Source: Dyella sp. C11 (GTDB lineage: Bacteria > Pseudomonadota > Gammaproteobacteria > Xanthomonadales > Rhodanobacteraceae). From it: a DNA stretch of 64,000 nucleotides. The notes under the pieces are model-generated. The model made no database searches. It saw only the letters and a list, made by a program, of their open reading frames with translations, and had not been told where the DNA came from. Within the stretch, counting starts at the first letter, position 1. Each line of letters opens with the position of its first letter. This document shows positions 1-64,000 of this stretch, piece after piece. The stretch spans positions 37,111 to 101,110 of the forward strand of contig NZ_QAVX01000019.1 in assembly GCF_003121485.1 (NCBI RefSeq). The letters run 5' to 3'. The position numbers were made by a program, and so were the translations under genes.

Positions 1-1
1 G

Positions 2-745
2 CTGCCGCAGCTGATGCGCGCGATGAAGAACGATCAGCTCAGCGGCGCCCAGCTGGCGGACCTGATCAAGCGCGATCCAGTGCTGGTGGGCGAAGTGATG
101 CGTGTCACCGGCAGCGTCACCTATCGCACGGCGCATCCCATCGGCAGCCTGCAGCACGCCGTGGTACTGCTGGGCCAGATCGGCCTGCGTCACGTGGTGA
201 CCTCCTACGTGATGAAGCCCATCCTGATGGCCAGCGCCGGCGCCAACGGGCAGATCGTGGGCCAGCGCCTATGGGACCACGCCGAGCGTTGCGGGCATGC
301 CGCGGTGTATCTCAGCAAGGGGCAATGCGATGCGTTCGAGGCCTACCTGATCGCCCTCGTCGGCTACAGCGGCCTCGGCGCCGTGGCACGACTACTGGAC
401 AAGGAGCTGCAGAACAACGAACTACCGGCCAGCTCCGCCGCCTTCGTCGAGGGCTGCGTGCAGATTGCCGCCCAGCTCACCGTGCAGGCCGGACAGCACT
501 GGGATCTGCCTGCCGCCGTGCAGGAGGCCCTGGTCGAGCACGCCCAGCACGGCCAGGCGGCGCTGACGCAACCCATGAGCCGCGTACTTCACGTCGCCCA
601 GCGATTGGCCATGTGTCAGCTGCTGTCCGAACAGGGCCTGCTCGATGGCGATAGCGATCCCGGTTACGGAAGCGATCCCATCGCGACGTTTCCGCCCCAA
701 TTGCTGGCGCGCTGCCAGCAGGATCTGCGGCAAAGCTTCGCCTGA
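2..745 (+). CDS. HDOD domain signalling protein, 5' end outside the window
   Basis: The reading frame is open from base 2, so the true start lies upstream and only the C-terminal 247 codons are visible. The first residues (LPQLMRAMKNDQLSGAQLAD, followed by LIKRDPVLVGEVMRV) match the early helices of an HDOD domain. The motif around GSLQHAVVLLGQIGLRHVV is the typical HDOD helix, followed by a late HD-like helical half. HDOD proteins are non-catalytic relatives of HD phosphohydrolases that act as scaffolds in c-di-GMP, chemotaxis or stress signalling. The metal-binding HD pair is not evident. The partner is unknown because the upstream operon is cut off. Confidence 0.8.
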   Translation: MPQLMRAMKNDQLSGAQLADLIKRDPVLVGEVMRVTGSVTYRTAHPIGSLQHAVVLLGQIGLRHVVTSYVMKPILMASAGANGQIVGQRLWDHAERCGHAAVYLSKGQCDAFEAYLIALVGYSGLGAVARLLDKELQNNELPASSAAFVEGCVQIAAQLTVQAGQHWDLPAAVQEALVEHAQHGQAALTQPMSRVLHVAQRLAMCQLLSEQGLLDGDSDPGYGSDPIATFPPQLLARCQQDLRQSFA

Positions 746-757
746 TCAGGCGGGGCA

Positions 758-1756
758 TTACTCACCGGCGATGATGCGTTCCCGCGCCTCCGCGGCAATG
801 GCAAACGAACGACAACGCGCTTCATGGTCGAACACGTTGGCAGTCACCATCAGCTCGTCGGGGCGGTGACGGGCCACGAACGCCTCGATGCCCTCCTTCA
901 CCGTCTCCGGGCTGCCTACCACGGCGCAGGCCAGTGCACGCTCCACGCCAAACTTCTCGGTGGGCGACCAGAAGTTCTCGATGTTGTCGATGGGCGGCGG
1001 AATCAGGCCCGGACGACCGCGACGCAGATTCACGAATCTCTGCTGCTGCGTGGTGAACAGGCGCTTCGCCTCGGCGTCGCTCGCGGCACCCACGACGTTG
1101 ATACCGAGCATGGCGTGAGGCCCTGACAGACGCTTGGACGGCTTGAAGTCGCGGCGATAGATCGCGAGCGCCTGATCCATATAGTCCGGCGCGAAATGCG
1201 AGGCGAAAGCGAACGGCAATCCCAGGGCTGCCGCCAGTTGGGCGCTGAACAGGCTCGAGCCCAGCAGCCATACCGGCACGTCTATGCCGGCGCCGGGAAC
1301 CGCGCGCACGGGCTGCGAGGGAGTCGCCGGCTCGAAGTAACCCAGCAGTTCCGAAACGTCTCGCGGGAAGGCATCGGCGCTGTCGAAGTAGCGGCGCAAG
1401 GCTGTCGCCGTCGGCTGGTCCGTACCCGGTGCACGCCCCAGGCCCAGGTCGATGCGCCCCGGATACAGCGACGCCAGCGTGCCGAACTGTTCGGCCACCT
1501 GCAGCGGTGCATGGTTGGGCAGCATGATGCCGCCGGCACCGACGCGAATGGTGGACGTGCCACCGGCGATATATCCAATCAAAACCGCCGTTGCCGCGCT
1601 CGCAATGCCCGGCATGTTGTGGTGCTCGGCCAGCCAGTACCGCGTGTAGCCAAGCGTTTCCGCGCGGCGCGCCAAGTCCAGGGAGTTGGCGAACGCCTGT
1701 GAGGTCGTGCTGCCTTCAGCAACCGGCGCGAGATCGAGGACGGAGAACGGAATCAT
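758..1756 (-). CDS. LLM-class flavin-dependent oxidoreductase (luciferase-like)
   Basis: A 332-aa cytosolic protein with the luciferase-like TIM-barrel signature: [11 protein letters not shown] near residues 40-50, [25 protein letters not shown] at about 70-95 and [14 protein letters not shown] at about 100-113. This pattern belongs to the MsnO8/YhbW-type group of FMN-dependent monooxygenases. The substrate cannot be read from sequence. The length is normal for the family. It ends 12 bp from the convergent HDOD gene. The start codon sits directly behind a perfect 9-bp hairpin that buries its Shine-Dalgarno sequence (GAGGAAG), so translation may be controlled by that structure. Confidence 0.88.
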
Positions 1757-1781
1757 GGGGCTTCCTCATGCAGGAAGCCCC
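1757..1781 (-). promoter_or_regulatory. Hairpin sequestering the ribosome binding site of the luciferase-like gene
   Basis: GGGGCTTCC (1757-1765) and GGAAGCCCC (1773-1781) form a perfect 9-bp stem with a 7-nt loop immediately before the start codon at 1756. On the minus strand the Shine-Dalgarno-like GAGGAAG lies partly in the loop and partly in the 3' arm. The stem has no T-tract, so it is a poor intrinsic terminator. It could act as a translational attenuator, or stop transcription coming from the small gene upstream. Confidence 0.55.
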
Positions 1782-1826
1782 GATGTGGGGCCGAGGCCCG
1801 CAAATGCCAGAGTGTGAAGCGAGGAA

Positions 1827-1958
1827 TCAGCCGTAACGCCAGGTGCGTTCTTCGACGCGGCCGCAGCGGCCGCATTCACGGCGTCCCGGCTCCGGTCGAA
1901 CCCATCGGTGCTTGAAAACGCGGCACATGAGCCGCCCGAGCCACTGATTCCCCTTCAT
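1827..1958 (-). CDS. Small zinc-ribbon protein, 43 aa
   Basis: I translated this short frame by hand. It encodes 43 residues with an N-terminal MCRVFKHRW segment and a C-terminal ECGRCGRVEE segment, ending RTWRYG. The layout C..H...C-x-x-C (Cys12, His17, Cys29, Cys32) resembles small DUF1660-like zinc-ribbon proteins often seen in phage-related and Xanthomonadales genomes. GGAG lies 6 nt before the ATG, and a CRP-like palindrome lies 22-50 bp upstream of the start. Arginine content is high, fitting RNA, DNA or protein binding. The function is unknown. Confidence comes from the motif together with the ribosome binding site and operator. Confidence 0.65.
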   Translation of the reverse strand: MKGNQWLGRLMCRVFKHRWVRPEPGRRECGRCGRVEERTWRYG

Positions 1959-1980
1959 TCCCTGCTCCGTAAGCCATCAA

Positions 1981-2008
1981 TTAAATTGTGCTCTACGTCA
2001 CAATTTAA
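1981..2008 (-). promoter_or_regulatory. CRP/Clp-like operator
   Basis: TTAAATTGTG (1981-1990) and CACAATTTAA (1999-2008) form a perfect 10-bp inverted repeat with an 8-bp spacer. The core TGTGCTCTACGTCACA differs from the CRP consensus TGTGATCTAGATCACA at only three positions. Xanthomonadales encode the CRP homologue Clp, which uses the same recognition sequence. The site is AT-rich in a GC-rich setting and sits just upstream of the 43-aa gene at 1827-1958 and, further on, the luciferase-like gene. Whether it activates or represses cannot be told from sequence. Confidence 0.75.
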
Positions 2009-2154
2009 CAGTAGCGTTCAGGAAAGGCGACTACGGAACCGTGACAAGCCAAAGCTTGCACAAGACTGACTTTCAAGCCGCCAGACGCCCCATGCCGCCA
2101 GCGGTGGTGGCGTCGAGGAATGCAGAAAATAACGCAACAAAGTTACGAAAAAAG

Positions 2155-2529
2155 TCAGCCGCTGACTATTTGGCCGGTGGCGAACGACGCTCTCACGATG
2201 CGGCCTTGCGCCACCTCGTAAATGCAGAGCATCTCTACCGTTCCCCGGCCTTCGGGGAAATTCCGCGTGATCTCTTCCAGATCGACGACCAACGCACCCA
2301 TCACCGTGCGGCTGACAAGGCGGGCATGGAGATCCGGTTCGGCAAAGCGGACCAGGATGCGCTGACGCAACTCATCCTGCCCGCGAGCCAGCCGTTCGCC
2401 GTGCAGCACATGCTGCTCGGCGTCCGGAGCGTACGTGGCCAGCCACGCGTCCACGTCCTTGCGGTTGTACGCCTCCTGCTGCCGTTGAACCACGGCAGCT
2501 GGATCGTCCGTTCCGCAAGGAACACTCAT
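2155..2529 (-). CDS. SnoaL/NTF2-like protein
   Basis: A 124-aa protein starting MSVPCGTDD. A longer frame reaches 2583, but that would overlap the upstream gene; the ATG at 2529 lies 2 bp after the beta-propeller stop codon. The pattern AVVQRQQEAYNRKDVDAWLATYAPDAEQH is the first helix-strand unit of the SnoaL-like NTF2 fold, a cone-shaped barrel used by isomerases, hydrolases and ligand carriers. No conserved catalytic pair can be assigned, so the reaction is unknown. Tight spacing indicates it is the last gene of the creatininase/beta-propeller group. Confidence 0.8.
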   Translation of the reverse strand: MSVPCGTDDPAAVVQRQQEAYNRKDVDAWLATYAPDAEQHVLHGERLARGQDELRQRILVRFAEPDLHARLVSRTVMGALVVDLEEITRNFPEGRGTVEMLCIYEVAQGRIVRASFATGQIVSG

Positions 2530-2531
2530 GC

Positions 2532-3707
2532 TCAGCGCATGATGCCCGTGTGGCCCAGTGAGTAGCGGCCCGGCTGCGGCCACACCGCGAGGCCGTGCGG
2601 CTCCTGGCCAACCTTGATCTTGCGCACCTGGCCGGTGCTGGTGTCGATGGCATAGACCTCGTCATCGAAACGACCCGACAGCCACAACACCTTGCCGTCC
2701 GCGCTCACGTTGCCCATGTCCGGGCTGCCACCACCGGGAATCGGCCAGTTCGCCACCACTTTCTGCGTGGCGAAATCGATCACCGACACGCTGCCCTTGC
2801 CGCCGCGCGGACCATGCACCTTGTTCGAACCGCGGTTGGCGACATACAGCTTGCTGCCATCACGGCTGGGGTACAGGCCATGCGTGCCCACGCCCGTCTT
2901 GATGAAACCGATCTGCTTGAAGTTCTCGCTGTCGATCAGGTACACGCCGTCGGCCATCATGTCGGCCACGTAGAAGGTCTTGCCATCCGGAGAGGAACGG
3001 ATGTCCTGCGGCATGCCCTTCTTGGACAGGTCCAGGTAGCCCATCACCTTGCGGTTGACCATGTCGATCTTCACCAGCTTGCCGGTGAATTCACAGGTGA
3101 AGATGGCGAACTTGCCGTCGATGGAGAACTCGGCGTGGTTGATGCCCTTGCACTCCGGCGCGCTGATGCTGGAGTGCTCGGCCATGGTGTGCGCATCGCG
3201 GAAGTCCAGGCGCGCAAACGCCTCGGCCACCACGATGGCTTCCTTGCCGTCCGGCGTGAAGTACATGTTGTACGGATCATCCACCGGAATGGCCGTGCCG
3301 GGCTTGCCCGTGCGCGGATCGATCGGGGTCAGGCTGCCGGTCTTCTTGCGCTCGGCGTTGTTGGTCGCCCACAGCGTGCGCATGTCCCACGACGGCACGA
3401 CGTGCTGCGGACCCTCGCCCACCTTGAACTTGTCCACAACCTTGTAGGTGGTCGGGTCGATCACGTAGACGTCGTTGGAACGCAGGTTCGGCACATAGAT
3501 GCGCTCGAGGTCGTTCTTCACTGCCGGACTCAGGTGGCCGGCGCCCGACTCGGTGTACATGTTGGCCGGATTGATCACCGGCGGCATGCCAGGCACGGTG
3601 GTCACGGACGAAGCCGCCAGTGCAGTGCCGCCCAGGCACGCTGCGGCGAACGCGAGCGGTGCGAGACGGAACAGGCGGGAGGAACGCAGGGATTTAGCGA
3701 TGGCCAT
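2532..3707 (-). CDS. Exported YVTN-family beta-propeller protein
   Basis: A 391-aa protein with a Sec signal peptide (hydrophobic stretch LAPLAFAAACLGGTALA, cleavage near residue 32). It carries repeated blades of the YVTN/lactonase-like type, for example IYVPNLRSNDVYVIDPTTYKVV, FYVADMMADGVYLIDSENF and LYVANRGSNKVHG. YncE-type propellers are periplasmic and often bind DNA, metal or partner enzymes; no catalytic residues of a true lactonase can be assigned. It follows the creatininase-like gene by 33 bp and precedes the SnoaL-like gene by 2 bp, which suggests one transcript. Confidence 0.85.
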   Translation of the reverse strand: MAIAKSLRSSRLFRLAPLAFAAACLGGTALAASSVTTVPGMPPVINPANMYTESGAGHLSPAVKNDLERIYVPNLRSNDVYVIDPTTYKVVDKFKVGEGPQHVVPSWDMRTLWATNNAERKKTGSLTPIDPRTGKPGTAIPVDDPYNMYFTPDGKEAIVVAEAFARLDFRDAHTMAEHSSISAPECKGINHAEFSIDGKFAIFTCEFTGKLVKIDMVNRKVMGYLDLSKKGMPQDIRSSPDGKTFYVADMMADGVYLIDSENFKQIGFIKTGVGTHGLYPSRDGSKLYVANRGSNKVHGPRGGKGSVSVIDFATQKVVANWPIPGGGSPDMGNVSADGKVLWLSGRFDDEVYAIDTSTGQVRKIKVGQEPHGLAVWPQPGRYSLGHTGIMR

Positions 3708-3740
3708 GGGTCACAACTTGTTTGAGTGATTCGGGGAAAG

Positions 3741-4553
3741 TCAGTGCGCCTGCGTGTCGCGACGCAAGGCATTGACGGTATTTAACACAATAGCATCCAC
3801 GCCCAGCTGACCGAGATCAGCCGAGGAACGTTTCGGATCACCGCCATACACGCCGTCGGCCGCGCCCAGCCTGGGGCCGTGCTGCAGGCGATCCAGGCGC
3901 ACCATCTGCGGGTCGACGGCGAGCTGCAGCGAGGTATCGGCGAGCCCGGCATGCGTGCCGATCTCGTCGTCCTTGATGCCGTGCTGGCGAAGGATCTGGT
4001 CGAAGCCTTCGGACGAGGTGGCGTAGTACTCCGGCGGCACGATGGCGCGGGCCTTGCCGCCCCAAGCCTTGTTCAATTTCGCGGCGACGCGGTCCAGGTC
4101 TTTCAGATAGCCGCCGTGATCGCCAAGAAAGACCACATTGCGAAAGCCGTGCACGGCAAAGCTCTGCGCGGCCGATTCCAGCATGGCCTCGAAGGCCGCA
4201 TCGGAAATGGTGATGGTGCCGGGAAAGCGCATGTGCGAACTGGGCGGCGCCGTGTTGCCTTCCGGCACGTAGGCCACCACCGGCGCAACCAGTGCATTGC
4301 CCAGGCGTTCGGCGATCTTCTGCGAAAGAAACGCCGCACGTGCGTTGTGCTTGCCCACGGCAATGCCCGGACCACTTTGTTCCGTGCCGCCGATGGGAAT
4401 GATGATGGTGGTCTTGCCGGCCTGGACCTGATCGCGGATCTCGGTCCACGTGAGGTCCTGAAGTTGCACCGTGCGGGGTGTCTGGGCGAAGGCGCCTGAA
4501 GCGCTCAGTAGCAACAGCCCGCAAACAAGGGCACGCAACGACGGGTAAGGCAT
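3741..4553 (-). CDS. Exported creatininase-family amidohydrolase
   Basis: A 270-aa protein. The start at 4553 is chosen because it gives a clean signal peptide (MPYPSLRALVCGLLLLSASG, cleavage after AFA) and has AGGACGA just upstream. The creatininase fold is shown by LTWTEIRDQVQAGKTTIIIPIGGTEQSGP, then GKHNARA and a GDHGGY segment, which supply the Glu/His/Asp metal ligands of the family. Members hydrolyse creatinine, formamides or similar cyclic amides using two metals. An exported version is less common than the cytosolic form, and its substrate is unknown. It is the first gene of a three-gene minus-strand group. Confidence 0.83.
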   Translation of the reverse strand: MPYPSLRALVCGLLLLSASGAFAQTPRTVQLQDLTWTEIRDQVQAGKTTIIIPIGGTEQSGPGIAVGKHNARAAFLSQKIAERLGNALVAPVVAYVPEGNTAPPSSHMRFPGTITISDAAFEAMLESAAQSFAVHGFRNVVFLGDHGGYLKDLDRVAAKLNKAWGGKARAIVPPEYYATSSEGFDQILRQHGIKDDEIGTHAGLADTSLQLAVDPQMVRLDRLQHGPRLGAADGVYGGDPKRSSADLGQLGVDAIVLNTVNALRRDTQAH

Positions 4554-4755
4554 TGGATCGTCCTGAAAAACCAGGCGCCAAGTGTAAAGCCACGATGGGG
4601 GGAGCGCACCCTTCACGCCATGGCGTGCCACAGTCACTTTCCATCGTCCGGAGGGCGCGTCGCCGCTGGGTTTCAAGGGCTATACAGGCTTTTCATCCGC
4701 CCCGTGGTTTGTTCCGCGCCAGGGGAATTGCCCTGCTGATGCCAGAGAGCCCGCC

Positions 4756-5838
4756 ATGCGTCGCCATCTCTTTGCCCTCGGTGTCGCCCTTTCCTCCTCC
4801 GTTGCCACGCTCTCCTCCTACGCGTGCACGCGCACGCTCTATGTCGGCGAGGACAACACCGTCATCACCGGCCGCAACATGGATTGGTCGGAAGACATGG
4901 GTTCGAACATGTGGATCTTCCCCGCCGGCATCCATCACGACGGCAATGCAGGGCCCAATTCACCGAAATGGACGTCGCGCTACGGCAGCGTGATCATCGC
5001 CGGCTATGACATCGGCAGCGTCGATGGCATCAACGAGAAAGGCCTGGTGATGAATGCGCTTTACCTGGCCGAGACCGACTTCGGCAAGCCCAATCCCAAG
5101 CGCCCGCACATGGCGATCAGTCTGTGGGGCCAGTACATCCTCGACAACTTCCCGAACGTGGATGAAGCGGTGAGAGCATTGGCGAAGGAGCCATTCCAGA
5201 TCATCGCTCCACCGCTACCCAACGGAAAACCGCTCACCATCCACATGTCGATATCCGACGCCACAGGCGACTCGGCGATCTTCGAATACATCGATGGCAA
5301 GCTCGTGATCCATCACGGTCGCCAGTACAAGGTGATGACGAACTCGCCCATCTACGACAAGCAGCTTGCGCTGTACGAATACTGGGAAAGCATCGGCGGA
5401 TTGAAATTCCTGCCCGGCACCAACCGTGCGGCGGATCGCTTCGCGCGCGCGTCGTTCCTGCTCGACGCCGTGCCCAAGAAACCCGATCCGAACTACATCA
5501 AGGGCGTGCCCAACCAGGACTATCAATTCCAGGCCGTGGCCGAAGTGTTGAGCGTGCAGCGCGCGGTAAGCGTGCCGGTAGGCATTTCCACGCCGGATCA
5601 ACCCAACCTGTCGTCAACGATCTGGCACACCGTGGCGGACCAGAAGAACCTCACCTATTACTTCGATTCGGCCACCACGCCAAACACGTTCTGGGTAGAC
5701 CTGCACAAGCTCGACCTGAAACCTGGCGCCCCGGTGAAAAAACTCACCATGGCGGGCGGCCGTGTGTATTCGGGTGAAGTATCGGGACAATTCGTGGAAA
5801 CGCCGTCATTCAAGTTCATGCCGGCGCCAGCGCCGTAA
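4756..5838 (+). CDS. Choloylglycine hydrolase / linear amide C-N hydrolase
   Basis: A 360-aa exported Ntn hydrolase. The signal peptide ends SYA with Cys24 next, so cleavage exposes the N-terminal nucleophile Cys24 required in the bile salt hydrolase/penicillin V acylase family. Arg40 and Asp43 in GRNMDW, and the conserved GYDIGSVDGINEKGLVMNALYL segment, complete the N-terminal half. Members cleave amide bonds in conjugated bile acids, penicillin V or N-acyl homoserine lactones; for a Gram-negative periplasmic form, acyl-homoserine lactone or another acyl amide is plausible. It is divergent from the creatininase gene. A decayed copy of its last codons lies about 220 bp downstream. Confidence 0.88.
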   Translation: MRRHLFALGVALSSSVATLSSYACTRTLYVGEDNTVITGRNMDWSEDMGSNMWIFPAGIHHDGNAGPNSPKWTSRYGSVIIAGYDIGSVDGINEKGLVMNALYLAETDFGKPNPKRPHMAISLWGQYILDNFPNVDEAVRALAKEPFQIIAPPLPNGKPLTIHMSISDATGDSAIFEYIDGKLVIHHGRQYKVMTNSPIYDKQLALYEYWESIGGLKFLPGTNRAADRFARASFLLDAVPKKPDPNYIKGVPNQDYQFQAVAEVLSVQRAVSVPVGISTPDQPNLSSTIWHTVADQKNLTYYFDSATTPNTFWVDLHKLDLKPGAPVKKLTMAGGRVYSGEVSGQFVETPSFKFMPAPAP

Positions 5839-5870
5839 AACAAAACCCTTACGAATGCCGATGCACTTTG

Positions 5871-5980
5871 TGGGAGCGCACCCTGTGCGCGACTGGCACC
5901 TATCACGCCATACGCAGTGGAAGGTGTTTGCCACCGTTCTTCACGTGGCCTTTCGCAGTCGCGCACAGGGTGCGCTCCCA
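5871..5980. repeat. REP-like inverted pair (copy 1)
   Basis: A 23-nt arm at 5871-5893 (beginning TGGGAGCGCACC) has an exact reverse complement at 5958-5980, with 64 nt between. The GGGAGCGC...GCGCGAC sequence is the REP/BIME style common in Xanthomonadales and Pseudomonas. The pair lies 33 bp after the choloylglycine hydrolase stop and could form a long hairpin in RNA. Confidence 0.85.
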
Positions 5981-6021
5981 CAAGGAAAATGACGCGCTAT
6001 TAGCTGGATGACGCCTCGGAA

Positions 6022-6059
6022 CGCCTTCATTCAAATTCATGCCTGCGCCGGCGTCGTAA
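6022..6059 (+). pseudogene. Decayed duplicate of the choloylglycine hydrolase 3' end
   Basis: These 38 bases match 5801-5838, the last 12 codons plus stop of the hydrolase gene, at 33 of 38 positions. In the matching frame they still read PSFKFMPAPAS then stop, against PSFKFMPAPAP in the intact gene. The copy sits between two REP-like pairs, so the likely origin is a REP-associated tandem duplication followed by deletion. There is no start or upstream body, so it is a remnant. Confidence 0.7.
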
Positions 6060-6080
6060 ACCGAGCGGTAGCGTGCTCCT

Positions 6081-6210
6081 TGTAGGAGCGCACTTGTGCG
6101 CGACAGCAACGCCGTGTCGCTGCTTCAGTCAAATGGTGGTGCGCGCTTTTGCATATCCCAAAGCCGACGCGCCCCTGCATGCTGCGGTCGCGCACAAGTG
6201 CGCTCCTACA
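6081..6210. repeat. REP-like inverted pair (copy 2)
   Basis: A 24-nt arm at 6081-6104 (beginning TGTAGGAGCGCAC) has an exact reverse complement at 6187-6210. It is related to the pair at 5871-5980 but has CTTGTG where the other has CCTGTG. The two pairs together fill the 424-bp gap between the hydrolase and the OXLD1-like gene. I see no gene in this gap. Confidence 0.85.
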
Positions 6211-6262
6211 AAGGATTTAGTCGTGGTGAAGCAACTTTCCTGCGGCGAAAGTCGCCGGGATG

Positions 6263-6472
6263 CTAGCTGGCTGACGCCTCAGGGTGGCGCGCCTTCCACG
6301 CCGCCAGCTCTTCGCGATACTTGCCCATCGCTTCATCGTAGAAATCGAAGATGCAGGGCACACAGCCCTGGCCGCAGCAGTCTTCGTCGTCAGGGCGCTG
6401 CGGTGGCGTGGGTGGTGGATCGTTGGAGGGCGCGGGTGCGCCCTCCACGGTGTTTTGCGTTGAGTCGGTCAA
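6263..6472 (-). CDS. Oxidoreductase-like domain (OXLD1-type) protein
   Basis: A 69-aa protein. A proline-rich N-terminus leads into DCCGQGCVPCIFDFYDEAMGKYREEL, the Cys-rich core of the oxidoreductase-like domain (Cys32, Cys33, Cys37, Cys40). This small domain is found in bacteria and in mitochondrial OXLD1; its biochemical role is not settled. The length is normal for bacterial members. It lies just downstream of the exported methyltransferase on the same strand (21 bp apart) and may share its transcript. Confidence 0.82.
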   Translation of the reverse strand: MTDSTQNTVEGAPAPSNDPPPTPPQRPDDEDCCGQGCVPCIFDFYDEAMGKYREELAAWKARHPEASAS

Positions 6473-6493
6473 ACGGAGTGCACCACTGGGAAA

Positions 6494-7252
6494 TCAACCG
6501 GGCTTGCGGAATCGATAGACGAACTGGTCGGTGTGACCACGGATCGACTTGTCGAATACCTTGATGTTGTGGGGGTCTTTCGGATTGCGCAGCACATCGC
6601 TTTCCCCGTCGAACACAAAACCGACCGACTCCACCTGCTTCTTCACGATGGCCGGATCGATGCGATGCAACGTGTCGGTATCGCGCATGCCCGAGCCCGC
6701 TTCGGCCACGTGATCGACCACCACGAACAGGCCGCCGGGCTTGAGCGAATCGAACACCTGCTTGTCGAACGTCACCGGGTCCACGCCACCCATGAACTTG
6801 TCCGGATAGTCGTGATAGTTCTGCGAGGTGAAGACCAGGTCCACCTTTTCCGGCGTCTTGAACTCATTGGCCGGCTCGATCAATACGCCGACATTGGCGT
6901 AATGCGGATTGGCCACCAGCGCCTTCGTCGCCTGCACGTCCGACTGCGCTTCCTTGCCGTATTCGTTCGGCCACACGGCGAATACCTTGCCCTTGGGGCC
7001 CACGATGACACTGAACACGCGGGTGAAATAACCGCTGCCCGGGATCAGGTCCACCACGGACTGGCCCGGTTTCACCTGCGCGAACGTCATGAGGTCGGCA
7101 ATCTTGCGGCGATCGTCGTTCGCCGTGTCGTCCTTGCGGGCGGGATCGTTGACGGCGGCGGTGACGTAGGAAGGAACTTCTGTCGAAGCCGCCAGTGCAG
7201 CGGTGACAGGGAAAGCAAGGGCTACCAGCACTGCAAGAACGGTCGGACGCAT
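6494..7252 (-). CDS. Exported class I SAM-dependent methyltransferase-like protein
   Basis: A 252-aa protein. The start at 7252 gives a signal peptide (MRPTVLAVLVALAFPVTAAL, cleavage near ALA). The Rossmann SAM-binding motif is VKPGQSVVDLIPGSGYFTRVFS, followed by GKVFAVWPNE and the later SLKPGGLFVVVDH strand. Methyltransferase-fold proteins with a signal peptide are a recurring proteobacterial family, although SAM is not expected in the periplasm, so the real substrate or cofactor is open. The downstream neighbour is the OXLD1-like protein. Confidence 0.8.
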   Translation of the reverse strand: MRPTVLAVLVALAFPVTAALAASTEVPSYVTAAVNDPARKDDTANDDRRKIADLMTFAQVKPGQSVVDLIPGSGYFTRVFSVIVGPKGKVFAVWPNEYGKEAQSDVQATKALVANPHYANVGVLIEPANEFKTPEKVDLVFTSQNYHDYPDKFMGGVDPVTFDKQVFDSLKPGGLFVVVDHVAEAGSGMRDTDTLHRIDPAIVKKQVESVGFVFDGESDVLRNPKDPHNIKVFDKSIRGHTDQFVYRFRKPG

Positions 7253-7343
7253 GACGTACTCCGTGTGATGGGTGTGGGGCGCCAATTCTGCGCCCCCACA
7301 GAATAAACCGCAGCCATGCGTTTCGGCACGGTCCCCCGTCGCG

Positions 7344-8741
7344 TTATTTGCTTTTACCCGGGCCGGCCAGCGTGGTCAGCAGCACGTGCCAATAGGTGAC
7401 GTCGTCATAGAAGCCCTTCACCGGCACGCGTTCGTTGAGGCCATGGGCGAACGAATCGCTGTCCTTCATGAACATGCCGTTGACGCCATAGGTGGGAATG
7501 CCGGCAGCGCGGAAATAGATGCCATCCGTCGCGCCCGACTCCTGCTCCGGCGTAACGTTCACGCCCGGACGAATAGCGTGAACGGCCTTGGTGACCGCGG
7601 CCACCACGTCGGGGCGCAGCGGCGACGGATCGCTGGCGATGGCCTTGCCCACCAGGGTTACATCCACCTTCGAGCCAACGACGTCCTGCAACGTCTTGCG
7701 CACGGTGTCGATCGCGACGCCAGGGAAAATGCGGCAATTGATATTGGCGGTGGCGGACTGGGGAAGCGCATTGTCGGCATGACCACCGTGCAGCATGGTG
7801 GCCACGCAGGTGGTGCGCGTCTTGCCCACTTCGGCGTATTCCGTGGAAAGCACGCCAATGGCGGCTGCATCGTGCGGATTGTTGGCAAAGTCACGCATGG
7901 CCTGCCCCACCTTGCCCTCGCGCGTGGCGCCTTCGGCCTTGAACTGGGCCAGCGTGGTGTCGTTCCACATCACCGGAAACTGGTACGCCTGGACTTTCTT
8001 CAGCGCATCCGCCAGCTCATAGATGGCGTTGTCCTGTCGTGGCTCCGAGCTGTGGCCGCCCGGGTTGCGTGTCGTCAACTCGAAATCCGCATAGGCCTTT
8101 TCCGCCGTCTGCAGCCCGAACACCAGCGGCTTGCCGTCCTCGCCGAGCACGCCGCCACCGGCGTCCGTGTTCAACGCAAACTCGGCATCGACCAGATCGC
8201 GGTGGTTCTTCACCAGGTCGTCCATGGTGTCCTGCGAGGTTTCCTCGTCGCCCGTGTAAACGATGATGAGGTCGCGCGTAGGCACGAAGCCGGCCTTCTT
8301 CAACTGGATGAAGTTGGCGGCAAGCACGGTGACGCCGCTCTTGATGTCTTCCGTGCCGCGTCCGTAGAAGTAGCCGTCTTCCTCGATGAGCTTGAACGGG
8401 TCGCGCTGCCAGTCTTCCGGCTTGGCCGTGACCACGTCCATGTGCGCCATCAGCGCAATGGGTTTGCCGCCCGTGCCATTGCCGCGATAGCGCACCACCA
8501 TGGCAGCGGTTTCGCCATGCGGGATGATATGGATGTCCGCATCCGGGAAGCCTGCCGCGCGGAACTGGTCGGCAAGGTAGTTCGCCATCACTGGTACCTG
8601 CCCTTGCCCGATCTCCGTCTTGAACGCGATGAGGTGGCTGAAGATGTCCCGTGCCTGGACCTGGTTGGCATCGGGCGTGGCCGCCATGGCGGGAAGCGCG
8701 ACCGAGCAGGTCAGCAGGGAGGCAAGCAAGGGCTTCAGCAT
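7344..8741 (-). CDS. Exported M20-family metallopeptidase
   Basis: A 465-aa protein. The start at 8741 gives a signal peptide (MLKPLLASLLTCSVALPAMA). M20 zinc ligands and catalytic residues are visible in order: ALMAHMDVV (His, Asp), YGRGTEDIKSG (bridging Asp), YTGDEETSQ (catalytic Glu and ligand), NTDAGGG (Asp) and DSFAHGLNER (final His). The dimerisation domain lies between, around GHSSEPRQDNAIYELADAL. The family removes residues from dipeptides, carnosine or aminoacyl compounds, and periplasmic forms in Xanthomonadales probably scavenge peptides. A longer upstream frame exists but has no signal peptide or homologous sequence. Confidence 0.88.
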   Translation of the reverse strand: MLKPLLASLLTCSVALPAMAATPDANQVQARDIFSHLIAFKTEIGQGQVPVMANYLADQFRAAGFPDADIHIIPHGETAAMVVRYRGNGTGGKPIALMAHMDVVTAKPEDWQRDPFKLIEEDGYFYGRGTEDIKSGVTVLAANFIQLKKAGFVPTRDLIIVYTGDEETSQDTMDDLVKNHRDLVDAEFALNTDAGGGVLGEDGKPLVFGLQTAEKAYADFELTTRNPGGHSSEPRQDNAIYELADALKKVQAYQFPVMWNDTTLAQFKAEGATREGKVGQAMRDFANNPHDAAAIGVLSTEYAEVGKTRTTCVATMLHGGHADNALPQSATANINCRIFPGVAIDTVRKTLQDVVGSKVDVTLVGKAIASDPSPLRPDVVAAVTKAVHAIRPGVNVTPEQESGATDGIYFRAAGIPTYGVNGMFMKDSDSFAHGLNERVPVKGFYDDVTYWHVLLTTLAGPGKSK

Positions 8742-8951
8742 GGACAGGTCACCGACAACGGAAAAGGTGCCGTGAGTATGTCCTTTCGGCCGTCCGCCGG
8801 ACAGCGTGACTTGCGGCCGACATCCAGCCGATTCCGCCTCACGGCGCAGGATTGCGCGATGGCCGCTTGCGGGAGCAAGCTGGCATCGCCGGAAGCATCC
8901 CCAGGCCCGGCGCCCACATCGAAGCAACACCACGCCGCAAGGAGGAAGAAC

Positions 8952-9353
8952 ATGGCTTTCTCTGCACGTGTTTCCGCAGCTCCCCTCGCCCAGATCAACG
9001 TGACGCCGCTGGTGGACGTCCTGCTGGTGCTGCTCGTGATCACCATGATCACCTCGCCGGTGCTCACCCACAAACTGAAGCTCGACCTTCCGCAACCCGG
9101 TATCACGAATCACATGACACCGGCGGACACGGTGCAATTGTCCATTCGCCCCGACGGGACCATGGTATGGAACGATGTGCCACTCGATGCCGCCATGCTG
9201 TCGAGCCAACTCGCCATCGCGGGGCACCAGGGCAAGCCGGTGCACCTGGTGATCGACCCTGCCGATGGCGTTTCGTACCAGACTGTGGCGGGCGTGATTG
9301 CCGAAGCGAAGGAACAAGGGCTGCAGCACATCGACTTCATGGCGTCACGTTGA
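8952..9353 (+). CDS. ExbD/TolR-family biopolymer transport protein
   Basis: A 133-aa protein behind a strong ribosome binding site (GGAGGAAGAAC then ATG). The N-terminus AQINVTPLVDVLLVLLVITMITSPVL is the single ExbD/TolR membrane helix with its proton-carrying Asp (VDVLLVLL). The periplasmic domain follows with VQLSIRPDGTMVWNDVPLD and HLVIDPADGVSYQTVAGVI. ExbD works with ExbB to power TonB-dependent outer membrane receptors. No exbB or tonB is present in this window, so this is a stand-alone copy relying on partners encoded elsewhere, or serving a specialised receptor. Confidence 0.88.
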   Translation: MAFSARVSAAPLAQINVTPLVDVLLVLLVITMITSPVLTHKLKLDLPQPGITNHMTPADTVQLSIRPDGTMVWNDVPLDAAMLSSQLAIAGHQGKPVHLVIDPADGVSYQTVAGVIAEAKEQGLQHIDFMASR

Positions 9354-9367
9354 CGTCATGCCCGTGC

Positions 9368-9403
9368 ATCTCCACGAAGGTGCCCAGGCGCCTTCGTGGA
9401 GAT
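9368..9403. terminator. Strong hairpin after exbD-like gene
   Basis: ATCTCCACGAAGG (9368-9380) pairs perfectly with CCTTCGTGGAGAT (9391-9403) across a 10-nt loop, 14 bp after the ExbD stop. No T-tract follows, so it may be an RNA-stabilising or factor-assisted terminator. Confidence 0.6.
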
Positions 9404-9550
9404 CGCGGAAACGTCGCCATCACATGTTCCCCACATAGGCAAACCGTTCCGAAAGGCGCATGAAAATGCGGCGCATTATTGTGCTGGCGTGCACATAGCC
9501 AGACCTACGCTTTCTCCCGTGCGACCCACCGCACTGCAGGAGGAACGTCG

Positions 9551-9886
9551 ATGAAACACGATTCGCGCATCGCTCTACGCCACCAGCTCGCTGCCGCCGC
9601 GTTTGCCGTGGCGTGGATGGCGCTGCCCATGCAGGCGTTGGCTCAGTACCACCATGATCCGCACGGCCACCCGCCCCCGCCGCCGCATTACAACCACTAC
9701 GACTACCACCACGACGACCACTATCACCATGACGATGGCGGTGCCATCGTGGCCGGTGCATTGCTGGGCGTTGCCGCAGGCGTCGCCATTTCCAGCAGCC
9801 AACCGCAGCCGCCGCCGACGGTGGTCTACACGTCGCCGCCGCCCCCGCCTCCGCCGGGCGTCGTTTACTACAACAACGGCTACTGA
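9551..9886 (+). CDS. Exported His/Pro-rich small protein
   Basis: A 111-aa protein starting at 9551 behind GGAGGAACGTCG. A signal peptide (hydrophobic AAAAFAVAWMALPMQ, cleavage after ALA) is followed by a low-complexity region very rich in His, Asp, Tyr and Pro (residues about 33-62: HHDP, HYNHYDYHHDDHYHHDD). A glycine/alanine-rich helix GAIVAGALLGVAAGVAISS follows, then a polyproline tail. The His/Asp cluster suggests divalent metal binding in the periplasm, and the glycine-rich helix resembles membrane-inserting segments of envelope proteins. It is followed after 36 bp by an LTXXQ protein. The exact role is unknown. Confidence 0.75.
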   Translation: MKHDSRIALRHQLAAAAFAVAWMALPMQALAQYHHDPHGHPPPPPHYNHYDYHHDDHYHHDDGGAIVAGALLGVAAGVAISSSQPQPPPTVVYTSPPPPPPPGVVYYNNGY

Positions 9887-9922
9887 TCGCTGCCGCCACT
9901 TTCTGCCAAGGGAATACCGACG

Positions 9923-10462
9923 ATGAAAACCACGCTTCGTAGTCTCACGTTGCCGGCGTTGATCGCGTTCGCGCTGGCAGCCGGCCCGGCCATGGCGCAG
10001 CAGGGAACGCCCGAAACCGCGCCGCCTGCCGCAGCGGCACAAAAGCCACCCACCACCACGCCGAAGTCGGCGCAGGATCATGGTCAGAAGCATGCGGATG
10101 CGGTGGAGCAACGCATCGCCGACCTGCACGCGCAGCTGAAGATCACCGATCAGCAGTCCAAGCAATGGGATGCGTTTGCGCAGACCATGCGCGACAACGC
10201 CCGCAAGGCCGATGAGGCCTTCCGCGAACGCGCGCAGAAGCTGCCGACCATGAGCGCGCCCGATGCGATGAAGTCGTACGCCGACCTCACGGAAACGCAC
10301 GCGGACAACATGAAGAAGCTGTCATCGTCCTTCAGTGATCTGTATGACGTGTTGTCGCCGGACCAGAAGCAGATTGCCGACGCGATGTATCGCGGCAAGG
10401 CGCCGGGCGCGCCGCGCAAGGGCAAGAGTTCGTCGACCGCCGTATCGTCGGCGACGCATTGA
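9923..10462 (+). CDS. Periplasmic LTXXQ (Spy/CpxP-like) protein
   Basis: A 179-aa protein with a signal peptide (LTLPALIAFALAAGPAMA) and a mature all-helical region carrying two LTXXQ-like motifs, LKITDQQ (about 72-78) and LSPDQKQ (about 144-150). Spy and CpxP use this fold as ATP-independent periplasmic chaperones and sensors in envelope or metal stress. The Pro/Thr-rich linker after the signal peptide and the Ser-rich basic tail are disordered. It lies 36 bp after the His-rich exported protein and ends at a strong terminator, so the two probably form a small envelope-stress operon. Confidence 0.82.
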   Translation: MKTTLRSLTLPALIAFALAAGPAMAQQGTPETAPPAAAAQKPPTTTPKSAQDHGQKHADAVEQRIADLHAQLKITDQQSKQWDAFAQTMRDNARKADEAFRERAQKLPTMSAPDAMKSYADLTETHADNMKKLSSSFSDLYDVLSPDQKQIADAMYRGKAPGAPRKGKSSSTAVSSATH

Positions 10463-10494
10463 GCGTGCATTGAGCGAAAGTGCTTGAACCGAAC

Positions 10495-10526
10495 GCGGCA
10501 CGACGCAAGTCGTGCCGCTTTTTTTA
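10495..10526 (+). terminator. Rho-independent terminator
   Basis: GCGGCACGAC (10495-10504) pairs with GTCGTGCCGC (10509-10518) around a GCAA tetraloop, followed by seven T residues. This ends the LTXXQ transcript. The reverse side lies at the stop codon of the convergent 2H phosphoesterase gene, so it may serve both strands. Confidence 0.93.
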
Positions 10527-11174
10527 TTCCCGGACGTGCATGTCGCCGCTCAACCGCACGCAATGCAAGGTGTCGAGCGCCCCAAGCTGATCGCTGGCGT
10601 CGTAGGTCACGTAGTGCAGCTCGCTTACCCGCAGCGTGAGCGTGGAAGGTGGAACACCGGCAAGGCGCTCCCGCACCACCTCGGCACTCACGCGCACCCG
10701 ATACAACCCGAGCGTGATGTGCGGCACGTAAGGCCCTTGTCGTACTTCCCTGCTCGTCTCGCCAAGCGTCTGACGCCACCCCGCCAGTCGCCCTTGCGGA
10801 TCACCCACGGGAATGAATGCGGCGCTCGCAAAGCTGTCGAGACCGGCCAACGGTAGATCGCAGGCAGTACTCGAATGTCGTAACAGCGTTGCCAACTGAT
10901 GCTCCAGCTGCTGCGGCGAAAAGTCATCGTTGCGATTCCCTGCGCCGTGGAATCCGCAAACGAATACCGTCAGATGCGGCTGTCGTCGTGGACTGGGATG
11001 GATCAGATCGGCCAATTGTCGGCGGGCGGTGTCGACATAGTCGAGCAAGGCGGGATCGTCGATGGGCGCCACCCACACGCCGTAACGCGCACGCCCCTTG
11101 CGCCACTCGGGGTAGTCGCGCAGCTCGGCCACCAGGGTTTCGGCGGGGCCCGCCATGGCATCGGAAAAAAGCAT
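10524..11174 (-). CDS. 2H phosphoesterase / 2'-5' RNA ligase-like protein
   Basis: A 216-aa protein with the two HxT motifs that define the 2H superfamily: QPHLTVFVCGFHG in the first half and YVPHITLGLYR in the second. Members (LigT/ThpR, cyclic phosphodiesterases) act on 2',3'-cyclic or 2'-5' phosphodiester bonds in RNA or small nucleotides. The start at 11174 (MLFSDAMAG) is the first methionine before the conserved region; the next one at 11156 is also possible, and neither has a strong ribosome binding site. It is divergent from the membrane protein at 11286. Confidence 0.82.
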   Translation of the reverse strand: MLFSDAMAGPAETLVAELRDYPEWRKGRARYGVWVAPIDDPALLDYVDTARRQLADLIHPSPRRQPHLTVFVCGFHGAGNRNDDFSPQQLEHQLATLLRHSSTACDLPLAGLDSFASAAFIPVGDPQGRLAGWRQTLGETSREVRQGPYVPHITLGLYRVRVSAEVVRERLAGVPPSTLTLRVSELHYVTYDASDQLGALDTLHCVRLSGDMHVRE

Positions 11175-11285
11175 CTGCCGATGGTAGCGGCTGCACGAAG
11201 CCCGGTGCCGCCCCTGCGGAAAGTCATGTCGCCTGCCATGCTGCCCGCCACTAAAGTGGCATGCGCCAGATACCAGGAGAACGCC

Positions 11286-11738
11286 GTGGCCCGTTCGCGT
11301 CATCCCGTACTCGCTGCCATTCTCTGGGGCGGCCTTGTCGCCGGCACGCTGGACGTTGGCGCCGCATCCCTCATCAGCGGCTACAACCCGCTCATCATCC
11401 TCAGGTACATCGCCGGCGGATTGCTGGGTAAAGCGGCCTTGACGGGTGGCATGAACGAGGCCGCGCTCGGCCTGGGACTGCAATGGGCCATGTCCCTGAT
11501 CATCGCCGCGATCTTCGTGCTTGTCGTGGGCCGCCGCGTGGCGGCGACAAGACAGTGGCCGGTGTGGGGTGTCGCATACGGCGTGGTGATCTTCGCGGTG
11601 ATGAACTACGTGGTGGTGCCGCTGTCCGCCCATCACCGGATGCCGCACTTCAGCACCTTCAGTTTCATCGCCAACCTGGCAGCCATGCTGCTGTTCGGCT
11701 GGATCATCGCGCTGTTCACGCGCAACAGGCTCGCCTGA
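11286..11738 (+). CDS. Small integral membrane protein, four helices
   Basis: A 150-aa protein. A GTG start at 11286 is chosen because AGGAG lies 6 nt before it. Four hydrophobic helices are evident: AAILWGGLVAGTLDVGAASLIS, then AMSLIIAAIFVLVVG, VAYGVVIFAVMNYVVVPL and IANLAAMLLFGWIIALF. The first helix contains the polar pattern GTLDVG and is followed by ILRYIAGGLLGKAALTGG, a layout seen in uncharacterised proteobacterial membrane proteins. The function is unknown. The next gene (GIY-YIG) starts 68 bp downstream on the same strand. Confidence 0.75.
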   Translation: MARSRHPVLAAILWGGLVAGTLDVGAASLISGYNPLIILRYIAGGLLGKAALTGGMNEAALGLGLQWAMSLIIAAIFVLVVGRRVAATRQWPVWGVAYGVVIFAVMNYVVVPLSAHHRMPHFSTFSFIANLAAMLLFGWIIALFTRNRLA

Positions 11739-11806
11739 GTCCTGCTGCGATCCTACAGTTGCGCAGTCGCTTGAGGCACACTGGCAACGCCGCAACGCCT
11801 GCCTGA

Positions 11807-12127
11807 ATGATGGACGACAACCCCGACATGGCTGCCAACCGACCCGGCTGGTGCCTCTATTTGATCGAATGCCGTGACGGCTCGTATTACGCCGGCATCA
11901 CCAACGATCTTGCATCGCGTTATCAGGCCCATGCCAGCGGCAAGGGCGCACGTTACACGCGGTCGCATCCGCCGCTTCGGTTGCTCGGTTCACGCGCCTA
12001 TGAGAATCGCGCGGCGGCGTCACGGGCGGAATGGGAAATCAAGCAGCTGCCCAAGCATCGGAAGATGGCGTACCTGACGGCCGATACCACCAACGAAAAC
12101 GCCGTCATGCCAGCCTCCCCGGCATGA
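11807..12127 (+). CDS. GIY-YIG nuclease-family protein (UPF0213-type)
   Basis: A 106-aa single-domain protein. The GIY-YIG signature appears as LYLIECRDGSYYAGITNDLASRYQAH, with Tyr in both half-motifs, followed by Arg in SRYQAH and Glu in AEWEIKQLPKHRK; these are the catalytic positions of the fold. Stand-alone members (YhbQ-like) have been linked to DNA repair or nucleic acid cleavage. The length is normal. Two methionines near the start (MMDDNPDM) leave the exact N-terminus uncertain by a few residues. A 14-bp hairpin covers its stop codon. Confidence 0.85.
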   Translation: MMDDNPDMAANRPGWCLYLIECRDGSYYAGITNDLASRYQAHASGKGARYTRSHPPLRLLGSRAYENRAAASRAEWEIKQLPKHRKMAYLTADTTNENAVMPASPA

Positions 12128-12134
12128 CGGCGTT
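12098..12134. terminator. Bidirectional hairpin overlapping a stop codon
   Basis: AACGCCGTCATGCC (12098-12111) pairs perfectly with GGCATGACGGCGTT (12121-12134), loop of 9 nt. The stop codon of the GIY-YIG gene is inside the 3' arm, and the convergent M28 peptidase ends 15 bp further on. It probably terminates both transcripts. Confidence 0.8.
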
Positions 12135-12148
12135 CCTGCGGCTTTCGA

Positions 12149-14458
12149 TCAGGACGGTTTCTTCAGCATCGCCGTGATCTTGTCCAGCTGCTCGCGATAG
12201 CCATCGAGCGTCTTCGCGGTTACTTCGGCAAATTGGTTGGCCTCGTCCCAGCGCCGTCCCTCGATGGCCTCGCGCACGCCCGGCACGGTCTTCACGCCGT
12301 AGCCAGTGAGCATGCCGGGGGCGTAGATCATGTGCTGGAACCAGGGGCGTCCCGGCAAGCCGGAGGCATTCGTCAGCGACTGCTCCATCTGCCCCATCAA
12401 CGCGTTCACCTGCTGCTGTTGCGTGGCAGACAAGTTGAACCCGGCAGCGGCGCGCTGGCTGTAGGCCGCCTCGAACGCCTGCGCACTTTTCTTCAGCTTT
12501 TTGGCAGCATCATCGAGCGGTGCCAGCTTGATGTCCGGCACGTCCGAATCGCGTTCCGGCGGCAACACCGGGCGCGTGGGGTCGGAGACCAGCGCGTAGG
12601 CGTGCTTGTCGAGCAGCTGGTGTTGCTGCTCGGTGTCCTTGCGCGTGTCCTCCACCAGCTTGTGTAGCTGGTCGACATAGCGATCCAGCGTGTCGCTGAA
12701 ATCGCCGAAGCGCACGGGCAGCACGCTCGCATCAGCGGTGCGCAGCACGATGTGTCCCGCCACCTTGGACAAGGCAACGCCGTACTGGAAGTCCGGATCA
12801 CCGAAGCGCACGTAGTGATCGAACGAGTCGTACGCGGAGTGATAGACACCGGGGTTGTCGTCCTCGCCGCTGAAGCCGATGTCCAGCGACGCAACGCCCA
12901 GATGTTCGAGGAAGGCGCTGTAGTCGGAACCGGAGCCGAGCGCGGTAATCGGCACATCGCCGCCCGCCGATGCCAGCTTGGCGAATTCCTTGGCTTCGGC
13001 CTTGGCGTCCTTCGCGCTGCCGCTCACCATCACGTGCGCACGCATGCGCTCCAGCACGCTGCCCTTGGTTTCCGGATCGGTCACGCCGCCCGCCACCTGG
13101 TTCACCAGATGCTGATACGAGTGACTGCCGCCGGCTTCGAGGAAGCCGCGTCCGTTGGTATCGGAGTTGAGGTAAAGCACCGCTTTCTGCTTCAACTCGT
13201 CCGCATGCGTTTCGGCCCATTCGGTGGAGCCGAGCAGGCCGGGCTCTTCGCCGTCCCAGCTGGCGTAAACCAGTGTGCGTTGCGGCTTCCAGCCCTGCTT
13301 GTAGAGAGCGCCGATGGCTTTCGCTTCCGCGAGCAACGCGACATTGCCGGCAAGCGGGTCCCACGCGCCGAACACCCAGCCATCGTGGTGATTGCCCCGC
13401 ACGATCCAGCGATCCGGCTCGGTGGAGCCCTTGATGGTGGCGATGACGTCGTACACCGGCTTCTGGGTCCAGTCGGACAGCACGGTCAGGTGCACGGGCG
13501 CCGAGCTGGGGCCGATGTGATACGTGATCGGCAGCCCGCCTCGCCAGTTGCCTGGTGCCACCGGTCCGGTGAGCGATTTCAGCAGCGGCGTGGCGTCCGC
13601 GTAGGAAATGGGCAGTACCGGGATCTTCAGGATGGTCTTGGCGTCCTTCAGGTCCAGGCGCTTGGCATCGGCCGTGGAACCGTAACCGGGTGTGAGCGGA
13701 TCACCAGGGTACTGCTGCATGTCGGCGACGGAGCCGCGCTGCACGCCGTCTTCCGGGCGCCAGCCGCCCTGCGGATAGGTTTCGCCTTCCGCGTAGCCGT
13801 CATCGCGCGGATCGGAATAGATCAGGCAACCCACCGCGCCGTGCTGCTGCGCGAGCTTGGGCTTGAGGCCGCGCCAGCCGCCGCCGTAGCGCGTGATCAC
13901 GATCTTGCCGCGCACGTCGATGCCGCGACGCGCGAGGTCCTTGTAGTCGTCCGGCATGCCGTAGTTCACGTACACCAGCGGCGCGCTTACGTCGCCATCG
14001 CCGCCGTAGACGTTGTACGGAGGCAGCACGCCCTCCTTGATGCTGGAAGTGGCATCGCCCGGCACGGCCGGCTCATGCAGCCTGGCGGTGTACGGGTGCG
14101 GGCCCTTCAGCTCCAGCGCCACTTTCTTCGGCGTGGGATAGAGCACGTTGAAGGTTTCGATGTGCGCGTCCCAGCCCCACTCCTTGAACTTCGCCAGCAT
14201 GAACTCGGCGTTGGCCTTGTCATGCGGCGAGCCCACTTGGTTCGGCGCCGACGACATCTGCTTGAGCCATTCGCGTTGGTCAGCCGGATCGAGCAAGGCA
14301 TCGAAACGCTGCTCAAGGCTCTGCTGTGCGGCAGCACCGTCGGCAGTGAAGCCACGCATGCCCTGGTCGCCGTGCGTGGTTTCATCCGCAGCCAGTGCGC
14401 TGCCCATGCCGGCCAGCAGGCACGCTGCCAGCAGCGGCCGTATCGTCAAACGAGTCAT
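12149..14458 (-). CDS. Exported M28 peptidase, glutamate carboxypeptidase II-like
   Basis: A 769-aa protein with a signal peptide (LLAACLLAGMGSALA). The domain order is that of glutamate carboxypeptidase II: a protease-associated domain (VYVNYGMPDDYKDLARRGID through GAVGCLIYSDP), then the M28 two-zinc catalytic domain (RGNHHDGWVFGAWDPLAGN, ASWDGEEPGLLGSTEW, YLNSDTNG, YHSAYDSFDHY), then a transferrin-receptor-like helical dimerisation domain to the C-terminus. The His/Asp/Glu ligands are all visible. It acts in the periplasm or outside the cell, releasing C-terminal acidic or other residues from peptides. The length matches the family. Confidence 0.92.
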   Translation of the reverse strand: MTRLTIRPLLAACLLAGMGSALAADETTHGDQGMRGFTADGAAAQQSLEQRFDALLDPADQREWLKQMSSAPNQVGSPHDKANAEFMLAKFKEWGWDAHIETFNVLYPTPKKVALELKGPHPYTARLHEPAVPGDATSSIKEGVLPPYNVYGGDGDVSAPLVYVNYGMPDDYKDLARRGIDVRGKIVITRYGGGWRGLKPKLAQQHGAVGCLIYSDPRDDGYAEGETYPQGGWRPEDGVQRGSVADMQQYPGDPLTPGYGSTADAKRLDLKDAKTILKIPVLPISYADATPLLKSLTGPVAPGNWRGGLPITYHIGPSSAPVHLTVLSDWTQKPVYDVIATIKGSTEPDRWIVRGNHHDGWVFGAWDPLAGNVALLAEAKAIGALYKQGWKPQRTLVYASWDGEEPGLLGSTEWAETHADELKQKAVLYLNSDTNGRGFLEAGGSHSYQHLVNQVAGGVTDPETKGSVLERMRAHVMVSGSAKDAKAEAKEFAKLASAGGDVPITALGSGSDYSAFLEHLGVASLDIGFSGEDDNPGVYHSAYDSFDHYVRFGDPDFQYGVALSKVAGHIVLRTADASVLPVRFGDFSDTLDRYVDQLHKLVEDTRKDTEQQHQLLDKHAYALVSDPTRPVLPPERDSDVPDIKLAPLDDAAKKLKKSAQAFEAAYSQRAAAGFNLSATQQQQVNALMGQMEQSLTNASGLPGRPWFQHMIYAPGMLTGYGVKTVPGVREAIEGRRWDEANQFAEVTAKTLDGYREQLDKITAMLKKPS

Positions 14459-14603
14459 GCTTTGTCTCTCCCCAGCGTTAGCGAATGGATGCCGGCGCGC
14501 GCTCCCTTCGCGTCGGCTTTTTCAATGCTGTCGTGACACTTATACCGCCTGCCCTGCTGCTGTCGCGTAGGACAAAGGTCATGCTTGCGGCACATGGCCG
14601 CCT

Positions 14604-16052
14604 TCAGGGTGCGGACGTGGCCCGCGATGCCTTCCAGGCCGCCAGTCGCTGATCGATGTAGTCCTGGACGTCCGTTTCGCTCTGGAAGGACGGCATGACG
14701 TGGTACGTGCCGCCCTGCGCGTCGGGCACGGGCAGCCGCGATACCAGCTCGGCGTAAACCAGTTGCAGATGTGACGGTTCGCCAGCCGCCGGATTCCTGC
14801 CCTTGCTGGTCGGCGCAATCACGCCCGCCAACGGATCATCCGTGCGCGGCGTGGCCAGCGTCAGCACGTCGCCGACATCGACGGCCGCGGCATCGCGTGC
14901 GGTGAGCGCCGGCACGTCCCAGCGTTTTTCCACGGTGCTGAGTATCGATGTGTGATCGAACGGCATGCCGCCATCGGCCACCCGAAACACCGTGCCGGCC
15001 GCAATCAACGGAGAGATCAGCAACGTGGGCACACGCGGTCCGAAACGCTTGAAGTCGAAACCGTACTCGCCGGCGGTGGTATCAGGCGGCACCGCATTGG
15101 TCGGCGGCGCCACGTGGTCGTAGCAGCCGCCGTGTTCGTCGTAGGTCACGACCAGCAGCGTTTCGTTCCACAGCGGGCTGCTGCGCAAGGCAGTGTAGAC
15201 ATCATGGATCAGCTGTTCGCCCAGCGACACATCGTAGTTCGGGTGCTGGCTGTTGCCGCTGGAACCCCAGCTGGGTTCCAGAAACGTGTACGCCGCGAGC
15301 GTGCCGTTCGCCGCAGCCTTCTGGAAGTCTGCAAACTGTCCGAAGTTGGCATCGGGCGCACTTACCAGATCCGAATAGGTCATGCGCGTCAGCGGATCAG
15401 CGTTGTAGCCGTAGACGGCCCACGACACCTTTTTCTGGGTGAGCGACGCATAGATGGTCGGCGCGGTGAACGACTTGGTCGCATCGTCCATGTGACCTTG
15501 CGATGTCGCTGCGTGCGTGAACGCGCGATTGGGCAATGTTTCGGTGGGCACCGATCCGAACCAGTGATCGCACACCGCAAAACCGCGAGCGAGCGCCGAC
15601 AGCACCGGCAAGGTCTGAGGCGTGTGCACGCCCATGATGTCCGAGGCGGTGGTACCGGCCAGGACGGAACGTTTTTCCTTGGTCTCCCATCCCAGCGTGT
15701 AGTCGAAGTCGCTGACGAAGCCGGCATTGGTGGCCACCGGCGGCACCGGCGCCGTGGTGCTGCCGAACAGTTGGGCATTCGTGGCGCTGTAGCCTTCGCC
15801 GGGATCGGCGCCGGGCATGAAATAAGTGCTGGTGGTGCCCGGCTCGATGGCAAACACCGTCACGGCCGCGCCGCCGTTGGCGCCGGGGTTGCTCTCCTTG
15901 CCGGTCAACCCTTCGAACGCCTGCCCTGTGGGCGATACGTTGCCGGTGTCTGCGTAGAGAAAACCCAGCATGTGGTCGAAGGAACGGTTCTCCAGCATCA
16001 GCACCACGATGTGATTGATCGCCGACAACCGGTTCGCTTTCGAAGTGGGCAT
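14604..16052 (-). CDS. Phospholipase C / acid phosphatase-type phosphoesterase
   Basis: A 482-aa protein of the AcpA/PLC phosphoesterase family. Near the N-terminus, INHIVVLMLENRSFDHMLGFL contains the metal-binding Glu-Asn. Later come FTHAATSQGH (Thr nucleophile region) and VVTYDEHGGCYDHVAPP (Asp, His ligands). The start at 16052 is chosen because it puts this motif at about residue 15, as in family members; no signal peptide is obvious from that start. Family members remove phosphocholine head groups or phosphate from monoesters. It lies on the minus strand after the M28 gene but with a 145-bp gap. Confidence 0.83.
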   Translation of the reverse strand: MPTSKANRLSAINHIVVLMLENRSFDHMLGFLYADTGNVSPTGQAFEGLTGKESNPGANGGAAVTVFAIEPGTTSTYFMPGADPGEGYSATNAQLFGSTTAPVPPVATNAGFVSDFDYTLGWETKEKRSVLAGTTASDIMGVHTPQTLPVLSALARGFAVCDHWFGSVPTETLPNRAFTHAATSQGHMDDATKSFTAPTIYASLTQKKVSWAVYGYNADPLTRMTYSDLVSAPDANFGQFADFQKAAANGTLAAYTFLEPSWGSSGNSQHPNYDVSLGEQLIHDVYTALRSSPLWNETLLVVTYDEHGGCYDHVAPPTNAVPPDTTAGEYGFDFKRFGPRVPTLLISPLIAAGTVFRVADGGMPFDHTSILSTVEKRWDVPALTARDAAAVDVGDVLTLATPRTDDPLAGVIAPTSKGRNPAAGEPSHLQLVYAELVSRLPVPDAQGGTYHVMPSFQSETDVQDYIDQRLAAWKASRATSAP

Positions 16053-16235
16053 GGCGCCGCCTTGGGCATCGCGAGGGATGCGGCCATTTCGCCGCGTGGG
16101 ATGTCTGCATTCCATCATCGCCACGTGTCGACCGCGTGACCTGGCGCACATCCCGGCCATCGGGCCACGGCGGACTGAAGTTTCCCGGGCCAGCGCCGAT
16201 AAACCCTTCGTCACACCCCTTCATGGCGGGACACC

Positions 16236-16856
16236 ATGCTGCAAACGTCGCCGAACATCGCTTACCTCAAGGCCGCCTGGGCGGCTTTCGCCGGCATCAG
16301 CGGGGCTAACGCCACGCAAAGCTACGAGGCGGCGGGCCTGAGCTTCACGCGCATCAACCACTCCACCCTGGTGCGCAAGGGCGACGTGCAGGTGTCCACC
16401 ATGCCCAACCACTACACGCGACACGAACTGCGCGTGGGCTTCCTGGGGCGCATCGAGAACGAAGTGCGCAAGGCAGTGGGCGAGATCGAAGCAGTGCTGT
16501 GGCGAGACCTGACCCTGCCGGAGGGTCACGAACTGGTCATCGAACTGGAGGATTGCCTGCGTCTGCTGCGCCGCCGTGGCCACCGCTCGCTGTCCATCTT
16601 CATCCAGCCTGCCTACGGCGCGGCGCCGGAGGTGAACGTGCGCGTGGAAATGCGCGTCTTCCTCGACTCGCCGCGCGCCTGTCTCTTCGCCCATGCGGCG
16701 GATGCGACCACCCACGGCTTCGTCGATCTGCTGGAAGAAGCACCCAAGCGCGTCCGCGTACCGCGCGAGCGCAGCTACGGCGAACTGGCCTCGCAGATGT
16801 GCGCCACGCTCAACCAGGCATTCGCCTCGTTCCCGCGCGCCCAGCTGGCCGCCTGA
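16236..16856 (+). CDS. Conserved hypothetical protein, 206 aa
   Basis: I do not recognise this protein. It has no signal peptide and no membrane helix. It is mixed alpha/beta with an Arg-rich stretch (LRLLRRRGHRSLSIFIQ, about 107-123) and a strand NVRVEMRVFLDSPRACLFAHAADATTHGF. The start MLQTSPNIAYLKAAWAAF follows GGCGGGACACC, with only a weak ribosome binding site. Codon use and GC match neighbours, and the frame is free of stops for its full length. It converges with the GyrI-like gene, ending 1 bp from it. Confidence 0.65.
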   Translation: MLQTSPNIAYLKAAWAAFAGISGANATQSYEAAGLSFTRINHSTLVRKGDVQVSTMPNHYTRHELRVGFLGRIENEVRKAVGEIEAVLWRDLTLPEGHELVIELEDCLRLLRRRGHRSLSIFIQPAYGAAPEVNVRVEMRVFLDSPRACLFAHAADATTHGFVDLLEEAPKRVRVPRERSYGELASQMCATLNQAFASFPRAQLAA

Positions 16857-16857
16857 T

Positions 16858-17310
16858 TCATTCCACCGGGATATAGATGTCCGTTTCCGAGGTCGGATCG
16901 TCTGGCCCGATGAAGCGTTCGTCGTAACGCTCGAACTCCACTCCCGCCTGTGCACGCAGCCCCAGCTTGGGCAGCAGGCGCGTGTGGATGGTGCGGAAGG
17001 TTTCACCCACGCGGGCGACCACGTCGCGGTGGGTGAACACGCCATATTTCTGGGCGGGCACCTGGAACTTCACCATGCCCTCGGGCACGGCCGCATCGTG
17101 CGCCACCGCCACGCCGGCCACATAACGCAGCATGCCGTCTGGCTGTGGCGTACATACGCCGTAGGAGACGCCCGTTTCGGTGCGGTGGCCAATCTCGTGT
17201 TCGCGGGGCAGGAACCGTCGCCACAGCGGCCCGATGTCGTTCGGGGTGCGTGCGATGTGCTCCATCCCGACCACCGTAAAGGCAGGCAACGACACGATCC
17301 GATGATCCAT
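16858..17310 (-). CDS. GyrI-like / AraC effector-binding domain protein
   Basis: A 150-aa single-domain protein. MDHRIVSLPAFTVVGMEHIARTP followed by IGPLWRRFLPREHEIGHR and a late VPAQKYGVFTHRD segment match the GyrI-like small-molecule-binding fold (AraC_E_bind). The C-terminus FERYDERF.GPDDP..ETDIYIPVE is the standard ending of this family. Free-standing members bind amphipathic small molecules or, like SbmC/GyrI, modulate DNA gyrase. It is cytosolic and its ligand unknown. The stop codon lies 1 bp from that of the convergent gene at 16236-16856. Confidence 0.85.
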   Translation of the reverse strand: MDHRIVSLPAFTVVGMEHIARTPNDIGPLWRRFLPREHEIGHRTETGVSYGVCTPQPDGMLRYVAGVAVAHDAAVPEGMVKFQVPAQKYGVFTHRDVVARVGETFRTIHTRLLPKLGLRAQAGVEFERYDERFIGPDDPTSETDIYIPVE

Positions 17311-17537
17311 GACGACGACGTCCTCGCATTGGCTTGGCTGGCCCTAGCCTACGTCAATGGGCGGATGTGACAACAGGGTGAAAGTGGCCACTTGCAACAC
17401 GCCGGGGATCCTGTCTCGCGCCAGGGCGGGATGTCGATAACCCGCTCGCCCGTTCGTCGCTGAGATAGACGCGGCATTCGCCCGGTCCGGCCGAACATGC
17501 GTTGCGTCCCCGTCCACAGCGTCCGAGGTCATCCGAC

Positions 17538-18248
17538 ATGAGCCAGGCTCCTCCCCTCGTTCCCGCGCCCGAACTGGTCAGGCGCAACGGCGTCACATTC
17601 GCGCGGGAAAGCGACGACTACCGGCGCGCCCGCAACGCCCTGCTCGCCGAGGAAATCGAGCTGCGCCGGCATATCGAACGCGTGGCCGAACAGCGCCGCG
17701 CCCTGCCCGCCGGGCCCGAAGTGCAAGGCGACTATCGTTTCGAGGGCGAACACGGCGCGGTCGATTTCGCAGGCCTGTTCGGCGACAAGCAGACGCTGGT
17801 GACCTACAGCTATATGTTCGGCCCGCAACGCGAGCGCCCCTGCCCCATGTGCACGTCGCTGCTGGGCGCATGGAACGGCGAGGCTCGTGACATCCAGCAA
17901 CGCGTGGCCCTGGCCGTCATCGCCCGCTCGCCCATCGAACGGCTGCTCGCCTTCCGCAAGGAACGCGGCTGGAACGACCTGCCGCTGTACCAGGACATCA
18001 ACGGCCAATTCAGCCGCGACTACTACGCCATTGGCGACGACGGCGGCGACAACCCGGCGTTCTGCGTGTTCACCCGGCGCGATGGCCACATCCGGCTGTT
18101 CTGGGCCGGCGAAATGGGCATGGAAACGGCCGACCCCGGGCAGGACCCGCGCGGCGCGCCCGACCTGATGCCTATCTGGACCATCCTCGACTGCGTGCCG
18201 GAGGGCCGTGGCGGCAACTGGTATCCCAAGCTGGACTACGAACGCTGA
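17538..18248 (+). CDS. DUF899 thioredoxin-fold protein
   Basis: A 236-aa protein. The start at 17538 (MSQAPPLVPAPELV) fits family members, and a longer upstream frame is not needed. The DUF899 signature is clear: an N-terminal helix ALLAEEIELRRHIERVAEQRRALP, then GDYRFEGEHG, then LVTYSYMFGPQRERPCPMCTSLLGAWNG with a CPMC pair that sits where thioredoxins have CxxC, then FSRDYYAIG. The biochemical role is unproven; a redox or peroxide role is inferred from the fold. A GC-rich hairpin separates it from the convergent VOC gene. Confidence 0.88.
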   Translation: MSQAPPLVPAPELVRRNGVTFARESDDYRRARNALLAEEIELRRHIERVAEQRRALPAGPEVQGDYRFEGEHGAVDFAGLFGDKQTLVTYSYMFGPQRERPCPMCTSLLGAWNGEARDIQQRVALAVIARSPIERLLAFRKERGWNDLPLYQDINGQFSRDYYAIGDDGGDNPAFCVFTRRDGHIRLFWAGEMGMETADPGQDPRGAPDLMPIWTILDCVPEGRGGNWYPKLDYER

Positions 18249-18255
18249 TCAAGGC

Positions 18256-18281
18256 GACGGGCCGCCCGCGGACGGCCCGTC
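18256..18281. terminator. GC-rich hairpin between convergent genes
   Basis: GACGGGCCG (18256-18264) pairs with CGGCCCGTC (18273-18281), loop of 8 nt, between the DUF899 stop (18248) and the VOC stop (18289). There is no T-tract. Confidence 0.55.
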
Positions 18282-18288
18282 CCTGGTG

Positions 18289-18699
18289 TCATTGGCCCGG
18301 GGTTTTCAGGCAGTTCACCATCCAGCCCTTGCCGAACCGATCCGTGAGCATGCCGAAGCGGTGCGCCCAGAACGTCTCGCCGATCGCCATGGTGACCTCG
18401 CCGCCTTCCGACAACGCGGCGAACACGCGTTCCGCTTCATCGGGGCTGTCAACGCTCACGTTCACGCAGCCGGTGCTGCGCGTGCTGCCCGGCGGGCCGT
18501 CTGCACCCATCAGGATGCCGCTGGGCACTTCCAGTTGCGAATGCATCACGCGGCCGTGGGTTTCCGGCGGCATCTGCGCGGCCATGGGCGACTCGCCATA
18601 GCTCATGCGCGCCGTGACCTTGCCGTTGAACGCCTTGGCGTAGAAGTCGAAGGCTTCTCGTGCGCTGCCATCAAAATCGAGATAGGGAATGAATTGCAT
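18289..18699 (-). CDS. VOC-superfamily protein (PhnB/glyoxalase-like)
   Basis: A 136-aa protein starting MQFIPYLDFDGSAREAFDFYAKAF, the first beta-alpha-beta unit of PhnB-type VOC proteins; AGGAG lies 8 nt upstream of the ATG. The later GCVNVSVDSPDEAERVFAALSEGGEVTMAIGETFWAHRFGMLTDRFGKGWMVN is the second unit, with the WG/W-x-x-R pattern typical of the group. PhnB-like proteins often lack glyoxalase activity, so no reaction is assigned. It is cytosolic. A 217-bp gap separates it from the diguanylate cyclase on the same strand. Confidence 0.88.
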   Translation of the reverse strand: MQFIPYLDFDGSAREAFDFYAKAFNGKVTARMSYGESPMAAQMPPETHGRVMHSQLEVPSGILMGADGPPGSTRSTGCVNVSVDSPDEAERVFAALSEGGEVTMAIGETFWAHRFGMLTDRFGKGWMVNCLKTPGQ

Positions 18700-18916
18700 A
18701 AGGGCTACTCCTGCTGAGTGGGGACAGAGAGCCTTCGATAGGCGTGCCGCGCTGTCGCGCCATCGCCATCCGGGCCATCCTTGGAACACCGCGCCGAGGT
18801 TGCCGCGCGATGGTTCATGAGAATGACGAACGGGAGTCTCACGGATCGACATGGCGAAGCGATCAACCCGCCCTGCGTGCATTGCTTCGAGCGTGCACGC
18901 GTTTTGATGTCGGCCG

Positions 18917-20701
18917 TCAGACGCTGATCAGGCCGTCGTTTTCCATATCGGCAATCACGCGATTGCGGCCGGTGCGCTTGGCGCGATAAAGCGCGGCATC
19001 CGCCTCGCGGCGCAGGCGCGACAGCCCGTAGCCGAAGGTGTCCGTGCAGGCCACGCCAATGCTGGCGGAAAACGTGACGACAACACCTTCTGCCTGCACG
19101 GGCGAGCTTTCGATGGCCGACCTGACGCGACCCGCTACGGCCATGCCCTGCTCGCGCGTGCATTCGGGCAGCAGGATGCCGAATTCCTCGCCGCCCAGCC
19201 GGCCAAACAGGTCGGTCGGCCGCAGCTGGCGCTGGCACAACGCCACCGTATGCCTGAGCACTTCGTCACCGACCGCGTGACCGTGCGTGTCGTTGATCTG
19301 CTTGAAATGATCCAGGTCGATGGAGATCAGGCATGCGCCACCGGCCTTGCGTTCCAGCGAACGCAATACGCGCTCGGCTTCGGTCACGAAATGCTGGTGG
19401 TTGTAGATGCCGGTCAAACCGTCGCGACGGGAAAGCATCTGGAAACGCAGCTGCGAACGCTTGATGCGCAGCAGCCACAAGCCGATGGAAATCACCACCA
19501 CCAGCAATAGCGCGATATATAGCCGACTGGTTTCCACCGCCTTGGTGTCCAGTTGCTGCTGCAGACGGAGAATGCTGTTCTGCTTGCTCAGCCCTTCGGC
19601 TTCCAGTCGCTGCGCCAGCAGGTGCTGCTGCACCGATGCATAGGCGATATTGCGCGCGCTGACGTCGTCGAGATAACCCTTGTCCTGCGCCACGTACTGC
19701 TCGTAATACGCCAGCGCGGCGACAGCATTACCGCGACGCTGTTCAATCTTGTACAGCACCTTGTAGGCATCGCGCAGCCACAAGTTCACGTCGGGCTTGT
19801 CGCTCATGCTGACCACGGCCAGCGCGGCCTTGCGCGCATTGTTGTCGTCACCGAGCCTTTCGTACGCCAGCGCAAACCCCGCCTGTACAGCGCGCTGGTG
19901 ATAGAAATAGCGATTCGCCTCGATGCTGGGAGCGATGCGCGTAAACAATTCCAGCGCCTTCGCGGGCTGGTCTTCGACCATGTACAGGTTGGCCCGAAGC
20001 AATTGCATGGTGTTGGCGAACACCGGCTGCCCGGCAGAAAGGCAGGTGTCGATCGCCTGCGCAAACAGCGGACTGGACGATGCGATGCGATGACTGTCCT
20101 CCAGTGCGCTGACCTGCATGGAGAGCGGATTGCACAGCGATTCCCCGGGAGGAAGGCTGTCCTCCATCATCTTGGCGTACTTCACGCCCAGGTCGTCCTG
20201 GCCGGAAAACGTCATGAGCTGCGACAGGTTGGCCAGCACGGTGAAGCGCGCCAGGTTGTCCTTGATGTTGGGCAGGTCGGACGCCAGCCGATTGGCCAGC
20301 GTAAAAGCATCTTCGTAACGGCCGCTCAGGCCGAGATTGTTCATCAGCAGCGCGGTGGCCTTGGCCGCCAGCGCATTGTCACCGGAATGGTCGATGACAT
20401 CCTGCAGCATGGCGTTGGCCTTGACGGTGTCGCCCTGGAAGGCCGATTGCCACGCGTCGAGGTAACGCAGATGCCACTGCTGCGCCGCTGTAAGCCGGGC
20501 GGCCTGATCGTGGATCTGGGTGAGCATGCGCAGGAACAGCGGATGATCGAGCGTGCGCACGCGCTCGATCTGGTCAAGCGGGTCCAGCGGTTCAGGCGTA
20601 GCGACGTTCGCCGCGCGCACCTGGCCGGCCAGCGCGAACGCGCAGAACACCAGCCCCGCCAAAGCGGGCCCCAGTGTCCTGCAACGCCAGCGATGCAGCA
20701 T
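18917..20701 (-). CDS. Membrane diguanylate cyclase with periplasmic TPR-like sensor
   Basis: A 594-aa protein. A signal peptide (ALAGLVFCAFALAGQVRA) precedes about 370 residues of helical TPR-like repeats with the AYxxLG/LA spacing. One membrane helix (LYIALLLVVVISIGLWLLRIKRS) leads to a cytoplasmic GGDEF domain starting RRDGLTGIYNHQHF. The active site is GGEEF (503-507), and an inhibitory RxxD site (Arg494-Asp497) lies five residues before it, so an active, product-inhibited c-di-GMP synthase is expected. GGAGG lies 5 nt before its ATG, only 11 bp after the borosin precursor stop, so it is very likely co-transcribed with the borosin genes. Confidence 0.9.
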   Translation of the reverse strand: MLHRWRCRTLGPALAGLVFCAFALAGQVRAANVATPEPLDPLDQIERVRTLDHPLFLRMLTQIHDQAARLTAAQQWHLRYLDAWQSAFQGDTVKANAMLQDVIDHSGDNALAAKATALLMNNLGLSGRYEDAFTLANRLASDLPNIKDNLARFTVLANLSQLMTFSGQDDLGVKYAKMMEDSLPPGESLCNPLSMQVSALEDSHRIASSSPLFAQAIDTCLSAGQPVFANTMQLLRANLYMVEDQPAKALELFTRIAPSIEANRYFYHQRAVQAGFALAYERLGDDNNARKAALAVVSMSDKPDVNLWLRDAYKVLYKIEQRRGNAVAALAYYEQYVAQDKGYLDDVSARNIAYASVQQHLLAQRLEAEGLSKQNSILRLQQQLDTKAVETSRLYIALLLVVVISIGLWLLRIKRSQLRFQMLSRRDGLTGIYNHQHFVTEAERVLRSLERKAGGACLISIDLDHFKQINDTHGHAVGDEVLRHTVALCQRQLRPTDLFGRLGGEEFGILLPECTREQGMAVAGRVRSAIESSPVQAEGVVVTFSASIGVACTDTFGYGLSRLRREADAALYRAKRTGRNRVIADMENDGLISV

Positions 20702-20712
20702 GTCGCCTCCGC

Positions 20713-20991
20713 TTAGTCGTGCGACAGCGCCAGACGAACCTCGGCATCAGGTTCCTCTTCGTCCTCGCGCTCGGGTTCGTCCTCGGGAAAGGTCTGCGAG
20801 CTTTGCGGCGACATCATTGGCCGATAGCCGAACTCCTGCGCAAGCCACGCGCTGTCGCCCGACGCCACCGCGGCAAGCAATGCCTCGGAGGCTTCAGCGG
20901 CTTCGAGCGTGCTGGTGAGTTCGTCCGTCGAGGCATGCCGCAGCGTTGCGTCCTGCCCAATGGCCTCCAGCCAATCCATCGTGTCGGTCAT
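20713..20991 (-). CDS. Split-borosin precursor peptide (SonA-like)
   Basis: A 92-aa protein starting MTDTMDWLEA, behind GGGGGA 4 nt from the ATG. Residues 6-58 (WLEAIGQDATLR, then ASEALLAAVASGDSAWLAQEFG) parallel the helical borosin-binding domain of Shewanella SonA as I recall it (FFTQLGQDAQLM, then DEQINAVMTGDMEKLKTL). An acidic linker (PEDEPEREDEEEPD, about 69-82) leads to a short C-terminal core, VRLALSHD. In SonA the core contains LVISH, and the Leu and Ile are alpha-N-methylated; the equivalents here are Leu87 and Leu89. It sits 127 bp downstream of a SonM-like methyltransferase on the same strand and 11 bp before a diguanylate cyclase. Alternatives such as a Nif11-type leader are less likely given the neighbour. 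Confidence 0.82.
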   Translation of the reverse strand: MTDTMDWLEAIGQDATLRHASTDELTSTLEAAEASEALLAAVASGDSAWLAQEFGYRPMMSPQSSQTFPEDEPEREDEEEPDAEVRLALSHD

Positions 20992-21118
20992 ACATCCCCC
21001 TGTGGTGTTGGTGATGCAACAGCATGATGAAACATGATGACGGTCGCCATCGGTTCCTTTCACCACGCCGCCTGCCTGCGGGCCCTCTAAACCCGAGGCG
21101 TGCGGCGATCGCCTTGCT

Positions 21119-21955
21119 TTACGCCGGCACGCCGGCGTTCTCCTGCTCGTCCAGTGCGGCCAGTCTGGCCTGCATGGCGAGGTTGGGTTTCAGACGCTGC
21201 GCCGGCGGCAACACGACCGTTTCCTCGGCGGTCAATTCAATCGACGGCAAGTCACGCAATGCAACGCGGCGAATGCGCGGCTTCTGGATTGGCAACGTGG
21301 CCGCCCGGTAGACGATCACTTCGTGATCGAGCGGGTAGTCCTTGCTGAGTAGATCCACCAGCACCTGCCGATACGCCGGCCCGGTCTGGAAGCGTGCCAG
21401 CGAACGGTCGCCGACCAGTCCCACCTGCCACAGCACCAGGTAGCCAGTGGGATCGATGCGGCGCTCGAACAACAGCAGCTGGCTGGCCTCGAAATGCTGG
21501 CAGCCGAAGCGGCCCGGATCGATGCCCAGATCGGCATAGAGGCAGTCCTCGGCAGAAATGCCAGGCTCCATGTGCGCCGCATAACCTTCGGCGCGGGCGA
21601 TCTCGATGACCTTGTGCGGCGACCACGCAAAGATGCCGGGATGCCCGTAAAACACGCCGCAAACGCGTTTGCCGGCGCGCACCTCGGTCATCATCAGCTC
21701 GACCCACTGCTGGTAGGTCGTAAACCGCGACTTGCCTTCGCGGTAGTACGACTGAAGGCTGCGGACGTCCGGATGCATGCGCTGCAGCCACATTTCCACG
21801 ATGCCATCGGAAAGCCCGGCGAAAACCACATCCGCCTGCATGATGTGACTGCGCGCCAGCGGCGTGAGATGCGAACCCAGGGTCATGCCCAAACCGACGC
21901 AGGCGAGGCTGCCCTGGCTGGCACGGCTCGGCATGGGGGTCGTAGGCATCGTCAT
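21119..21955 (-). CDS. Borosin peptide-backbone alpha-N-methyltransferase (SonM-like)
   Basis: A 278-aa tetrapyrrole-methylase-fold enzyme. The class III SAM-binding fold is seen in GSLACVGLGMTLGSHLTPLA, VFYGHPGIFA (101-110) and MEPGISAEDCLYADLGIDPG (129-148). The segment YYREGKSRFTTYQQW gives Arg77 and Tyr81, and YGHPG gives Tyr103; these line up with the Arg/Tyr/Tyr set that drives amide N-methylation in OphMA and SonM. The C-terminal YPLDHEVIVYRAATLPIQKPRI also matches SonM. No precursor is fused to its C-terminus, so it belongs to the split type. True cobalamin/siroheme methylases lack the YxxxGKxRxxTY motif. The start at 21955 is the best of several nearby ATGs; none has a strong ribosome binding site. 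Confidence 0.88.
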   Translation of the reverse strand: MTMPTTPMPSRASQGSLACVGLGMTLGSHLTPLARSHIMQADVVFAGLSDGIVEMWLQRMHPDVRSLQSYYREGKSRFTTYQQWVELMMTEVRAGKRVCGVFYGHPGIFAWSPHKVIEIARAEGYAAHMEPGISAEDCLYADLGIDPGRFGCQHFEASQLLLFERRIDPTGYLVLWQVGLVGDRSLARFQTGPAYRQVLVDLLSKDYPLDHEVIVYRAATLPIQKPRIRRVALRDLPSIELTAEETVVLPPAQRLKPNLAMQARLAALDEQENAGVPA

Positions 21956-22223
21956 TCGCAGATAGTAGGGCAATTTCCCACGTGCGGGGGCGCCAAGAGA
22001 CATATGACCAATTGGCGAACCGGCGCCTTCCCCAACCTGTCGCTCGTGCCGAGGCGCCTGAGGTTTCGCCGGTTCAGCCCGTCGGAAACAGGCCTTGGCC
22101 ATCTGGCCGAGAGACAGGCCCAACGCAGGGATGTTGTCCACCATCGGGCGATGCAGGCGGGTTGCGTTTGCAGCGCCCCGTCGACACAGTGCACGGTCCC
22201 CTCGCACGCTACAGGACGCACGG

Positions 22224-22805
22224 ATGCGAACGTTTCGAACAGCCATGCTGGTTGCCGCCCTTTCGTGTTCGCCCGGTGTGCTCGCGGGCACTCGTGTCGA
22301 TCTCACGCTTCCCACGTTGATCGATCGCCTGTTGGCTACTGGCACGGTGGTTCCCACCACGCCGGCTCGCGTCTTCCAAGTCACGGGCATCCGCTTCCCC
22401 TCGCCCGGGCCTGACGGCAGGTCGTGGTCCAGCGACGCGCTGGAGCTCGCCGACGGCGTGCAGGTGAACCACGTCGAGTTGCGGGTCTACGCCCATCAGG
22501 ACCCGTCCATCGGAAGCATCCACATCAGCCTCGACACGAAGCACTGCGTGGCTCCCGATGCCCTGGTTTCGCGCTACGCCTTGACAGGTTTCCATGGCGA
22601 ACCCGCGCCCGCACCGCCTGCCGCGGGCTACGCCCTTTCCAGCGAACCCATTCCCTTTCGCTACGCCAAGTACAGGCGCATGCCATGGGGCCTGTTCGCG
22701 GCAGGCATCGAAGGATATTCAGAGCGGCTGGGACTACCCACTTGCGTCACGGGTATCACGCTTCGGCAGGTGTCTGCCGACGAAGACGCGATGTGGCGCG
22801 AATGA
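22224..22805 (+). CDS. Exported hypothetical protein, 193 aa
   Basis: The start at 22224 (MRTFRTAMLVAALSCSPGVLAG) gives a signal peptide with cleavage after VLAG or VLA, and AGGA lies upstream. The mature part has beta-rich segments (VFQVTGIRFPSPGPDG, VQVNHVELRVYAHQDPSIGSIHISLDTKHC) and two cysteines that could pair. I do not recognise the family. It is divergent from the borosin methyltransferase, with 268 bp between the starts, so the two may share a control region. The frame and codon use are typical of neighbours. Confidence 0.65.
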   Translation: MRTFRTAMLVAALSCSPGVLAGTRVDLTLPTLIDRLLATGTVVPTTPARVFQVTGIRFPSPGPDGRSWSSDALELADGVQVNHVELRVYAHQDPSIGSIHISLDTKHCVAPDALVSRYALTGFHGEPAPAPPAAGYALSSEPIPFRYAKYRRMPWGLFAAGIEGYSERLGLPTCVTGITLRQVSADEDAMWRE

Positions 22806-22912
22806 CCAGGCGAACGGAACCGCGTCACGTCACGTTCTCCTGTCACTGAAACGTCGCTTGCAGTCGCGGCTGGCAGTGGGCAAGCTTCCGCGTTTTGCCA
22901 ACCGGAGTTCCC

Positions 22913-23191
22913 ATGTCCCAGCAAGAGACCATCATCCAGATCATGCCCGCCACGGGTTGGGTTGCCGTGTTCGACGAGAACGGCGACGAGAGTGCCGAGG
23001 CGCTCGTGTGCTTTGCGCTGGTGGAATCGGTGCAGAACGGCACCACGCGCCGTGACGTGCGCCCGATGCTGGTGAATGGCAAGGAGATCAGCTTTGCCGA
23101 CGCCGCACCCAACTACCTGCGCGTTGAAGAACTCGAAACCTTCGAAGACGAAGGCGACGAGGAAGAAGAAGACGAGGAAGACGGCGAGTAA
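22913..23191 (+). CDS. Small acidic-tailed hypothetical protein
   Basis: A 92-aa protein. The start at 22913 (MSQQETIIQIMPATGWVAVF) has GGAG 7 nt upstream. The first 75 residues look like a compact beta domain (WVAVFDENGDESAEALVCFALVESV, then RRDVRPMLVNGKEISFAD). The last 20 residues are almost entirely Glu and Asp, an unstructured acidic tail. The family is not recognised. It ends just before a perfect Rho-independent terminator, which supports it as a real single-gene unit. Confidence 0.72.
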   Translation: MSQQETIIQIMPATGWVAVFDENGDESAEALVCFALVESVQNGTTRRDVRPMLVNGKEISFADAAPNYLRVEELETFEDEGDEEEEDEEDGE

Positions 23192-23214
23192 TCGCTCCGC
23201 TCCCCTGTCACGCG

Positions 23215-23250
23215 AACTGCCGGCCCTGAAGCCGGCAGTTTCGTTTTCAG
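23215..23250 (+). terminator. Rho-independent terminator
   Basis: AACTGCCGGC (23215-23224) pairs perfectly with GCCGGCAGTT (23231-23240), loop CCTGAA, then TCGTTTTC. It ends the small acidic protein transcript and abuts the convergent oxidoreductase stop at 23247. Confidence 0.9.
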
Positions 23251-24242
23251 CCCCCGATATCCATCACGACCTTGCCCCTGGCTTCGCGGCGTTCGACCAG
23301 CGCGTGCGCGGCGGCAGCGGCAACCAGACCGAAGCGATGAGGGTCGACAAGCGGTGTGATCTTCCCCGTCTCGGCCAACCGCCTGACATCGCCCAGGATC
23401 TCGCCATGATGCTCGCGCCCCTCGCCGGTAAGCAGCGGCAACAAGGTGAACACGCCCGAATACGTACCCGCCCGAAATGACAGCGGTGCCAGCGCATGCG
23501 TGCCCCAGCCGAGTGCGCTCACCACGTGCCCGAACCGGCGTACGGCCTTGAACGAGGCATCCAGACCCGTACCGCCGACGGTGTCGTAGACGATGTCGAA
23601 ACCGCGGCCATCGGTGTAGTCGGCGACCACCCGTTCCACGGGCAGCTCGCGGTCGATCGCGGTCGCGCCCCAGGCTTCGATCTGCGCGGACTTGGACGCG
23701 GCATCCACTGCAAACACGCGGGCACCGAAGGCACGCGCCAGCTGGATGACCGCGTTGCCCACGCCACCCGCGCCCTGCACCAGCACCGTCTGGCCGGCCT
23801 TCACCTGTGCGCGATCCACCAGCCCTTCCCAGGCGGTGATGTAGGCCAGTGGCAGCGACGCCGCTTCGCGCATGCTGAAGTGCGCCGGCTTGATGGCCAG
23901 CAGCCGCGCATCCACGGCGGCGTATTCGGCCAGCGAACCCTGCACGCCACCCACGCCGCCCGTCATGCCGTACACCTCGTCACCGGCATGGAACCCGGTG
24001 ACACCCTCACCCACGCTTTCCACCACACCGGCCATGTCGATGCCCAGGATGACGGGCAGCGGATGCCGGGCGTGCTCCGCCTTGCCGGCGCGGATCTTGA
24101 GATCCAGCGGGTTGACGCCGCTGGCCGCTACACGCACCAGCACCTGCCCGGGTCCCGCCACCGGGCGGGCCACGGTGGTGATGCGGAAATCGCTGCCATA
24201 TTGCTCAAGCACGGCGGCTTGCATGGTGGCTGAGGTGTTCAT
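23247..24242 (-). CDS. Zinc-independent MDR alcohol dehydrogenase / quinone oxidoreductase
   Basis: A 331-aa medium-chain dehydrogenase/reductase. GPGQVLVRVAASGVNPLDLKIRAG and HPLPVILGIDMAGVVESVGEGVTGF are the N-terminal GroES-like motifs of the quinone oxidoreductase branch, which lacks the catalytic zinc cysteines. TVLVQGAGGVGNAVIQLARAFGARVFAV is the NADPH-binding Rossmann motif (GAGGVG). Members reduce quinones or enones. It is transcribed divergently from a LysR regulator across a 116-bp region holding a perfect palindrome, the classic layout of a regulator controlling its neighbour. Confidence 0.9.
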   Translation of the reverse strand: MNTSATMQAAVLEQYGSDFRITTVARPVAGPGQVLVRVAASGVNPLDLKIRAGKAEHARHPLPVILGIDMAGVVESVGEGVTGFHAGDEVYGMTGGVGGVQGSLAEYAAVDARLLAIKPAHFSMREAASLPLAYITAWEGLVDRAQVKAGQTVLVQGAGGVGNAVIQLARAFGARVFAVDAASKSAQIEAWGATAIDRELPVERVVADYTDGRGFDIVYDTVGGTGLDASFKAVRRFGHVVSALGWGTHALAPLSFRAGTYSGVFTLLPLLTGEGREHHGEILGDVRRLAETGKITPLVDPHRFGLVAAAAAHALVERREARGKVVMDIGG

Positions 24243-24322
24243 GGCGCTCTCTCGTTAGGTTCGGATAACCAACAAGCTACGCCAGTATAAATTGCATGAA
24301 AACCAAAGAAAATGCACCATAC

Positions 24323-24340
24323 TCATGCAAATTTGCATGA
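24323..24340. promoter_or_regulatory. Perfect 18-bp palindrome between divergent LysR and oxidoreductase genes
   Basis: TCATGCAAATTTGCATGA is fully palindromic. A further half-site, TTGCATGAA, lies at 24292-24300. On the minus strand TATACT near 24284-24289 could be the -10 box of the oxidoreductase promoter. Two spaced copies of the same half-site fit LysR-type regulators, which bind as tetramers at a recognition and an activation site. Confidence 0.75.
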
Positions 24341-24358
24341 CCACGCCGGAGCCAATGC

Positions 24359-25213
24359 ATGGAATGGAGCGACCTGCGCATCCTCCTCGCCATCGCCCGC
24401 GAGGGGACGCTGGGCGCTGCCGCCCGATCCCTCGGCCAGACCCAGCCCACCATGGGCCGGCGGCTTCGCGCGCTGGAATCGGCACTGGGACAAACGCTGT
24501 TCCAGCGCACCAGCGACGGCTTCGTTCTTACCGAAGAAGGCACGCTGGTGGTGCGGCACGCCGAGCGCATGGAGCAGGAAGTGCTGGCCTTCCAGCGCGA
24601 ACTGGCCGGGCAGCACCAGGAGCTTGAGGGCCTGCTTCGGCTCACCTCGTCCGACTGGTTCGGTGCACACGTGCTGCCACCCGTGCTTGCCGAGTTTTCG
24701 CGCGCGCATCCGCGCGTCACCCTGGAACTGCTCACCGACACGCGCTTCCTCAGCCTTGCCCGTCGCGAGGCCGATCTCGCCTTCCGCATCCGGCCGTTCG
24801 ACGAGCCCGACGTGGTGTCGCGCAAGCTGCTGCGCATGCCCTACGGGCTTTACATCAAGCAGGGAATGCCGCCGCCGAAGGCGGGGGATGGCGCCGGTGC
24901 ATCGCTCATCACCATGGACCAGGCATTCGGCGACATGCCGGATGTCGCATGGCTTCAAGCGCACTACCCCAACGCCATCGTGGCGTTTCGCAGCAACGCC
25001 CGTGAGGTGCACGCGCGCCTGTGCGCTCAGGGCGCGGGAATGGCCGTGCTACCTCGACCGCTGGGCGATGCAACCCCGGGCATCGAGCGCATCGAGACCA
25101 GGGAAGAACCACCTTCGCGCGACACCTGGATCGGCTACCACCGCGACCTGCGCCGACTGGCCCGGCTGCGTGCACTGATCGACCTGGTGATCGATCGACT
25201 GGCGGCTGACTGA
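24359..25213 (+). CDS. LysR-family transcriptional regulator
   Basis: A 284-aa protein. The winged helix-turn-helix is at the N-terminus: MEWSDLRILLAIAREGTLGAAARSLGQTQPTMGRRLRALE. The effector-binding domain starts near residue 90 with LEGLLRLTSSDWFGAHVLPPVLAEF. The ATG at 24359 has GGAG 7 nt upstream. It is likely to control the divergent MDR oxidoreductase through the palindrome at 24323-24340, and its own gene. The inducer is unknown. Confidence 0.9.
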   Translation: MEWSDLRILLAIAREGTLGAAARSLGQTQPTMGRRLRALESALGQTLFQRTSDGFVLTEEGTLVVRHAERMEQEVLAFQRELAGQHQELEGLLRLTSSDWFGAHVLPPVLAEFSRAHPRVTLELLTDTRFLSLARREADLAFRIRPFDEPDVVSRKLLRMPYGLYIKQGMPPPKAGDGAGASLITMDQAFGDMPDVAWLQAHYPNAIVAFRSNAREVHARLCAQGAGMAVLPRPLGDATPGIERIETREEPPSRDTWIGYHRDLRRLARLRALIDLVIDRLAAD

Positions 25214-25354
25214 GCCTTACCGGCACGGCTTTTGTATCCCTGTGTATCTGGCCCGGCTCCCGTTACACAGCCTTGCAAACCCGGCCCGCCTGCACACAAA
25301 GCCAACACATCCGCATGGTCTCCTAAGCGCCTTCCAACCACCGGGACGCGTGCC

Positions 25355-26407
25355 ATGTCAGACCCCATCGATCAGAAGCGACGTTCATTCCTCGGTGCGG
25401 CGGCCATTGGCCTCGCCACCGCACCCTTCGCCTTCGGCGCATTCGCCCACGCACAAGGCGCCACGCCGGCAACGGCGGACAACAAGCGCGCCGCCAGCGG
25501 TGGCCATACCTCGTTCAAGGCCATCAAGCATGTCAAAGCGGGCGTGCTCGACGTGGCCTATGCAGAAGACGGCCCCGCGCACGGCAAGCCGGTATTGCTG
25601 CTGCACGGCTGGCCGTATGACATCTACAGCTTCGTCGACGTGGCACCCATCCTTGCCGCCGCCGGCTATCGCGTGATCATTCCCTGGCTGCGCGGCTATG
25701 GCGACACACGCTTCCTTTCGTCGGACACCAAGCGCAACGGCCAGCAGGCGGCGCTGGCAGCAGATGCAATTGCGCTGCTGGATGCGTTGAAGATCGACAA
25801 GGCCATTGTTGCCGGCTTCGATTGGGGCGCACGCACCGCGGACATCCTCGCCGCCGAGTGGCCGGAGCGCGTCAAGGCGCTGGTCTCGGTCAGCGGCTAC
25901 CTGATCGGCAGCCAGGACGCCAATCGCGCACCGCTTCCGCCCAAGGCCGAACTGCAGTGGTGGTATCAGTTCTACTTCGCCACGCCACGCGGCGAGGCGG
26001 GCTACGCCAAGTACACCCACGACTTTGCGCGCCTGATCTGGCAGCTCGCCTCGCCGAAGTGGCAGTTCGACGACGCCACGTTCAATCGCTCGGCCGCCGC
26101 ATTGGACAATCCTGACCAGGTGGCGGTCGCCATCCACAACTATCGCTGGCGGCTGGGTCTGGCCGAGGGAGAGTCGCAATACGACGACCTGGAAAAGAAG
26201 CTCGCCGCGCTGCCCAGCATCGCCGTGCCGACCATCACCATGGAAGGCGACGACAACGGCGCACCGCACCCGGAACCGGCGGCCTATGCGAAGCGCTTCA
26301 CCGGCAAGTACGAGCACCGTCTCGTCACCGGCGGCATTGGCCATAACCTGCCGCAGGAAGCACCCCAGGACTTCGCCAAGGCCGTGATTGACGTCGATCG
26401 CTTCTGA
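25355..26407 (+). CDS. Exported alpha/beta hydrolase, epoxide hydrolase-like
   Basis: A 350-aa protein. The start at 25355 gives a Tat-type signal (KRRSFLGAAAIGL, cleavage near AHA). The fold signature follows: HGWP (84-87, oxyanion loop of epoxide hydrolases), the nucleophile elbow GFDWGA with Asp156, and a late GIGHNLP with the likely catalytic His330. The Asp nucleophile and HGxP motif point to the epoxide hydrolase/haloalkane dehalogenase branch rather than serine esterases. Twin-arginine export suggests folding in the cytoplasm before export. The substrate is unknown. Confidence 0.85.
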   Translation: MSDPIDQKRRSFLGAAAIGLATAPFAFGAFAHAQGATPATADNKRAASGGHTSFKAIKHVKAGVLDVAYAEDGPAHGKPVLLLHGWPYDIYSFVDVAPILAAAGYRVIIPWLRGYGDTRFLSSDTKRNGQQAALAADAIALLDALKIDKAIVAGFDWGARTADILAAEWPERVKALVSVSGYLIGSQDANRAPLPPKAELQWWYQFYFATPRGEAGYAKYTHDFARLIWQLASPKWQFDDATFNRSAAALDNPDQVAVAIHNYRWRLGLAEGESQYDDLEKKLAALPSIAVPTITMEGDDNGAPHPEPAAYAKRFTGKYEHRLVTGGIGHNLPQEAPQDFAKAVIDVDRF

Positions 26408-26505
26408 GTCGCACACCGGCCGGCACGCGTGAAGATGGGCTTGTCGGCCGGCGTGGTAGTTTGGCGCCACACTCCAGTGTCCAACCCCACCGCAAGGAAT
26501 GGATC

Positions 26506-27453
26506 GTGCCTGCCCCGCCGCAACCGGTTGCCACCACGCTGACCCATTCGGCCATTTTCCTGGTCGTAACGTTGAAACCTGGACCGCAGTGCCGCGATAC
26601 GGTGACGGGGTTGTGCAGCGACATGTCCTCGCTGCTGCGCGCCATCGGTTTTCGCCATCCGTTGCGGCGCCTGTCATGCGTGATGGGCTTCGGTTCCGAG
26701 GCGTGGGACCAGCTGTTTGGCCATCCGCGGCCGGCCCATCTTCATCCCTTCCGCGAGATCAAGGGCGTGCACCACGCACCCTCCACGCCAGGCGACCTGC
26801 TGTTCCATATCCGCGCCACGCACATGGACCTGTGTTTCGAGCTGGCGGCGCAGATCATGTCGCGCATCGGCGACGTGGCCACCGTGGTCGACGAAGTGCA
26901 CGGTTTCAAGTATTTCGACGAACGCGACCTGCTGGGCTTCGTGGACGGCACGGAAAATCCGGCGGAACAAGCCGCCGTGGATGCCACCATCGTCGGCCAC
27001 GAGGATGCGGCCTTTGCGGGTGGCAGCTACGTCGTCGTGCAGAAGTACCTGCACGACCTGACGGCGTGGAACGCGGTGCCGGTCGAGCAACAGGAAAAAA
27101 TCATTGGGCGCCACAAACTCTCGGACGTCGAGTTGCGCGAAGAAGAAAAGCCGCCCTACGCGCACAACGTGCTCACCAATATCGAAGAGAACGGCGAACA
27201 GCTGCAGATCGTGCGCGACAACATGCCATTCGGTGAAATTGGCAAGGGAGAATTCGGTACGTATTTCATCGGCTATGCGTGCTCCCCTGCCCGCATCGAA
27301 ACCATGCTCGACAACATGTTCATCGGCAATCCGCCCGGCAACTACGACCGCATCCTGGATTTCAGCAAGGCGGTGACGGGCTCGTTGTACTTCGTGCCGT
27401 CCGCGACATTCCTCGACAACCCGCCGTCATACACGGCAGGCGCAACGAGCTAG
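26506..27453 (+). CDS. Dye-decolourising (DyP-type) heme peroxidase
   Basis: A 315-aa protein; the GTG start at 26506 is preferred because AAGGA precedes it. The DyP hallmark GFVDGTENP lies at residues 144-152, with Asp147 as the distal acid that activates peroxide. Around it are the ferredoxin-like repeats (LLFHIRATHMDLCFELAAQIM) and the later FGTYFIGYACSPARIETMLDNMF. Without a signal peptide it resembles the cytosolic YfeX-like class, which oxidises porphyrinogens and dyes. It stands alone, with no encapsulin gene or cargo-loading tail seen. Confidence 0.9.
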   Translation: MPAPPQPVATTLTHSAIFLVVTLKPGPQCRDTVTGLCSDMSSLLRAIGFRHPLRRLSCVMGFGSEAWDQLFGHPRPAHLHPFREIKGVHHAPSTPGDLLFHIRATHMDLCFELAAQIMSRIGDVATVVDEVHGFKYFDERDLLGFVDGTENPAEQAAVDATIVGHEDAAFAGGSYVVVQKYLHDLTAWNAVPVEQQEKIIGRHKLSDVELREEEKPPYAHNVLTNIEENGEQLQIVRDNMPFGEIGKGEFGTYFIGYACSPARIETMLDNMFIGNPPGNYDRILDFSKAVTGSLYFVPSATFLDNPPSYTAGATS

Positions 27454-27519
27454 CGGCTTCGTTTCGAGCGCCGCCAAGGCGCGGCATGCCAGCCAGGATC
27501 ACGATACAGGGGCGAGGTT

Positions 27520-28281
27520 ATGGAATTCTTCGACTATCCGCTGGCTGTTTTTGCCGCGACCACCGTGGGACTGCTGATCGCGCACGAAGCGGGCTTTCGC
27601 CTTCGCCGGCGCGATACGCATCGCAGCGAAGGGGAACGCAATTCGGAATTGCGCGACGTGCGCAACCAGATCGCGCTGCTGCTGAGCCTGCTGTTGGGTT
27701 TCTCGATGTCGATGGCGTTGAACATCTACAACGCGCGCGGCCAGCTGGTGGTGGATGAAGCCAACGCCATTCGCACGGCTTTCGAGCAATCGCGCCTGAT
27801 GCCACGCCCGATGCCCATGTCGGTATTCCAGGACTATGCGAAGGCGCGCATCATCGCGCTGTCCGAGCATCCCGGCACGGATGCGCGCAACGCCGCACGG
27901 CAGCGTTCATTGGCCATCCGCCAGCAACTGCTCGACGACGCCCAGGCGCAAGCGCACGAATCGGCGTCACCCATCGCCGGCAATTACGGCATGGCGTTGA
28001 GCACCATGTTCAATCGTGCGGTGGAACAACGGGCGGCCAACGACCAGCGCATTCCCGTGGACATGTGGGCGCTGCTGATGGCGCTTTCGGTGCTGGTGGT
28101 CGCCATTGGCGCCTATGGATTGCCCTTCCGCATGGGCTTCACCGAGACCATGATCATCCTGATGATCGCCACGTCACTCGCCTTGATTGCCGACCTGACG
28201 TCGCCTTTCTCGGGATTCATCGATGTGGGACAAGACAGCTTGCGAGGCCTTCTGATGATGGCCGAACCGGCGGCGCACTGA
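27520..28281 (+). CDS. DUF4239 bestrophin-like membrane protein
   Basis: A 253-aa protein with two N-terminal helices (FFDYPLAVFAATTVGLLIAH and ALLLSLLLGFSMSMAL), a long soluble middle region rich in Arg and Gln, and two C-terminal helices (WALLMALSVLVVAIGAYGLPF and TMIILMIATSLALIADL). This arrangement matches the DUF4239 bestrophin-like family of unknown or channel-like function. The start has GGGGCGAGGTT just upstream. It follows the DyP gene by 66 bp on the same strand, possibly as one transcript. Confidence 0.75.
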   Translation: MEFFDYPLAVFAATTVGLLIAHEAGFRLRRRDTHRSEGERNSELRDVRNQIALLLSLLLGFSMSMALNIYNARGQLVVDEANAIRTAFEQSRLMPRPMPMSVFQDYAKARIIALSEHPGTDARNAARQRSLAIRQQLLDDAQAQAHESASPIAGNYGMALSTMFNRAVEQRAANDQRIPVDMWALLMALSVLVVAIGAYGLPFRMGFTETMIILMIATSLALIADLTSPFSGFIDVGQDSLRGLLMMAEPAAH

Positions 28282-28320
28282 ACACGCCGCCCAAGAATTT
28301 CGAGAACCCCCTACCCCTCT

Positions 28321-28447
28321 CGTCATTCCGGCGCAGGCCGGAATCCAGTGACGTTCGTATCGGTCTTCGCCGAGCGCTAGACGCCTGGCGCCTAGAGGCA
28401 AGAACAAATACTGAGGTAACTGGACTCCGGCCTGCGCCGGAATGACG
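28321..28447. repeat. REP-type inverted repeat (CGTCATTCC family, copy 1)
   Basis: A 29-nt arm at 28321-28349 (beginning CGTCATTCCGGCG) is matched in reverse complement at 28419-28447 with one mismatch. The same family occurs at 31568-31677. It lies between the DUF4239 and msrA genes, fills most of that gap, and probably serves as a terminator of both. Confidence 0.85.
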
Positions 28448-28487
28448 GTCAGCAAATCAGCCTACGTCCCCGCAGGCACCCAAAGCA

Positions 28488-28997
28488 TCACGCCTGCCGA
28501 CGCGGCAACCGCCAGCCCGGACGGATGAAGTGGCAGGTGTAGCCGTTCGGGATGCGTTCCAGGTAATCCTGATGCTCCGGTTCGGCTTCCCAGAACGGAC
28601 CCGCCGGCTCGATCTCGGTCACCACCTTGCCGGGCCACAGGCCGGAGGCATCGACATCGGCCACCGTGTCTTCCGCCACCTGTTTCTGCTGGTCGTCGAC
28701 GTAATAGATGGCCGAGCGGTAGCTCATGCCCACGTCGTTGCCCTGGCGGTTCCTGGTGCTCGGATCGTGGATCTGGAAGAAGAACTCAAGAATCTGGCGG
28801 TAGCTGACCTGGCTCGGGTCAAACTCGATCTCGATGGCCTCGGCGTGCGTGCCGTGGTTGCGGTACGTCGCGTTCGGAACGTCACCGCCCGTGTAACCCA
28901 CGCGCGTGGAAATCACGCCAGGAATCTTGCGGATCAGATCCTGCATGCCCCAAAAGCAGCCGCCCGCAAGGATGGCCTTTTCGCGTTGCGTCGTCAT
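28488..28997 (-). CDS. msrA: Peptide methionine sulfoxide reductase A
   Basis: A 169-aa cytosolic enzyme that reduces the S-epimer of methionine sulfoxide in proteins. The active site is [18 protein letters not shown] with the nucleophilic Cys14; [15 protein letters not shown] and the FEDP-like segment [17 protein letters not shown] are also typical. The start at 28997 is chosen because GGGAG lies 6 nt upstream; an ATG at 29009 has no ribosome binding site. No resolving cysteines follow at the C-terminus, so it may be the thioredoxin-direct type. It is a single gene next to a repeat. Confidence 0.95.
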
Positions 28998-29235
28998 GGT
29001 GTCTCCCATGGAGTTGATATCGGGGACGCCCGGGTGAGGATGCCGGGCGGGGTCATCAGGTTATTCGCTCGACACCCCTTCTGGGTTACCCGAATGGGCA
29101 TGCGATGCCACCACCCTACTCTTCTCACCACAAGCTGCGCCTAAACTTAAGCAACCTGCTCCCACCAAGGAGCGCCACCGACGATGTCGCAGGCCTGGCC
29201 CCCCGTTCCCGATCACCCGCATGGAGCATCACGGC

Positions 29236-29679
29236 ATGTCGTATCGCATCGCGCTGGAAGAAAAGCCCAACAACACCGACATCAACACCATCATCCAGGG
29301 CCTGACCGCCTACAACCAGAGCAAGGCCAACGGTGATACGCCGCAATACCTGGTCGCTACCGCAAGGAACGAGGAAGGCACCGTCGTCGGCGGCGTGGTC
29401 GCTGCGATTTACCTGGGCTGGCTGCAGGTGAGCGCGCTGTGGCTGGCCGACGAGTTGCGCGGCAACGGTTACGGCAGCCAGCTGCTTGCGCTGGTGGAAG
29501 ACGCCGCCGCGCGACAGGGATGCGCCAATGCCTTCCTGGAAACGCTGAGCTTTCAGGCGCTGCCGTTCTATGAGAAGCGCGGCTACACCGTGTTCAGCCG
29601 TCTCGCCGATTTTCCGCCTGGCGGCGCCCGCTATGCCTTGACCAAGGCGTTGCCGGTCATGGCAAACGTGGAGTCGTGA
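29236..29679 (+). CDS. GNAT-family N-acetyltransferase
   Basis: A 147-aa protein. The acetyl-CoA loop is seen as WLADELRGNGYGSQLLALVEDAAARQGC, with the R-G-N-G-Y-G motif A, followed by FLETLSFQALPFYEKRGYTVFSRL (motif B). The ATG at 29236 (MSYRIALEEKP) has GGAG 9 nt upstream and is preferred to one five codons earlier. The substrate is unknown; small bacterial members acetylate amines, antibiotics or protein N-termini. A second GNAT gene follows after 16 bp. Confidence 0.88.
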   Translation: MSYRIALEEKPNNTDINTIIQGLTAYNQSKANGDTPQYLVATARNEEGTVVGGVVAAIYLGWLQVSALWLADELRGNGYGSQLLALVEDAAARQGCANAFLETLSFQALPFYEKRGYTVFSRLADFPPGGARYALTKALPVMANVES

Positions 29680-29695
29680 CCAGCAGGCCGCAACC

Positions 29696-30157
29696 ATGCA
29701 CATCCGCAAGGCCACCATCGACGATGCTGCCACCAGCTTCGCCATCCGCCGCGAAGCCATACGCGCGCAATGCCATGGCCACTATGCACAACGCGAGCTG
29801 GATGTATGGACGTCCGGCGAGATGTCGCACGTATTCGCCCGGCGCGTGGCCGAGCATTTCCAGGTTGCCATCGTCGATGGGCAGATTGTCGGGACGGGTA
29901 TGATCGACCTTGCCACGGGCAAGCTCGACGCCATCTTCGTCTTGCCTGCCTACATGCGGTGCGGCGTGGGCCGCGCCATGGTCGATCACCTGGAAGCGAT
30001 GGCGCGCGAGGCCGGGATTCGGGAAATCAGCCTGGAATCCACCTTGAACGCGGCGCCCTTCTACCGCGCACTGGGCTTCGAAGGCGAAGGCCGCTCCAGC
30101 TACACCTCGTCGCTGGGCGTCACGCTTACCTGTGTGCCGATGGTCAAACACATCTGA
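29696..30157 (+). CDS. GNAT-family N-acetyltransferase
   Basis: A 153-aa single-domain acetyltransferase. The acetyl-CoA binding segment is FVLPAYMRCGVGRAMVDHLEAMAREAG (C-G-V-G-R in motif A), followed by ISLESTLNAAPFYRALGFEGEG. It starts MHIRKATIDDAATSFAIRREAI, the usual N-terminus of ElaA/YafP-like members. It lies 16 bp after another GNAT gene of different sequence, so the pair is probably co-transcribed. The substrate is unknown. Confidence 0.88.
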   Translation: MHIRKATIDDAATSFAIRREAIRAQCHGHYAQRELDVWTSGEMSHVFARRVAEHFQVAIVDGQIVGTGMIDLATGKLDAIFVLPAYMRCGVGRAMVDHLEAMAREAGIREISLESTLNAAPFYRALGFEGEGRSSYTSSLGVTLTCVPMVKHI

Positions 30158-30193
30158 CGCCACAGGATCGGATGCAGGCTTAGGGCCGGCGCA

Positions 30194-31420
30194 TCAGCAC
30201 GGTTCAACCGCTGCCGTTGCCTCGCCGCGGCGATCCATGGCAATGGACACAAACCACAGCAGCAGTCCGCCCAACGCGAGGCCACTACCCACCCAGCCGG
30301 GCGAGGTCCAGCCGTAGCCGTTGGCAATCGCCAGCCCGCCAAGGAACGGACCCAGCGCATTGGCCGTGTTGAACGCGGAATGGTTGAGCGACGCCGCGAG
30401 GCCTTGCGCGTCGCCGGCTACGTCCATCAACCGCGTTTGCAAGACCGTGCCGAGTGCGCCACCGACGCCGATGAGGAACACCACCGCGCTGAGTGTCAGC
30501 ACGTTGCCCGCGGTGAACGGAAAGATCGCCAGCAACACCATGCTCCACACCAGCAGGCCGCCCGCCGTACGCATCAATGCGCGATCGGCGAACACCGGAA
30601 TCACCATGTTGCCCAGCGTCATGCCGACGCCGAACACGCCCATCACCCACGGCACGGCATCCAGCGACATGTGCGTCACCTTCAGCAGGATGTCCGCCAG
30701 ATACGTGTACACCGCGAACATGCCGCCAAAACCGATGGCGCCGATGCCCAATGTCAACCACACCTGCGAACGCTTCAACGCGCCCAGCTCACGCAAGGGG
30801 CTGGCGTTCGCATCGGCGGGCGTGTTCGGCGCAAAGGCGAGCACCGCGCTCATGGTGGCCACGCCCAGCATCGCCACCAACGCGAAACTCCAGCGCCAAC
30901 CCACCGCCTGCCCCAGCCAGCTGGCCAGTGGCACGCCCACGATGGTGGCGCAGGTCAGTCCAAGAAACATTTGCCCCACGGCGCGCGTGCGCCGGTTCGG
31001 CGGCACCAGCGAACTGGCCACCAGTGCGCCCACACCGAAATACGCGCCGTGCGGCAGGCCACTGAGGAAGCGAAACACCAGCATCCAGTGGTAGTTCGGC
31101 GACAGGCCCGTGAGTCCGTTGAACAGCGTGAACATCGCCATCAGCATCAACAGCAACCGACGGCGCGGCATGCGCGCGCCCAGCACAGTGATCACCGGCG
31201 CACCCACCACCACGCCCAGCGCATAGGCGCTGATGGCATGGCCCGCCGTCGGCGCATCAATGCCCAGCCCCTGCGCGAACAGCGGCAGCATGCTCATCGA
31301 TGCGAATTCCGTCGTGCCGATGGCGAAACCGCCCACAGCCAGCGCAAGGATGACTAGCCCCACATGGGGAACGCGAACGGGCGGCGTGCCCGGATCGAGG
31401 GCGGGAGCAGAAGCGGACAT
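30194..31420 (-). CDS. MFS transporter (AraJ/Cml-type drug or sugar efflux)
   Basis: A 408-aa protein with about twelve membrane helices. The N-terminus VGLVILALAVGGFAIGTTEFASMSMLPLFAQGLG is the signature of the DHA1 subgroup that includes AraJ, SotB and chloramphenicol exporters. The loop GARMPRRRLLL is the MFS motif A. The family expels small molecules using the proton gradient; the substrate cannot be assigned. The gene ends 37 bp from the convergent GNAT gene. Confidence 0.9.
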   Translation of the reverse strand: MSASAPALDPGTPPVRVPHVGLVILALAVGGFAIGTTEFASMSMLPLFAQGLGIDAPTAGHAISAYALGVVVGAPVITVLGARMPRRRLLLMLMAMFTLFNGLTGLSPNYHWMLVFRFLSGLPHGAYFGVGALVASSLVPPNRRTRAVGQMFLGLTCATIVGVPLASWLGQAVGWRWSFALVAMLGVATMSAVLAFAPNTPADANASPLRELGALKRSQVWLTLGIGAIGFGGMFAVYTYLADILLKVTHMSLDAVPWVMGVFGVGMTLGNMVIPVFADRALMRTAGGLLVWSMVLLAIFPFTAGNVLTLSAVVFLIGVGGALGTVLQTRLMDVAGDAQGLAASLNHSAFNTANALGPFLGGLAIANGYGWTSPGWVGSGLALGGLLLWFVSIAMDRRGEATAAVEPC

Positions 31421-31567
31421 GAGGGGACTCGGCCGAGGGGATCAGGCGCATTGGTGCGATGCAGCATGCACAGCATAGCGGCTGGGCGGGTAGATGGCCA
31501 GCCGATGCGCGTGGCTGAGGGGCGTCATCAATGCTCGCAGCGCTGCTGGAAAGCCGTGCCTCTTGCT

Positions 31568-31677
31568 CGTCATTCCCGCGAAGGCGGGAATCCAGTGACT
31601 TTTCGCACTGCACTAAGGCACTGGATGACCGGCCCTGCGGCCGTTGAAAAGTACCTCCCGCCTTCGCGGGAATGACG
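31568..31677. repeat. REP-type inverted repeat (CGTCATTCC family, copy 2)
   Basis: The arm at 31568-31588 (beginning CGTCATTCCCGCG) is matched exactly in reverse complement at 31657-31677. It is related to the pair at 28321-28447, sharing CGTCATTCC and GGAATCCAGT. It sits in the 361-bp gap between the MFS gene and motB. I see no gene in that gap. Confidence 0.85.
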
Positions 31678-31781
31678 GTGAGGAAAATGAAGACCGCGGG
31701 GAATTCTTTTAATCAGCAACGAGGCCAAGCGAAGCATCATCAACCTGGTGTCCAACCCCGCACATCACTTCACGCACCGCC

Positions 31782-32822
31782 TCAAGGCGAATTCGGCGGA
31801 CTCTGCGCCACGTTGTCCGCATCGCCGCCACTCGCCGGCTGGCCCGGTGACACCGTAATGATCGCCGGCGCAGCAGCCACCACCGGCGTAACGGCAGGCA
31901 GCATCGCCGTGGGCGCCTTTTCATCGACCGGACCGCTTTCCTGCGAAAGCGAATTCGCCTCGGCCTGCTTGTTCATCACGATGATGCTGATGCGGCGATT
32001 GATCGGATCGCCAGGATTCGCGCGATCAAACGGTACCGACGACGCCAGGCCCACCACGCGCGCGATCTTGTCTTCGGTCAAACCACCGGTGAGCAAGGCA
32101 CGACGTGCGGCGTTGGCGCGGTCGGCGGAAAGCTCCCAGTTGCTGTACTGATGATCACTGGTATACGGCGCGTCGTCCGTGTGACCCGACAGGCTGATGC
32201 GATTGGGCACGCGATTGATGAAGCCCGCCAGCTCCTGAAGAATCGTGGTGGTGTATGGCCGCAGCTGCGCGCTGCCCAGGTCGAACATCGGGCGGTTCTG
32301 CTTGTCCACGATCTGGATGCGCAAGCCTTCGGGCGTAATGTCCAGCAGCAGCTGATCCTTGAAAGGCTCCAGCGCCTGGCTGCTTTGAATGGCCGCCTGC
32401 AGTTGCTGCATCAGCTCTTCAAGCCGCGCGCGTTCCTGCTTGCGCGCTTCCTTCTCGATCTCCTTCGGATCGGCGGCCACGGCGGCGTTGGCCTTGTCGT
32501 GCCCGGGGCCATGCGGCAAATCCATCGCGCCGCCCAGCTTGATCATCGCGTTGCTGGCACCGCCCGGCCCGTTCGTGCCCGAAGGCGCCATGGTGGCCGT
32601 GCCGTGCGTCATGCTCGGGTTCTTGAAGTATTCCGAAATGGCCGCGCGCTGTTCACGCGTGCCCACGCCAATCAGCCACATCACCAGGAAGAACGCCATC
32701 ATCGCGGTCACGAAGTCCGCATAAGCGACCTTCCACGCGCCGCCATGATGTCCGTGCGCATGCCGCTTGATGCGGCGTATGACGATAGGCGCCGGGGCCT
32801 GGCCTTCGCCCTGCTCGCTCAC
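31782..32822 (-). CDS. motB: Flagellar motor stator protein MotB
   Basis: A 346-aa inner membrane protein. The single helix VAYADFVTAMMAFFLVMWLIGV carries the proton-binding Asp36 that drives rotation. A plug/linker region follows, then the OmpA-like peptidoglycan-binding domain (ISLSGHTDDAPY, then NWELSADRANAARRALL, then DPINRRISIIVMNK). It overlaps motA by 4 bp (ATGA), so the two are translationally coupled. Membrane and plug segments have normal length, and the Ala/Pro-rich tail beyond the OmpA domain is long. Confidence 0.95.
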   Translation of the reverse strand: MSEQGEGQAPAPIVIRRIKRHAHGHHGGAWKVAYADFVTAMMAFFLVMWLIGVGTREQRAAISEYFKNPSMTHGTATMAPSGTNGPGGASNAMIKLGGAMDLPHGPGHDKANAAVAADPKEIEKEARKQERARLEELMQQLQAAIQSSQALEPFKDQLLLDITPEGLRIQIVDKQNRPMFDLGSAQLRPYTTTILQELAGFINRVPNRISLSGHTDDAPYTSDHQYSNWELSADRANAARRALLTGGLTEDKIARVVGLASSVPFDRANPGDPINRRISIIVMNKQAEANSLSQESGPVDEKAPTAMLPAVTPVVAAAPAIITVSPGQPASGGDADNVAQSPPNSP

Positions 32823-33694
32823 GTGGCCGCCTTGGCGCGGGGCGCTGCCGACTTCAAGTGTTCTTCAAGATCCAGGAAGCCCGGTCGTGAATGCGTGGCG
32901 AGCGACTTGCGCGCGAACTCCACCGACACCTTGGGGTTGTAGCCGCGCAGGCTGGCGAGCAAGGCGATCTTCACGCACTCGAATGCCTTGCCGTCTTCCT
33001 GCACGCGGTTTTCCATGGCGGCACCCACCGGGCCGATGAAGCCATAGCACAGCAGAATGCCGAGGAACGTACCGACCAGCGCACCCGCAATGTGCGCGCC
33101 GATCTTCGATGTATCGCCATCGAGCTGCGACATGGTTTCCACAATGCCAAGCACCGCCGCCACGATGCCGAAACCCGGCAGCGCGTCGGCCATCTTGGTC
33201 ACCGCCGTCGCCGGTGCCATGGCTTCGTGATGATGGGTTTCCAGCTCTACTTCCAGCAGCTGTTCCAGCTCGATCGGATTCATGCTGCCGCCCACCATCA
33301 GGCGCAGGCAGTCGGTGGTGAATTCGATCAGGTGGTGTTCGCGCAGCAGACGCGGATAGGCGGAGAACAGTGAGCTGTTCTGCGGATCTTCGATGTGTTC
33401 TTCCACACCGAGCAGGCCTTCCTTGCGGATCAGGCTGAAAAGGTCGTACAGCATCGACAGCAGGTCGATGTAATCCTGCTTCTTGTACTTGGGTCCCTTG
33501 AGCAGGCCCACCGCATCGCGCACGGCACCCTTCACCACCTTGGGCGAATTGGCCGACAGAAACGCGCCCAGCGCGCCGCCGCCGATGATCAGCAGCTCGT
33601 ACGGTTGCCACAGCGCCGCAATCTGGCCGTGCGACAGCACAAAGCCGCCAAGCACGCACACCACCACCACCACCGCTCCGATCAGGACCAACAT
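32819..33694 (-). CDS. motA: Flagellar motor stator protein MotA
   Basis: A 291-aa protein with the four-helix MotA fold: MLVLIGAVVVVVCVLGGFVL and PYELLIIGGGALGAFLSANS at the start, and ALPGFGIVAAVLGIVETMSQL and IAGALVGTFLGILLCYGFIGP in the second half. The cytoplasmic loop carries the charged residues that contact the FliG rotor. With MotB it forms the proton-driven stator. GGAG lies 6 nt before the ATG. The other flagellar genes are not in this window, which is common because motAB often sits apart. Confidence 0.95.
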   Translation of the reverse strand: MLVLIGAVVVVVCVLGGFVLSHGQIAALWQPYELLIIGGGALGAFLSANSPKVVKGAVRDAVGLLKGPKYKKQDYIDLLSMLYDLFSLIRKEGLLGVEEHIEDPQNSSLFSAYPRLLREHHLIEFTTDCLRLMVGGSMNPIELEQLLEVELETHHHEAMAPATAVTKMADALPGFGIVAAVLGIVETMSQLDGDTSKIGAHIAGALVGTFLGILLCYGFIGPVGAAMENRVQEDGKAFECVKIALLASLRGYNPKVSVEFARKSLATHSRPGFLDLEEHLKSAAPRAKAAT

Positions 33695-33807
33695 ATTCGC
33701 TCCGGGATACGGAGCCGATGTCTCCGTGCAAGACGCTTATCGGCGGTTGCCGGAGAAAATTGAGAAAGCGTTTTCACGCCAAGCCATGAGGCTACGACAC
33801 GTAAATC

Positions 33808-34257
33808 TCAGGGATGAATCGCGTAGACATAGAAGTCGTTGTCCCGCTGCCAGCCCAATCCCTCGTAGAGTTTCTGGGCGGCCACGTTGTCGCGGGCCGT
33901 CTGCAATTCCAGTCGCCCTGCACCCCGGCGACGCGCCTCGTTCACCGCCTCGATCATCAAGGCCCGCGCGATCCCCTGTCGACGGGCCCGCTTGGCCACG
34001 TAAAGGTCGTAGAGGATGAAACTGGGCACCGCGCCCACCGAATCGAACAGCGGATACAACTGGGTGAAAGCGACGATGTCACCGTCGTCGGTTTCGGTGA
34101 CGAGTACCAGCGACGAACCCTCCGACAATCGGGCCGCCATGAAGCGGCGCGCCAGCTCGGCATTCGCATCCTGCTCATAGAACTGCCGGTATTCATCGAA
34201 CAACACCGCCACCTGGTCCAGGTCGCCTGAATTTGCAACGCGCACGTTTGCCGCCAT
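33808..34257 (-). CDS. GNAT-family N-acetyltransferase
   Basis: A 149-aa protein with a perfect AGGAGG before the ATG. The acetyl-CoA motif appears as LYVAKRARRQGIARALMIEAVNEARRRGA (R-R-Q-G-I-A), followed by LELQTARDNVAAQKLYEGLGWQRDNDFYVYAI. The YVAKRARRQGIARAL form and the C-terminal W-x-x-D-N-D-F pattern are typical of spermidine/amino-acid acetyltransferase-like members. The substrate is unknown. It lies on the minus strand 113 bp beyond the motA start and probably has its own promoter. Confidence 0.88.
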   Translation of the reverse strand: MAANVRVANSGDLDQVAVLFDEYRQFYEQDANAELARRFMAARLSEGSSLVLVTETDDGDIVAFTQLYPLFDSVGAVPSFILYDLYVAKRARRQGIARALMIEAVNEARRRGAGRLELQTARDNVAAQKLYEGLGWQRDNDFYVYAIHP

Positions 34258-34609
34258 GGTCGCCTCCTGAAAGATCGACTTTCATAGGGCAGGCGCCATG
34301 ACGAAGGCGTAGATGCTTGCCTCGGCTTGTCGGCAGTCGCCATCGCCACCACCGACCGTTCGAGACAGCTTGGTTGCGCACGGTGTGGTGCGTACAAGGG
34401 CGCGGCAAACGGGAGATCAGGTCGGCGTCTACGCCGGACCGCGATAGCTCCATTGCTCCCCGGCCACAGCGCGTCTGTGCCATCCAGACCAGGCATTGCC
34501 GCTAAGTAGAACTACCGACTTTTGCTGCGTAAATTTGCGCTCGCCGTGAAGCAGCCCGCCGCGCACTCTAGCCAAGCGTTCATCAAGGCTGCGTGCCAAA
34601 GGGTGTCCC
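34258..34609. other. Intergenic region, no gene seen
   Basis: This 352-bp stretch separates the divergent GNAT and DUF1254 genes. Frames exist but lack ribosome binding sites and have biased, arginine-rich composition. It presumably carries both promoters; I cannot assign boxes with confidence. Confidence 0.5.
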
Positions 34610-36016
34610 ATGTCAGTCGCATCCCTCACGAAAATCGTCATCGGCGTTGCGCTTCTTTTTGGGCTTACGCTATCGGCAAGCGCGGCCGAATCAACGATTT
34701 CCCCTTCTCAAGCACAGGCGATTTCGCGAGACGCGTATGTCTACGGCGTGCCGCTGGTTGATCAATACAAGACCATGTACGCCTTTTCCGTCGCCAAAGG
34801 CACACCGCAATACAAAGGACCGTTCAACTCCATTCTCAACATCGCACGCGTGTTCACGCCCGATGACACGGCCTTTGTCACGCCGAACTCCGACACGCCC
34901 TATACCTTCATTGGCCTGGATCTGCGTGCCGAGCCCATGGTGATCACCGTTCCGAAGATGGAAAAGAATCGCTACTTCGTCTTCCAGCTGCTGGATCTCT
35001 ACACGTTCAACTTTGCGTACATCGGAACGCGCGCCACCGGAAACAACGGCGGCAACTACCTTATTGCGGGCCCCGAGTGGAAAGGTGGCACGCCCAAGGG
35101 GATCACCAAGGTTTTCCATGCGGAAACCGAATTCGTCAGCGTGGTTGGCCGCACGCAGCTGTTCAACCCGGACGACCTGGACAACGTCAAGAAAATCCAG
35201 GCCGGCTACAAGGCGCAACCGCTGTCGGCCTTTGAAGGTTCGGCGGCGCCCAAGCCAGCCCCCGAGATTCACTGGATTACGCCCCTGTCAGACGAAGACA
35301 CTCGCACATCCCTCGCCTTCTTCAACGAGCTGGCCTTCCTTCTGCAGTTCTGCCAACCGCCGCATCCCAGCGAAGTGGGCTTGCTCCATCGCTTTGCACA
35401 AATCGGCATCAAAGCGGGCCAGCCGTTCGATGCATCGGCATTCCCTGCCGATGTGCAGGCCGCGATGAAGCAAGGCATGCTCGACGGCCAGAAAGCCATT
35501 GATGATCGTCGCGCATCGCTGGGTGGAAAAACCGACCAGCTGTTCGGCGACCGCGCGTTTCTCAAGAACGATTACGTGGCGCGCGCCACAGGGACGCAGG
35601 TAGGCATCGGCGCCAACTCGCGCGAAGAAGCCTTGTACCCGATCCTGGAAAAGGATGCGCAAGGCCAGCCGCTGGATGGCAGCGCCCACAACTACACGCT
35701 GCATTTCGCCAAGGGCCAGCTGCCGCCGGTGAATGCGTTCTGGTCCATCACCATGTACGACCTGCCCAAGCAGTTGCTGGTGAAGAACCCGATCAATCGT
35801 TACCTGATCAATTCGCCCATGCTGCCGCAGTTGAAGACGGATGCCGATGGTGGCTTGACCATCTACATCCAGGCCGATTCACCGGGCAAGGACAAGGAGT
35901 CCAACTGGCTGCCGGCACCGAAGGGGCCGTTCGTCGCCTTCATGCGCTACTACTGGCCGAAAGCCAGCTTGCTCAATGGCCAATGGAAGACGCCCTCTAT
36001 CCAGCGCGTGAACTGA
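34610..36016 (+). CDS. Exported DUF1254/DUF1214 protein
   Basis: A 468-aa protein with a signal peptide (IVIGVALLFGLTLSASAAE). The N-terminal DUF1254 domain has ISRDAYVYGVPLVDQYKTMY and FVTPNSDTPYTFIGLDLRAEPMVITVPKM; the C-terminal DUF1214 domain has LPPVNAFWSITMYDLP, LINSPMLPQLKTDADGGLTIYIQADSPG and ESNWLPAPKGPFVAFMRYYWP. The family is widespread in proteobacteria and poorly characterised; it is periplasmic or extracellular. A second, clearly different DUF1254 protein is encoded convergently at 36059-37501, with a hairpin between them. AAGG before the ATG supports the start. Confidence 0.88.
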   Translation: MSVASLTKIVIGVALLFGLTLSASAAESTISPSQAQAISRDAYVYGVPLVDQYKTMYAFSVAKGTPQYKGPFNSILNIARVFTPDDTAFVTPNSDTPYTFIGLDLRAEPMVITVPKMEKNRYFVFQLLDLYTFNFAYIGTRATGNNGGNYLIAGPEWKGGTPKGITKVFHAETEFVSVVGRTQLFNPDDLDNVKKIQAGYKAQPLSAFEGSAAPKPAPEIHWITPLSDEDTRTSLAFFNELAFLLQFCQPPHPSEVGLLHRFAQIGIKAGQPFDASAFPADVQAAMKQGMLDGQKAIDDRRASLGGKTDQLFGDRAFLKNDYVARATGTQVGIGANSREEALYPILEKDAQGQPLDGSAHNYTLHFAKGQLPPVNAFWSITMYDLPKQLLVKNPINRYLINSPMLPQLKTDADGGLTIYIQADSPGKDKESNWLPAPKGPFVAFMRYYWPKASLLNGQWKTPSIQRVN

Positions 36017-36030
36017 GCGAAACCGGACCC

Positions 36031-36059
36031 ACGTCCGGCCTCGCTCCGGGGCCGGACGT
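36031..36059. terminator. Bidirectional hairpin between the two DUF1254 genes
   Basis: ACGTCCGGCC (36031-36040) pairs perfectly with GGCCGGACGT (36050-36059), loop of 9 nt, between the convergent stop codons. There is only a short T-run. Confidence 0.75.
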
Positions 36060-37501
36060 TACCGCTGCAACTCAAGATCCGGCAACTTCCACACCTTGTC
36101 GAAGAACGGCTTTTCGGGGCCGTACAGACGGAACAGCAATTCGAACTTGCCATGCGCATCGGTGGGCACCCAGTTGCTTTCCTTGCCGGCAGGTGCAGAA
36201 GGACTGAAGTAGATGTCGACCGAACCATCGGCGTTCTTTACCAGCCCCGGCGTATTGGAACCCCGGCTCGCCCAGCGCACGTCCTTGATCAGTGCGTGCG
36301 TGTCGTGGTCGTACGCCGTCACCGACCAATACAGCTTCACAGGCGGATTGGCCGGCACGTGCAAGCGATAGGTACTGGCGCCTGACAACAGGTTGCCAGC
36401 GTTGTCCTTGATCGTTACCAGATAGAACTGCCCCGCCCCCAGGTGCTTGGCCGAGAAGTACGCCAAGGCGTAACCCACGGCGCGGGCGTCTATCGGGTAA
36501 CGATTGGGATCGGCGAAGTTGCTGGCCATGTCGCCGGGGAACGTGGCCGGCACTGGCAATGCCCAGTGCGTGCCTTCGTTGAACGGCGGCACGAAGGCGT
36601 GTTCCGTCCAAAGCTCGATCAACGCCTTGGCTTCAGGGCCGGCCTTGTCGAACGTAGCCTTGTTCGCCGCCAACGCATCGCCAGCTTTGCCCTTCTCGAT
36701 GCCCAGGGATTTCAGCGGATCGATCATCGCCTTGTCGCGCTCGATCCACGGCTCCACCTGCACGAAGCGATTGAGTGCGTCGAAGAAGCGAGAGTCGTAC
36801 GGAATGGTCGAATCGTATGGCTTGTCATAGGCATCGACGAAATGCGTATCGCCCGGCACCGCGCCCGAACTCGGCAACGGATAGAACTTGATCCGCTTGC
36901 CATACGCCACAGCGCTGGCAATGTCCGCGTCGCTGCCGCTTTTCAGGTTGGAACGAAGAATGGCGTAGCCCTGATACGTCGCCGAATGCAGCGGGAAATA
37001 ACCTTGCGGCACCGTGCCCTTGAAGCCCGGAGGGAGGATCAGGTATTTGCCGCCCTTCCCTTTGTCCAGGCCCGCCGGTCCGACATCTTCCAGCGGATTC
37101 TGCCATCCGTCGTCAATGCTTCCCGTGATGTTGCCTTCGCCGGCAGGGGGAATCTCCAGCACCACCGGCCCGTTTCGCGTGTCGTAGAACGGGGTGAAAT
37201 AGATCGTGTCCGGGTTGGGCGTCAGCGTCTGGTTTTTCCAGTTCAACGGCCGTGACCAGAAGATCACCTGGTTGGGTCCGCCGCCCAAACCCACAAACGC
37301 ATCCAGCATCAACTGGAAGTTCACCGCCGGCATGCCCCACACAAAGGCATCCACCGCGCGGCGCTCGATGTTTCGCTGCGTAAGCTCTTCAGGGCTCATC
37401 GACGTATGGGTTGGCTGAGCTCCCTCGGCATGCACCGGATTCTGTGCCAGGCCGACAACCAATGCAGCAGCAAGCGAAAGCGACAAACGATGCGTTTTCA
37501 C
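36059..37501 (-). CDS. Exported DUF1254/DUF1214 protein (second copy)
   Basis: A 480-aa protein. A GTG start at 37501 is chosen: AGGAGG lies 5 nt before it and the resulting N-terminus (KTHRLSLSLAAALVVGLAQ, cleavage after VHA) is a signal peptide. Domain signatures are NIERRAVDAFVWGMPAVNFQLMLDAF, then TPNPDTIYFTPFYDTRNGPVVLEIPPA, and at the end PPVKLYWSVTAYDHDTHALIKDVRWASRGSNTPGLVKNADGSVDIYF with ESNWVPTDAHGKFELLFRLYGP. It shares domain order but little direct identity with the convergent gene, so the pair is an old duplication or a functional pair. The role is not known. Confidence 0.87.
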   Translation of the reverse strand: MKTHRLSLSLAAALVVGLAQNPVHAEGAQPTHTSMSPEELTQRNIERRAVDAFVWGMPAVNFQLMLDAFVGLGGGPNQVIFWSRPLNWKNQTLTPNPDTIYFTPFYDTRNGPVVLEIPPAGEGNITGSIDDGWQNPLEDVGPAGLDKGKGGKYLILPPGFKGTVPQGYFPLHSATYQGYAILRSNLKSGSDADIASAVAYGKRIKFYPLPSSGAVPGDTHFVDAYDKPYDSTIPYDSRFFDALNRFVQVEPWIERDKAMIDPLKSLGIEKGKAGDALAANKATFDKAGPEAKALIELWTEHAFVPPFNEGTHWALPVPATFPGDMASNFADPNRYPIDARAVGYALAYFSAKHLGAGQFYLVTIKDNAGNLLSGASTYRLHVPANPPVKLYWSVTAYDHDTHALIKDVRWASRGSNTPGLVKNADGSVDIYFSPSAPAGKESNWVPTDAHGKFELLFRLYGPEKPFFDKVWKLPDLELQR

Positions 37502-37791
37502 GGGGGCCTCCTCTGGGCAATCAACACGCAAAGCATGTCGCCGCAGGCGAAGCGGCTGCATCCGTAGAAGCACGCTGCCAATCTAAGTATTTCTACTCCC
37601 CGGGCCGATGTGCCGGGTACAAACGCAAGCCACCGCAAGTCGTCACGTTGCCGGGTGTTCAATACCCACGTGAAACCCCAACCAGGGTCGACATCATGAC
37701 GAACGCGAAAGACGGTCTGGCATGCTTCTACGCGCTTGGGCGCCGTCCGGCGATTGCTGGCGATGCCACCAGCATCGATGGTTTCCCATCT

Positions 37792-37959
37792 TCAGTTCAG
37801 AAACGAAGCGACCAGGAAAATCACATCGGCAAGAAAGGTGCACACGATCAGGGCGCCCAGCATCACCAGCACATCCATCTCCCGCTGATCACCTGCGGAA
37901 AACAGTGCAGCAGTCGCCAGATCCTTGTCGCGATTGACGCTTTCGTTAATGGCAAGCAT
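37792..37959 (-). CDS. Small membrane protein, 55 aa
   Basis: I translated this frame by hand. It encodes MLAINESVNRDKDLATAALF, then SAGDQREMD, then one strongly hydrophobic helix VLVMLGALIVCTFLADVIFLVASFLN to the C-terminus. GGGGAG lies 7 nt before the ATG. The polar N-terminus followed by a single C-terminal helix is typical of small regulatory membrane proteins. It is too short for most automatic gene callers. Codon choice looks normal and no overlapping frame is better. The function is unknown. Confidence 0.65.
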   Translation of the reverse strand: MLAINESVNRDKDLATAALFSAGDQREMDVLVMLGALIVCTFLADVIFLVASFLN

Positions 37960-38288
37960 GACTTCTCCCCGCCAGCCCGCATCGGCTAGCTCAATAGTGG
38001 CTATGAAGTGGAGGAGGAGCGCCTTTGGATTCGCGTTGCCCGGTCAGCGAGCAACTCATCGCCCTTCCTTGGAGAACAGTGTCCTCCCGCCATTGGCGCT
38101 TGAAAAATACTGGTTCGCTATGGAGCCATAACCGCCGACTATGGCCTGACCAACCCAGGCGCAGAACGGCCTGCGGGGCCGCCCCGTCGCCTGGCACCGT
38201 TTGCATCCCCTCTGGCACGGTTTGCTAGTTACGGCACCGCCTTTCAGCGCCATCATTGCGAAAAACCACCGCGGAAGAGGCATGGCTC
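37960..38288. other. Intergenic region with an imperfect 13-bp direct repeat
   Basis: No convincing gene. TGGCACCGTTTGC (38192-38204) recurs as TGGCACGGTTTGC (38213-38225), one mismatch, with 21 bp between their starts, or two helical turns. They precede the NAD-dependent reductase gene and could be tandem sites for its regulator. Confidence 0.45.
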
Positions 38289-39353
38289 ATGGTCAACATC
38301 GAAACCACCGCACCGGTGATGGTCACGGGTGCCACCGGCTACGTTGCCGGCTGGATCGTCAAGGAACTTCTCGATGCCGGCCTGACGGTGCATGCGCCAG
38401 TGCGCAACCCGGATGATCACGCGAAGGTGGCGCACCTGAAAGCGTTGGCGGCCAGTTCCAAAGGTGCCATCCGGTTCTTCAAGGCGGACCTGCTTGAACC
38501 GGGTTCCTATGGTGAAGCCATGGCTGGATGCGAGCTGGTTTTCCACACGGCGTCGCCTTTCAAGATCGATGTGAAAGATGCGCAGAAGGAACTTGTCGAT
38601 CCTGCGTTGCTCGGTACACGCAATGTGCTGGAAGAAGCGAATCGCACGAGCAGCGTGAAGCGCGTGGTGCTCACCAGCAGTTGCGCCGCCATCTATGGGG
38701 ACAATGCCGATCTGTTGAACACACCGGCCGGTGTTTTCAACGAAGACATCTGGAACACCAGCTCCACGCTGCAGCACAACCCGTATTCGTATTCCAAAAC
38801 GGTGGCGGAGAAGGAAGCGTGGTCCATCGCCGGCAAGCAGCATCGCTGGCAGCTCGTAGTGCTCAATCCATCGCTGGTGGTGGGACCCTCGCTCAATGAT
38901 CACCCGACCTCGGAGAGCTTTGCGATGGTGAAGCAGATGGGTGATGGCACGCTGCGCATGGGCGCGCCGCGCTGGGGTTTTGGCATGGTGGACGTGCGCG
39001 ATCTGGCAAAGGCTCATCTGGCGGCCGCTTTCACGCCCGGCGCGTCGGGGCGGCATATCATCAGCGGCCACAACACGGACCTCTACGAGGCCGCCAGGCT
39101 GTTGCTTCCCACGTATGGCGACCGCTACCCCATTCCCCGTCGCACCATGCCGAAATGGCTGCTATGGCTGGTCGCGCCGCTGGCAGGCGGCGGCATGACG
39201 CGCCAGGCCGTGGCGAAGAATGTGAACCTTCCCTGGAAGGCGGACCATGGCCGTAGCGTGCGTGAGCTTGGAACAACCTACCGGCCACTCGCCGTGTCGA
39301 TGAACGACATGTTCGAGCAGATGATTCAGCGTGGCGTTTTCACCAAAGCCTAG
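38289..39353 (+). CDS. NAD(P)-dependent epimerase/dihydroflavonol reductase-like SDR
   Basis: A 354-aa extended short-chain dehydrogenase. The Rossmann motif is PVMVTGATGYVAGWIVKELLDAG (TGxxGxxA form). FHTASPFKID and VLTSSCAAIYGDN are the central strands, and YSYSKTVAEKEAW gives the catalytic Tyr-x-x-x-Lys. Members of the DFR-like branch reduce ketones on diverse substrates. The start at 38289 follows GGAAGAGG at a suitable distance. It is followed after 75 bp by an AraC regulator on the same strand, which may control it. Confidence 0.88.
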   Translation: MVNIETTAPVMVTGATGYVAGWIVKELLDAGLTVHAPVRNPDDHAKVAHLKALAASSKGAIRFFKADLLEPGSYGEAMAGCELVFHTASPFKIDVKDAQKELVDPALLGTRNVLEEANRTSSVKRVVLTSSCAAIYGDNADLLNTPAGVFNEDIWNTSSTLQHNPYSYSKTVAEKEAWSIAGKQHRWQLVVLNPSLVVGPSLNDHPTSESFAMVKQMGDGTLRMGAPRWGFGMVDVRDLAKAHLAAAFTPGASGRHIISGHNTDLYEAARLLLPTYGDRYPIPRRTMPKWLLWLVAPLAGGGMTRQAVAKNVNLPWKADHGRSVRELGTTYRPLAVSMNDMFEQMIQRGVFTKA

Positions 39354-39428
39354 CCGGCACGGCAACAAGCCTTTTCGACGGTAATGCCGCATGCTTTGCA
39401 CTCGAAGGCAGCGTGACTCGGCAACGGC

Positions 39429-40478
39429 ATGATTCGGGATGTGATGACCAGCAAACAGGCCACTCGTTTTGCAGTACACCCAGGCTGGCGCCTGGTGATG
39501 CGCGATGCCGGTATCGATGTCGCACACGCGCTGTCCTACGCCGGGCTTCCTGCGGATCTGTTTGCACGCAAGGATGCCTCTCTCACGCCGAACGAATATT
39601 TCCGCCTGTGGAATGGCATGGAGGCGGCGGCTGCCGGTCGCAATGTCGCGTTGACGCTGGTGCGTGCCACGTCGGTGGAAGCATTTGATCCGCCGATCTT
39701 CGCCAGCCTTTGCAGCCCCAACTTCAATGTCGCGCTGTCGCGGCTGGCCGAATACAAGCGATTGATCGGACCGCTGACCTGCAACGTACAAGTAACCCCG
39801 GCATTCACGCAGGTCACGCTCACCTGTTACGGATGGGACGAACCCCTCCCGAGCAGCCTGGGCGCATTCGAAGCGATCTTCCTTACCCACCTTGCGCGAC
39901 TGGCCACGCGCTTCGACATACGCCCAACGCTCTGCCAACTGATGACGCTGCCGCCAGAGGCGGAAGCCTGCGAAGCCTTCCTGGGATGCCCGATGCAGCT
40001 TGGTGATGCCAACATCGTTCGATTCTCCGCGGAGGATGCCGCCCGCCCCTTCCTTACAGAGAACGCGGCGATGTGGGAATTCTTCGAACCCGGCCTGCGC
40101 GCGCGTCTGTCCAAGCTGGACACGGAAGCCACGTTGGGTGAGCGCGTTCGCGCGGCCTTGTTGGACATGCTTCCCAGCGGGCAATCATCCATCGACCAGG
40201 TGGCGCACCGACTCGCCATGAGCCGACGTTCCCTGCAGCGCCAACTGGAGAAGGAATGCATTGCCTTTCGCGACCTGCTCAACAGCGTGCGCAACGAACT
40301 GGCCAGCCACTACCTGCTGCATTCCGAACTCTCGCCGGGTCAGATTTCCTACCTGCTCGGCTTCGAGGACGCGAACTCCTTCCTGCGGGCGTTCAAGGGC
40401 TGGACGGGCATCACGCCCGGGGAGTTTCGCGTGGAGCGGGCGGAACGTATTTCGGGGCACGCCTCGCGAGTCGTCTAA
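39429..40478 (+). CDS. AraC-family transcriptional regulator
   Basis: A 349-aa protein with the arabinose-binding-like N-terminal domain of the OruR/ArgR-type AraC regulators ([35 protein letters not shown]). The C-terminal AraC DNA-binding domain has two helix-turn-helix units: [22 protein letters not shown] and [24 protein letters not shown] with the ending ITPGEFR. The ligand is unknown. It may regulate the reductase just upstream; the valine operon downstream starts beyond a riboswitch and a 454-bp gap, so control of that operon is less certain. Confidence 0.9.
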
Positions 40479-40600
40479 AGAGGCGGTGCAACGCAGTTGT
40501 GATCCACAGCGAAGCCATAACGTCTTCCAATTATTTAACAAGCCCAGCTATTCCGCGCTGCAGCTTGCCGGTCACGCTGCAGGCGCTACACTCGCCCGGT

Positions 40601-40790
40601 CACAGGTGTCCTGCCCCCCCATGGGTGCGCAGGGTGAAACGGGAAGTCGGTGCGGGCGAGGTATGCCCCATTCCGACGCTGCCCCCGCAACGGTAGACGA
40701 GAAAGCCCGGCAGGAAACCACTGCGCTAAGCGCGGGAAGGTGCCGGGGTGAAGCAGCCGCTTCGCTCGTGAGCCCGGAGACCGGCCTGTG
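40601..40790 (+). ncRNA. Cobalamin riboswitch ahead of the valine degradation operon
   Basis: The conserved cobalamin aptamer elements occur in order: a CACAGGTGTCCTGCC opening arm, GGGTGAAACGGGAAGTCGGTG, ATTCCGACGCTGCCCCCGCA followed by ACGGT, then AACCACTGCG, GCGGGAAGGTG, and the 3' block GAGCCCGGAGACCGGCCTGTG, which pairs back with the 5' end. It lies 142 bp before mmsA on the same strand. A short hairpin (ACGACGCA/TGCGTCGT, 40792-40811) and an inverted repeat GTTGCGGAG/CTCCGCAAC (40820-40828 and 40889-40897) follow and may form the expression platform. Cobalamin riboswitches usually control metE, btuB or cob genes, so this target is unusual. Confidence 0.93.
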
Positions 40791-40819
40791 TACGACGCAT
40801 CGGTGCGTCGTTCCCGGGC

Positions 40820-40897
40820 GTTGCGGAGGGCAACCAGGCGAGCTGATTCGGATCTGGCTGCCTGCCGTTCTGTGTCGTCTTGTCTGTGCTCCGCAAC
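40820..40897 (+). promoter_or_regulatory. Inverted repeat in the riboswitch-mmsA leader
   Basis: GTTGCGGAG (40820-40828) and CTCCGCAAC (40889-40897) can pair across 60 nt and enclose most of the RNA between the cobalamin aptamer and the mmsA ribosome binding site. It is a candidate expression platform; no clear terminator T-tract follows, so control of translation is more likely than attenuation. Confidence 0.55.
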
Positions 40898-40932
40898 CCC
40901 ATCTCGCGGGTGTGCGATTCGGAGACAGACAA

Positions 40933-42456
40933 ATGAATAAGTTGAGTGCCGTCACGACGGACGTTGCGACCGTCAAACTGTTGATCGACGGCGAGTTCGT
41001 CGCATCGAAGACCAACGAATGGCGCGATGTGGTCAACCCGGCCACGCAGGCCGTGCTTGCACGCGTGCCTTTCGCGACGACGAACGAAGTGAACGCGGCG
41101 GTGGCTGCCGCCAAGGAAGCGTTCAAGAGCTGGCGCAAGACGCCTATTGGCACGCGTGCGCGCATTTTCCTGAAATACCAGCAGCTCATCCGTGAGCACA
41201 TGGGTGAACTGGCGGCACTGTTGACCGCCGAGCAGGGCAAGACGCTGCCGGATGCCGAAGGGGATGTGTTTCGCGGACTCGAAGTGGTCGAGCACGCCGC
41301 TGCCATTGGCAACCTGCAACTGGGCGAGCTGGCGAACAACGTCGCCACCGGCGTGGATACCTACACACTGCTGCAGCCGCTGGGTGTTTGTGCAGGCATC
41401 ACGCCGTTCAATTTCCCGGCGATGATTCCGCTCTGGATGTTCCCCATGGCCATCGCCACGGGCAACACGTTCGTGCTCAAACCCTCTGAACAGGACCCGA
41501 TGGTGACGATGCGCCTGGTGGAGCTGGCGCTGGAAGCCGGCATTCCCAAAGGTGTGCTCAACGTGGTGCATGGTGGTGAAGACGTGGTCAACGCCATCTG
41601 TGATCACGCGGACATCAAGGCGGTGTCCTTCGTGGGTTCCACGCGCGTCGGCACGCACGTCTATCACCGCGCTTCGCAGTCCGGCAAGCGCGTGCAGTGC
41701 ATGATGGGGGCGAAGAATCACGCCGTCGTGCTGCCGGATGCGAACAAGGAGCAGACGCTCAATGCACTTGCTGGCGCGGCTTTTGGTGCCGCTGGCCAGC
41801 GCTGCATGGCCGCATCCACCGCCGTGCTGGTGGGCGAGGCGCAGTCGTGGATTCCTGAGCTTGTCGCCAAAGCACGCACGCTCAAGGTCAACGCAGGAAC
41901 AGAAGTGGGCACGGATGTCGGTCCGCTGATTTCCTGTGGTGCCCGTGAACGTGTTGAAGGCTTGATCGCATCCGGTGTTGCCCAGGGCGCCACGCTGGAG
42001 CTCGACGGTCGTTCACCGAACGTTCCAGGCTTTGAGAACGGCAACTTCGTCGGCCCCACCATCTTCTCGAACGTGAAGCCCGGCATGCGCATCTATGACG
42101 AGGAAATCTTCGGCCCCGTGCTGGTGATTCTCTCGGCGGATTCGCTGGACGAGGCAATTGATCTAGTCAACGCCAACCCCAACGGCAATGGCACGGCCGT
42201 GTTCACGCAAAGTGGCGCAGCGGCGCGACGCTTCCAGGAAGACATCGACGTGGGACAGGTGGGCATCAACGTGCCGATTCCCGTGCCGGTACCGTTGTTC
42301 TCGTTCACCGGTTCGCGTGCGTCGAAGCTCGGCGATCTTGGCCCCTACGGCAAGCAGGTCGTGATGTTCTACACGCAGACCAAGACCGTCACCCAGCGCT
42401 GGTTCGACGACGACACGCTGCACGTCGGCGTCAACACCACGATCACGCTCAAGTGA
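40933..42456 (+). CDS. mmsA: Methylmalonate-semialdehyde dehydrogenase (CoA-acylating)
   Basis: A 507-aa enzyme converting methylmalonate semialdehyde to propionyl-CoA at the end of valine (and thymine) catabolism, using NAD and CoA. The nucleophile is Cys291 in GQRCMA, and Asn160 is in TPFNFP. GAKNH replaces the usual general-base Glu of aldehyde dehydrogenases, a mark of MMSDH. The C-terminal [30 protein letters not shown] is also diagnostic. GGAG lies 9 nt before the ATG at 40933. It is the first gene of a five-gene valine operon plus queH and lies behind a cobalamin riboswitch. Confidence 0.95.
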
Positions 42457-42468
42457 TGGAGCACCGCC

Positions 42469-43647
42469 ATGGACATCAAAGCCATGCCGGTGGCCTCTCC
42501 GGACTTGACGCACGAGCAGCAGGCGTTCCGCGAGGCCGCGCGGGATTTTGCCCAGTCTGAAATCGCGCCGTTTGCGGCGCATTGGGATGCCGAGAGCGAG
42601 TTTCCCCGCGAAGCGATTCGTAAGGCGGGCGAACTGGGCTTTTGCGGCCTCTACACCGACGAGCGCGCGGGTGGCACGGGCCTGACACGGCTCGATGCGG
42701 CCATCGTGTTTGAAGAATTGGCAGCCGTCGATCCATCGACCGCTGCCTTCATCAGCATCCACAACATGGCGACGTGGATGCTGACCAGTCATGCGACGAG
42801 CGCTGTGCGAGATCACTGGGGGCCGAAGCTCGCCAGTGGTCAGTCACTTGCTTCTTATTGCCTCACCGAGCCCGGCGCAGGGTCCGATGCAGGATCGCTC
42901 AAGACACGCGCCATGAAGGATGGCGATCACTACGTGCTGTCGGGCAGCAAGGCGTTCATATCGGGCGCGGGTGCCACGGACATGCTGGTGGTGATGGCCC
43001 GGACGGGCGAAGACGGGCCACGCGGCATTTCAGCGTTCGCGGTGCCGGCGGATGCGCAAGGCATCGGCTATGGGCGCAACGAGGAAAAGCTGGGGTGGCA
43101 TAGCCAGCCGACGCGCAGCGTCTCGTTCGATGGTGTACGCGTGTCTGCAGATCATCTGCTTGGCCGAGAAGGCGATGGCTTCAAGATCGCCATGAAGGGT
43201 CTGGATGGCGGAAGGCTCAACATCGCTGCGTGTTCGCTGGGCGCAGCGCAAGGCGCATTGGACGCCGCCCGCCGCTACATGGGCGAGCGTCGTCAGTTCG
43301 GCAAGAAGCTGGCCGAATTCCAGGCACTGCAATTCAAGCTGGCGGACATGGCAACCGATCTCGTCGCCGCACGGCAGATGGTGCATACCGCCGCACGCAA
43401 GCTCGATGCCGGCAGCCACGACGCCACCATCTGGTGCGCCATGGCCAAGCGCTTTGCCACCGATGCAGGCTTCGCGATCTGCAACGACGCGCTGCAAATC
43501 CACGGCGGCTACGGCTACATCCGCGAATACCCCGTGGAACGTCTTCTGCGCGACTGCCGCGTGCACCAGATCCTGGAAGGCACCAACGAAATCATGCGCG
43601 TCATCGTGGCGCGCCACCTGCTCAATACCGAAGAGGAACTGCGATGA
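42469..43647 (+). CDS. Acyl-CoA dehydrogenase (isobutyryl-CoA dehydrogenase)
   Basis: A 392-aa FAD enzyme with YCLTEPGAGSDAGSLKTRA (flavin and substrate binding), GRNEEKLGWHSQPTRSVSFDGVRV and the C-terminal IHGGYGYIREYPVERLLRDCRVHQILEGTNEIMR. Glu370 in EGTNEI is the catalytic base position of isobutyryl- and short-chain acyl-CoA dehydrogenases. Starting 12 bp after mmsA and overlapping the next gene, it should oxidise isobutyryl-CoA to methacrylyl-CoA in valine breakdown. A short-branched-chain or butyryl specificity cannot be excluded from sequence alone. Confidence 0.9.
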   Translation: MDIKAMPVASPDLTHEQQAFREAARDFAQSEIAPFAAHWDAESEFPREAIRKAGELGFCGLYTDERAGGTGLTRLDAAIVFEELAAVDPSTAAFISIHNMATWMLTSHATSAVRDHWGPKLASGQSLASYCLTEPGAGSDAGSLKTRAMKDGDHYVLSGSKAFISGAGATDMLVVMARTGEDGPRGISAFAVPADAQGIGYGRNEEKLGWHSQPTRSVSFDGVRVSADHLLGREGDGFKIAMKGLDGGRLNIAACSLGAAQGALDAARRYMGERRQFGKKLAEFQALQFKLADMATDLVAARQMVHTAARKLDAGSHDATIWCAMAKRFATDAGFAICNDALQIHGGYGYIREYPVERLLRDCRVHQILEGTNEIMRVIVARHLLNTEEELR

Positions 43648-44438
43648 GTCACGCGGGCAAGCACTACACCGGACTGCATTTGGCCATTGACGGCCACGTC
43701 GCCGTCGTCACGCTGACCAACCCTCCGGCCCATACGTGGACACGCGAAAGCCTTTCCGCATTGCGGGATCTGGTGCGTGACCTGGATGCCGACCGGAACA
43801 TCTACGCCATGGTGATCACGGGCGACGGCGAGAAGTTCTTCTCGGCAGGTGCGGATCTCAAGCAGTTTGCCGATGGCGACAAGGCGGTGGCACGCGAGGC
43901 CGCGCGCCGTTTCGGCGAGGCATTTGAAACGCTATCCGCTTTTCGTGGCGTCAGCATTGCCGCGATCAACGGCTATGCCATGGGCGGTGGCCTTGAGTGC
44001 GCCCTGGCATGCGATCTGCGCATCGCAGAGGAACACGCGCAGATGGCATTGCCGGAAGCGACAGTGGGTCTCCTGCCGTGTGCCGGTGGCACCCAGAACC
44101 TGGCCCGGCTGGTTGGCGAGGGTTGGGCCAAGCGCATGATGCTGCTCGGCGAGCGCATCGACGCCACGACTGCCCAGCGCATCGGGCTGGTCGAGGAAGT
44201 GGTTCCCAAGGGCGAAGGCAAGGCGAAAGCCATCGCTTGGGCACACCAGGCCGAGAAGCAAAGCCCCATGAGCCTGGCGGCCTGCAAAAAGCTGGTTCAG
44301 GCCACGCGCCACCAGACACATGCCACTGCGCTGGTGCAGGAGCGCGAAGCATTCGTCGATCTCTTCGACAGTGCGGACCAACGCGAAGGCGTGAACGCGT
44401 TTCTCGAAAAGCGCGCGCCGGCATGGAAAAACGCATGA
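43644..44438 (+). CDS. Enoyl-CoA hydratase
   Basis: A 264-aa crotonase-family protein, expected to hydrate methacrylyl-CoA to 3-hydroxyisobutyryl-CoA. The oxyanion-hole segments are FSAGADLKQFADG and INGYAMGGGLECALACDLRIAEEHAQMALPEATVGLLPCAGGTQNL, with the catalytic Glu positions in GGLEC and LPEATVG. Its ATG overlaps the previous stop (ATGA at 43644), and its own stop overlaps the start of the next gene in the same way, so translation is coupled across the operon. The start is confirmed by the overlap. Confidence 0.92.
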   Translation: MSHAGKHYTGLHLAIDGHVAVVTLTNPPAHTWTRESLSALRDLVRDLDADRNIYAMVITGDGEKFFSAGADLKQFADGDKAVAREAARRFGEAFETLSAFRGVSIAAINGYAMGGGLECALACDLRIAEEHAQMALPEATVGLLPCAGGTQNLARLVGEGWAKRMMLLGERIDATTAQRIGLVEEVVPKGEGKAKAIAWAHQAEKQSPMSLAACKKLVQATRHQTHATALVQEREAFVDLFDSADQREGVNAFLEKRAPAWKNA

Positions 44439-45616
44439 ACGCCGCCGACCCGATCGTTCAAGACGAAGCTCCCGTGCTTTTCGAGGAACGGGAGACCGCC
44501 AACGGCAAGCGTATTGGCATCGCCACGCTGAACTCGCCCAAGACGCTCAATGGCCTGTCGCTCGACATGGCCCGTCTGCTCGACAACAAGCTTCACGCGT
44601 GGGCAGACGACAAAAACATCGCCTTGGTTGTCCTTCAAGGCGCGGGCGAGAAGGCGTTCTGCGCGGGTGGCGACCTGCACAGCCTCTACCGTTCCATGGT
44701 CGATTATCGGGAAGCGGGTTGCCGCGACATTCGTGAGAATGCCTACGCCTCCAATTTCTTCGCCGTCGAGTATCGACTCGACTACCGTATCCACACCTAC
44801 CCCAAGCCCATCTTGTGCTGGGGGCACGGCATCGTGATGGGCGGCGGTATCGGGCTGATGGCGGGCGCCAGCCATCGCGTGGTGACAGAACGCTCCAAGC
44901 TGGCGTTTCCGGAAATCACCATTGGCCTTTACCCGGACGTCGGCGGCAGCTGGCTGCTGCAGCGCATTCCCGGCCGCGTCGGTCTGTTCCTTGCCCTGAC
45001 GGGTGCGCCGCTCAACGCCAGCGATGCCATCCATGCCGGCCTCGCAGACGTATATGTCGAAAGCGGCAAGCGTGACGAAGTGTTCGCATCGTTGTTGAGC
45101 ACGGACTGGTCGAACGACAGCACCGCCAATGCCCAGACCCTGACGCAGTTGCTTGAAGCACGGACGACATCGCTCGACGCGGGCCCTCTGCAGCAACACA
45201 GGGAACAGGTCCAGGCCATGTGCGCCTGGCACGACCTGGACGAGGTTGTTGGCGCGATTCGAGTCATGGCGACCAATGATCCCTGGCTGGTCTCTGCCCG
45301 CGACACGCTGGCTGCCGGTTCTCCGGGATCGGCACGGTTGGCTTTTGAACTGCAACGCCGTGCCGCTTCGCTGACATTGGCGGACGTGTTCCGCATGGAG
45401 TACATCGCCTCGCTTCATTGCGCAGCACATGGCGACTTCGCGGAAGGCATTCGGGCGCTGCTGATCGACAAGGATCGCCACCCTCATTGGCGCCCGGTTG
45501 GACTGTCCGAGGCAACGACGACATGGGCCAGCACTTTTTTCGAAGCCCCTTGGCCGGAAGGCGAGCATCCGCTCGTCAATCTCGGCAATGAACATCATGG
45601 AGCACAAAAACAATGA
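44435..45616 (+). CDS. 3-Hydroxyisobutyryl-CoA hydrolase (crotonase family)
   Basis: A 393-aa crotonase-family member longer than hydratases. FCAGGDLHSLYRSMVDYR and GHGIVMGGGIGLMAGASHRVVTERSKLAFPEITIGLYPDVGGSWLL match human HIBCH and its bacterial relatives; the Glu in FPEITIG and Asp in YPDVGGS are the hydrolase catalytic positions. The extended C-terminal helical region (from about residue 220) is typical. It releases free 3-hydroxyisobutyrate, the substrate of the next gene. The ATGA overlap at 44435 sets the start, though an in-frame ATG lies 12 bp earlier. Confidence 0.9.
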   Translation: MNAADPIVQDEAPVLFEERETANGKRIGIATLNSPKTLNGLSLDMARLLDNKLHAWADDKNIALVVLQGAGEKAFCAGGDLHSLYRSMVDYREAGCRDIRENAYASNFFAVEYRLDYRIHTYPKPILCWGHGIVMGGGIGLMAGASHRVVTERSKLAFPEITIGLYPDVGGSWLLQRIPGRVGLFLALTGAPLNASDAIHAGLADVYVESGKRDEVFASLLSTDWSNDSTANAQTLTQLLEARTTSLDAGPLQQHREQVQAMCAWHDLDEVVGAIRVMATNDPWLVSARDTLAAGSPGSARLAFELQRRAASLTLADVFRMEYIASLHCAAHGDFAEGIRALLIDKDRHPHWRPVGLSEATTTWASTFFEAPWPEGEHPLVNLGNEHHGAQKQ

Positions 45617-46503
45617 GCCGAATTGCATTCATTGGCCTGGGTCACATGGGCGGCCCCATGGCGGCCAACCTGATCAAGGCGGGTCACGACGTACGCGTTT
45701 TCGATCTGGTGGCATCGGCCGTCGAACAGGCCGTGGGTCTCGGCGCGACCGCCGCTGATAGCGCGAATGCCGCCGCAGCGAACGCCGAAGTCGTCATTTC
45801 CATGCTTCCGGCCAGCCGGCATGTGGAGGGCCTCTACTTGGGCGACGGCGCATTGCTGGCCCACATCCCGGCCGGTGCGCTTGTCATTGACTGCAGCACC
45901 ATCGCACCTGCGTCAGCCCAAAAGGTTGCGAAGGCTGCAGCAGACCGTGGTTTGGCGATGCTCGATGCGCCGGTATCGGGCGGCACGGCAGGCGCAGCAG
46001 CAGGCACGCTGACGTTCATCGTGGGCGGTGATACCCAAACGCTGGAAAAGGCGCGTCCGATTCTCTCGGCCATGGGCAAGAACGTGTTTCATGTGGGTGG
46101 AAGCGGCGCCGGCCAGGTCGCCAAGCTCTGCAACAACATGGCGCTCGGCGTGATCATGGCGGTCACCGGCGAGGCCCTGGCACTTGGCGCCGCTCACGGC
46201 CTGGACCCTGCCGTGCTCTCGCAGATGATGGCGGTCAGCACCGGTCGAAGCTGGGCCACCGAGGTTTGCAACCCCTGGCCGGGCGTGCTGGAAAACGCGC
46301 CAGCGACGCGCGGCTACTCAGGCGGTTTCGGCAACGACCTCATGCTGAAGGATCTCGGTCTCGCCGCGGAAGCGGCCATGGGCGTAGGCGCGTCGATTCC
46401 CTTGGGCGAACTGGCTCGCAACCTGTATGCCCTCAACAGCAAGGCAGGGCGTGGCGGCCTGGATTTTTCGAGCGTGGTGAAGCTGGTGGCGCCGGATCAA
46501 TGA
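45613..46503 (+). CDS. mmsB: 3-Hydroxyisobutyrate dehydrogenase
   Basis: A 296-aa beta-hydroxyacid dehydrogenase: [28 protein letters not shown] (NAD-binding GxGxxG at Gly8-Gly13), [22 protein letters not shown] (substrate binding), and [12 protein letters not shown] with the catalytic Lys171. It oxidises 3-hydroxyisobutyrate to methylmalonate semialdehyde, which MmsA then uses. It overlaps the upstream hydrolase (ATGA at 45613) and the downstream queH gene by 4 bp. Length and motifs are complete. Confidence 0.95.
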
Positions 46504-47162
46504 GCACGACACGCGAAAAACTGGTCCTGCCCAACGCGGGCCAGAAATTGTTGATGCACTCGTGCTGTGCGCCGTGCTCGGGCGAATTGATGGAGGCGTT
46601 CGTCGAGTCTGGCATCGACTACACGGTCTTCTTCTACAACCCCAACATCCATCCCTTGAAGGAATACCTGCTGCGCAAGGACGAGAACATCCGCTTTGCC
46701 GAAAAGCATGGCGTGCCCTTCATAGACGCCGACTACGACACCGACAACTGGTTCGCGCGCGCCAAGGGCATGGAGAACGAACCCGAGCGTGGCATTCGAT
46801 GCACGATGTGCTTCGACATGCGCTTCGAGCGGACGGCGCTCTACGCCCATGAGCATGGCTTTCCCGTGATCACCAGTTCGCTGGGCATCTCGCGCTGGAA
46901 GAACATGGCGCAGATCAATGACAGCGGCCACCGCGCCGCAAAGCCTTACGAGGGATTGGTCTACTGGGATTTCAATTGGCGCAAGGGTGGCGGCAGCCAG
47001 CGCATGATCGAGATCAGCAAGCGTGAGCGCTTCTATCAGCAGGAATACTGCGGCTGCGTCTATTCCCTCAGGGACACCAATCGCCATCGCCGTGACCAGG
47101 GGCGCGAGCGCATCCATCTCGGGGTGAAGTTCTACGGCGATGATGACCCGGGCACGCCGTAG
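46500..47162 (+). CDS. queH: Epoxyqueuosine reductase QueH
   Basis: A 220-aa protein of the QueH (DUF208) family, which reduces epoxyqueuosine to queuosine in tRNA and replaces QueG. Cysteines are at 22, 23 and 26 ([10 protein letters not shown]), 101 and 104 (CTMCFDMR), and 184 and 186 (YCGCVYS), matching the iron-sulfur and metal ligands of the family. [17 protein letters not shown] is also conserved. The ATG overlaps the mmsB stop, so a tRNA modification gene is translationally coupled to valine degradation. No other queuosine gene is nearby. Confidence 0.93.
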
Positions 47163-47192
47163 TCCAGGGGACACGAAAGCAGAAGTGAGCAC

Positions 47193-47411
47193 ATGAGCAA
47201 GGCCGTTTATTTCGTCAGTGTCGTCCACAAGGGACGTGAGAGTGACTATCAGGCACTGAGCAAGCGAGGCGCATTGCCTGGTGGCTATCCCAACGAGATC
47301 GGTTTCGTGGAGCCCATCCGGGCCAGCAATCGAAGGGAAGCTTTCATCCTGGTCAGGCGCAAGTATCCAGACCATCTGGTGCTCGACGACGCCATCAAGG
47401 CCTCGTCGTAG
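47193..47411 (+). CDS. Small hypothetical protein, 72 aa
   Basis: The 72-aa protein begins MSKAVYFVSVVHKGRESDYQ and contains GALPGGYPNEIGFVEPIRASNRREAFILVRRKYPDHLVLDD. The alternating pattern predicts a small alpha/beta domain with no signal peptide or membrane helix. I do not recognise it. It lies 30 bp after queH and before the operon terminator, so it is probably the last gene of the valine/queH transcript. Upstream GAAGTGAGC offers a modest ribosome binding site. Confidence 0.7.
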   Translation: MSKAVYFVSVVHKGRESDYQALSKRGALPGGYPNEIGFVEPIRASNRREAFILVRRKYPDHLVLDDAIKASS

Positions 47412-47417
47412 GCAGGA

Positions 47418-47447
47418 AAACCGCCCTCTGGCGAGGGCGGTTTCGTC
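47418..47447. terminator. Bidirectional Rho-independent terminator
   Basis: AAACCGCCCTC (47418-47428) pairs perfectly with GAGGGCGGTTT (47433-47443) around a TGGC loop. T-rich sequence follows on the plus strand and AAAA precedes it for the minus strand. It closes the valine/queH operon and the convergent metE transcript (stop at 47453). Confidence 0.92.
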
Positions 47448-47452
47448 TTGGG

Positions 47453-49744
47453 TTACGCAGCGACCGCAACCCGCTCTCGAAGAATCCGGGCTGATTCCAC
47501 CAGCGCCTTCAACGCCTGGCGGGTTTCGTCCCATCCACGCGTCTTCAGGCCGCAATCGGGGTTGACCCAGAGCTGCTCGGGCCGGAGCACCTCGCTGGCC
47601 TTCTCCAATAGCGTCACCATTTCCGCGATGTCCGGCACGCGTGGCGAATGGATGTCATACACACCCGGGCCGATCTCGTTGGGGTACTGGAACCGCACGA
47701 ATGCATCCAGCAGTTCCATGCGCGAACGCGAAGTCTCGATGGAGATGACGTCGGCATCCATGGCGGCAACCGCCTCGATGATGTCGTTGAACTCCGAGTA
47801 GCACATGTGCGTGTGGATCTGCGTGTCATCCGCCACGCCAGCTGCGGTAATGCGGAAGCTCTCCACTGCCCAGGCAAGGTAGTTCGCCCAGTCCTTGCGG
47901 CGCAGCGGCAGGCCTTCGCGTAGCGCTGGTTCGTCGATCTGGATGATGCCGATGCCCGCGGCCTCCAGATCCAGCACTTCATCGCGCAGTGCAAGGGCGA
48001 GCTGCCGGCACGTCGTCGAGCGAGGCTGGTCGTCACGAACGAAAGACCACTGCAGCACCGTCACCGGGCCGGTGAGCATGCCCTTCATCGGACGCTCGGT
48101 CAGCGACTGCGCATAGGCCGACCAGCGCACCGTCATCGGTGCCGGACGCTGCACGTCACCGTAGATGATGGGCGGCTTGACGCAGCGCGAACCGTAACTC
48201 TGCACCCAGCCATGTTTGGTGAAGACAAAGCCATCGAGCTGTTCTCCGAAATATTCGACCATGTCGTTGCGTTCGAACTCGCCATGCACCAGCACATCCA
48301 GACCGATCTCTTCCTGGAAACGCACGCACTGCTCGGTCTCGCGCGCGATGAAGTCGTCGTATTCGGTGACCGACCATGATCCGGACTTCAGCCTGGAACG
48401 CGCTTCACGTACTTCCTTGGTCTGCGGAAACGAGCCAATGGTCGTGGTGGGATAGAACGGCAGGGCAAAACGCGTCTGCTGGCCATCGCGGCGAACCTTG
48501 TATGCGGACTGGCGATGCGTGTCCTTCTGCGCCAGCGCGGCAAGACGCGCACTGACTTCCGGACGATGCACCTTGGCCGAAGCGCGGCGGGCGCTCACGG
48601 CAGCACGGGCGACATCGAGCGCGGCACAGGCGGTCACCAGGCCCTTGCTGACGTCAACGACGGTACGCAGCTCTTCAATCTTCTGCCGTGCGAACGACAG
48701 CCACGAGTGGATGTCGCTCGAAAGCGTCTTTTCGAGGGAAGCATCCACAGGCACATGAAGCAGCGAACACGAAGGAGCGACCCAGAGTCGATCCTTGCCC
48801 ACACGTTCCAGCACCTTGCGAGTCACGGCCAAGGCTTGGTCCAGATCCGTACGCCAGATGTTGCGACCGTCCACGACGCCAATGGAAATGACACGGTCAG
48901 CAGGCAGCGCGTCCAGCACGGCATCGATCTGCGACGGTGCGCGCACAAGGTCTACATGCAGGCCATCGACCGGAAGTTCGTTGACCAGCGCCAGGTTGTC
49001 ATCCAGGCCGCCGAAGTACGTCGCCAGCAGAATGCGGGGGCGATCCGCCGATGCAAAGGCCGCGTAGGCCTTGCGGTAGGCCGCGTAATCGTCGCCATCC
49101 TGATCAAGCACCAGGCACGGTTCGTCGATCTGCACCCACTCGGCACCGGCCTCCTTCAGACGCGCGAGGATCTCGACGTACACCGGCAACAGGCGATCCA
49201 GCAGCAGGAGCCGATCGCTGCCGTCCACGGTCTTGGAGAGCAGCAGGAAACTGACCGGTCCAAGCAGTACGGGGCGCGCGTCGAAACCTAGTGACTTCGC
49301 TTCCAGGAATTCGTCCACCGGCTTGTTGGTGCGCAGCCGGAAGGTCTGATCCGCATGCAGCTCCGGCACGATGTAGTGGTAGTTCGTATCGAACCACTTG
49401 GTCATCTCCAGTGCGTGCAGATCAATGCCCGCACCCTGGGTTCCGCGTGCGAGCGCGAAGTAACCAGCGATGGGTTCGGCATCGGCCAGATGGCGATAGC
49501 GGTCGGGAATGGCGTCAACCAGATAGGCCGTGTCCAGCACATGGTCGTAGAAGGAAAAGTCATTGCAGGGGACGACGTGTGCGCCGGCCTTGCGCTGAAG
49601 TTCCCAGTGCCGATGGCGTAGTTCGCGTGCCGTTTCTTCCAGCGCCGAGGCCGGGACGTCACCCTGCCAAAACGCCTCCAAGGCTTGCTTCAGCTCACGC
49701 TTGGCACCCATGCGTGGGAAGCCGAGATTGGTAACGATAGTCAT
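47453..49744 (-). CDS. metE: Cobalamin-independent methionine synthase MetE
   Basis: A 763-aa enzyme transferring a methyl group from 5-methyl-tetrahydrofolate to homocysteine without cobalamin. The N-terminal barrel begins MTIVTNLGFPRMGAKRELKQALEAFW. The C-terminal catalytic barrel holds the zinc ligands in HTHMCYSEF (His, Cys) and NPDCGLKTRGW (Cys), plus IQIDEPALREGLP. GAGGAA lies 9 nt before the ATG at 49744. Its long leader contains a cobalamin riboswitch (repression when B12 is present is the usual outcome, since MetH then suffices) and an AT-rich palindromic operator. A MetR-type gene lies upstream. Confidence 0.97.
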   Translation of the reverse strand: MTIVTNLGFPRMGAKRELKQALEAFWQGDVPASALEETARELRHRHWELQRKAGAHVVPCNDFSFYDHVLDTAYLVDAIPDRYRHLADAEPIAGYFALARGTQGAGIDLHALEMTKWFDTNYHYIVPELHADQTFRLRTNKPVDEFLEAKSLGFDARPVLLGPVSFLLLSKTVDGSDRLLLLDRLLPVYVEILARLKEAGAEWVQIDEPCLVLDQDGDDYAAYRKAYAAFASADRPRILLATYFGGLDDNLALVNELPVDGLHVDLVRAPSQIDAVLDALPADRVISIGVVDGRNIWRTDLDQALAVTRKVLERVGKDRLWVAPSCSLLHVPVDASLEKTLSSDIHSWLSFARQKIEELRTVVDVSKGLVTACAALDVARAAVSARRASAKVHRPEVSARLAALAQKDTHRQSAYKVRRDGQQTRFALPFYPTTTIGSFPQTKEVREARSRLKSGSWSVTEYDDFIARETEQCVRFQEEIGLDVLVHGEFERNDMVEYFGEQLDGFVFTKHGWVQSYGSRCVKPPIIYGDVQRPAPMTVRWSAYAQSLTERPMKGMLTGPVTVLQWSFVRDDQPRSTTCRQLALALRDEVLDLEAAGIGIIQIDEPALREGLPLRRKDWANYLAWAVESFRITAAGVADDTQIHTHMCYSEFNDIIEAVAAMDADVISIETSRSRMELLDAFVRFQYPNEIGPGVYDIHSPRVPDIAEMVTLLEKASEVLRPEQLWVNPDCGLKTRGWDETRQALKALVESARILRERVAVAA

Positions 49745-49961
49745 CTGCTGCGTTTCCTCGATTCGTGATGAATGAGGAACGAAGGAATCGTGCGTCGGCC
49801 TGGAGGGGCCGTGGCGCACGAGCGACCTTCGCCCCCGCGGGCGAACCGAAGCCAGGCGGGCAGACGCACAGAACATCGCACCACGGGGAAGGCGTGGCAC
49901 TCAGCCCCGGCCGCCTCCCCGCGGAGGCTCCAAGTCAAGCAGGAAGCACTCGCTTCCTGGC

Positions 49962-50125
49962 TGGGGCAGGTCTTCGGGCTCGTGGACATGAGGGCTCGCG
50001 CCGCTCGCCTACTGTTCGTCGCTTCCCAACCCTGAGGGGCCAGTGCTCATCACGAAGGTCGTTTCCACACACCGCTGCGGGGCAGCGCCGGAATTGGCCA
50101 TACAGGCCGCACCGGCTTCCCTTTT
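49962..50125 (-). ncRNA. Cobalamin riboswitch ahead of metE
   Basis: Read on the minus strand, the aptamer blocks occur in order: AAAAGGGAAGCCGGTG, ATTCCGGCGCTGCCCCGCAG followed by CGGTGT, then GAGCACTGGCC, GGTTGGGAAGCG, and GAGCCCGAAGACCTGCCCC. These are the standard cobalamin aptamer elements. The 217 nt between the aptamer and the metE start hold further hairpins, for example GCCTCCCCGCGGAGGC at 49913-49928 and AGGAAGCACTCGCTTCCT at 49941-49958, which are candidates for the expression platform. Confidence 0.9.
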
Positions 50126-50129
50126 AATA

Positions 50130-50157
50130 ATATCGCTATATCGAGATATAGAGATAT
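50130..50157 (-). promoter_or_regulatory. AT-rich 28-bp palindromic operator in the metE promoter
   Basis: The centre CTATATC-GA-GATATAG (50136-50151) is a perfect inverted repeat, extended by ATATC (50130-50134) and GATAT (50153-50157) with one mismatch. It lies immediately upstream of the metE riboswitch, where the promoter should be. The ATATC/GATATAG style resembles operators of ArsR-family methionine regulators such as SahR, but that assignment is inference. MetR, encoded nearby, uses a different motif (TGAA-N5-TTCA). Confidence 0.7.
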
Positions 50158-50427
50158 TAACCACCAGCGAACTGAAAATAGTCCTATGGCGTGGAGGCGT
50201 CAAGCATGGGGCCCGATTGGCCTCTGAAAAGCCGCTCAATCAGGCAATCGAAAGATGGCGAGCGGAACTGGCCGACCTGTTGGAGGCGTCGAGAGAGAGC
50301 TGCCAGCATGGCGGGCGAAGGCAGCTTTGGTCATCAGCTTGGTCGTAACCAAGTGGCCCATCATGCTGGCAACAAGCCGTGGCGGTTCCGAGCCTGCCGC
50401 TTTTATCGGATTACAGCTGGCAGGATG

Positions 50428-51372
50428 TCACGATGCGGAAGTAGGCATGACGATGGCGCGCGCGGCGTGCGCGCGATATTGCTCAATCCATTTCACGAAT
50501 GGCGAGATGCCTCCGAATGGAAAAAAATGCAGGCTCACTTCTCCATGCGCTTCTGTCAGGCCGGCAGCCAGGCGATCGACAAGCAGATCCGGCCCGGCCG
50601 TTCCCAGCAGCTTGCCCATGGATATGCCGTACTTGGACCACATCGAAGCGCACGCACTCACGCCGCACAACGCGGCATAGCGCGCAAGCACTGCGACGCC
50701 CGCGGGGCCCGGTACGCCTATCCGCACGGGATGCTCCATGCCGCGCTCGCGCAACGTCTTCACCCAGGCCAACAAGGGGTCAGCATCAAATGCAAATTGG
50801 GTAACGATCAGGGGCGTCATGCCACGCTTCTCGATGGTGTGACACTTGCGCTCGAGTACATTCCAGCGATCGGGTGCGCTCATGACGGCATGGTCTTCCG
50901 GGTGGCCGCCAATCCCGATGACTTTCATGCCTGCGCGTTCGAACACGCCCGTTTCTATCAACGACGAACTGTCGGAAAACGGCCCCTTGGGGTGGGGCGA
51001 ATCCCCAGCAATCACGAGACAACGCTCAACGCCGGCTTCGGCGACCGCTCGCTCGATAAACAGCTCGAACTCGGCACGAGAGGCAATACGGCGTGCGGAA
51101 AGATGGGGCATGGGCTCAAAGCCGAGTTCGCGCACGGCACGCGCCGCGGCAAGTCGTGCTTCATCGCTCTCGCCCGGCAGATAGGGAATGGAAATCGCTG
51201 TCGCGGGCAAGATGCGGGAAGCCACTGCGGTCAACGCAGGGATGCTTTTCGCACTCACTTCTAACGAATACGCGTCGATGATGTTGCGCGCAAAGCGAGT
51301 CGATGCAGCCGCAGAATCCACATCAGCATCACCAAGCGATGGCATGGGCTTGCGTTCCAAGCGGGTGTTCAT
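50428..51372 (-). CDS. Methylenetetrahydrofolate reductase-family protein (MetF-like)
   Basis: A 314-aa TIM-barrel protein. Family segments are SLEVSAKSIPALTAVASRILPATAISIPY, then LGFEPMPHLSARRIASRAEFELFIERAVAEAGVERCLVIAGDSPHP, then VIGIGGHPEDH and RGMTPLIVTQFAFDADPLLAWVKTLRERGMEHPVRIGVPGPAGVAVLARYAALCGV. It supplies or consumes methyl-tetrahydrofolate, the MetE methyl donor. It is 12 bp downstream of the MetR-type gene and 684 bp upstream of metE on the same strand. It differs from E. coli-type MetF in its N-terminus, and is closer to the short alphaproteobacterial-type reductases; a specialised role is possible. Confidence 0.85.
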   Translation of the reverse strand: MNTRLERKPMPSLGDADVDSAAASTRFARNIIDAYSLEVSAKSIPALTAVASRILPATAISIPYLPGESDEARLAAARAVRELGFEPMPHLSARRIASRAEFELFIERAVAEAGVERCLVIAGDSPHPKGPFSDSSSLIETGVFERAGMKVIGIGGHPEDHAVMSAPDRWNVLERKCHTIEKRGMTPLIVTQFAFDADPLLAWVKTLRERGMEHPVRIGVPGPAGVAVLARYAALCGVSACASMWSKYGISMGKLLGTAGPDLLVDRLAAGLTEAHGEVSLHFFPFGGISPFVKWIEQYRAHAARAIVMPTSAS

Positions 51373-51384
51373 CAGGCCGATTCC

Positions 51385-52287
51385 TCAAGCGATGCCGATG
51401 GCGGCGGCAGGCTCGCGGGCCATTTCCACGAAGGCGCGCACGTAGTCGATGGCGATGTCCGCCTCACGCGCCCCTAAAAAGATCTGCTTGGCAATCCCGT
51501 TCAAGCCAAGACGCACGGGCACCACGTCCATCTTCACGGCGTATTCCTGGACCAGCCAGCGCGGCAGGGCGGCCACGCCGCGACCACTTGCCACCATCTG
51601 CAGCATGATGTCGGTGGTCTCGATGGCCTTATGGCGCCTGGGCGTGACACCGGCTGGCAGAAGAAACTGGCTGTAGATATCCAGGCGTTCGATGTCCACG
51701 GGATAGCTGATGAGTACCTCTCGGGTCAGCTGCTGGGGTTTTACGTATGCCTCCGAAGCCAAGGCATGGCCTTTGGCTACGACCAGCACCTGCTCGTAGT
51801 CGAACACGGGCTCGAATCGCAGGCCCGGCTTGAACAGCGGGTCGGGCGTAACCAGAAGGTCGATCTCGTAGCCGAAGAGTGCCCCGATGCCGCCGAACTG
51901 GAATTTTTGCCTGACGTCCACGTCCACGTCGGGCCATGCCGCGAGATAGGGCGACACCACCTTGAGCAGCCACTGGTAGCAGGGGTGGCATTCCATGCCG
52001 ATGCGCAGCGCGCCGCGCTCGCCCTGCGCAAACTGGCCAAGGCGCTCTTCGGCCAGGTCAAGTTGTGGCAGCACGCGGTTGGCCACCGCCAGTAGATACT
52101 GGCCGGCCTGCGTCAGACGCAGACTCCTGCCTTCACGCAGCCATATGTCCGTACCCAGCTGCTGTTCCAGCTTCTTCATGCTGTGACTCAGGGCCGACTG
52201 GGTCAGGTTGAGCACGCCCGCCGCGGCCGTCAACGACCCTTGCTTTTCGACTTGTTGGACGATGCTGAGGTGAATTCGCTCAAGCAT
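51385..52287 (-). CDS. LysR-family regulator, MetR-type
   Basis: A 300-aa protein with the N-terminal helix-turn-helix MLERIHLSIVQQVEKQGSLTAAAGVLNLTQSALSHSMKKLEQQLG and a MetR-like effector domain (LRIGMECHPCYQWLLKVVSPYLAAWPDVDVDVRQKFQFGGIGALFGYEIDLLVTPDP). MetR uses homocysteine as co-activator for metE, metF and related genes. It is upstream of the metF-like gene (12 bp) and divergent from msuE. TGA-N7-TCA half-sites at about 52293-52305 (TGACTCACATTCA) are a plausible self-operator. I infer MetR function from sequence and context. Confidence 0.85.
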   Translation of the reverse strand: MLERIHLSIVQQVEKQGSLTAAAGVLNLTQSALSHSMKKLEQQLGTDIWLREGRSLRLTQAGQYLLAVANRVLPQLDLAEERLGQFAQGERGALRIGMECHPCYQWLLKVVSPYLAAWPDVDVDVRQKFQFGGIGALFGYEIDLLVTPDPLFKPGLRFEPVFDYEQVLVVAKGHALASEAYVKPQQLTREVLISYPVDIERLDIYSQFLLPAGVTPRRHKAIETTDIMLQMVASGRGVAALPRWLVQEYAVKMDVVPVRLGLNGIAKQIFLGAREADIAIDYVRAFVEMAREPAAAIGIA

Positions 52288-52519
52288 TCAGATGACTCAC
52301 ATTCATGGATCGGTGAAATAAAACCATTGTACTTCATCGATGCTCCTCCCTACGATCGATTCGGATTGCTCGGTTGCAGTGGCCAAAGCGACCCAGCTTC
52401 GGCCACTCGGGCAATCGCAGCGGATCAGCCTGGTCGGTACAGACCGCGCTTCTATCCGCGCCTCTTTGGTGCCCTCTGGGGTTTTGGCACCACGCACATC
52501 CATCTATAAGAAAGCAAAA

Positions 52520-53101
52520 ATGACCCGTCCCCTCCGTGTCGTCGCTGTTTCTGGCGGGCTGCAGCAGCCGTCGAAGGCTGCCGTCCTGGCCGAATACCTG
52601 CTGAGCTTGATCGCCGACGAAATCCCGTGCGAACAGCACCTGATCGAACTGGGACAGCTTGCACCACGACTGGCCGGGGCGGTTTGGCGCTCCCAGCTGC
52701 CCGAATCACTGGAGCAGGAGCTGAAGGCCGTTGAGCAAGCCGACGTTCTGGTGGTGGCAACCCCGGTCTACCGCGGCTCCTACACGGGGCTGTTCAAGCA
52801 CTTCTTTGACTTCATCGATCAGGACGCCTTGATCGACAAGCCGGTTTTGTTGGCGGCGACGGGTGGCAGTGAGCGCCATGCCCTGATGATCGACCACCAG
52901 TTGAGACCGCTTTTCAGTTTTTTCCAGGCTCGTACTTTGCCGTTAGGTGTCTATGCGACCGATAGGGATTACGTCGAACACCGGTTGCAGAACGAGGCGC
53001 TCATCCAGAGAGCCGAATTGGCGGTTCAACGCGCCTTGCCGATGTTGCCAATGGCGCCCCACCCAAGATCGACAGCCGCCAAAAACGCGGTCTCGGCCTG
53101 A
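52520..53101 (+). CDS. NAD(P)H-dependent FMN reductase (MsuE/SsuE-type)
   Basis: A 193-aa flavodoxin-fold flavin reductase. MTRPLRVVAVSGGLQQPSKAAVLAEYLL holds the FMN phosphate-binding loop, followed by LVVATPVYRGSYTGLFKHFFDFID (the SsuE/MsuE signature) and LLAATGGSERHALMIDHQLRPLFSFF. It would supply reduced FMN to a partner oxygenase. Its neighbours mesX and mesD form an oxygen-requiring methionine synthase system in other bacteria, and flavin reductase genes are known beside them. Divergent from the MetR-type gene across 232 bp. Confidence 0.9.
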   Translation: MTRPLRVVAVSGGLQQPSKAAVLAEYLLSLIADEIPCEQHLIELGQLAPRLAGAVWRSQLPESLEQELKAVEQADVLVVATPVYRGSYTGLFKHFFDFIDQDALIDKPVLLAATGGSERHALMIDHQLRPLFSFFQARTLPLGVYATDRDYVEHRLQNEALIQRAELAVQRALPMLPMAPHPRSTAAKNAVSA

Positions 53102-53368
53102 AAAATGGTTTCGGCAAACGTGACGCGAGCAAACAGCCTGCGCCGATAAGAGACCGCTGCATTCGGACCATCGTCGAGGTGGCAAAGCGCTCGGGACATG
53201 CTCAAGGCTGACTCCCATCCCGCGTGAGCAATGGGCGCAGCACTGAGCAAGATCCTTGAGAACCCGCTGGAACTACCAACGGGAGGGCAAGGGAGAAATT
53301 TGAAGCCACTGGATCCGACGAGGTATCGGATACAGATTTTTTCGCGAAATTTACGGTGCCAGATCACG

Positions 53369-54352
53369 ATGAATAACGAGTTCGCCTTCCACATCAAGAG
53401 TCTTCGTTTCGACGAAAACTATCGCCCGGCCGACAGCACACGCCTGACGACCAACTTTGCCAACCTGGCCAGGGGCGAAAGTCGCCAGGAGAACTTGCGC
53501 AACACTCTCAGGATGATTGACAACCGCTTTAATGACTTGGCGAACTGGGACAACCCCAAAGGTAACCGCTACGCCGTCGAGCTCGACATCATTTCCGTTG
53601 AGATGAACATCGGTGCCAACGGCGGCGATGATGTGTTTCCGTTGATTGAGATACTGAAGACAAGCATCGTTGATAGATAGAACGGCGGGCGGATCGATGG
53701 CATCGTCGGCAATAATTTTTCATCGTACGTGCGCGACTATGACTTCAGTGTGCTTTTGCCAGAGCACAACAACGGCAAGCCCACTTTCAGCACCCCAGGC
53801 AATTTTGGCGATCTGCATGGGAAGCTGTTCAGGCACTTCGTAAATTCCAGTGCCTACAGGGAGAATTTCAACAAGCCGCCCGTTATCTGCATAAGCGCAT
53901 CGAGCAGCAAAACCTACAGCCGCACCGAGAACCGTCACCCCAACCTTGGCGTTGAGTATCAGCAGGACGCGCTTTCTTCGACGGATCAGTATTTCAAAAA
54001 GATGGGCCTGCAGGTTCGCTACTTCATGCCGCGAAACAGTGTCGCGCCGCTGGCCTTTTACTTTCTTGGCGATCTGCTTTTCGACTACACCAATCTCGAG
54101 CTGATCAGCATCATCAGCACGATGGAGACGTTTCAAAAAATATACCGCCCTGAAATCTACAACGCCAACGCCGCGGCGGGCGCGGTTTATCAGCCAAGCT
54201 TGACCAACCAGGACTATTCCTTGACGAAGATCGTCTACGACCGGGAAGAGCGCAGCCAATTGGCCGTCAAGCAAGGGCGGTTTACCGAGGAACACTTTAT
54301 CAAGCCATACAAAAGCGTTCTCGAACAATGGGCGGCGAACTACGCTCTCTGA
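53369..54352 (+). pseudogene. mesX: mesX (DUF1852), interrupted by one in-frame TAG
   Basis: The full frame would encode 327 aa, the normal DUF1852 length: MNNEFAFHIKSLRFDENYRPADSTRLTTNFANLARGE through to PYKSVLEQWAANYAL. A single TAG at 53678-53680 (codon 104) interrupts it: the sequence reads KTSIVDR, stop, NGGRIDGIVGNNFSSYVRDYDFSVLLPE. Both sides are in the same frame, with no indel and no other stop. MesX is required by the folate-independent MesD methionine synthase. One base change from CAG, AAG or TCG would restore it. It may be a recent pseudogene, a sequencing error, or decoded by a suppressor. Confidence 0.85.
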
Positions 54353-54380
54353 TCAACCCAATTGCGAAGAATTATCCACT

Positions 54381-55409
54381 GTGAAGAAGACACTGCCCAC
54401 GTCAACGGCCGGTAGCTTGCCCAAGCCATCCTGGCTCGCACAACCTGAAAAACTTTGGTCGCCCTGGAAATTGCAGGGCGAAGAATTGATTGACGGCAAG
54501 CAGGACGCCTTGCGCCTCTCCTTGCACGAACAAGAGCAGGCCGGCATCGACATTGTCAGTGATGGCGAACAGACACGCCAACACTTTGTCACCACGTTTA
54601 TCGAGCATCTCGAAGGCGTTGATTTCGAAAAGCGCGAGACCGTCCGGATTCGTGACCGCTATGATGCGAGCGTGCCGACCGTCGTAAGTGCGGTGAGTCG
54701 CCAGAAGCCAGTGTTTGTTGAAGATGCGAAGTTTCTGCGGCAGCAAACCAAAAAGCCCATCAAATGGGCTCTGCCGGGCCCGATGACGATGATCGATACA
54801 CTGTTTGATCGCCACTACAAGAGTCGCGAAAAGCTAGCCTGGGAGTTCGCAAAAATTCTCAACCAGGAAGCCAGGGAGCTGGAAGCTGCCGGCGTCGACA
54901 TCATCCAGTTCGATGAGCCCGCCTTCAATGTGTTCTTCGATGAAGTGAATGACTGGGGTGTTGCTGCGCTGGAGCGGGCTATCGAAGGCCTCAAATGCGA
55001 AACAGCCGTGCATATTTGCTACGGTTACGGCATCAAGGCCAATACGGATTGGAAAGAGACGCTTGGGTCCGAATGGCGCCAGTATGAGGAATCATTTCCC
55101 AAGCTTCAGAAATCCAACATCGACATCATCTCGCTGGAATGTCACAACTCGCACGTTCCCATCGACCTGATCGAACTCATTCGAGGCAAGAAGGTGATGG
55201 TGGGTGCCATTGACGTGGCAACCGATAGCATTGAAACGCCGGATGACGTCGCCAATACCTTGCGGAAGGCGCTTCGGTTTGTGGATGCCGACAAGCTCTA
55301 TCCCTCCACGAACTGTGGCATGGCGCCCTTATCTCGGCGCGTGGCAAGGGGTAAGCTGAATGCTCTCAGTGCCGGTGCGGAAATTGTTCGGCGTGAACTC
55401 TCGGCCTAA
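54381..55409 (+). CDS. mesD: MesD-type core methionine synthase
   Basis: A 342-aa protein containing only the MetE C-terminal catalytic barrel. A GTG start is at 54381. Zinc ligands are His211 and Cys213 (HICYGYG) and Cys312 (NCGMAPL); Glu179 in QFDEPAF is also a conserved MetE position. The DIISLECHNSHVPIDLIELIRGKKVMVGAIDVATD segment completes the fold. Without the N-terminal barrel, these enzymes do not use methyl-tetrahydrofolate; the MesD group works with MesX and needs oxygen, the methyl donor being unknown. It is 28 bp after mesX and downstream of msuE, on one plus-strand transcript closed by a strong hairpin. Confidence 0.85.
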   Translation: MKKTLPTSTAGSLPKPSWLAQPEKLWSPWKLQGEELIDGKQDALRLSLHEQEQAGIDIVSDGEQTRQHFVTTFIEHLEGVDFEKRETVRIRDRYDASVPTVVSAVSRQKPVFVEDAKFLRQQTKKPIKWALPGPMTMIDTLFDRHYKSREKLAWEFAKILNQEARELEAAGVDIIQFDEPAFNVFFDEVNDWGVAALERAIEGLKCETAVHICYGYGIKANTDWKETLGSEWRQYEESFPKLQKSNIDIISLECHNSHVPIDLIELIRGKKVMVGAIDVATDSIETPDDVANTLRKALRFVDADKLYPSTNCGMAPLSRRVARGKLNALSAGAEIVRRELSA

Positions 55410-55443
55410 GGCCGCCACCGGTGTTTCAAGTAGCGCAAATCGA

Positions 55444-55472
55444 TGGAAGCGGCAGATCACATGCCGCTTCCA
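55444..55472. terminator. Hairpin closing the mes transcript
   Basis: TGGAAGCGGCA (55444-55454) pairs perfectly with TGCCGCTTCCA (55462-55472), loop of 7 nt, followed by TGATTTGT. It lies between the convergent mesD and esterase genes and can act in both directions. Confidence 0.8.
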
Positions 55473-55565
55473 TGATTTGTGATGCATTGCACTGGCTAGA
55501 AAACCCTTGCGGAGCAACCCGGGACATAACGCCGACCAGGATGTACTTTCGCTATAGTTTTCGCG

Positions 55566-56507
55566 TTACCTCGGTTGATTCGCTGGTAACCCCATGAGTT
55601 CGCGCGCCTGCATCCACCAGATGAACTCATCGAACCAGTGGTCACTCGTGGTTCCCTTGGACGCAAGCTCGAACCCATGACCGCCGTGCTCGTACACGTG
55701 AAGTTCGGCAGGTGCGCCTGCCTTGCGCCACGCGGTGTAGATCTGCACGCTGTCGTGGGGCATGTATTCGTCATCGGCGGCGGCTGCGATGAATGCAGGC
55801 GATGCGTCGGCAGGCACGGGCGTGCGTAGTCCGCCATAGAACAGACCGACGACGTCGGGCCGGGTCGCCTTGTCGCCGATGGCAAGATCGGCGGCGAGAA
55901 ACGCTCCGGCGGAAAAGCCGATAAACCCCACTCGCTTGGGATCGATACCCCATTGGGCTGCGTGGCTGCGCACGATGGTCATGGCACGCTCGCCATCCTC
56001 CACCGCATGCTTTTCGCCTGCGAAGGTGGGCACTTCCACAGGCAGGCCGCTTTTTGCGCGGGCCATGATCGTCTCCATCTCCTTCATGTGGACGTCGGGC
56101 ATGTGCATCGCAGTGTTGGGACTGCGGATCGTGCGGTACTTGAGCACCAGCGCAGTGATGCCGCGCTGTGCAAGCTGACGCGCGATGTCCGTGCCGCCGC
56201 CCACGTAACCCAGCCCGACGAAGCCGCCCCCGGGAGCGATGATGATGGCCGTACCATTGGCGCGCCCCGGCGAAGGGCGGAACAATTCCAGCGTGGGGTC
56301 GCTGACGTTGAAGATCATGGTTTCGCCTGTTTCAGCCAACGTGTCCCGCGTCTCCGGAACGCCGAGCGGCGTGACTTGCCCCTTTGCGTAGAGCGGAATG
56401 ATCGTTCCTTGATCGCTTGTCGTCTGCGCGATCGCTCCCGTCGACAACACCGCTGCGATGACGCCGAGGTTCGCCATCGCGGCCCACTGCTTCATGATTG
56501 TCTTCAT
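55566..56507 (-). CDS. Exported alpha/beta hydrolase (esterase/lipase)
   Basis: A 313-aa protein starting MKTIMKQWAAMANLGVIAA, with signal peptide cleavage near AIA. GTAIIIAPGGGFVGLGYVGGG is the HGG-like oxyanion loop (here APGGGF), GFIGFSAGAFLAADLA holds the nucleophilic Ser in GFSAG, and AAADDEYMPHDSVQ and EHGGHGF give the Asp and His. It belongs with acetyl-xylan and BD-FAE-type esterases. Its start lies 2 bp after the TonB receptor stop, so it is the last gene of the metal-uptake locus; release of metal from an ester-type chelator in the periplasm is possible but unproven. Confidence 0.85.
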   Translation of the reverse strand: MKTIMKQWAAMANLGVIAAVLSTGAIAQTTSDQGTIIPLYAKGQVTPLGVPETRDTLAETGETMIFNVSDPTLELFRPSPGRANGTAIIIAPGGGFVGLGYVGGGTDIARQLAQRGITALVLKYRTIRSPNTAMHMPDVHMKEMETIMARAKSGLPVEVPTFAGEKHAVEDGERAMTIVRSHAAQWGIDPKRVGFIGFSAGAFLAADLAIGDKATRPDVVGLFYGGLRTPVPADASPAFIAAAADDEYMPHDSVQIYTAWRKAGAPAELHVYEHGGHGFELASKGTTSDHWFDEFIWWMQARELMGLPANQPR

Positions 56508-56509
56508 CG

Positions 56510-58825
56510 TCAGAACCCCACCTTGAGCGTGACATAAGCCGATCGCGGCTGATTGGGCGCGATCACGGGGTAACCCATATAGGAATAAGGGTCCCAGGCC
56601 CGTCGCCCGGTGAGATTGACCACGGAAAGACCCCAAGTGAACCGGCCGATGTCATATGCCGCTTGTGCGTCGACCGCGGCATAGCCGGGCACTGCGATGG
56701 TGTTGGGCAGCGTCAGTTCGCGCGAACTGAACGCAGTGATGCCCATGCCGAAAGAAAGCCCCTTCGCTGGACCGTTGAGCAACCGATAGCGCGCAGCGAT
56801 GCGTCCGCTGTTCCTTGGCACGCGTGCGAGCTGATCACCAGGGGCCACCCCATCGTCGCGCGTGTCGGTATACGCATAGTTGGTGAGCAGCGAGAAGGCC
56901 GGCGTCGGCTCCCACACCAGATCCGCCTCCACACCGCGCGCCGTTTGACGTCCGCTCTGCAGATAGAAGCCTGGGTTATTGGGATCGGACGTCACGACGT
57001 TATCGTGCGTCTGGCGAAACAGCGCAACCGTGCCGGACAGATGGCTTTCTGGGAGAGCCAGTTTGATGCCACCCTCGACATTGCTGGAGGTTTCCGGCTT
57101 GGGCACCTGCAAGCCGATAAACCCGAAGGGCGCGCGGAATGCAGTGGCGTAATCAGCGAACAACGCCACGCCACGCGCGAGGTCGAACGTTGCGCCGATG
57201 CGCGGCGAGACATGGGTATAGGTGGAATCGTTGGCGACGCCAATATTGCTGTTTTCAAGGAATTTCAACGACGTCACACGCAAGGCGCCGGTCAGGTGCA
57301 GACGCCCGTACGTCGCCTGATCCTGAAAATAAGCAGCAGTGGTTTCGTAGCGATCATCCTCGAAGGAATTGACCGGAAGCTGGGCCGTATAGCTCAGATC
57401 GTATTGCGGATCGGCCAGGTTGATCGTGCCCGACGGGCTGTCGCTGACGAACAGACCCATGCCGCTGTAGAAGGTTGTCCGGTCGTAGTTCACGCCGCCA
57501 AGCAGTTCATGCGTGCCGCCGAGCATGTCGACCTCGGCCGCGAGATTGGCGTCGAGGGTGGCCTCGTCGGTACGGGTAGTCATTGATATGGGAAAGACAT
57601 CGTAGATCGGCGGAACGGCGTCCGATGGCACCAGGCCGGGGTAGACGAAGCTGCCGCTCTCATCGACCTTGCTTGTGTAATAGCGCCCGGTGACGGTCAG
57701 CTTCACGCGATCGGAAAAGGCGTGGTGCAGCGTAGCGGTGCCCATCTGGCTATCGTTTTTCGTCAGGGGCTGGTTGATCGGCGAGCCGGGAAAAGCATCG
57801 CGATCAAGCTTTCCCGGAAGCGCCTCATCGGCGGGAAGGCCGGAATATTCAAGGCCGCTGCGATGGTTGAACTGTCCCTGCAGAAGCAGATCGGTCGCGT
57901 CGTCAATCTTGAACAAGATGCTGGGCTGCAACGACCAGCGCTTGCCATGGACCTTGTCGATCCAGCTGTCGTTGCTTTGATAGTCGGCCGCCAACCTGGC
58001 GTCGACACTCTGCGCCAGCGGCACGTTGATGTCGCCATAGGGATTCCAGGTGGAGAAGCTGCCTGCGCGCATCGCCACGTATCCGCCCAGCGTGTCGTTT
58101 GGGCGTTGGGTTTCCAGATTGATAACGCCGCCGAGCGGCGTACCCAGGCCGCCGCCGTAGAGCGTGGCGCTGGGCCCCTTGAGCACCTCGATCCGCTCGA
58201 TGCCGACCAGGCTATTGGGATCAAACGCCTGCTGGTTGCCGGCGAAGATCGGCAGGCCGTCCACATAAACCTCGGCGGGAAATCCACGCACGATCGGCGG
58301 GATGAACAGCACCTCGTCCGAGCGCGTGGGTGTCACGCCTGAGATGTTGACGAGGGCATCGCTCAGTGTGTGGCGATCCTGGTCTTCGATCAGCGACTGC
58401 GTGATGACCTGCACCGATTGCGGTACTTGGATAAGCGGCGTGTTCGTGCGTGTCGCTGCCGTGGAATCCGGCGCGGCGTAGCTGCCGACCGTCGCCGTGA
58501 CGACGACAGGTTCACTCGTCCAGCTCACCCGTTTATCGCTGGGTGCATTGGCGGCGGTGGACGCGTTGCCCCGGCAAGTGGTGTCGTCCGTTTTCGCCGA
58601 GGCGCAATGTTGCGTCTGGTCCGCGGAAGGCACGCCATCGGCGGCGTGGACGATGGAACCGTAGCCTGCCGTCAAAGCGGCGGCGACGCTCAGGCCCAGC
58701 AGCGTTTTTGCCGCAGGCTTTCGGAAGATAGGCGGGTGGGTGCCATGGGAAGGCGATGAACGATCAGCCAGAGAAAGCTGCTGCGCGGCCGATGCCGTGC
58801 GCAAGGGAAAATAAGGTTGAGACAT
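56510..58825 (-). CDS. TonB-dependent siderophore-type receptor
   Basis: A 771-aa outer membrane protein. The start at 58825 (MSQPYFPLRTA) is followed by a signal-like segment (KTLLGLSVAAALTAG). A TonB-box-like EPVVVTAT leads into the plug domain (LIQVPQSVQVITQSLIEDQDRHTLSDALVNISGV, then GIERIEVLKGPSATLYGGGLGTPLGGVINLETQ), and the 22-strand barrel ends with the typical aromatic VTLKVGF. The FecA/FpvA-like 'siderophore receptor' signature is clear. The ligand cannot be read directly; the operon's other genes (PepSY, DUF2946, Cys-rich barrel) favour iron or copper. An upstream TTG/ATG extension of the frame is not used. Confidence 0.9.
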   Translation of the reverse strand: MSQPYFPLRTASAAQQLSLADRSSPSHGTHPPIFRKPAAKTLLGLSVAAALTAGYGSIVHAADGVPSADQTQHCASAKTDDTTCRGNASTAANAPSDKRVSWTSEPVVVTATVGSYAAPDSTAATRTNTPLIQVPQSVQVITQSLIEDQDRHTLSDALVNISGVTPTRSDEVLFIPPIVRGFPAEVYVDGLPIFAGNQQAFDPNSLVGIERIEVLKGPSATLYGGGLGTPLGGVINLETQRPNDTLGGYVAMRAGSFSTWNPYGDINVPLAQSVDARLAADYQSNDSWIDKVHGKRWSLQPSILFKIDDATDLLLQGQFNHRSGLEYSGLPADEALPGKLDRDAFPGSPINQPLTKNDSQMGTATLHHAFSDRVKLTVTGRYYTSKVDESGSFVYPGLVPSDAVPPIYDVFPISMTTRTDEATLDANLAAEVDMLGGTHELLGGVNYDRTTFYSGMGLFVSDSPSGTINLADPQYDLSYTAQLPVNSFEDDRYETTAAYFQDQATYGRLHLTGALRVTSLKFLENSNIGVANDSTYTHVSPRIGATFDLARGVALFADYATAFRAPFGFIGLQVPKPETSSNVEGGIKLALPESHLSGTVALFRQTHDNVVTSDPNNPGFYLQSGRQTARGVEADLVWEPTPAFSLLTNYAYTDTRDDGVAPGDQLARVPRNSGRIAARYRLLNGPAKGLSFGMGITAFSSRELTLPNTIAVPGYAAVDAQAAYDIGRFTWGLSVVNLTGRRAWDPYSYMGYPVIAPNQPRSAYVTLKVGF

Positions 58826-58925
58826 GTTGAACCCTGATACTTGAAAGAGAAGGCGTGCCCCAACCAAGCCGGTGCGCGCCACGCGCACGCCAAGCCCGAT
58901 CAAGAAAGCTGCGTTGTTTCCGTCG

Positions 58926-59291
58926 TCAACCGATCAGGGGTGGTCCGCGCGAGCGCCAAGGCAACGTGTGCACAGCCCGCGTCGAGGAGGGCGTGAACAC
59001 CATCGCCAAGTGAGGCGCATCTACAGGCAAAACATGGATGACCGCGAACCCGGTGAGGGCCGGGCTATGAATAAAGAAGGCGCAATAGCCGCAGGGATCC
59101 AGCGAATCGGGTGTGTGCGGATGCTGGGGCCTGGGCATGTCGCCCATGCCCTCCATGGGGCAATCGGCCGACATCGCCGGTCCAGCATGGGCTTCGAGGA
59201 AGCGACTGAGCGGTGACGCCAACACGATCAGGCCCAGCGCACACCAGGCCATCCATGCGACATACCGGCCGGCGCGGCTTGATCGGTTCAA
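58926..59291 (-). CDS. DUF2946 protein (copy 1), TTG start
   Basis: A 121-aa protein from a TTG start at 59291, with GGGAAGG 7 nt upstream; the first residues (NRSSRAGRYVAWMAWCALGLIVLAS) form a membrane anchor or signal. DUF2946 hallmarks are MSADCPMEGM and DPCGYCAFF (Cys44, Cys67, Cys70). The family is common near copper and TonB genes in proteobacteria, and the Cys/Met/His pattern suggests metal binding. A paralogue at 62750-63127 opens the same locus and also uses TTG. An ATG at 59360 would give a longer, unusual N-terminus without a ribosome binding site. Confidence 0.78.
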   Translation of the reverse strand: MNRSSRAGRYVAWMAWCALGLIVLASPLSRFLEAHAGPAMSADCPMEGMGDMPRPQHPHTPDSLDPCGYCAFFIHSPALTGFAVIHVLPVDAPHLAMVFTPSSTRAVHTLPWRSRGPPLIG

Positions 59292-59436
59292 ACCGCACCT
59301 TCCCGGTGCAACGTTCCTGGCGCATGGACACTCACCCGCCCGGATGTGCGGAACATGCATAGCGCCATGTCAGATGCGTGCGCGGAGGCGGTCTCGCACA
59401 TACATCGTTGCCAGCACGCAGATAAACCAGGGTGTC

Positions 59437-59970
59437 TCACGGGGAATTCCGCTCCAGGAGCGGGGTGACCACGCTCTCCAGTCGCGCCCGGGTCATCTCA
59501 GGTGTTTTTTCCTTCCAGCCGTCGTGCACGAGAAAGCCGCGGCTGTCGATGACAAAGCTCACCGGCAAGCGCCAGATACGGCCGTATCCGGGCACGTGGG
59601 CATCGCCGAGCAAACCCACGGGAAAGTTCAGCGTCGCCGCGATGCGCTTGACCTCAGGGAGCGTATCGGGCGTATCGAGGCTGAAGCCAAGCACCACCAG
59701 GCCGTCCTTTTCGTGCTCCTGCGCGTAGCGGGACAGCAGCGGCAGCTCCTCGCGACATGGCTCGCACCATGTCGCCCAAAAGGTGAGGATCACCGTCTTG
59801 CCACGTAGTTCATCCAGTGAAATGTGTTGGCCGTCCAGCGTGTCGAGCGTGATGGCGGGCGCTGGCTGACCGACGCGAAGATCAGTGGCGCGTGCAGCTG
59901 GCATCGCTGCCAGAAGCACCAGGCAGGCAAGCACGGCGTGACGCAAGAAGTACATGGAACGCATCGGCAT
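59437..59970 (-). CDS. TlpA-like thioredoxin-fold exported protein
   Basis: A 177-aa protein with a signal peptide ([17 protein letters not shown]). The AhpC/TSA-Redoxin core begins [44 protein letters not shown], with the redox pair Cys69 and Cys72 (WCEPC). [18 protein letters not shown] follows with the cis-Pro loop. Such proteins reduce periplasmic disulfides, for example in copper-binding or cytochrome-assembly proteins, usually taking electrons from DsbD. Its position inside the metal locus suggests it keeps Cys-rich partners (barrel, DUF2946) reduced. MPM at 59970 is the chosen start. Confidence 0.88.
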
Positions 59971-60032
59971 TGAACCCGTCAGATCGATCAGCGTGGCACG
60001 GAGGTAGAGAGGCTTGGCACGGCGTTACGCCT

Positions 60033-61130
60033 TCAAAGCTTCATGCTGAGTCCGACCGTACCCGTCCAGTGCGGGAACAGTTGGTATCCCTGCAGATGGC
60101 TGTAAACCGGCACCTGCACGAATGCATAGAACTGCAGCGTCTTGGTCAGGCTCGCACTGATGCCGGGGCTCACATAGGCCACGGTGCCGGCCGTGTCCGG
60201 CGTATCGGCAAAGGCGCCATCGTCAGCGCTCCGATGAAAGACATTGATCTGCACCTGCGGAACCCAGTTAGCGTGCGCCTCATAGCGCAAACCCAAGCTT
60301 GCAGAAGCGAGATTGCCGGGCCGGAAGTTCGCGCCGGGCTGATCCATGCGCTCGCTCACGGCTGCCTGGAACTGTCCATTCACGAACATGTCGAAGTTCT
60401 GGCTGACGGGCTGGTAGTAGTAGGCCCCGACGATGAGATCGGTGCTTCCCGTGCCGGCTTGCAGGCTGCTATCCAGTGACTGACCAAGACCAGGACCCGA
60501 GTGGAATGTCGTGGGATGTCCCACGAAATCGCCATCGTCAGTTTCGCCGCCGTAGTGGCCGGTCGGCAGCTTGATGCCGAACTGCACACCCAGGTTATGC
60601 GTCGGTAGAAACCCCTGGTAGCTGCCGATGACCTTGATGTCGCCAAGGCCAGCGACGTGCGCATTGCTGACCTGATCGGGGGCCGTCTCATCGGGCGTGT
60701 AAGGCGCCAGCTGCGTGCCGTAGGTATCGTGATCGCGCATCACATAAGGCACCACGAAACTCACGCCCCAATCGGCGTTGAATCGATAAGTGGCGCCCAC
60801 GTTGATGTAGCGGTTGATGGTCTGCTTCTCGATTTCGCCGCCGCCTAGCGACGGATCGGACGGCTGGTTGACCACCTGCGAAGGCGTCGCCTTGCTGTTG
60901 CCGTGGCGCAGTTGATCCTGGTCGATGAAGGTGTAGTCAACATTGACGCGCCATCCGCTGGCCGTCGAATAGCCCGTGGCAGCATCGGTGCTCAACGTGC
61001 ATCCGCATGTTGCGCAAGCAAGGGCCAGCTGCGGCACGAAGGCAGCGGTGAGCAGAAGCGGTAGGGTTATCGCGGCACGTTGCATCCGCGTGCGATTGGA
61101 CCTGGCGTTGAAAGCAGCGTGGGTGATCAT
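60033..61130 (-). CDS. Outer-membrane beta-barrel-like protein with N-terminal CATCGC motif
   Basis: About 365 aa from 61130; starts at 61175 or 61085 are also possible and no ribosome binding site decides. After the signal peptide (ITLPLLLTAAFVPQLALA) the mature protein begins CATCGCTL (Cys39, Cys42, Cys44). The rest is beta-rich and barrel-like (WRVNVDYTFIDQDQLRHGNSK, INRYINVGATYRFNADWGVSFVVPYVMRDHDTYG, and a final TVGLSMKL). The CxxCxC at the mature end could bind copper or another thiophilic metal, or Cys39 could be lipidated. It resembles transporter-like outer membrane proteins near PepSY proteins in other proteobacteria. Confidence 0.72.
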   Translation of the reverse strand: MITHAAFNARSNRTRMQRAAITLPLLLTAAFVPQLALACATCGCTLSTDAATGYSTASGWRVNVDYTFIDQDQLRHGNSKATPSQVVNQPSDPSLGGGEIEKQTINRYINVGATYRFNADWGVSFVVPYVMRDHDTYGTQLAPYTPDETAPDQVSNAHVAGLGDIKVIGSYQGFLPTHNLGVQFGIKLPTGHYGGETDDGDFVGHPTTFHSGPGLGQSLDSSLQAGTGSTDLIVGAYYYQPVSQNFDMFVNGQFQAAVSERMDQPGANFRPGNLASASLGLRYEAHANWVPQVQINVFHRSADDGAFADTPDTAGTVAYVSPGISASLTKTLQFYAFVQVPVYSHLQGYQLFPHWTGTVGLSMKL

Positions 61131-61188
61131 GGTTGCGTGATCCAAAGGCGGTATGGCAATAGGGAATGGTTTCATGGCGACTGGCGCG

Positions 61189-62595
61189 CTATGGCGTCGC
61201 CTTGAGTTCGGCAACGGGTGTGAGTCCGAGGAAATGGCGTGGCCCCGGCAGGCGTCGCAAGAGAGCGCGTTCCAGTAAAAGGACCAACAGCATCGAGGCG
61301 CCGAGCAGTGGCAGCACGACGCCCAGCAGACAAAGCAGCAAGACGAAACCGCCTGCGTAGCGCGGCGGATGTTGCGTGGCTGGTGCGCCAAGGGTCCCGA
61401 CGGGGCGTCGCCGCCACCAGAGCACGGTGGCGCTCACGGTCATGGTGATCAGCCCCAATGCCGTGAATGCACTGAGTATTTGATTGAGTGGCGGGAACAG
61501 CACGCCTTCATGCACGGCGACGCCGTAACCGATCAGGCGATCCAACAGCGGACGTTGCGCGAAATCGACGCGCTGGATGACGCGGCCTTGCACCGGGTCC
61601 AGCGTCAGGTCCGATCGCAACGAGCGATTGTCGGCATCCGACCGCGCAGACCACACCGGCTTCTTGGCCGAAGGCGGCGCGATAAGCACCGGCGGTGCGA
61701 GCCGCTCTGCGATCACCGCTGGCAACACGCGATCCAGCGCCGTGTAGTCGATCATCGGCCTCACGCCAACGTGCATGGCACCCATGCCCATGTGCATCGC
61801 GTGCTCGTCGGGCGGTGCGTTCGACGCGGCAATGCGCTTGCGTTCATCCGCGCTGCCGATGGTCCAGTCCTGCACCACGGCGGCGTGAGCCATGTATTGG
61901 CGTGCGTCGCGCAACAGCCCGCCCCAGGATTTGGCCCACGGCAGTCCCGAGACAAGCAGGAACAACGCGAAGAAGGAAACCCATACACCCGTGACGGCAT
62001 GCAGGTCGCGCCAGAACACGCGCCCGCTCTGTCCCAGCCGCGGATAGAACACGCCGGCCAGACGACGCCCCCGTGGCCACCACAGATACAAACCAGTGAG
62101 CAGCAGAAGGATGGTCCACGAGGCGGCCAGCTCAACCACCATGGAGCCCGTAGTGCCGAGCATCATCTCGCCGTGCAGGTAGAAAATGATCCGCATGAAG
62201 CGATCGCTTTCACGCACGACATGAAGCACGCGAAGGCTGGAAGGGTCCACGTAGACGCGCGTCAACTCGCTGCCTTTACCCAGCAGGATGCGGGCCGCCG
62301 CATGAGGTGAAGCGGGAGCTTCGTACGCGTTGAGTACCGTGCCTGGGACAGCTGCGAGCGCGGCTTCAACCTGCGCCGACGCGGGTTTGGCCGGAGCATC
62401 GGTGACGTGGGCATACGCGCGATCCAGCCAGGGCTCAACCTGCGGCTTGAACAGATAGATCAGGCCCGTGCAGGCAAGCCACAACACGAAAGGCAGGCAG
62501 AATACGCCCGCGTAGAAGTGCCAGCGCCACAGCAATCGGTAAGCGTTGCGGCGGTGTGAGTCAGCGCGATGGGTCCGCGTCATGGACATACCCAT
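61189..62595 (-). CDS. PepSY-associated membrane protein
   Basis: A 468-aa protein with four to five membrane helices: YAGVFCLPFVLWLACTGLIYLF, WTILLLLTGLYLWWPRG, WVSFFALFLLVSGLPWAK, IGYGVAVHEG...ALGLITMTVSATVLWW and a C-terminal hydrophobic hairpin. RVYVDPSSLRVLHV is a PepSY segment, and DLHAVTGVW and HGEMMLG are the conserved His-containing loops. Residues 265-275 hold a His/Met cluster (HAMHMGMGAMH), a typical copper-binding pattern. These proteins accompany TonB receptors and are thought to reduce or move metal across the inner membrane. It belongs to the seven-gene locus that runs from 63127 down to 55566. Confidence 0.88.
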   Translation of the reverse strand: MGMSMTRTHRADSHRRNAYRLLWRWHFYAGVFCLPFVLWLACTGLIYLFKPQVEPWLDRAYAHVTDAPAKPASAQVEAALAAVPGTVLNAYEAPASPHAAARILLGKGSELTRVYVDPSSLRVLHVVRESDRFMRIIFYLHGEMMLGTTGSMVVELAASWTILLLLTGLYLWWPRGRRLAGVFYPRLGQSGRVFWRDLHAVTGVWVSFFALFLLVSGLPWAKSWGGLLRDARQYMAHAAVVQDWTIGSADERKRIAASNAPPDEHAMHMGMGAMHVGVRPMIDYTALDRVLPAVIAERLAPPVLIAPPSAKKPVWSARSDADNRSLRSDLTLDPVQGRVIQRVDFAQRPLLDRLIGYGVAVHEGVLFPPLNQILSAFTALGLITMTVSATVLWWRRRPVGTLGAPATQHPPRYAGGFVLLLCLLGVVLPLLGASMLLVLLLERALLRRLPGPRHFLGLTPVAELKATP

Positions 62596-62749
62596 GACGC
62601 AGGGCGCCTCTGCGCGCGTGGCGCAAGGCGGCGTGGAAGGCGATACATGTTGGCAATCCCATGAAGAACGCCGCGCCCATAGCGCGCACGCTCAGACGAC
62701 ACCGGAGTGCCGTCTCAATGCACTGTGTTCCGCCGTAGCGGTGTTTAGG

Positions 62750-63127
62750 TCACAGCGGGATCAAGGCAGGAGGGCCGCGCACATGCAGCGGCAGCGATCT
62801 GAGCAGGGGGGAAGCCGCCAACGAGGCGGCAGGCTCGGGAAGCATTGCCCCAACGCGATGAACCATCGCGACAAACGTCGCCGTCAACGCCGGGCTCTGG
62901 CCCAGCAGCACGCAGTAACCGCACGCCTCCCCGTTGCCAGGATGCTTGGGCATGGAAGGCATGCCGTGCGCGTGGTCCATGCCGTGTCCGGCACACGACG
63001 CGCCCATATCCAGCATGGGCTCCATCGACATCCGCACCTGCGAAATCGCGGGCGCAACCAGCAGCAACCCCAGGGCAACCAGGGCCAGCCAGGTGATCAA
63101 CCGATGCTGGAAGCGTCTGAGGTGCAA
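62750..63127 (-). CDS. DUF2946 protein (copy 2), TTG start
   Basis: A 125-aa protein from a TTG at 63127. An in-frame TAA lies five codons upstream, so no earlier start exists, and the next ATG would delete the membrane anchor. The N-terminus LRRFQHRLITWLALVALGLLLVA is the anchor or signal. A Met/His-rich stretch follows (RMSMEPMLDMG, ASCAGHGMDHAHGMPSM, about 32-59), then EACGYCVLLGQ (Cys69, Cys72). The Met/His content strongly suggests copper. It is the promoter-proximal gene of the metal locus and a paralogue of the DUF2946 gene at 58926-59291. Confidence 0.78.
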   Translation of the reverse strand: MHLRRFQHRLITWLALVALGLLLVAPAISQVRMSMEPMLDMGASCAGHGMDHAHGMPSMPKHPGNGEACGYCVLLGQSPALTATFVAMVHRVGAMLPEPAASLAASPLLRSLPLHVRGPPALIPL

Positions 63128-63364
63128 AGCGGAATTCCGTTACCTGGCAAACATTGGACCAGGGTCCAGGGATCATGCCATATCTGAGGCCACGGAAAAC
63201 GCGCAGGAGACAATCTGTCACTAGCTCACGCGTCGAAGCCCCAGCCAAACGGGCTTAGTCCCCGGTGGAGTAGAACAGAGTCACTTTCGCTGCTGTTGCT
63301 CTTCTAGGCTAGCCACAAGCGACGTCATGGATTGGGACCCGTGTCATTTACGGCACCGAATTTC

Positions 63365-63664
63365 TTAGCCAGCAGAAATCGGGCTCACCTCCGCAGACAG
63401 CGAATCCATTTGAACAAGCGCATCCAGAGCAGCACGTTCTAGCAGGAAGGCCAGGGAGGGTGAGATGGCTCCATCGCCCATAACACAAGCCATGGAATTA
63501 AGTATGGCTGACAGATCTCCATGGCTATCGTCCTCCACTGCCCGAGCTACATCCCGGAGGATATGCCCAGCGAGCAAGGCTTGCGCCCGCGATAGGCCAT
63601 CTGTACTCCCTTCCTGCAGTATGCGTGCGACGAGACGCAAGGGCTCCATGGGACAGGAAATCAT
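63365..63664 (-). CDS. Hypothetical helical protein, 99 aa
   Basis: A 99-aa protein behind AAGGGGGC (8 nt before the ATG). It is almost entirely helical (LRLVARILQEGSTDGLSRAQALLAGHILRDVARAVEDD, then LSAILNSMACVMGDGAISPSLAFLLERAALDALVQMD). There is no signal peptide or membrane helix. I do not recognise it. A perfect palindrome lies 59 bp upstream. The GC content of the surrounding DNA is lower than most of the window, hinting at a different origin. Confidence 0.6.
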   Translation of the reverse strand: MISCPMEPLRLVARILQEGSTDGLSRAQALLAGHILRDVARAVEDDSHGDLSAILNSMACVMGDGAISPSLAFLLERAALDALVQMDSLSAEVSPISAG

Positions 63665-63983
63665 GATCTGCCCCCTTGAACCGCGACACCCGCATTGATT
63701 AAGACCTTATCGCGCCCTGATATGACAAATTTGTCAAATGCCACTGCGGAGCAACAGAAGACCGCAAATGCATAGATGCGCGTGACTTAGGATGACTAAT
63801 TTGGGCTGAACTTTATCGACGGTCCGGATGATGGGATGCAAGCGGCGTGGCCGGTCGCTTACGTGCCAAATCCCCTTACATATAGTCGGGATGAAGTCAC
63901 CAGTCAGCATGTCCGCTTTCGACTGCGACTTCAGCCGGTCAACGCAACACACTATAGACGCGCAAGCGTGAGGAGTGTTGCCC
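63665..63983. other. Intergenic region, no gene seen
   Basis: A 319-bp region, less GC-rich than average, between the divergent 99-aa gene and the gene starting at 63984. It holds the palindrome at 63723-63736 and presumably both promoters. A minus-strand frame of 85 codons crosses it, but it has no ribosome binding site. Confidence 0.5.
63723..63736. promoter_or_regulatory. Perfect palindrome TGACAAATTTGTCA
   Basis: A 14-bp perfect palindrome upstream of the 99-aa gene. On the minus strand it begins with TTGACA, identical to a consensus -35 hexamer, so a repressor bound here would cover the promoter. The regulator is unknown. Confidence 0.6.
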
Positions 63984-64000
63984 ATGGCCATGCGCCGTAA
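63984..64000 (+). CDS. Start of a plus-strand gene, cut by the window end
   Basis: ATG at 63984 with AGGAG 8 nt upstream begins MAMRR before the window ends. Nothing can be said about its product. A TATAGA at about 63953-63958 could be its -10 box. Confidence 0.5.

Follow-up and report, generated by a model that had tools for sequence, protein, structure and literature searches.

Type IV split borosins are known systems, and their purpose was open as of 2021 because, according to the available text of PMC8429565, no such pathway had by then been tied to a final natural product. What such a system might do is the question raised by a locus of Dyella sp. C11, which lies in the stretch of 64,000 nucleotides analyzed here (the window). 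An initial annotation of the window identified at this locus an alpha-N-methyltransferase with a separate precursor peptide, within an interval (20713-21955) that ends short of the third gene in the row. It missed both this gene, a diguanylate cyclase that recurs at related loci, and a second split-borosin locus in the host genome. We propose that the three genes (18917-21955, minus strand) form a methylated-peptide/c-di-GMP signalling module, the product of which is the likely ligand of the tetratricopeptide-like (TPR) sensor of the cyclase, a reading to which we give a probability of roughly one half. The features of the locus are as follows.

21119..21955 (-), SonM-type alpha-N-methyltransferase, 278 aa (phmmer against the PDB, Pfam TP_methylase, conserved active-site residues)
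20713..20991 (-), precursor protein, 92 aa, no Pfam or NCBIfam family (protein search, five-helix model, Foldseek SonA chains)
20827..20991 (-), leader/borosin-binding domain, precursor residues 1-55 (invariant columns and model helices)
20785..20817 (-), predicted core, precursor residues 59-69, MMSPQSSQTFP (ungapped register with SonA, column tables)
20716..20784 (-), acidic tail, precursor residues 70-92 (acidic tails in cyclase-adjacent precursors of the host's family)
20702..20712 (-), 11-nt gap from the precursor stop to the cyclase ATG, containing GGAGG (sequence)
18917..20701 (-), predicted TPR-transmembrane-GGDEF diguanylate cyclase, 594 aa (Pfam GGDEF 5.5e-41; model pLDDT 92.3; homologs at other loci)
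19667..20584 (-), helical-repeat (TPR-like) sensor, cyclase residues about 40-345 (model and alignment)
19469..19522 (-), predicted transmembrane segment, cyclase residues about 394-411 (sequence, hydrophobic stretch)
18959..19426 (-), GGDEF domain with intact GGEEF and RxxD (sequence, Pfam)

Results

The methyltransferase and its precursor

In a phmmer search against the PDB, SonM matched the 278-aa enzyme at E=2.5e-77 over enzyme residues 15-266, with 49% identity across the aligned stretch, OphMA-type enzymes matched at about 1e-48, and all 25 matches were SonM or OphMA-type borosin enzymes. The resemblance to Shewanella SonM in the original description is real, and the borosin motifs quoted at that time are present in the ORF (21119-21955, minus strand). 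Because the SonM alignment already covers residues 15-266 of 278, there is no space for a fused clasp and core, and the enzyme is a discrete methyltransferase of the SonM type. Six of the seven SonM active-site residues compared, which are those named in PMC8429565, are retained (Y58, R67, Y71, F99, E146 and W166 in SonM numbering), while Q178 is replaced by R188, and 111 of the 160 enzymes aligned likewise have R at this site. Pfam assigns the protein to the TP_methylase superfamily only, a membership that it would share with a cobalamin or siroheme methylase standing beside unrelated neighbors, and grouping with those enzymes had been named beforehand as a result that would count against a borosin. 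That identity is contradicted by the NCBIfam scores, of which the highest is 35.8 bits (cut-off 525) and which are also far below the cut-offs for the other five tetrapyrrole models listed, by the PDB matches and by the active-site residues, and its probability is negligible. On the same evidence the original assignment of the enzyme stands.

The precursor gene is on the same strand and starts 127 nt past the stop codon of the enzyme, giving the separately encoded adjacent precursor of a type IV split borosin. No curated family in Pfam or NCBIfam matched the 92-aa protein, and 29 proteins, the window's own copy among them, were found at E<=1e-3, where the genus-named matches are Dyella. These matches, with their conserved N-terminal half, indicate that the ORF is a real gene, as the initial annotation had it. 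All 22 invariant columns of a 24-row alignment fall within residues 8-55. An AlphaFold model from 54 sequences, which is of moderate confidence (mean pLDDT 68.7), contains five helices (2-13, 15-19, 22-31, 36-44 and 47-53) and nothing regular afterwards, and a Foldseek search of the PDB with this model gave 16 rows, of which 12, including the top ranks, are SonA chains and one is dbOphMA, the best E value being weak (0.3) and the ranking consistent. With the model at this pLDDT and the match at this E value, the protein has the five-helix borosin-binding leader of type IV split borosins, in keeping with the SonA-like helical N-terminus originally described. In addition, an iterated profile built from host-family precursors reaches the Shewanella precursors.

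Precursor and SonA numbering runs ungapped between the shared GQDA (12-15) and GD (45-46), so that Q63 and S65 align with L63 and I65 of SonA, the two residues at which SonA is methylated (PMC8429565). The would-be methylation segment, or core, is accordingly predicted at about residues 59-69, and a recurring post-leader block of the precursors occupies approximately residues 59-70, reading roughly P-Q-x-[ST]-Q-x-P-G-H-E in many members of the host's family. The short hydrophobic core that had been placed at the C-terminus was not borne out, as LALSHD is private to the window's sequence among the 24 aligned and the segment that aligns with SonA is MMSPQSSQTFP. By eye the precursor has no signal peptide, although the cyclase sensor is predicted to be periplasmic. 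The SonM match, the active site, the precursor helices, the Foldseek ranking and the iterated profile together give good support for a type IV (split) borosin system in which methyltransferase and SonA-like precursor are encoded separately.

The third gene encodes a predicted membrane-bound diguanylate cyclase

The 594-aa protein has a signal-like helix (residues 12-31), a helical-repeat region (41-345) in which TPR matches are weak and below the Pfam cut-off, a hydrophobic stretch (about 394-411) and then a GGDEF domain that carries GGEEF. With this domain and its intact signature the protein qualifies by sequence as a diguanylate cyclase, and it is predicted to be a membrane-bound enzyme that makes c-di-GMP. 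A hydrophobic stretch precedes the GGDEF domain in 131 of the 132 cyclase homologs tested, and a simple N-terminal hydrophobicity cut was passed by only 88 of the 132. Two sensor residues, C190 and C220, do not vary across 43 aligned sequences; both fall in the part predicted to be periplasmic, and this Cys pair, the signal-like helix and the transmembrane segment suggest that the sensor faces the periplasm. The host genome has 21 places that match the cyclase, yet only two include the sensor, and both are beside borosin precursors, one in the window and one at the second split-borosin locus. The latter, on another contig (L008:5790-9459), has a methyltransferase, two precursors and a TPR-GGDEF gene in a row, and the segments that follow the leaders of its precursors read FHVQMAP and VCFQTTP, unlike that of the window.

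Recurrence and rearrangement of the three-gene row

A total of 157 methyltransferase loci were compared, consisting of the window, L008, 80 loci hand-picked from the host-family list, 60 from broader lists and all 15 that were named. A full-length sensor-GGDEF homolog on the methyltransferase strand was present in 136 of these, and in four more it was cut by a contig end or frame-broken, leaving 17 loci without such a cyclase. By group, the homolog was found in 80/85 loci of the family, 42/50 of the order, 1/7 of the class and 13/15 of the named Shewanella, Alteromonas and Neptunicella loci, where the other two are broken. In Shewanella, a TPR-GGDEF gene directly follows SonA in 13 of 13 loci, with the frame broken in two. 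A precursor was not recognized in 16 of the 157 loci, eight of which have the cyclase. At three host-family loci (L140, L141 and L128) the sensor cyclase is missing and the precursors found with the methyltransferase lack long acidic tails, and at L196:3829-5463(-) a 545-aa ORF with two methyltransferase matches follows a small precursor, also with no cyclase. The borosin system had been thought rare, which does not hold for the host's family: of 197 genomes, 128 have the methyltransferase, 121 the precursor and 124 the sensor, with enzyme and sensor together in 123, enzyme only in five (one genus, distant copies), sensor only in one and neither in 68.

The commonest gene order is methyltransferase-precursor-cyclase (85 loci), and precursor-cyclase-methyltransferase is found in 11. 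The methyltransferase may be before or after the other genes or fused to the cyclase, while the order of precursor then cyclase is mostly constant, L209 having the methyltransferase between the two. For 135 of 165 precursors the cyclase starts between -60 and 400 nt downstream, with a median gap of 16 nt and 99 gaps no longer than 30 nt, and at six loci (L118, L127, L133, L134, L139 and L147) precursor-cyclase units are repeated behind a single methyltransferase. No other part of the row is as stable as the pair of precursor and cyclase. Among 18 cyclase loci without a nearby methyltransferase (17 picked from the host-family cyclase list and L260 from the precursor list), a clear precursor stands in front of the cyclase in eight, L260 included, a degenerate or partial one in two and none in eight.

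At four loci the precursor is followed by one ORF that combines a TPR-like part, GGDEF and methyltransferase, as confirmed by Pfam, with the methyltransferase located after the end of the GGDEF domain. A protein search for this fused form, the length window of which shuts out stand-alone enzymes, gave 306 matches; all of the 120 matches listed carry both TP_methylase and GGDEF, and the names among them include Luteimonas, Pseudoxanthomonas and Rubrivivax. No fourth neighbor of at least 110 aa recurs, the best candidate being present in at most 14 of the 157 loci, where its occurrences are scattered or reflect synteny within a genus. In Alteromonas antoniana (L242:6564-7865(+)), a pepsin-like aspartic protease, recognized by eye from its DTGSS motif, lies upstream of the methyltransferase and is a possible leader-cleaving enzyme.

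Variation among precursors and co-variation with the sensor

In the host's family, at least six acidic residues follow the core in 82 of the 89 precursors next to a cyclase and in 4 of the 17 that are not. The Shewanella precursors are without a long acidic tail, and the link between tail and cyclase is therefore clade-specific. At L106:4530-8954, seven tandem precursors lie behind one methyltransferase and the acidic tail is confined to the last of them, the one adjacent to the cyclase, while in L134, L147 and L131 proline runs occupy the precursor tails in place of acidic residues. Some precursors have repeated core-like units, with three xVFAA repeats at L220:5506-5814(-) and two CLLVP repeats at L115:4740-5297(+), and perhaps these would give several products from one precursor.

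Co-variation was assessed by partial Mantel correlation of segment distance matrices, each conditioned on the other segments, at 54 host-family loci with one unit and with the core taken as residues 56-72. The core tracked the sensor (r=0.39, p=0.001) and none of the other segments (GGDEF -0.05, linker -0.04, methyltransferase -0.07). The leader tracked the methyltransferase (0.34), as expected for a binding domain, and it also tracked the sensor (0.33), so that the signal extends beyond the core. When thinned to 21 distant loci, the core-sensor correlation was 0.22 (p=0.013), bearing in mind that partial Mantel significance can be inflated by phylogeny and that the sensor is more variable than the control segments. 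The co-variation of core and sensor is support for a signalling module, not proof of one.

Discussion

A signalling role for the locus is suggested by gene order, homologies, the intact active-site and GGEEF motifs, recurrence, the fusions and the core-sensor co-variation. In the mechanism proposed, the methyltransferase would N-methylate the precursor core (residues about 59-69), the leader would be removed and the methylated product would then bind the TPR sensor as its likely ligand, changing the output of the GGDEF domain and setting the level of c-di-GMP, where activation and repression are both possible. We infer that methylation and c-di-GMP synthesis take place in Dyella sp. C11. As no fourth gene of at least 110 aa recurs, passage of the peptide may rely on general export or on N-methylation, which confers membrane permeability (PMC8429565).

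Several observations count against this mechanism. The core is polar (QSSQT), while the borosin cores tested, as described in the available text of PMC11285071, are mostly hydrophobic. The cyclase and a recognized precursor are each lacking at some methyltransferase loci (17 and 16 of 157, respectively), eight of the 18 methyltransferase-free cyclase loci have no precursor, L209 breaks the gene order, the acidic-tail link is restricted to one clade, and a precursor without a visible signal peptide would have to serve a sensor predicted to be periplasmic.

The same loci could be read as the source of an ordinary split-borosin natural product with a role outside the pathway, with the cyclase regulating its production or simply co-inherited as a passenger. 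Split borosins are classed among RiPP natural-product pathways (PMC8429565, available text), the loci that lack a cyclase fit such a role, and multi-precursor arrays such as the seven copies at L106 resemble product diversification. Yet a passenger does not readily account for cyclase-methyltransferase fusions, for a precursor-cyclase adjacency that holds across families and is repeated in units, for precursor-cyclase pairs without a local methyltransferase (8 of 18 loci) or for a core that co-varies with the sensor, and we consider this explanation rather unlikely. Alternatively, no mature peptide is released and the uncleaved precursor is itself a methylated regulator, a partner protein that attaches to the cyclase on its cytoplasmic face. 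This would agree with the lack of a recurring protease or exporter gene of at least 110 aa, with a precursor that has no visible signal peptide, with fusions that put the methyltransferase behind the end of the GGDEF domain and with the co-variation of leader and sensor, and operon or complex partners of cyclases are known in RcbA-RcbB (PMC12282931, available text) and, by its entry title, SiaC-SiaD. Such a regulator is an unlikely explanation, however, in that the core tracks the predicted periplasmic sensor and not the GGDEF domain or the linker. Shewasin A reportedly cuts a borosin precursor, which also speaks against an uncleaved form.

Known systems resemble parts of the proposed signalling module. 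SonM-SonA of Shewanella oneidensis, a type IV split borosin (PMC8429565), likewise has a discrete methyltransferase, with the same key active-site residues but one, and a separate precursor with a five-helix leader in the same register, and its Shewanella relatives have the TPR-GGDEF gene after SonA. The Dyella precursor differs in its polar QSSQT, where SonA has the methylated L63/I65, and in its acidic tail. In the fused fungal borosins OphMA and dbOphMA the methyltransferase domain is homologous to the Dyella enzyme, but methyltransferase and core are one protein (PMC8429565), whereas Dyella has a separate gene for each and a linked cyclase gene, which in some relatives is fused. In Vibrio vulnificus, a TPR-GGDEF cyclase is repressed by its own TPR domain and relieved by its operon partner (RcbA-RcbB; PMC12282931, available text). 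An operon partner that tunes a TPR-GGDEF cyclase may be taken as a mechanistic precedent without methylation, with the differences that RcbB is predicted to be cytoplasmic and that its partner, too, is a TPR protein. Neither 'diguanylate' nor 'GGDEF' appears in the main text of the SonM paper (PMC8429565), and 'methyltransferase' occurs 0 times in that of the RcbA-RcbB paper (PMC12282931). A literature search that covered key subscription borosin papers, two borosin mining papers included, without their full text found no paper on both borosins and c-di-GMP. As far as searched, therefore, the cyclase is an unreported partner of type IV split borosins.

A broader proposal, which we hold tentatively and at somewhat less than an even chance, is that type IV split borosins in general, SonM-SonA included, are a signalling system and not an antibiotic-like pathway, in which the methylated peptides would be dedicated ligands of TPR-cyclases and constitute the first RiPP-to-c-di-GMP circuit. 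The recurring and sometimes fused cyclase offers a concrete and cheap test of split-borosin function in a laboratory strain of Shewanella. If the proposal is true, RiPP chemistry would be joined to the control of lifestyle by c-di-GMP, and the TPR-cyclases would gain a class of ligand.
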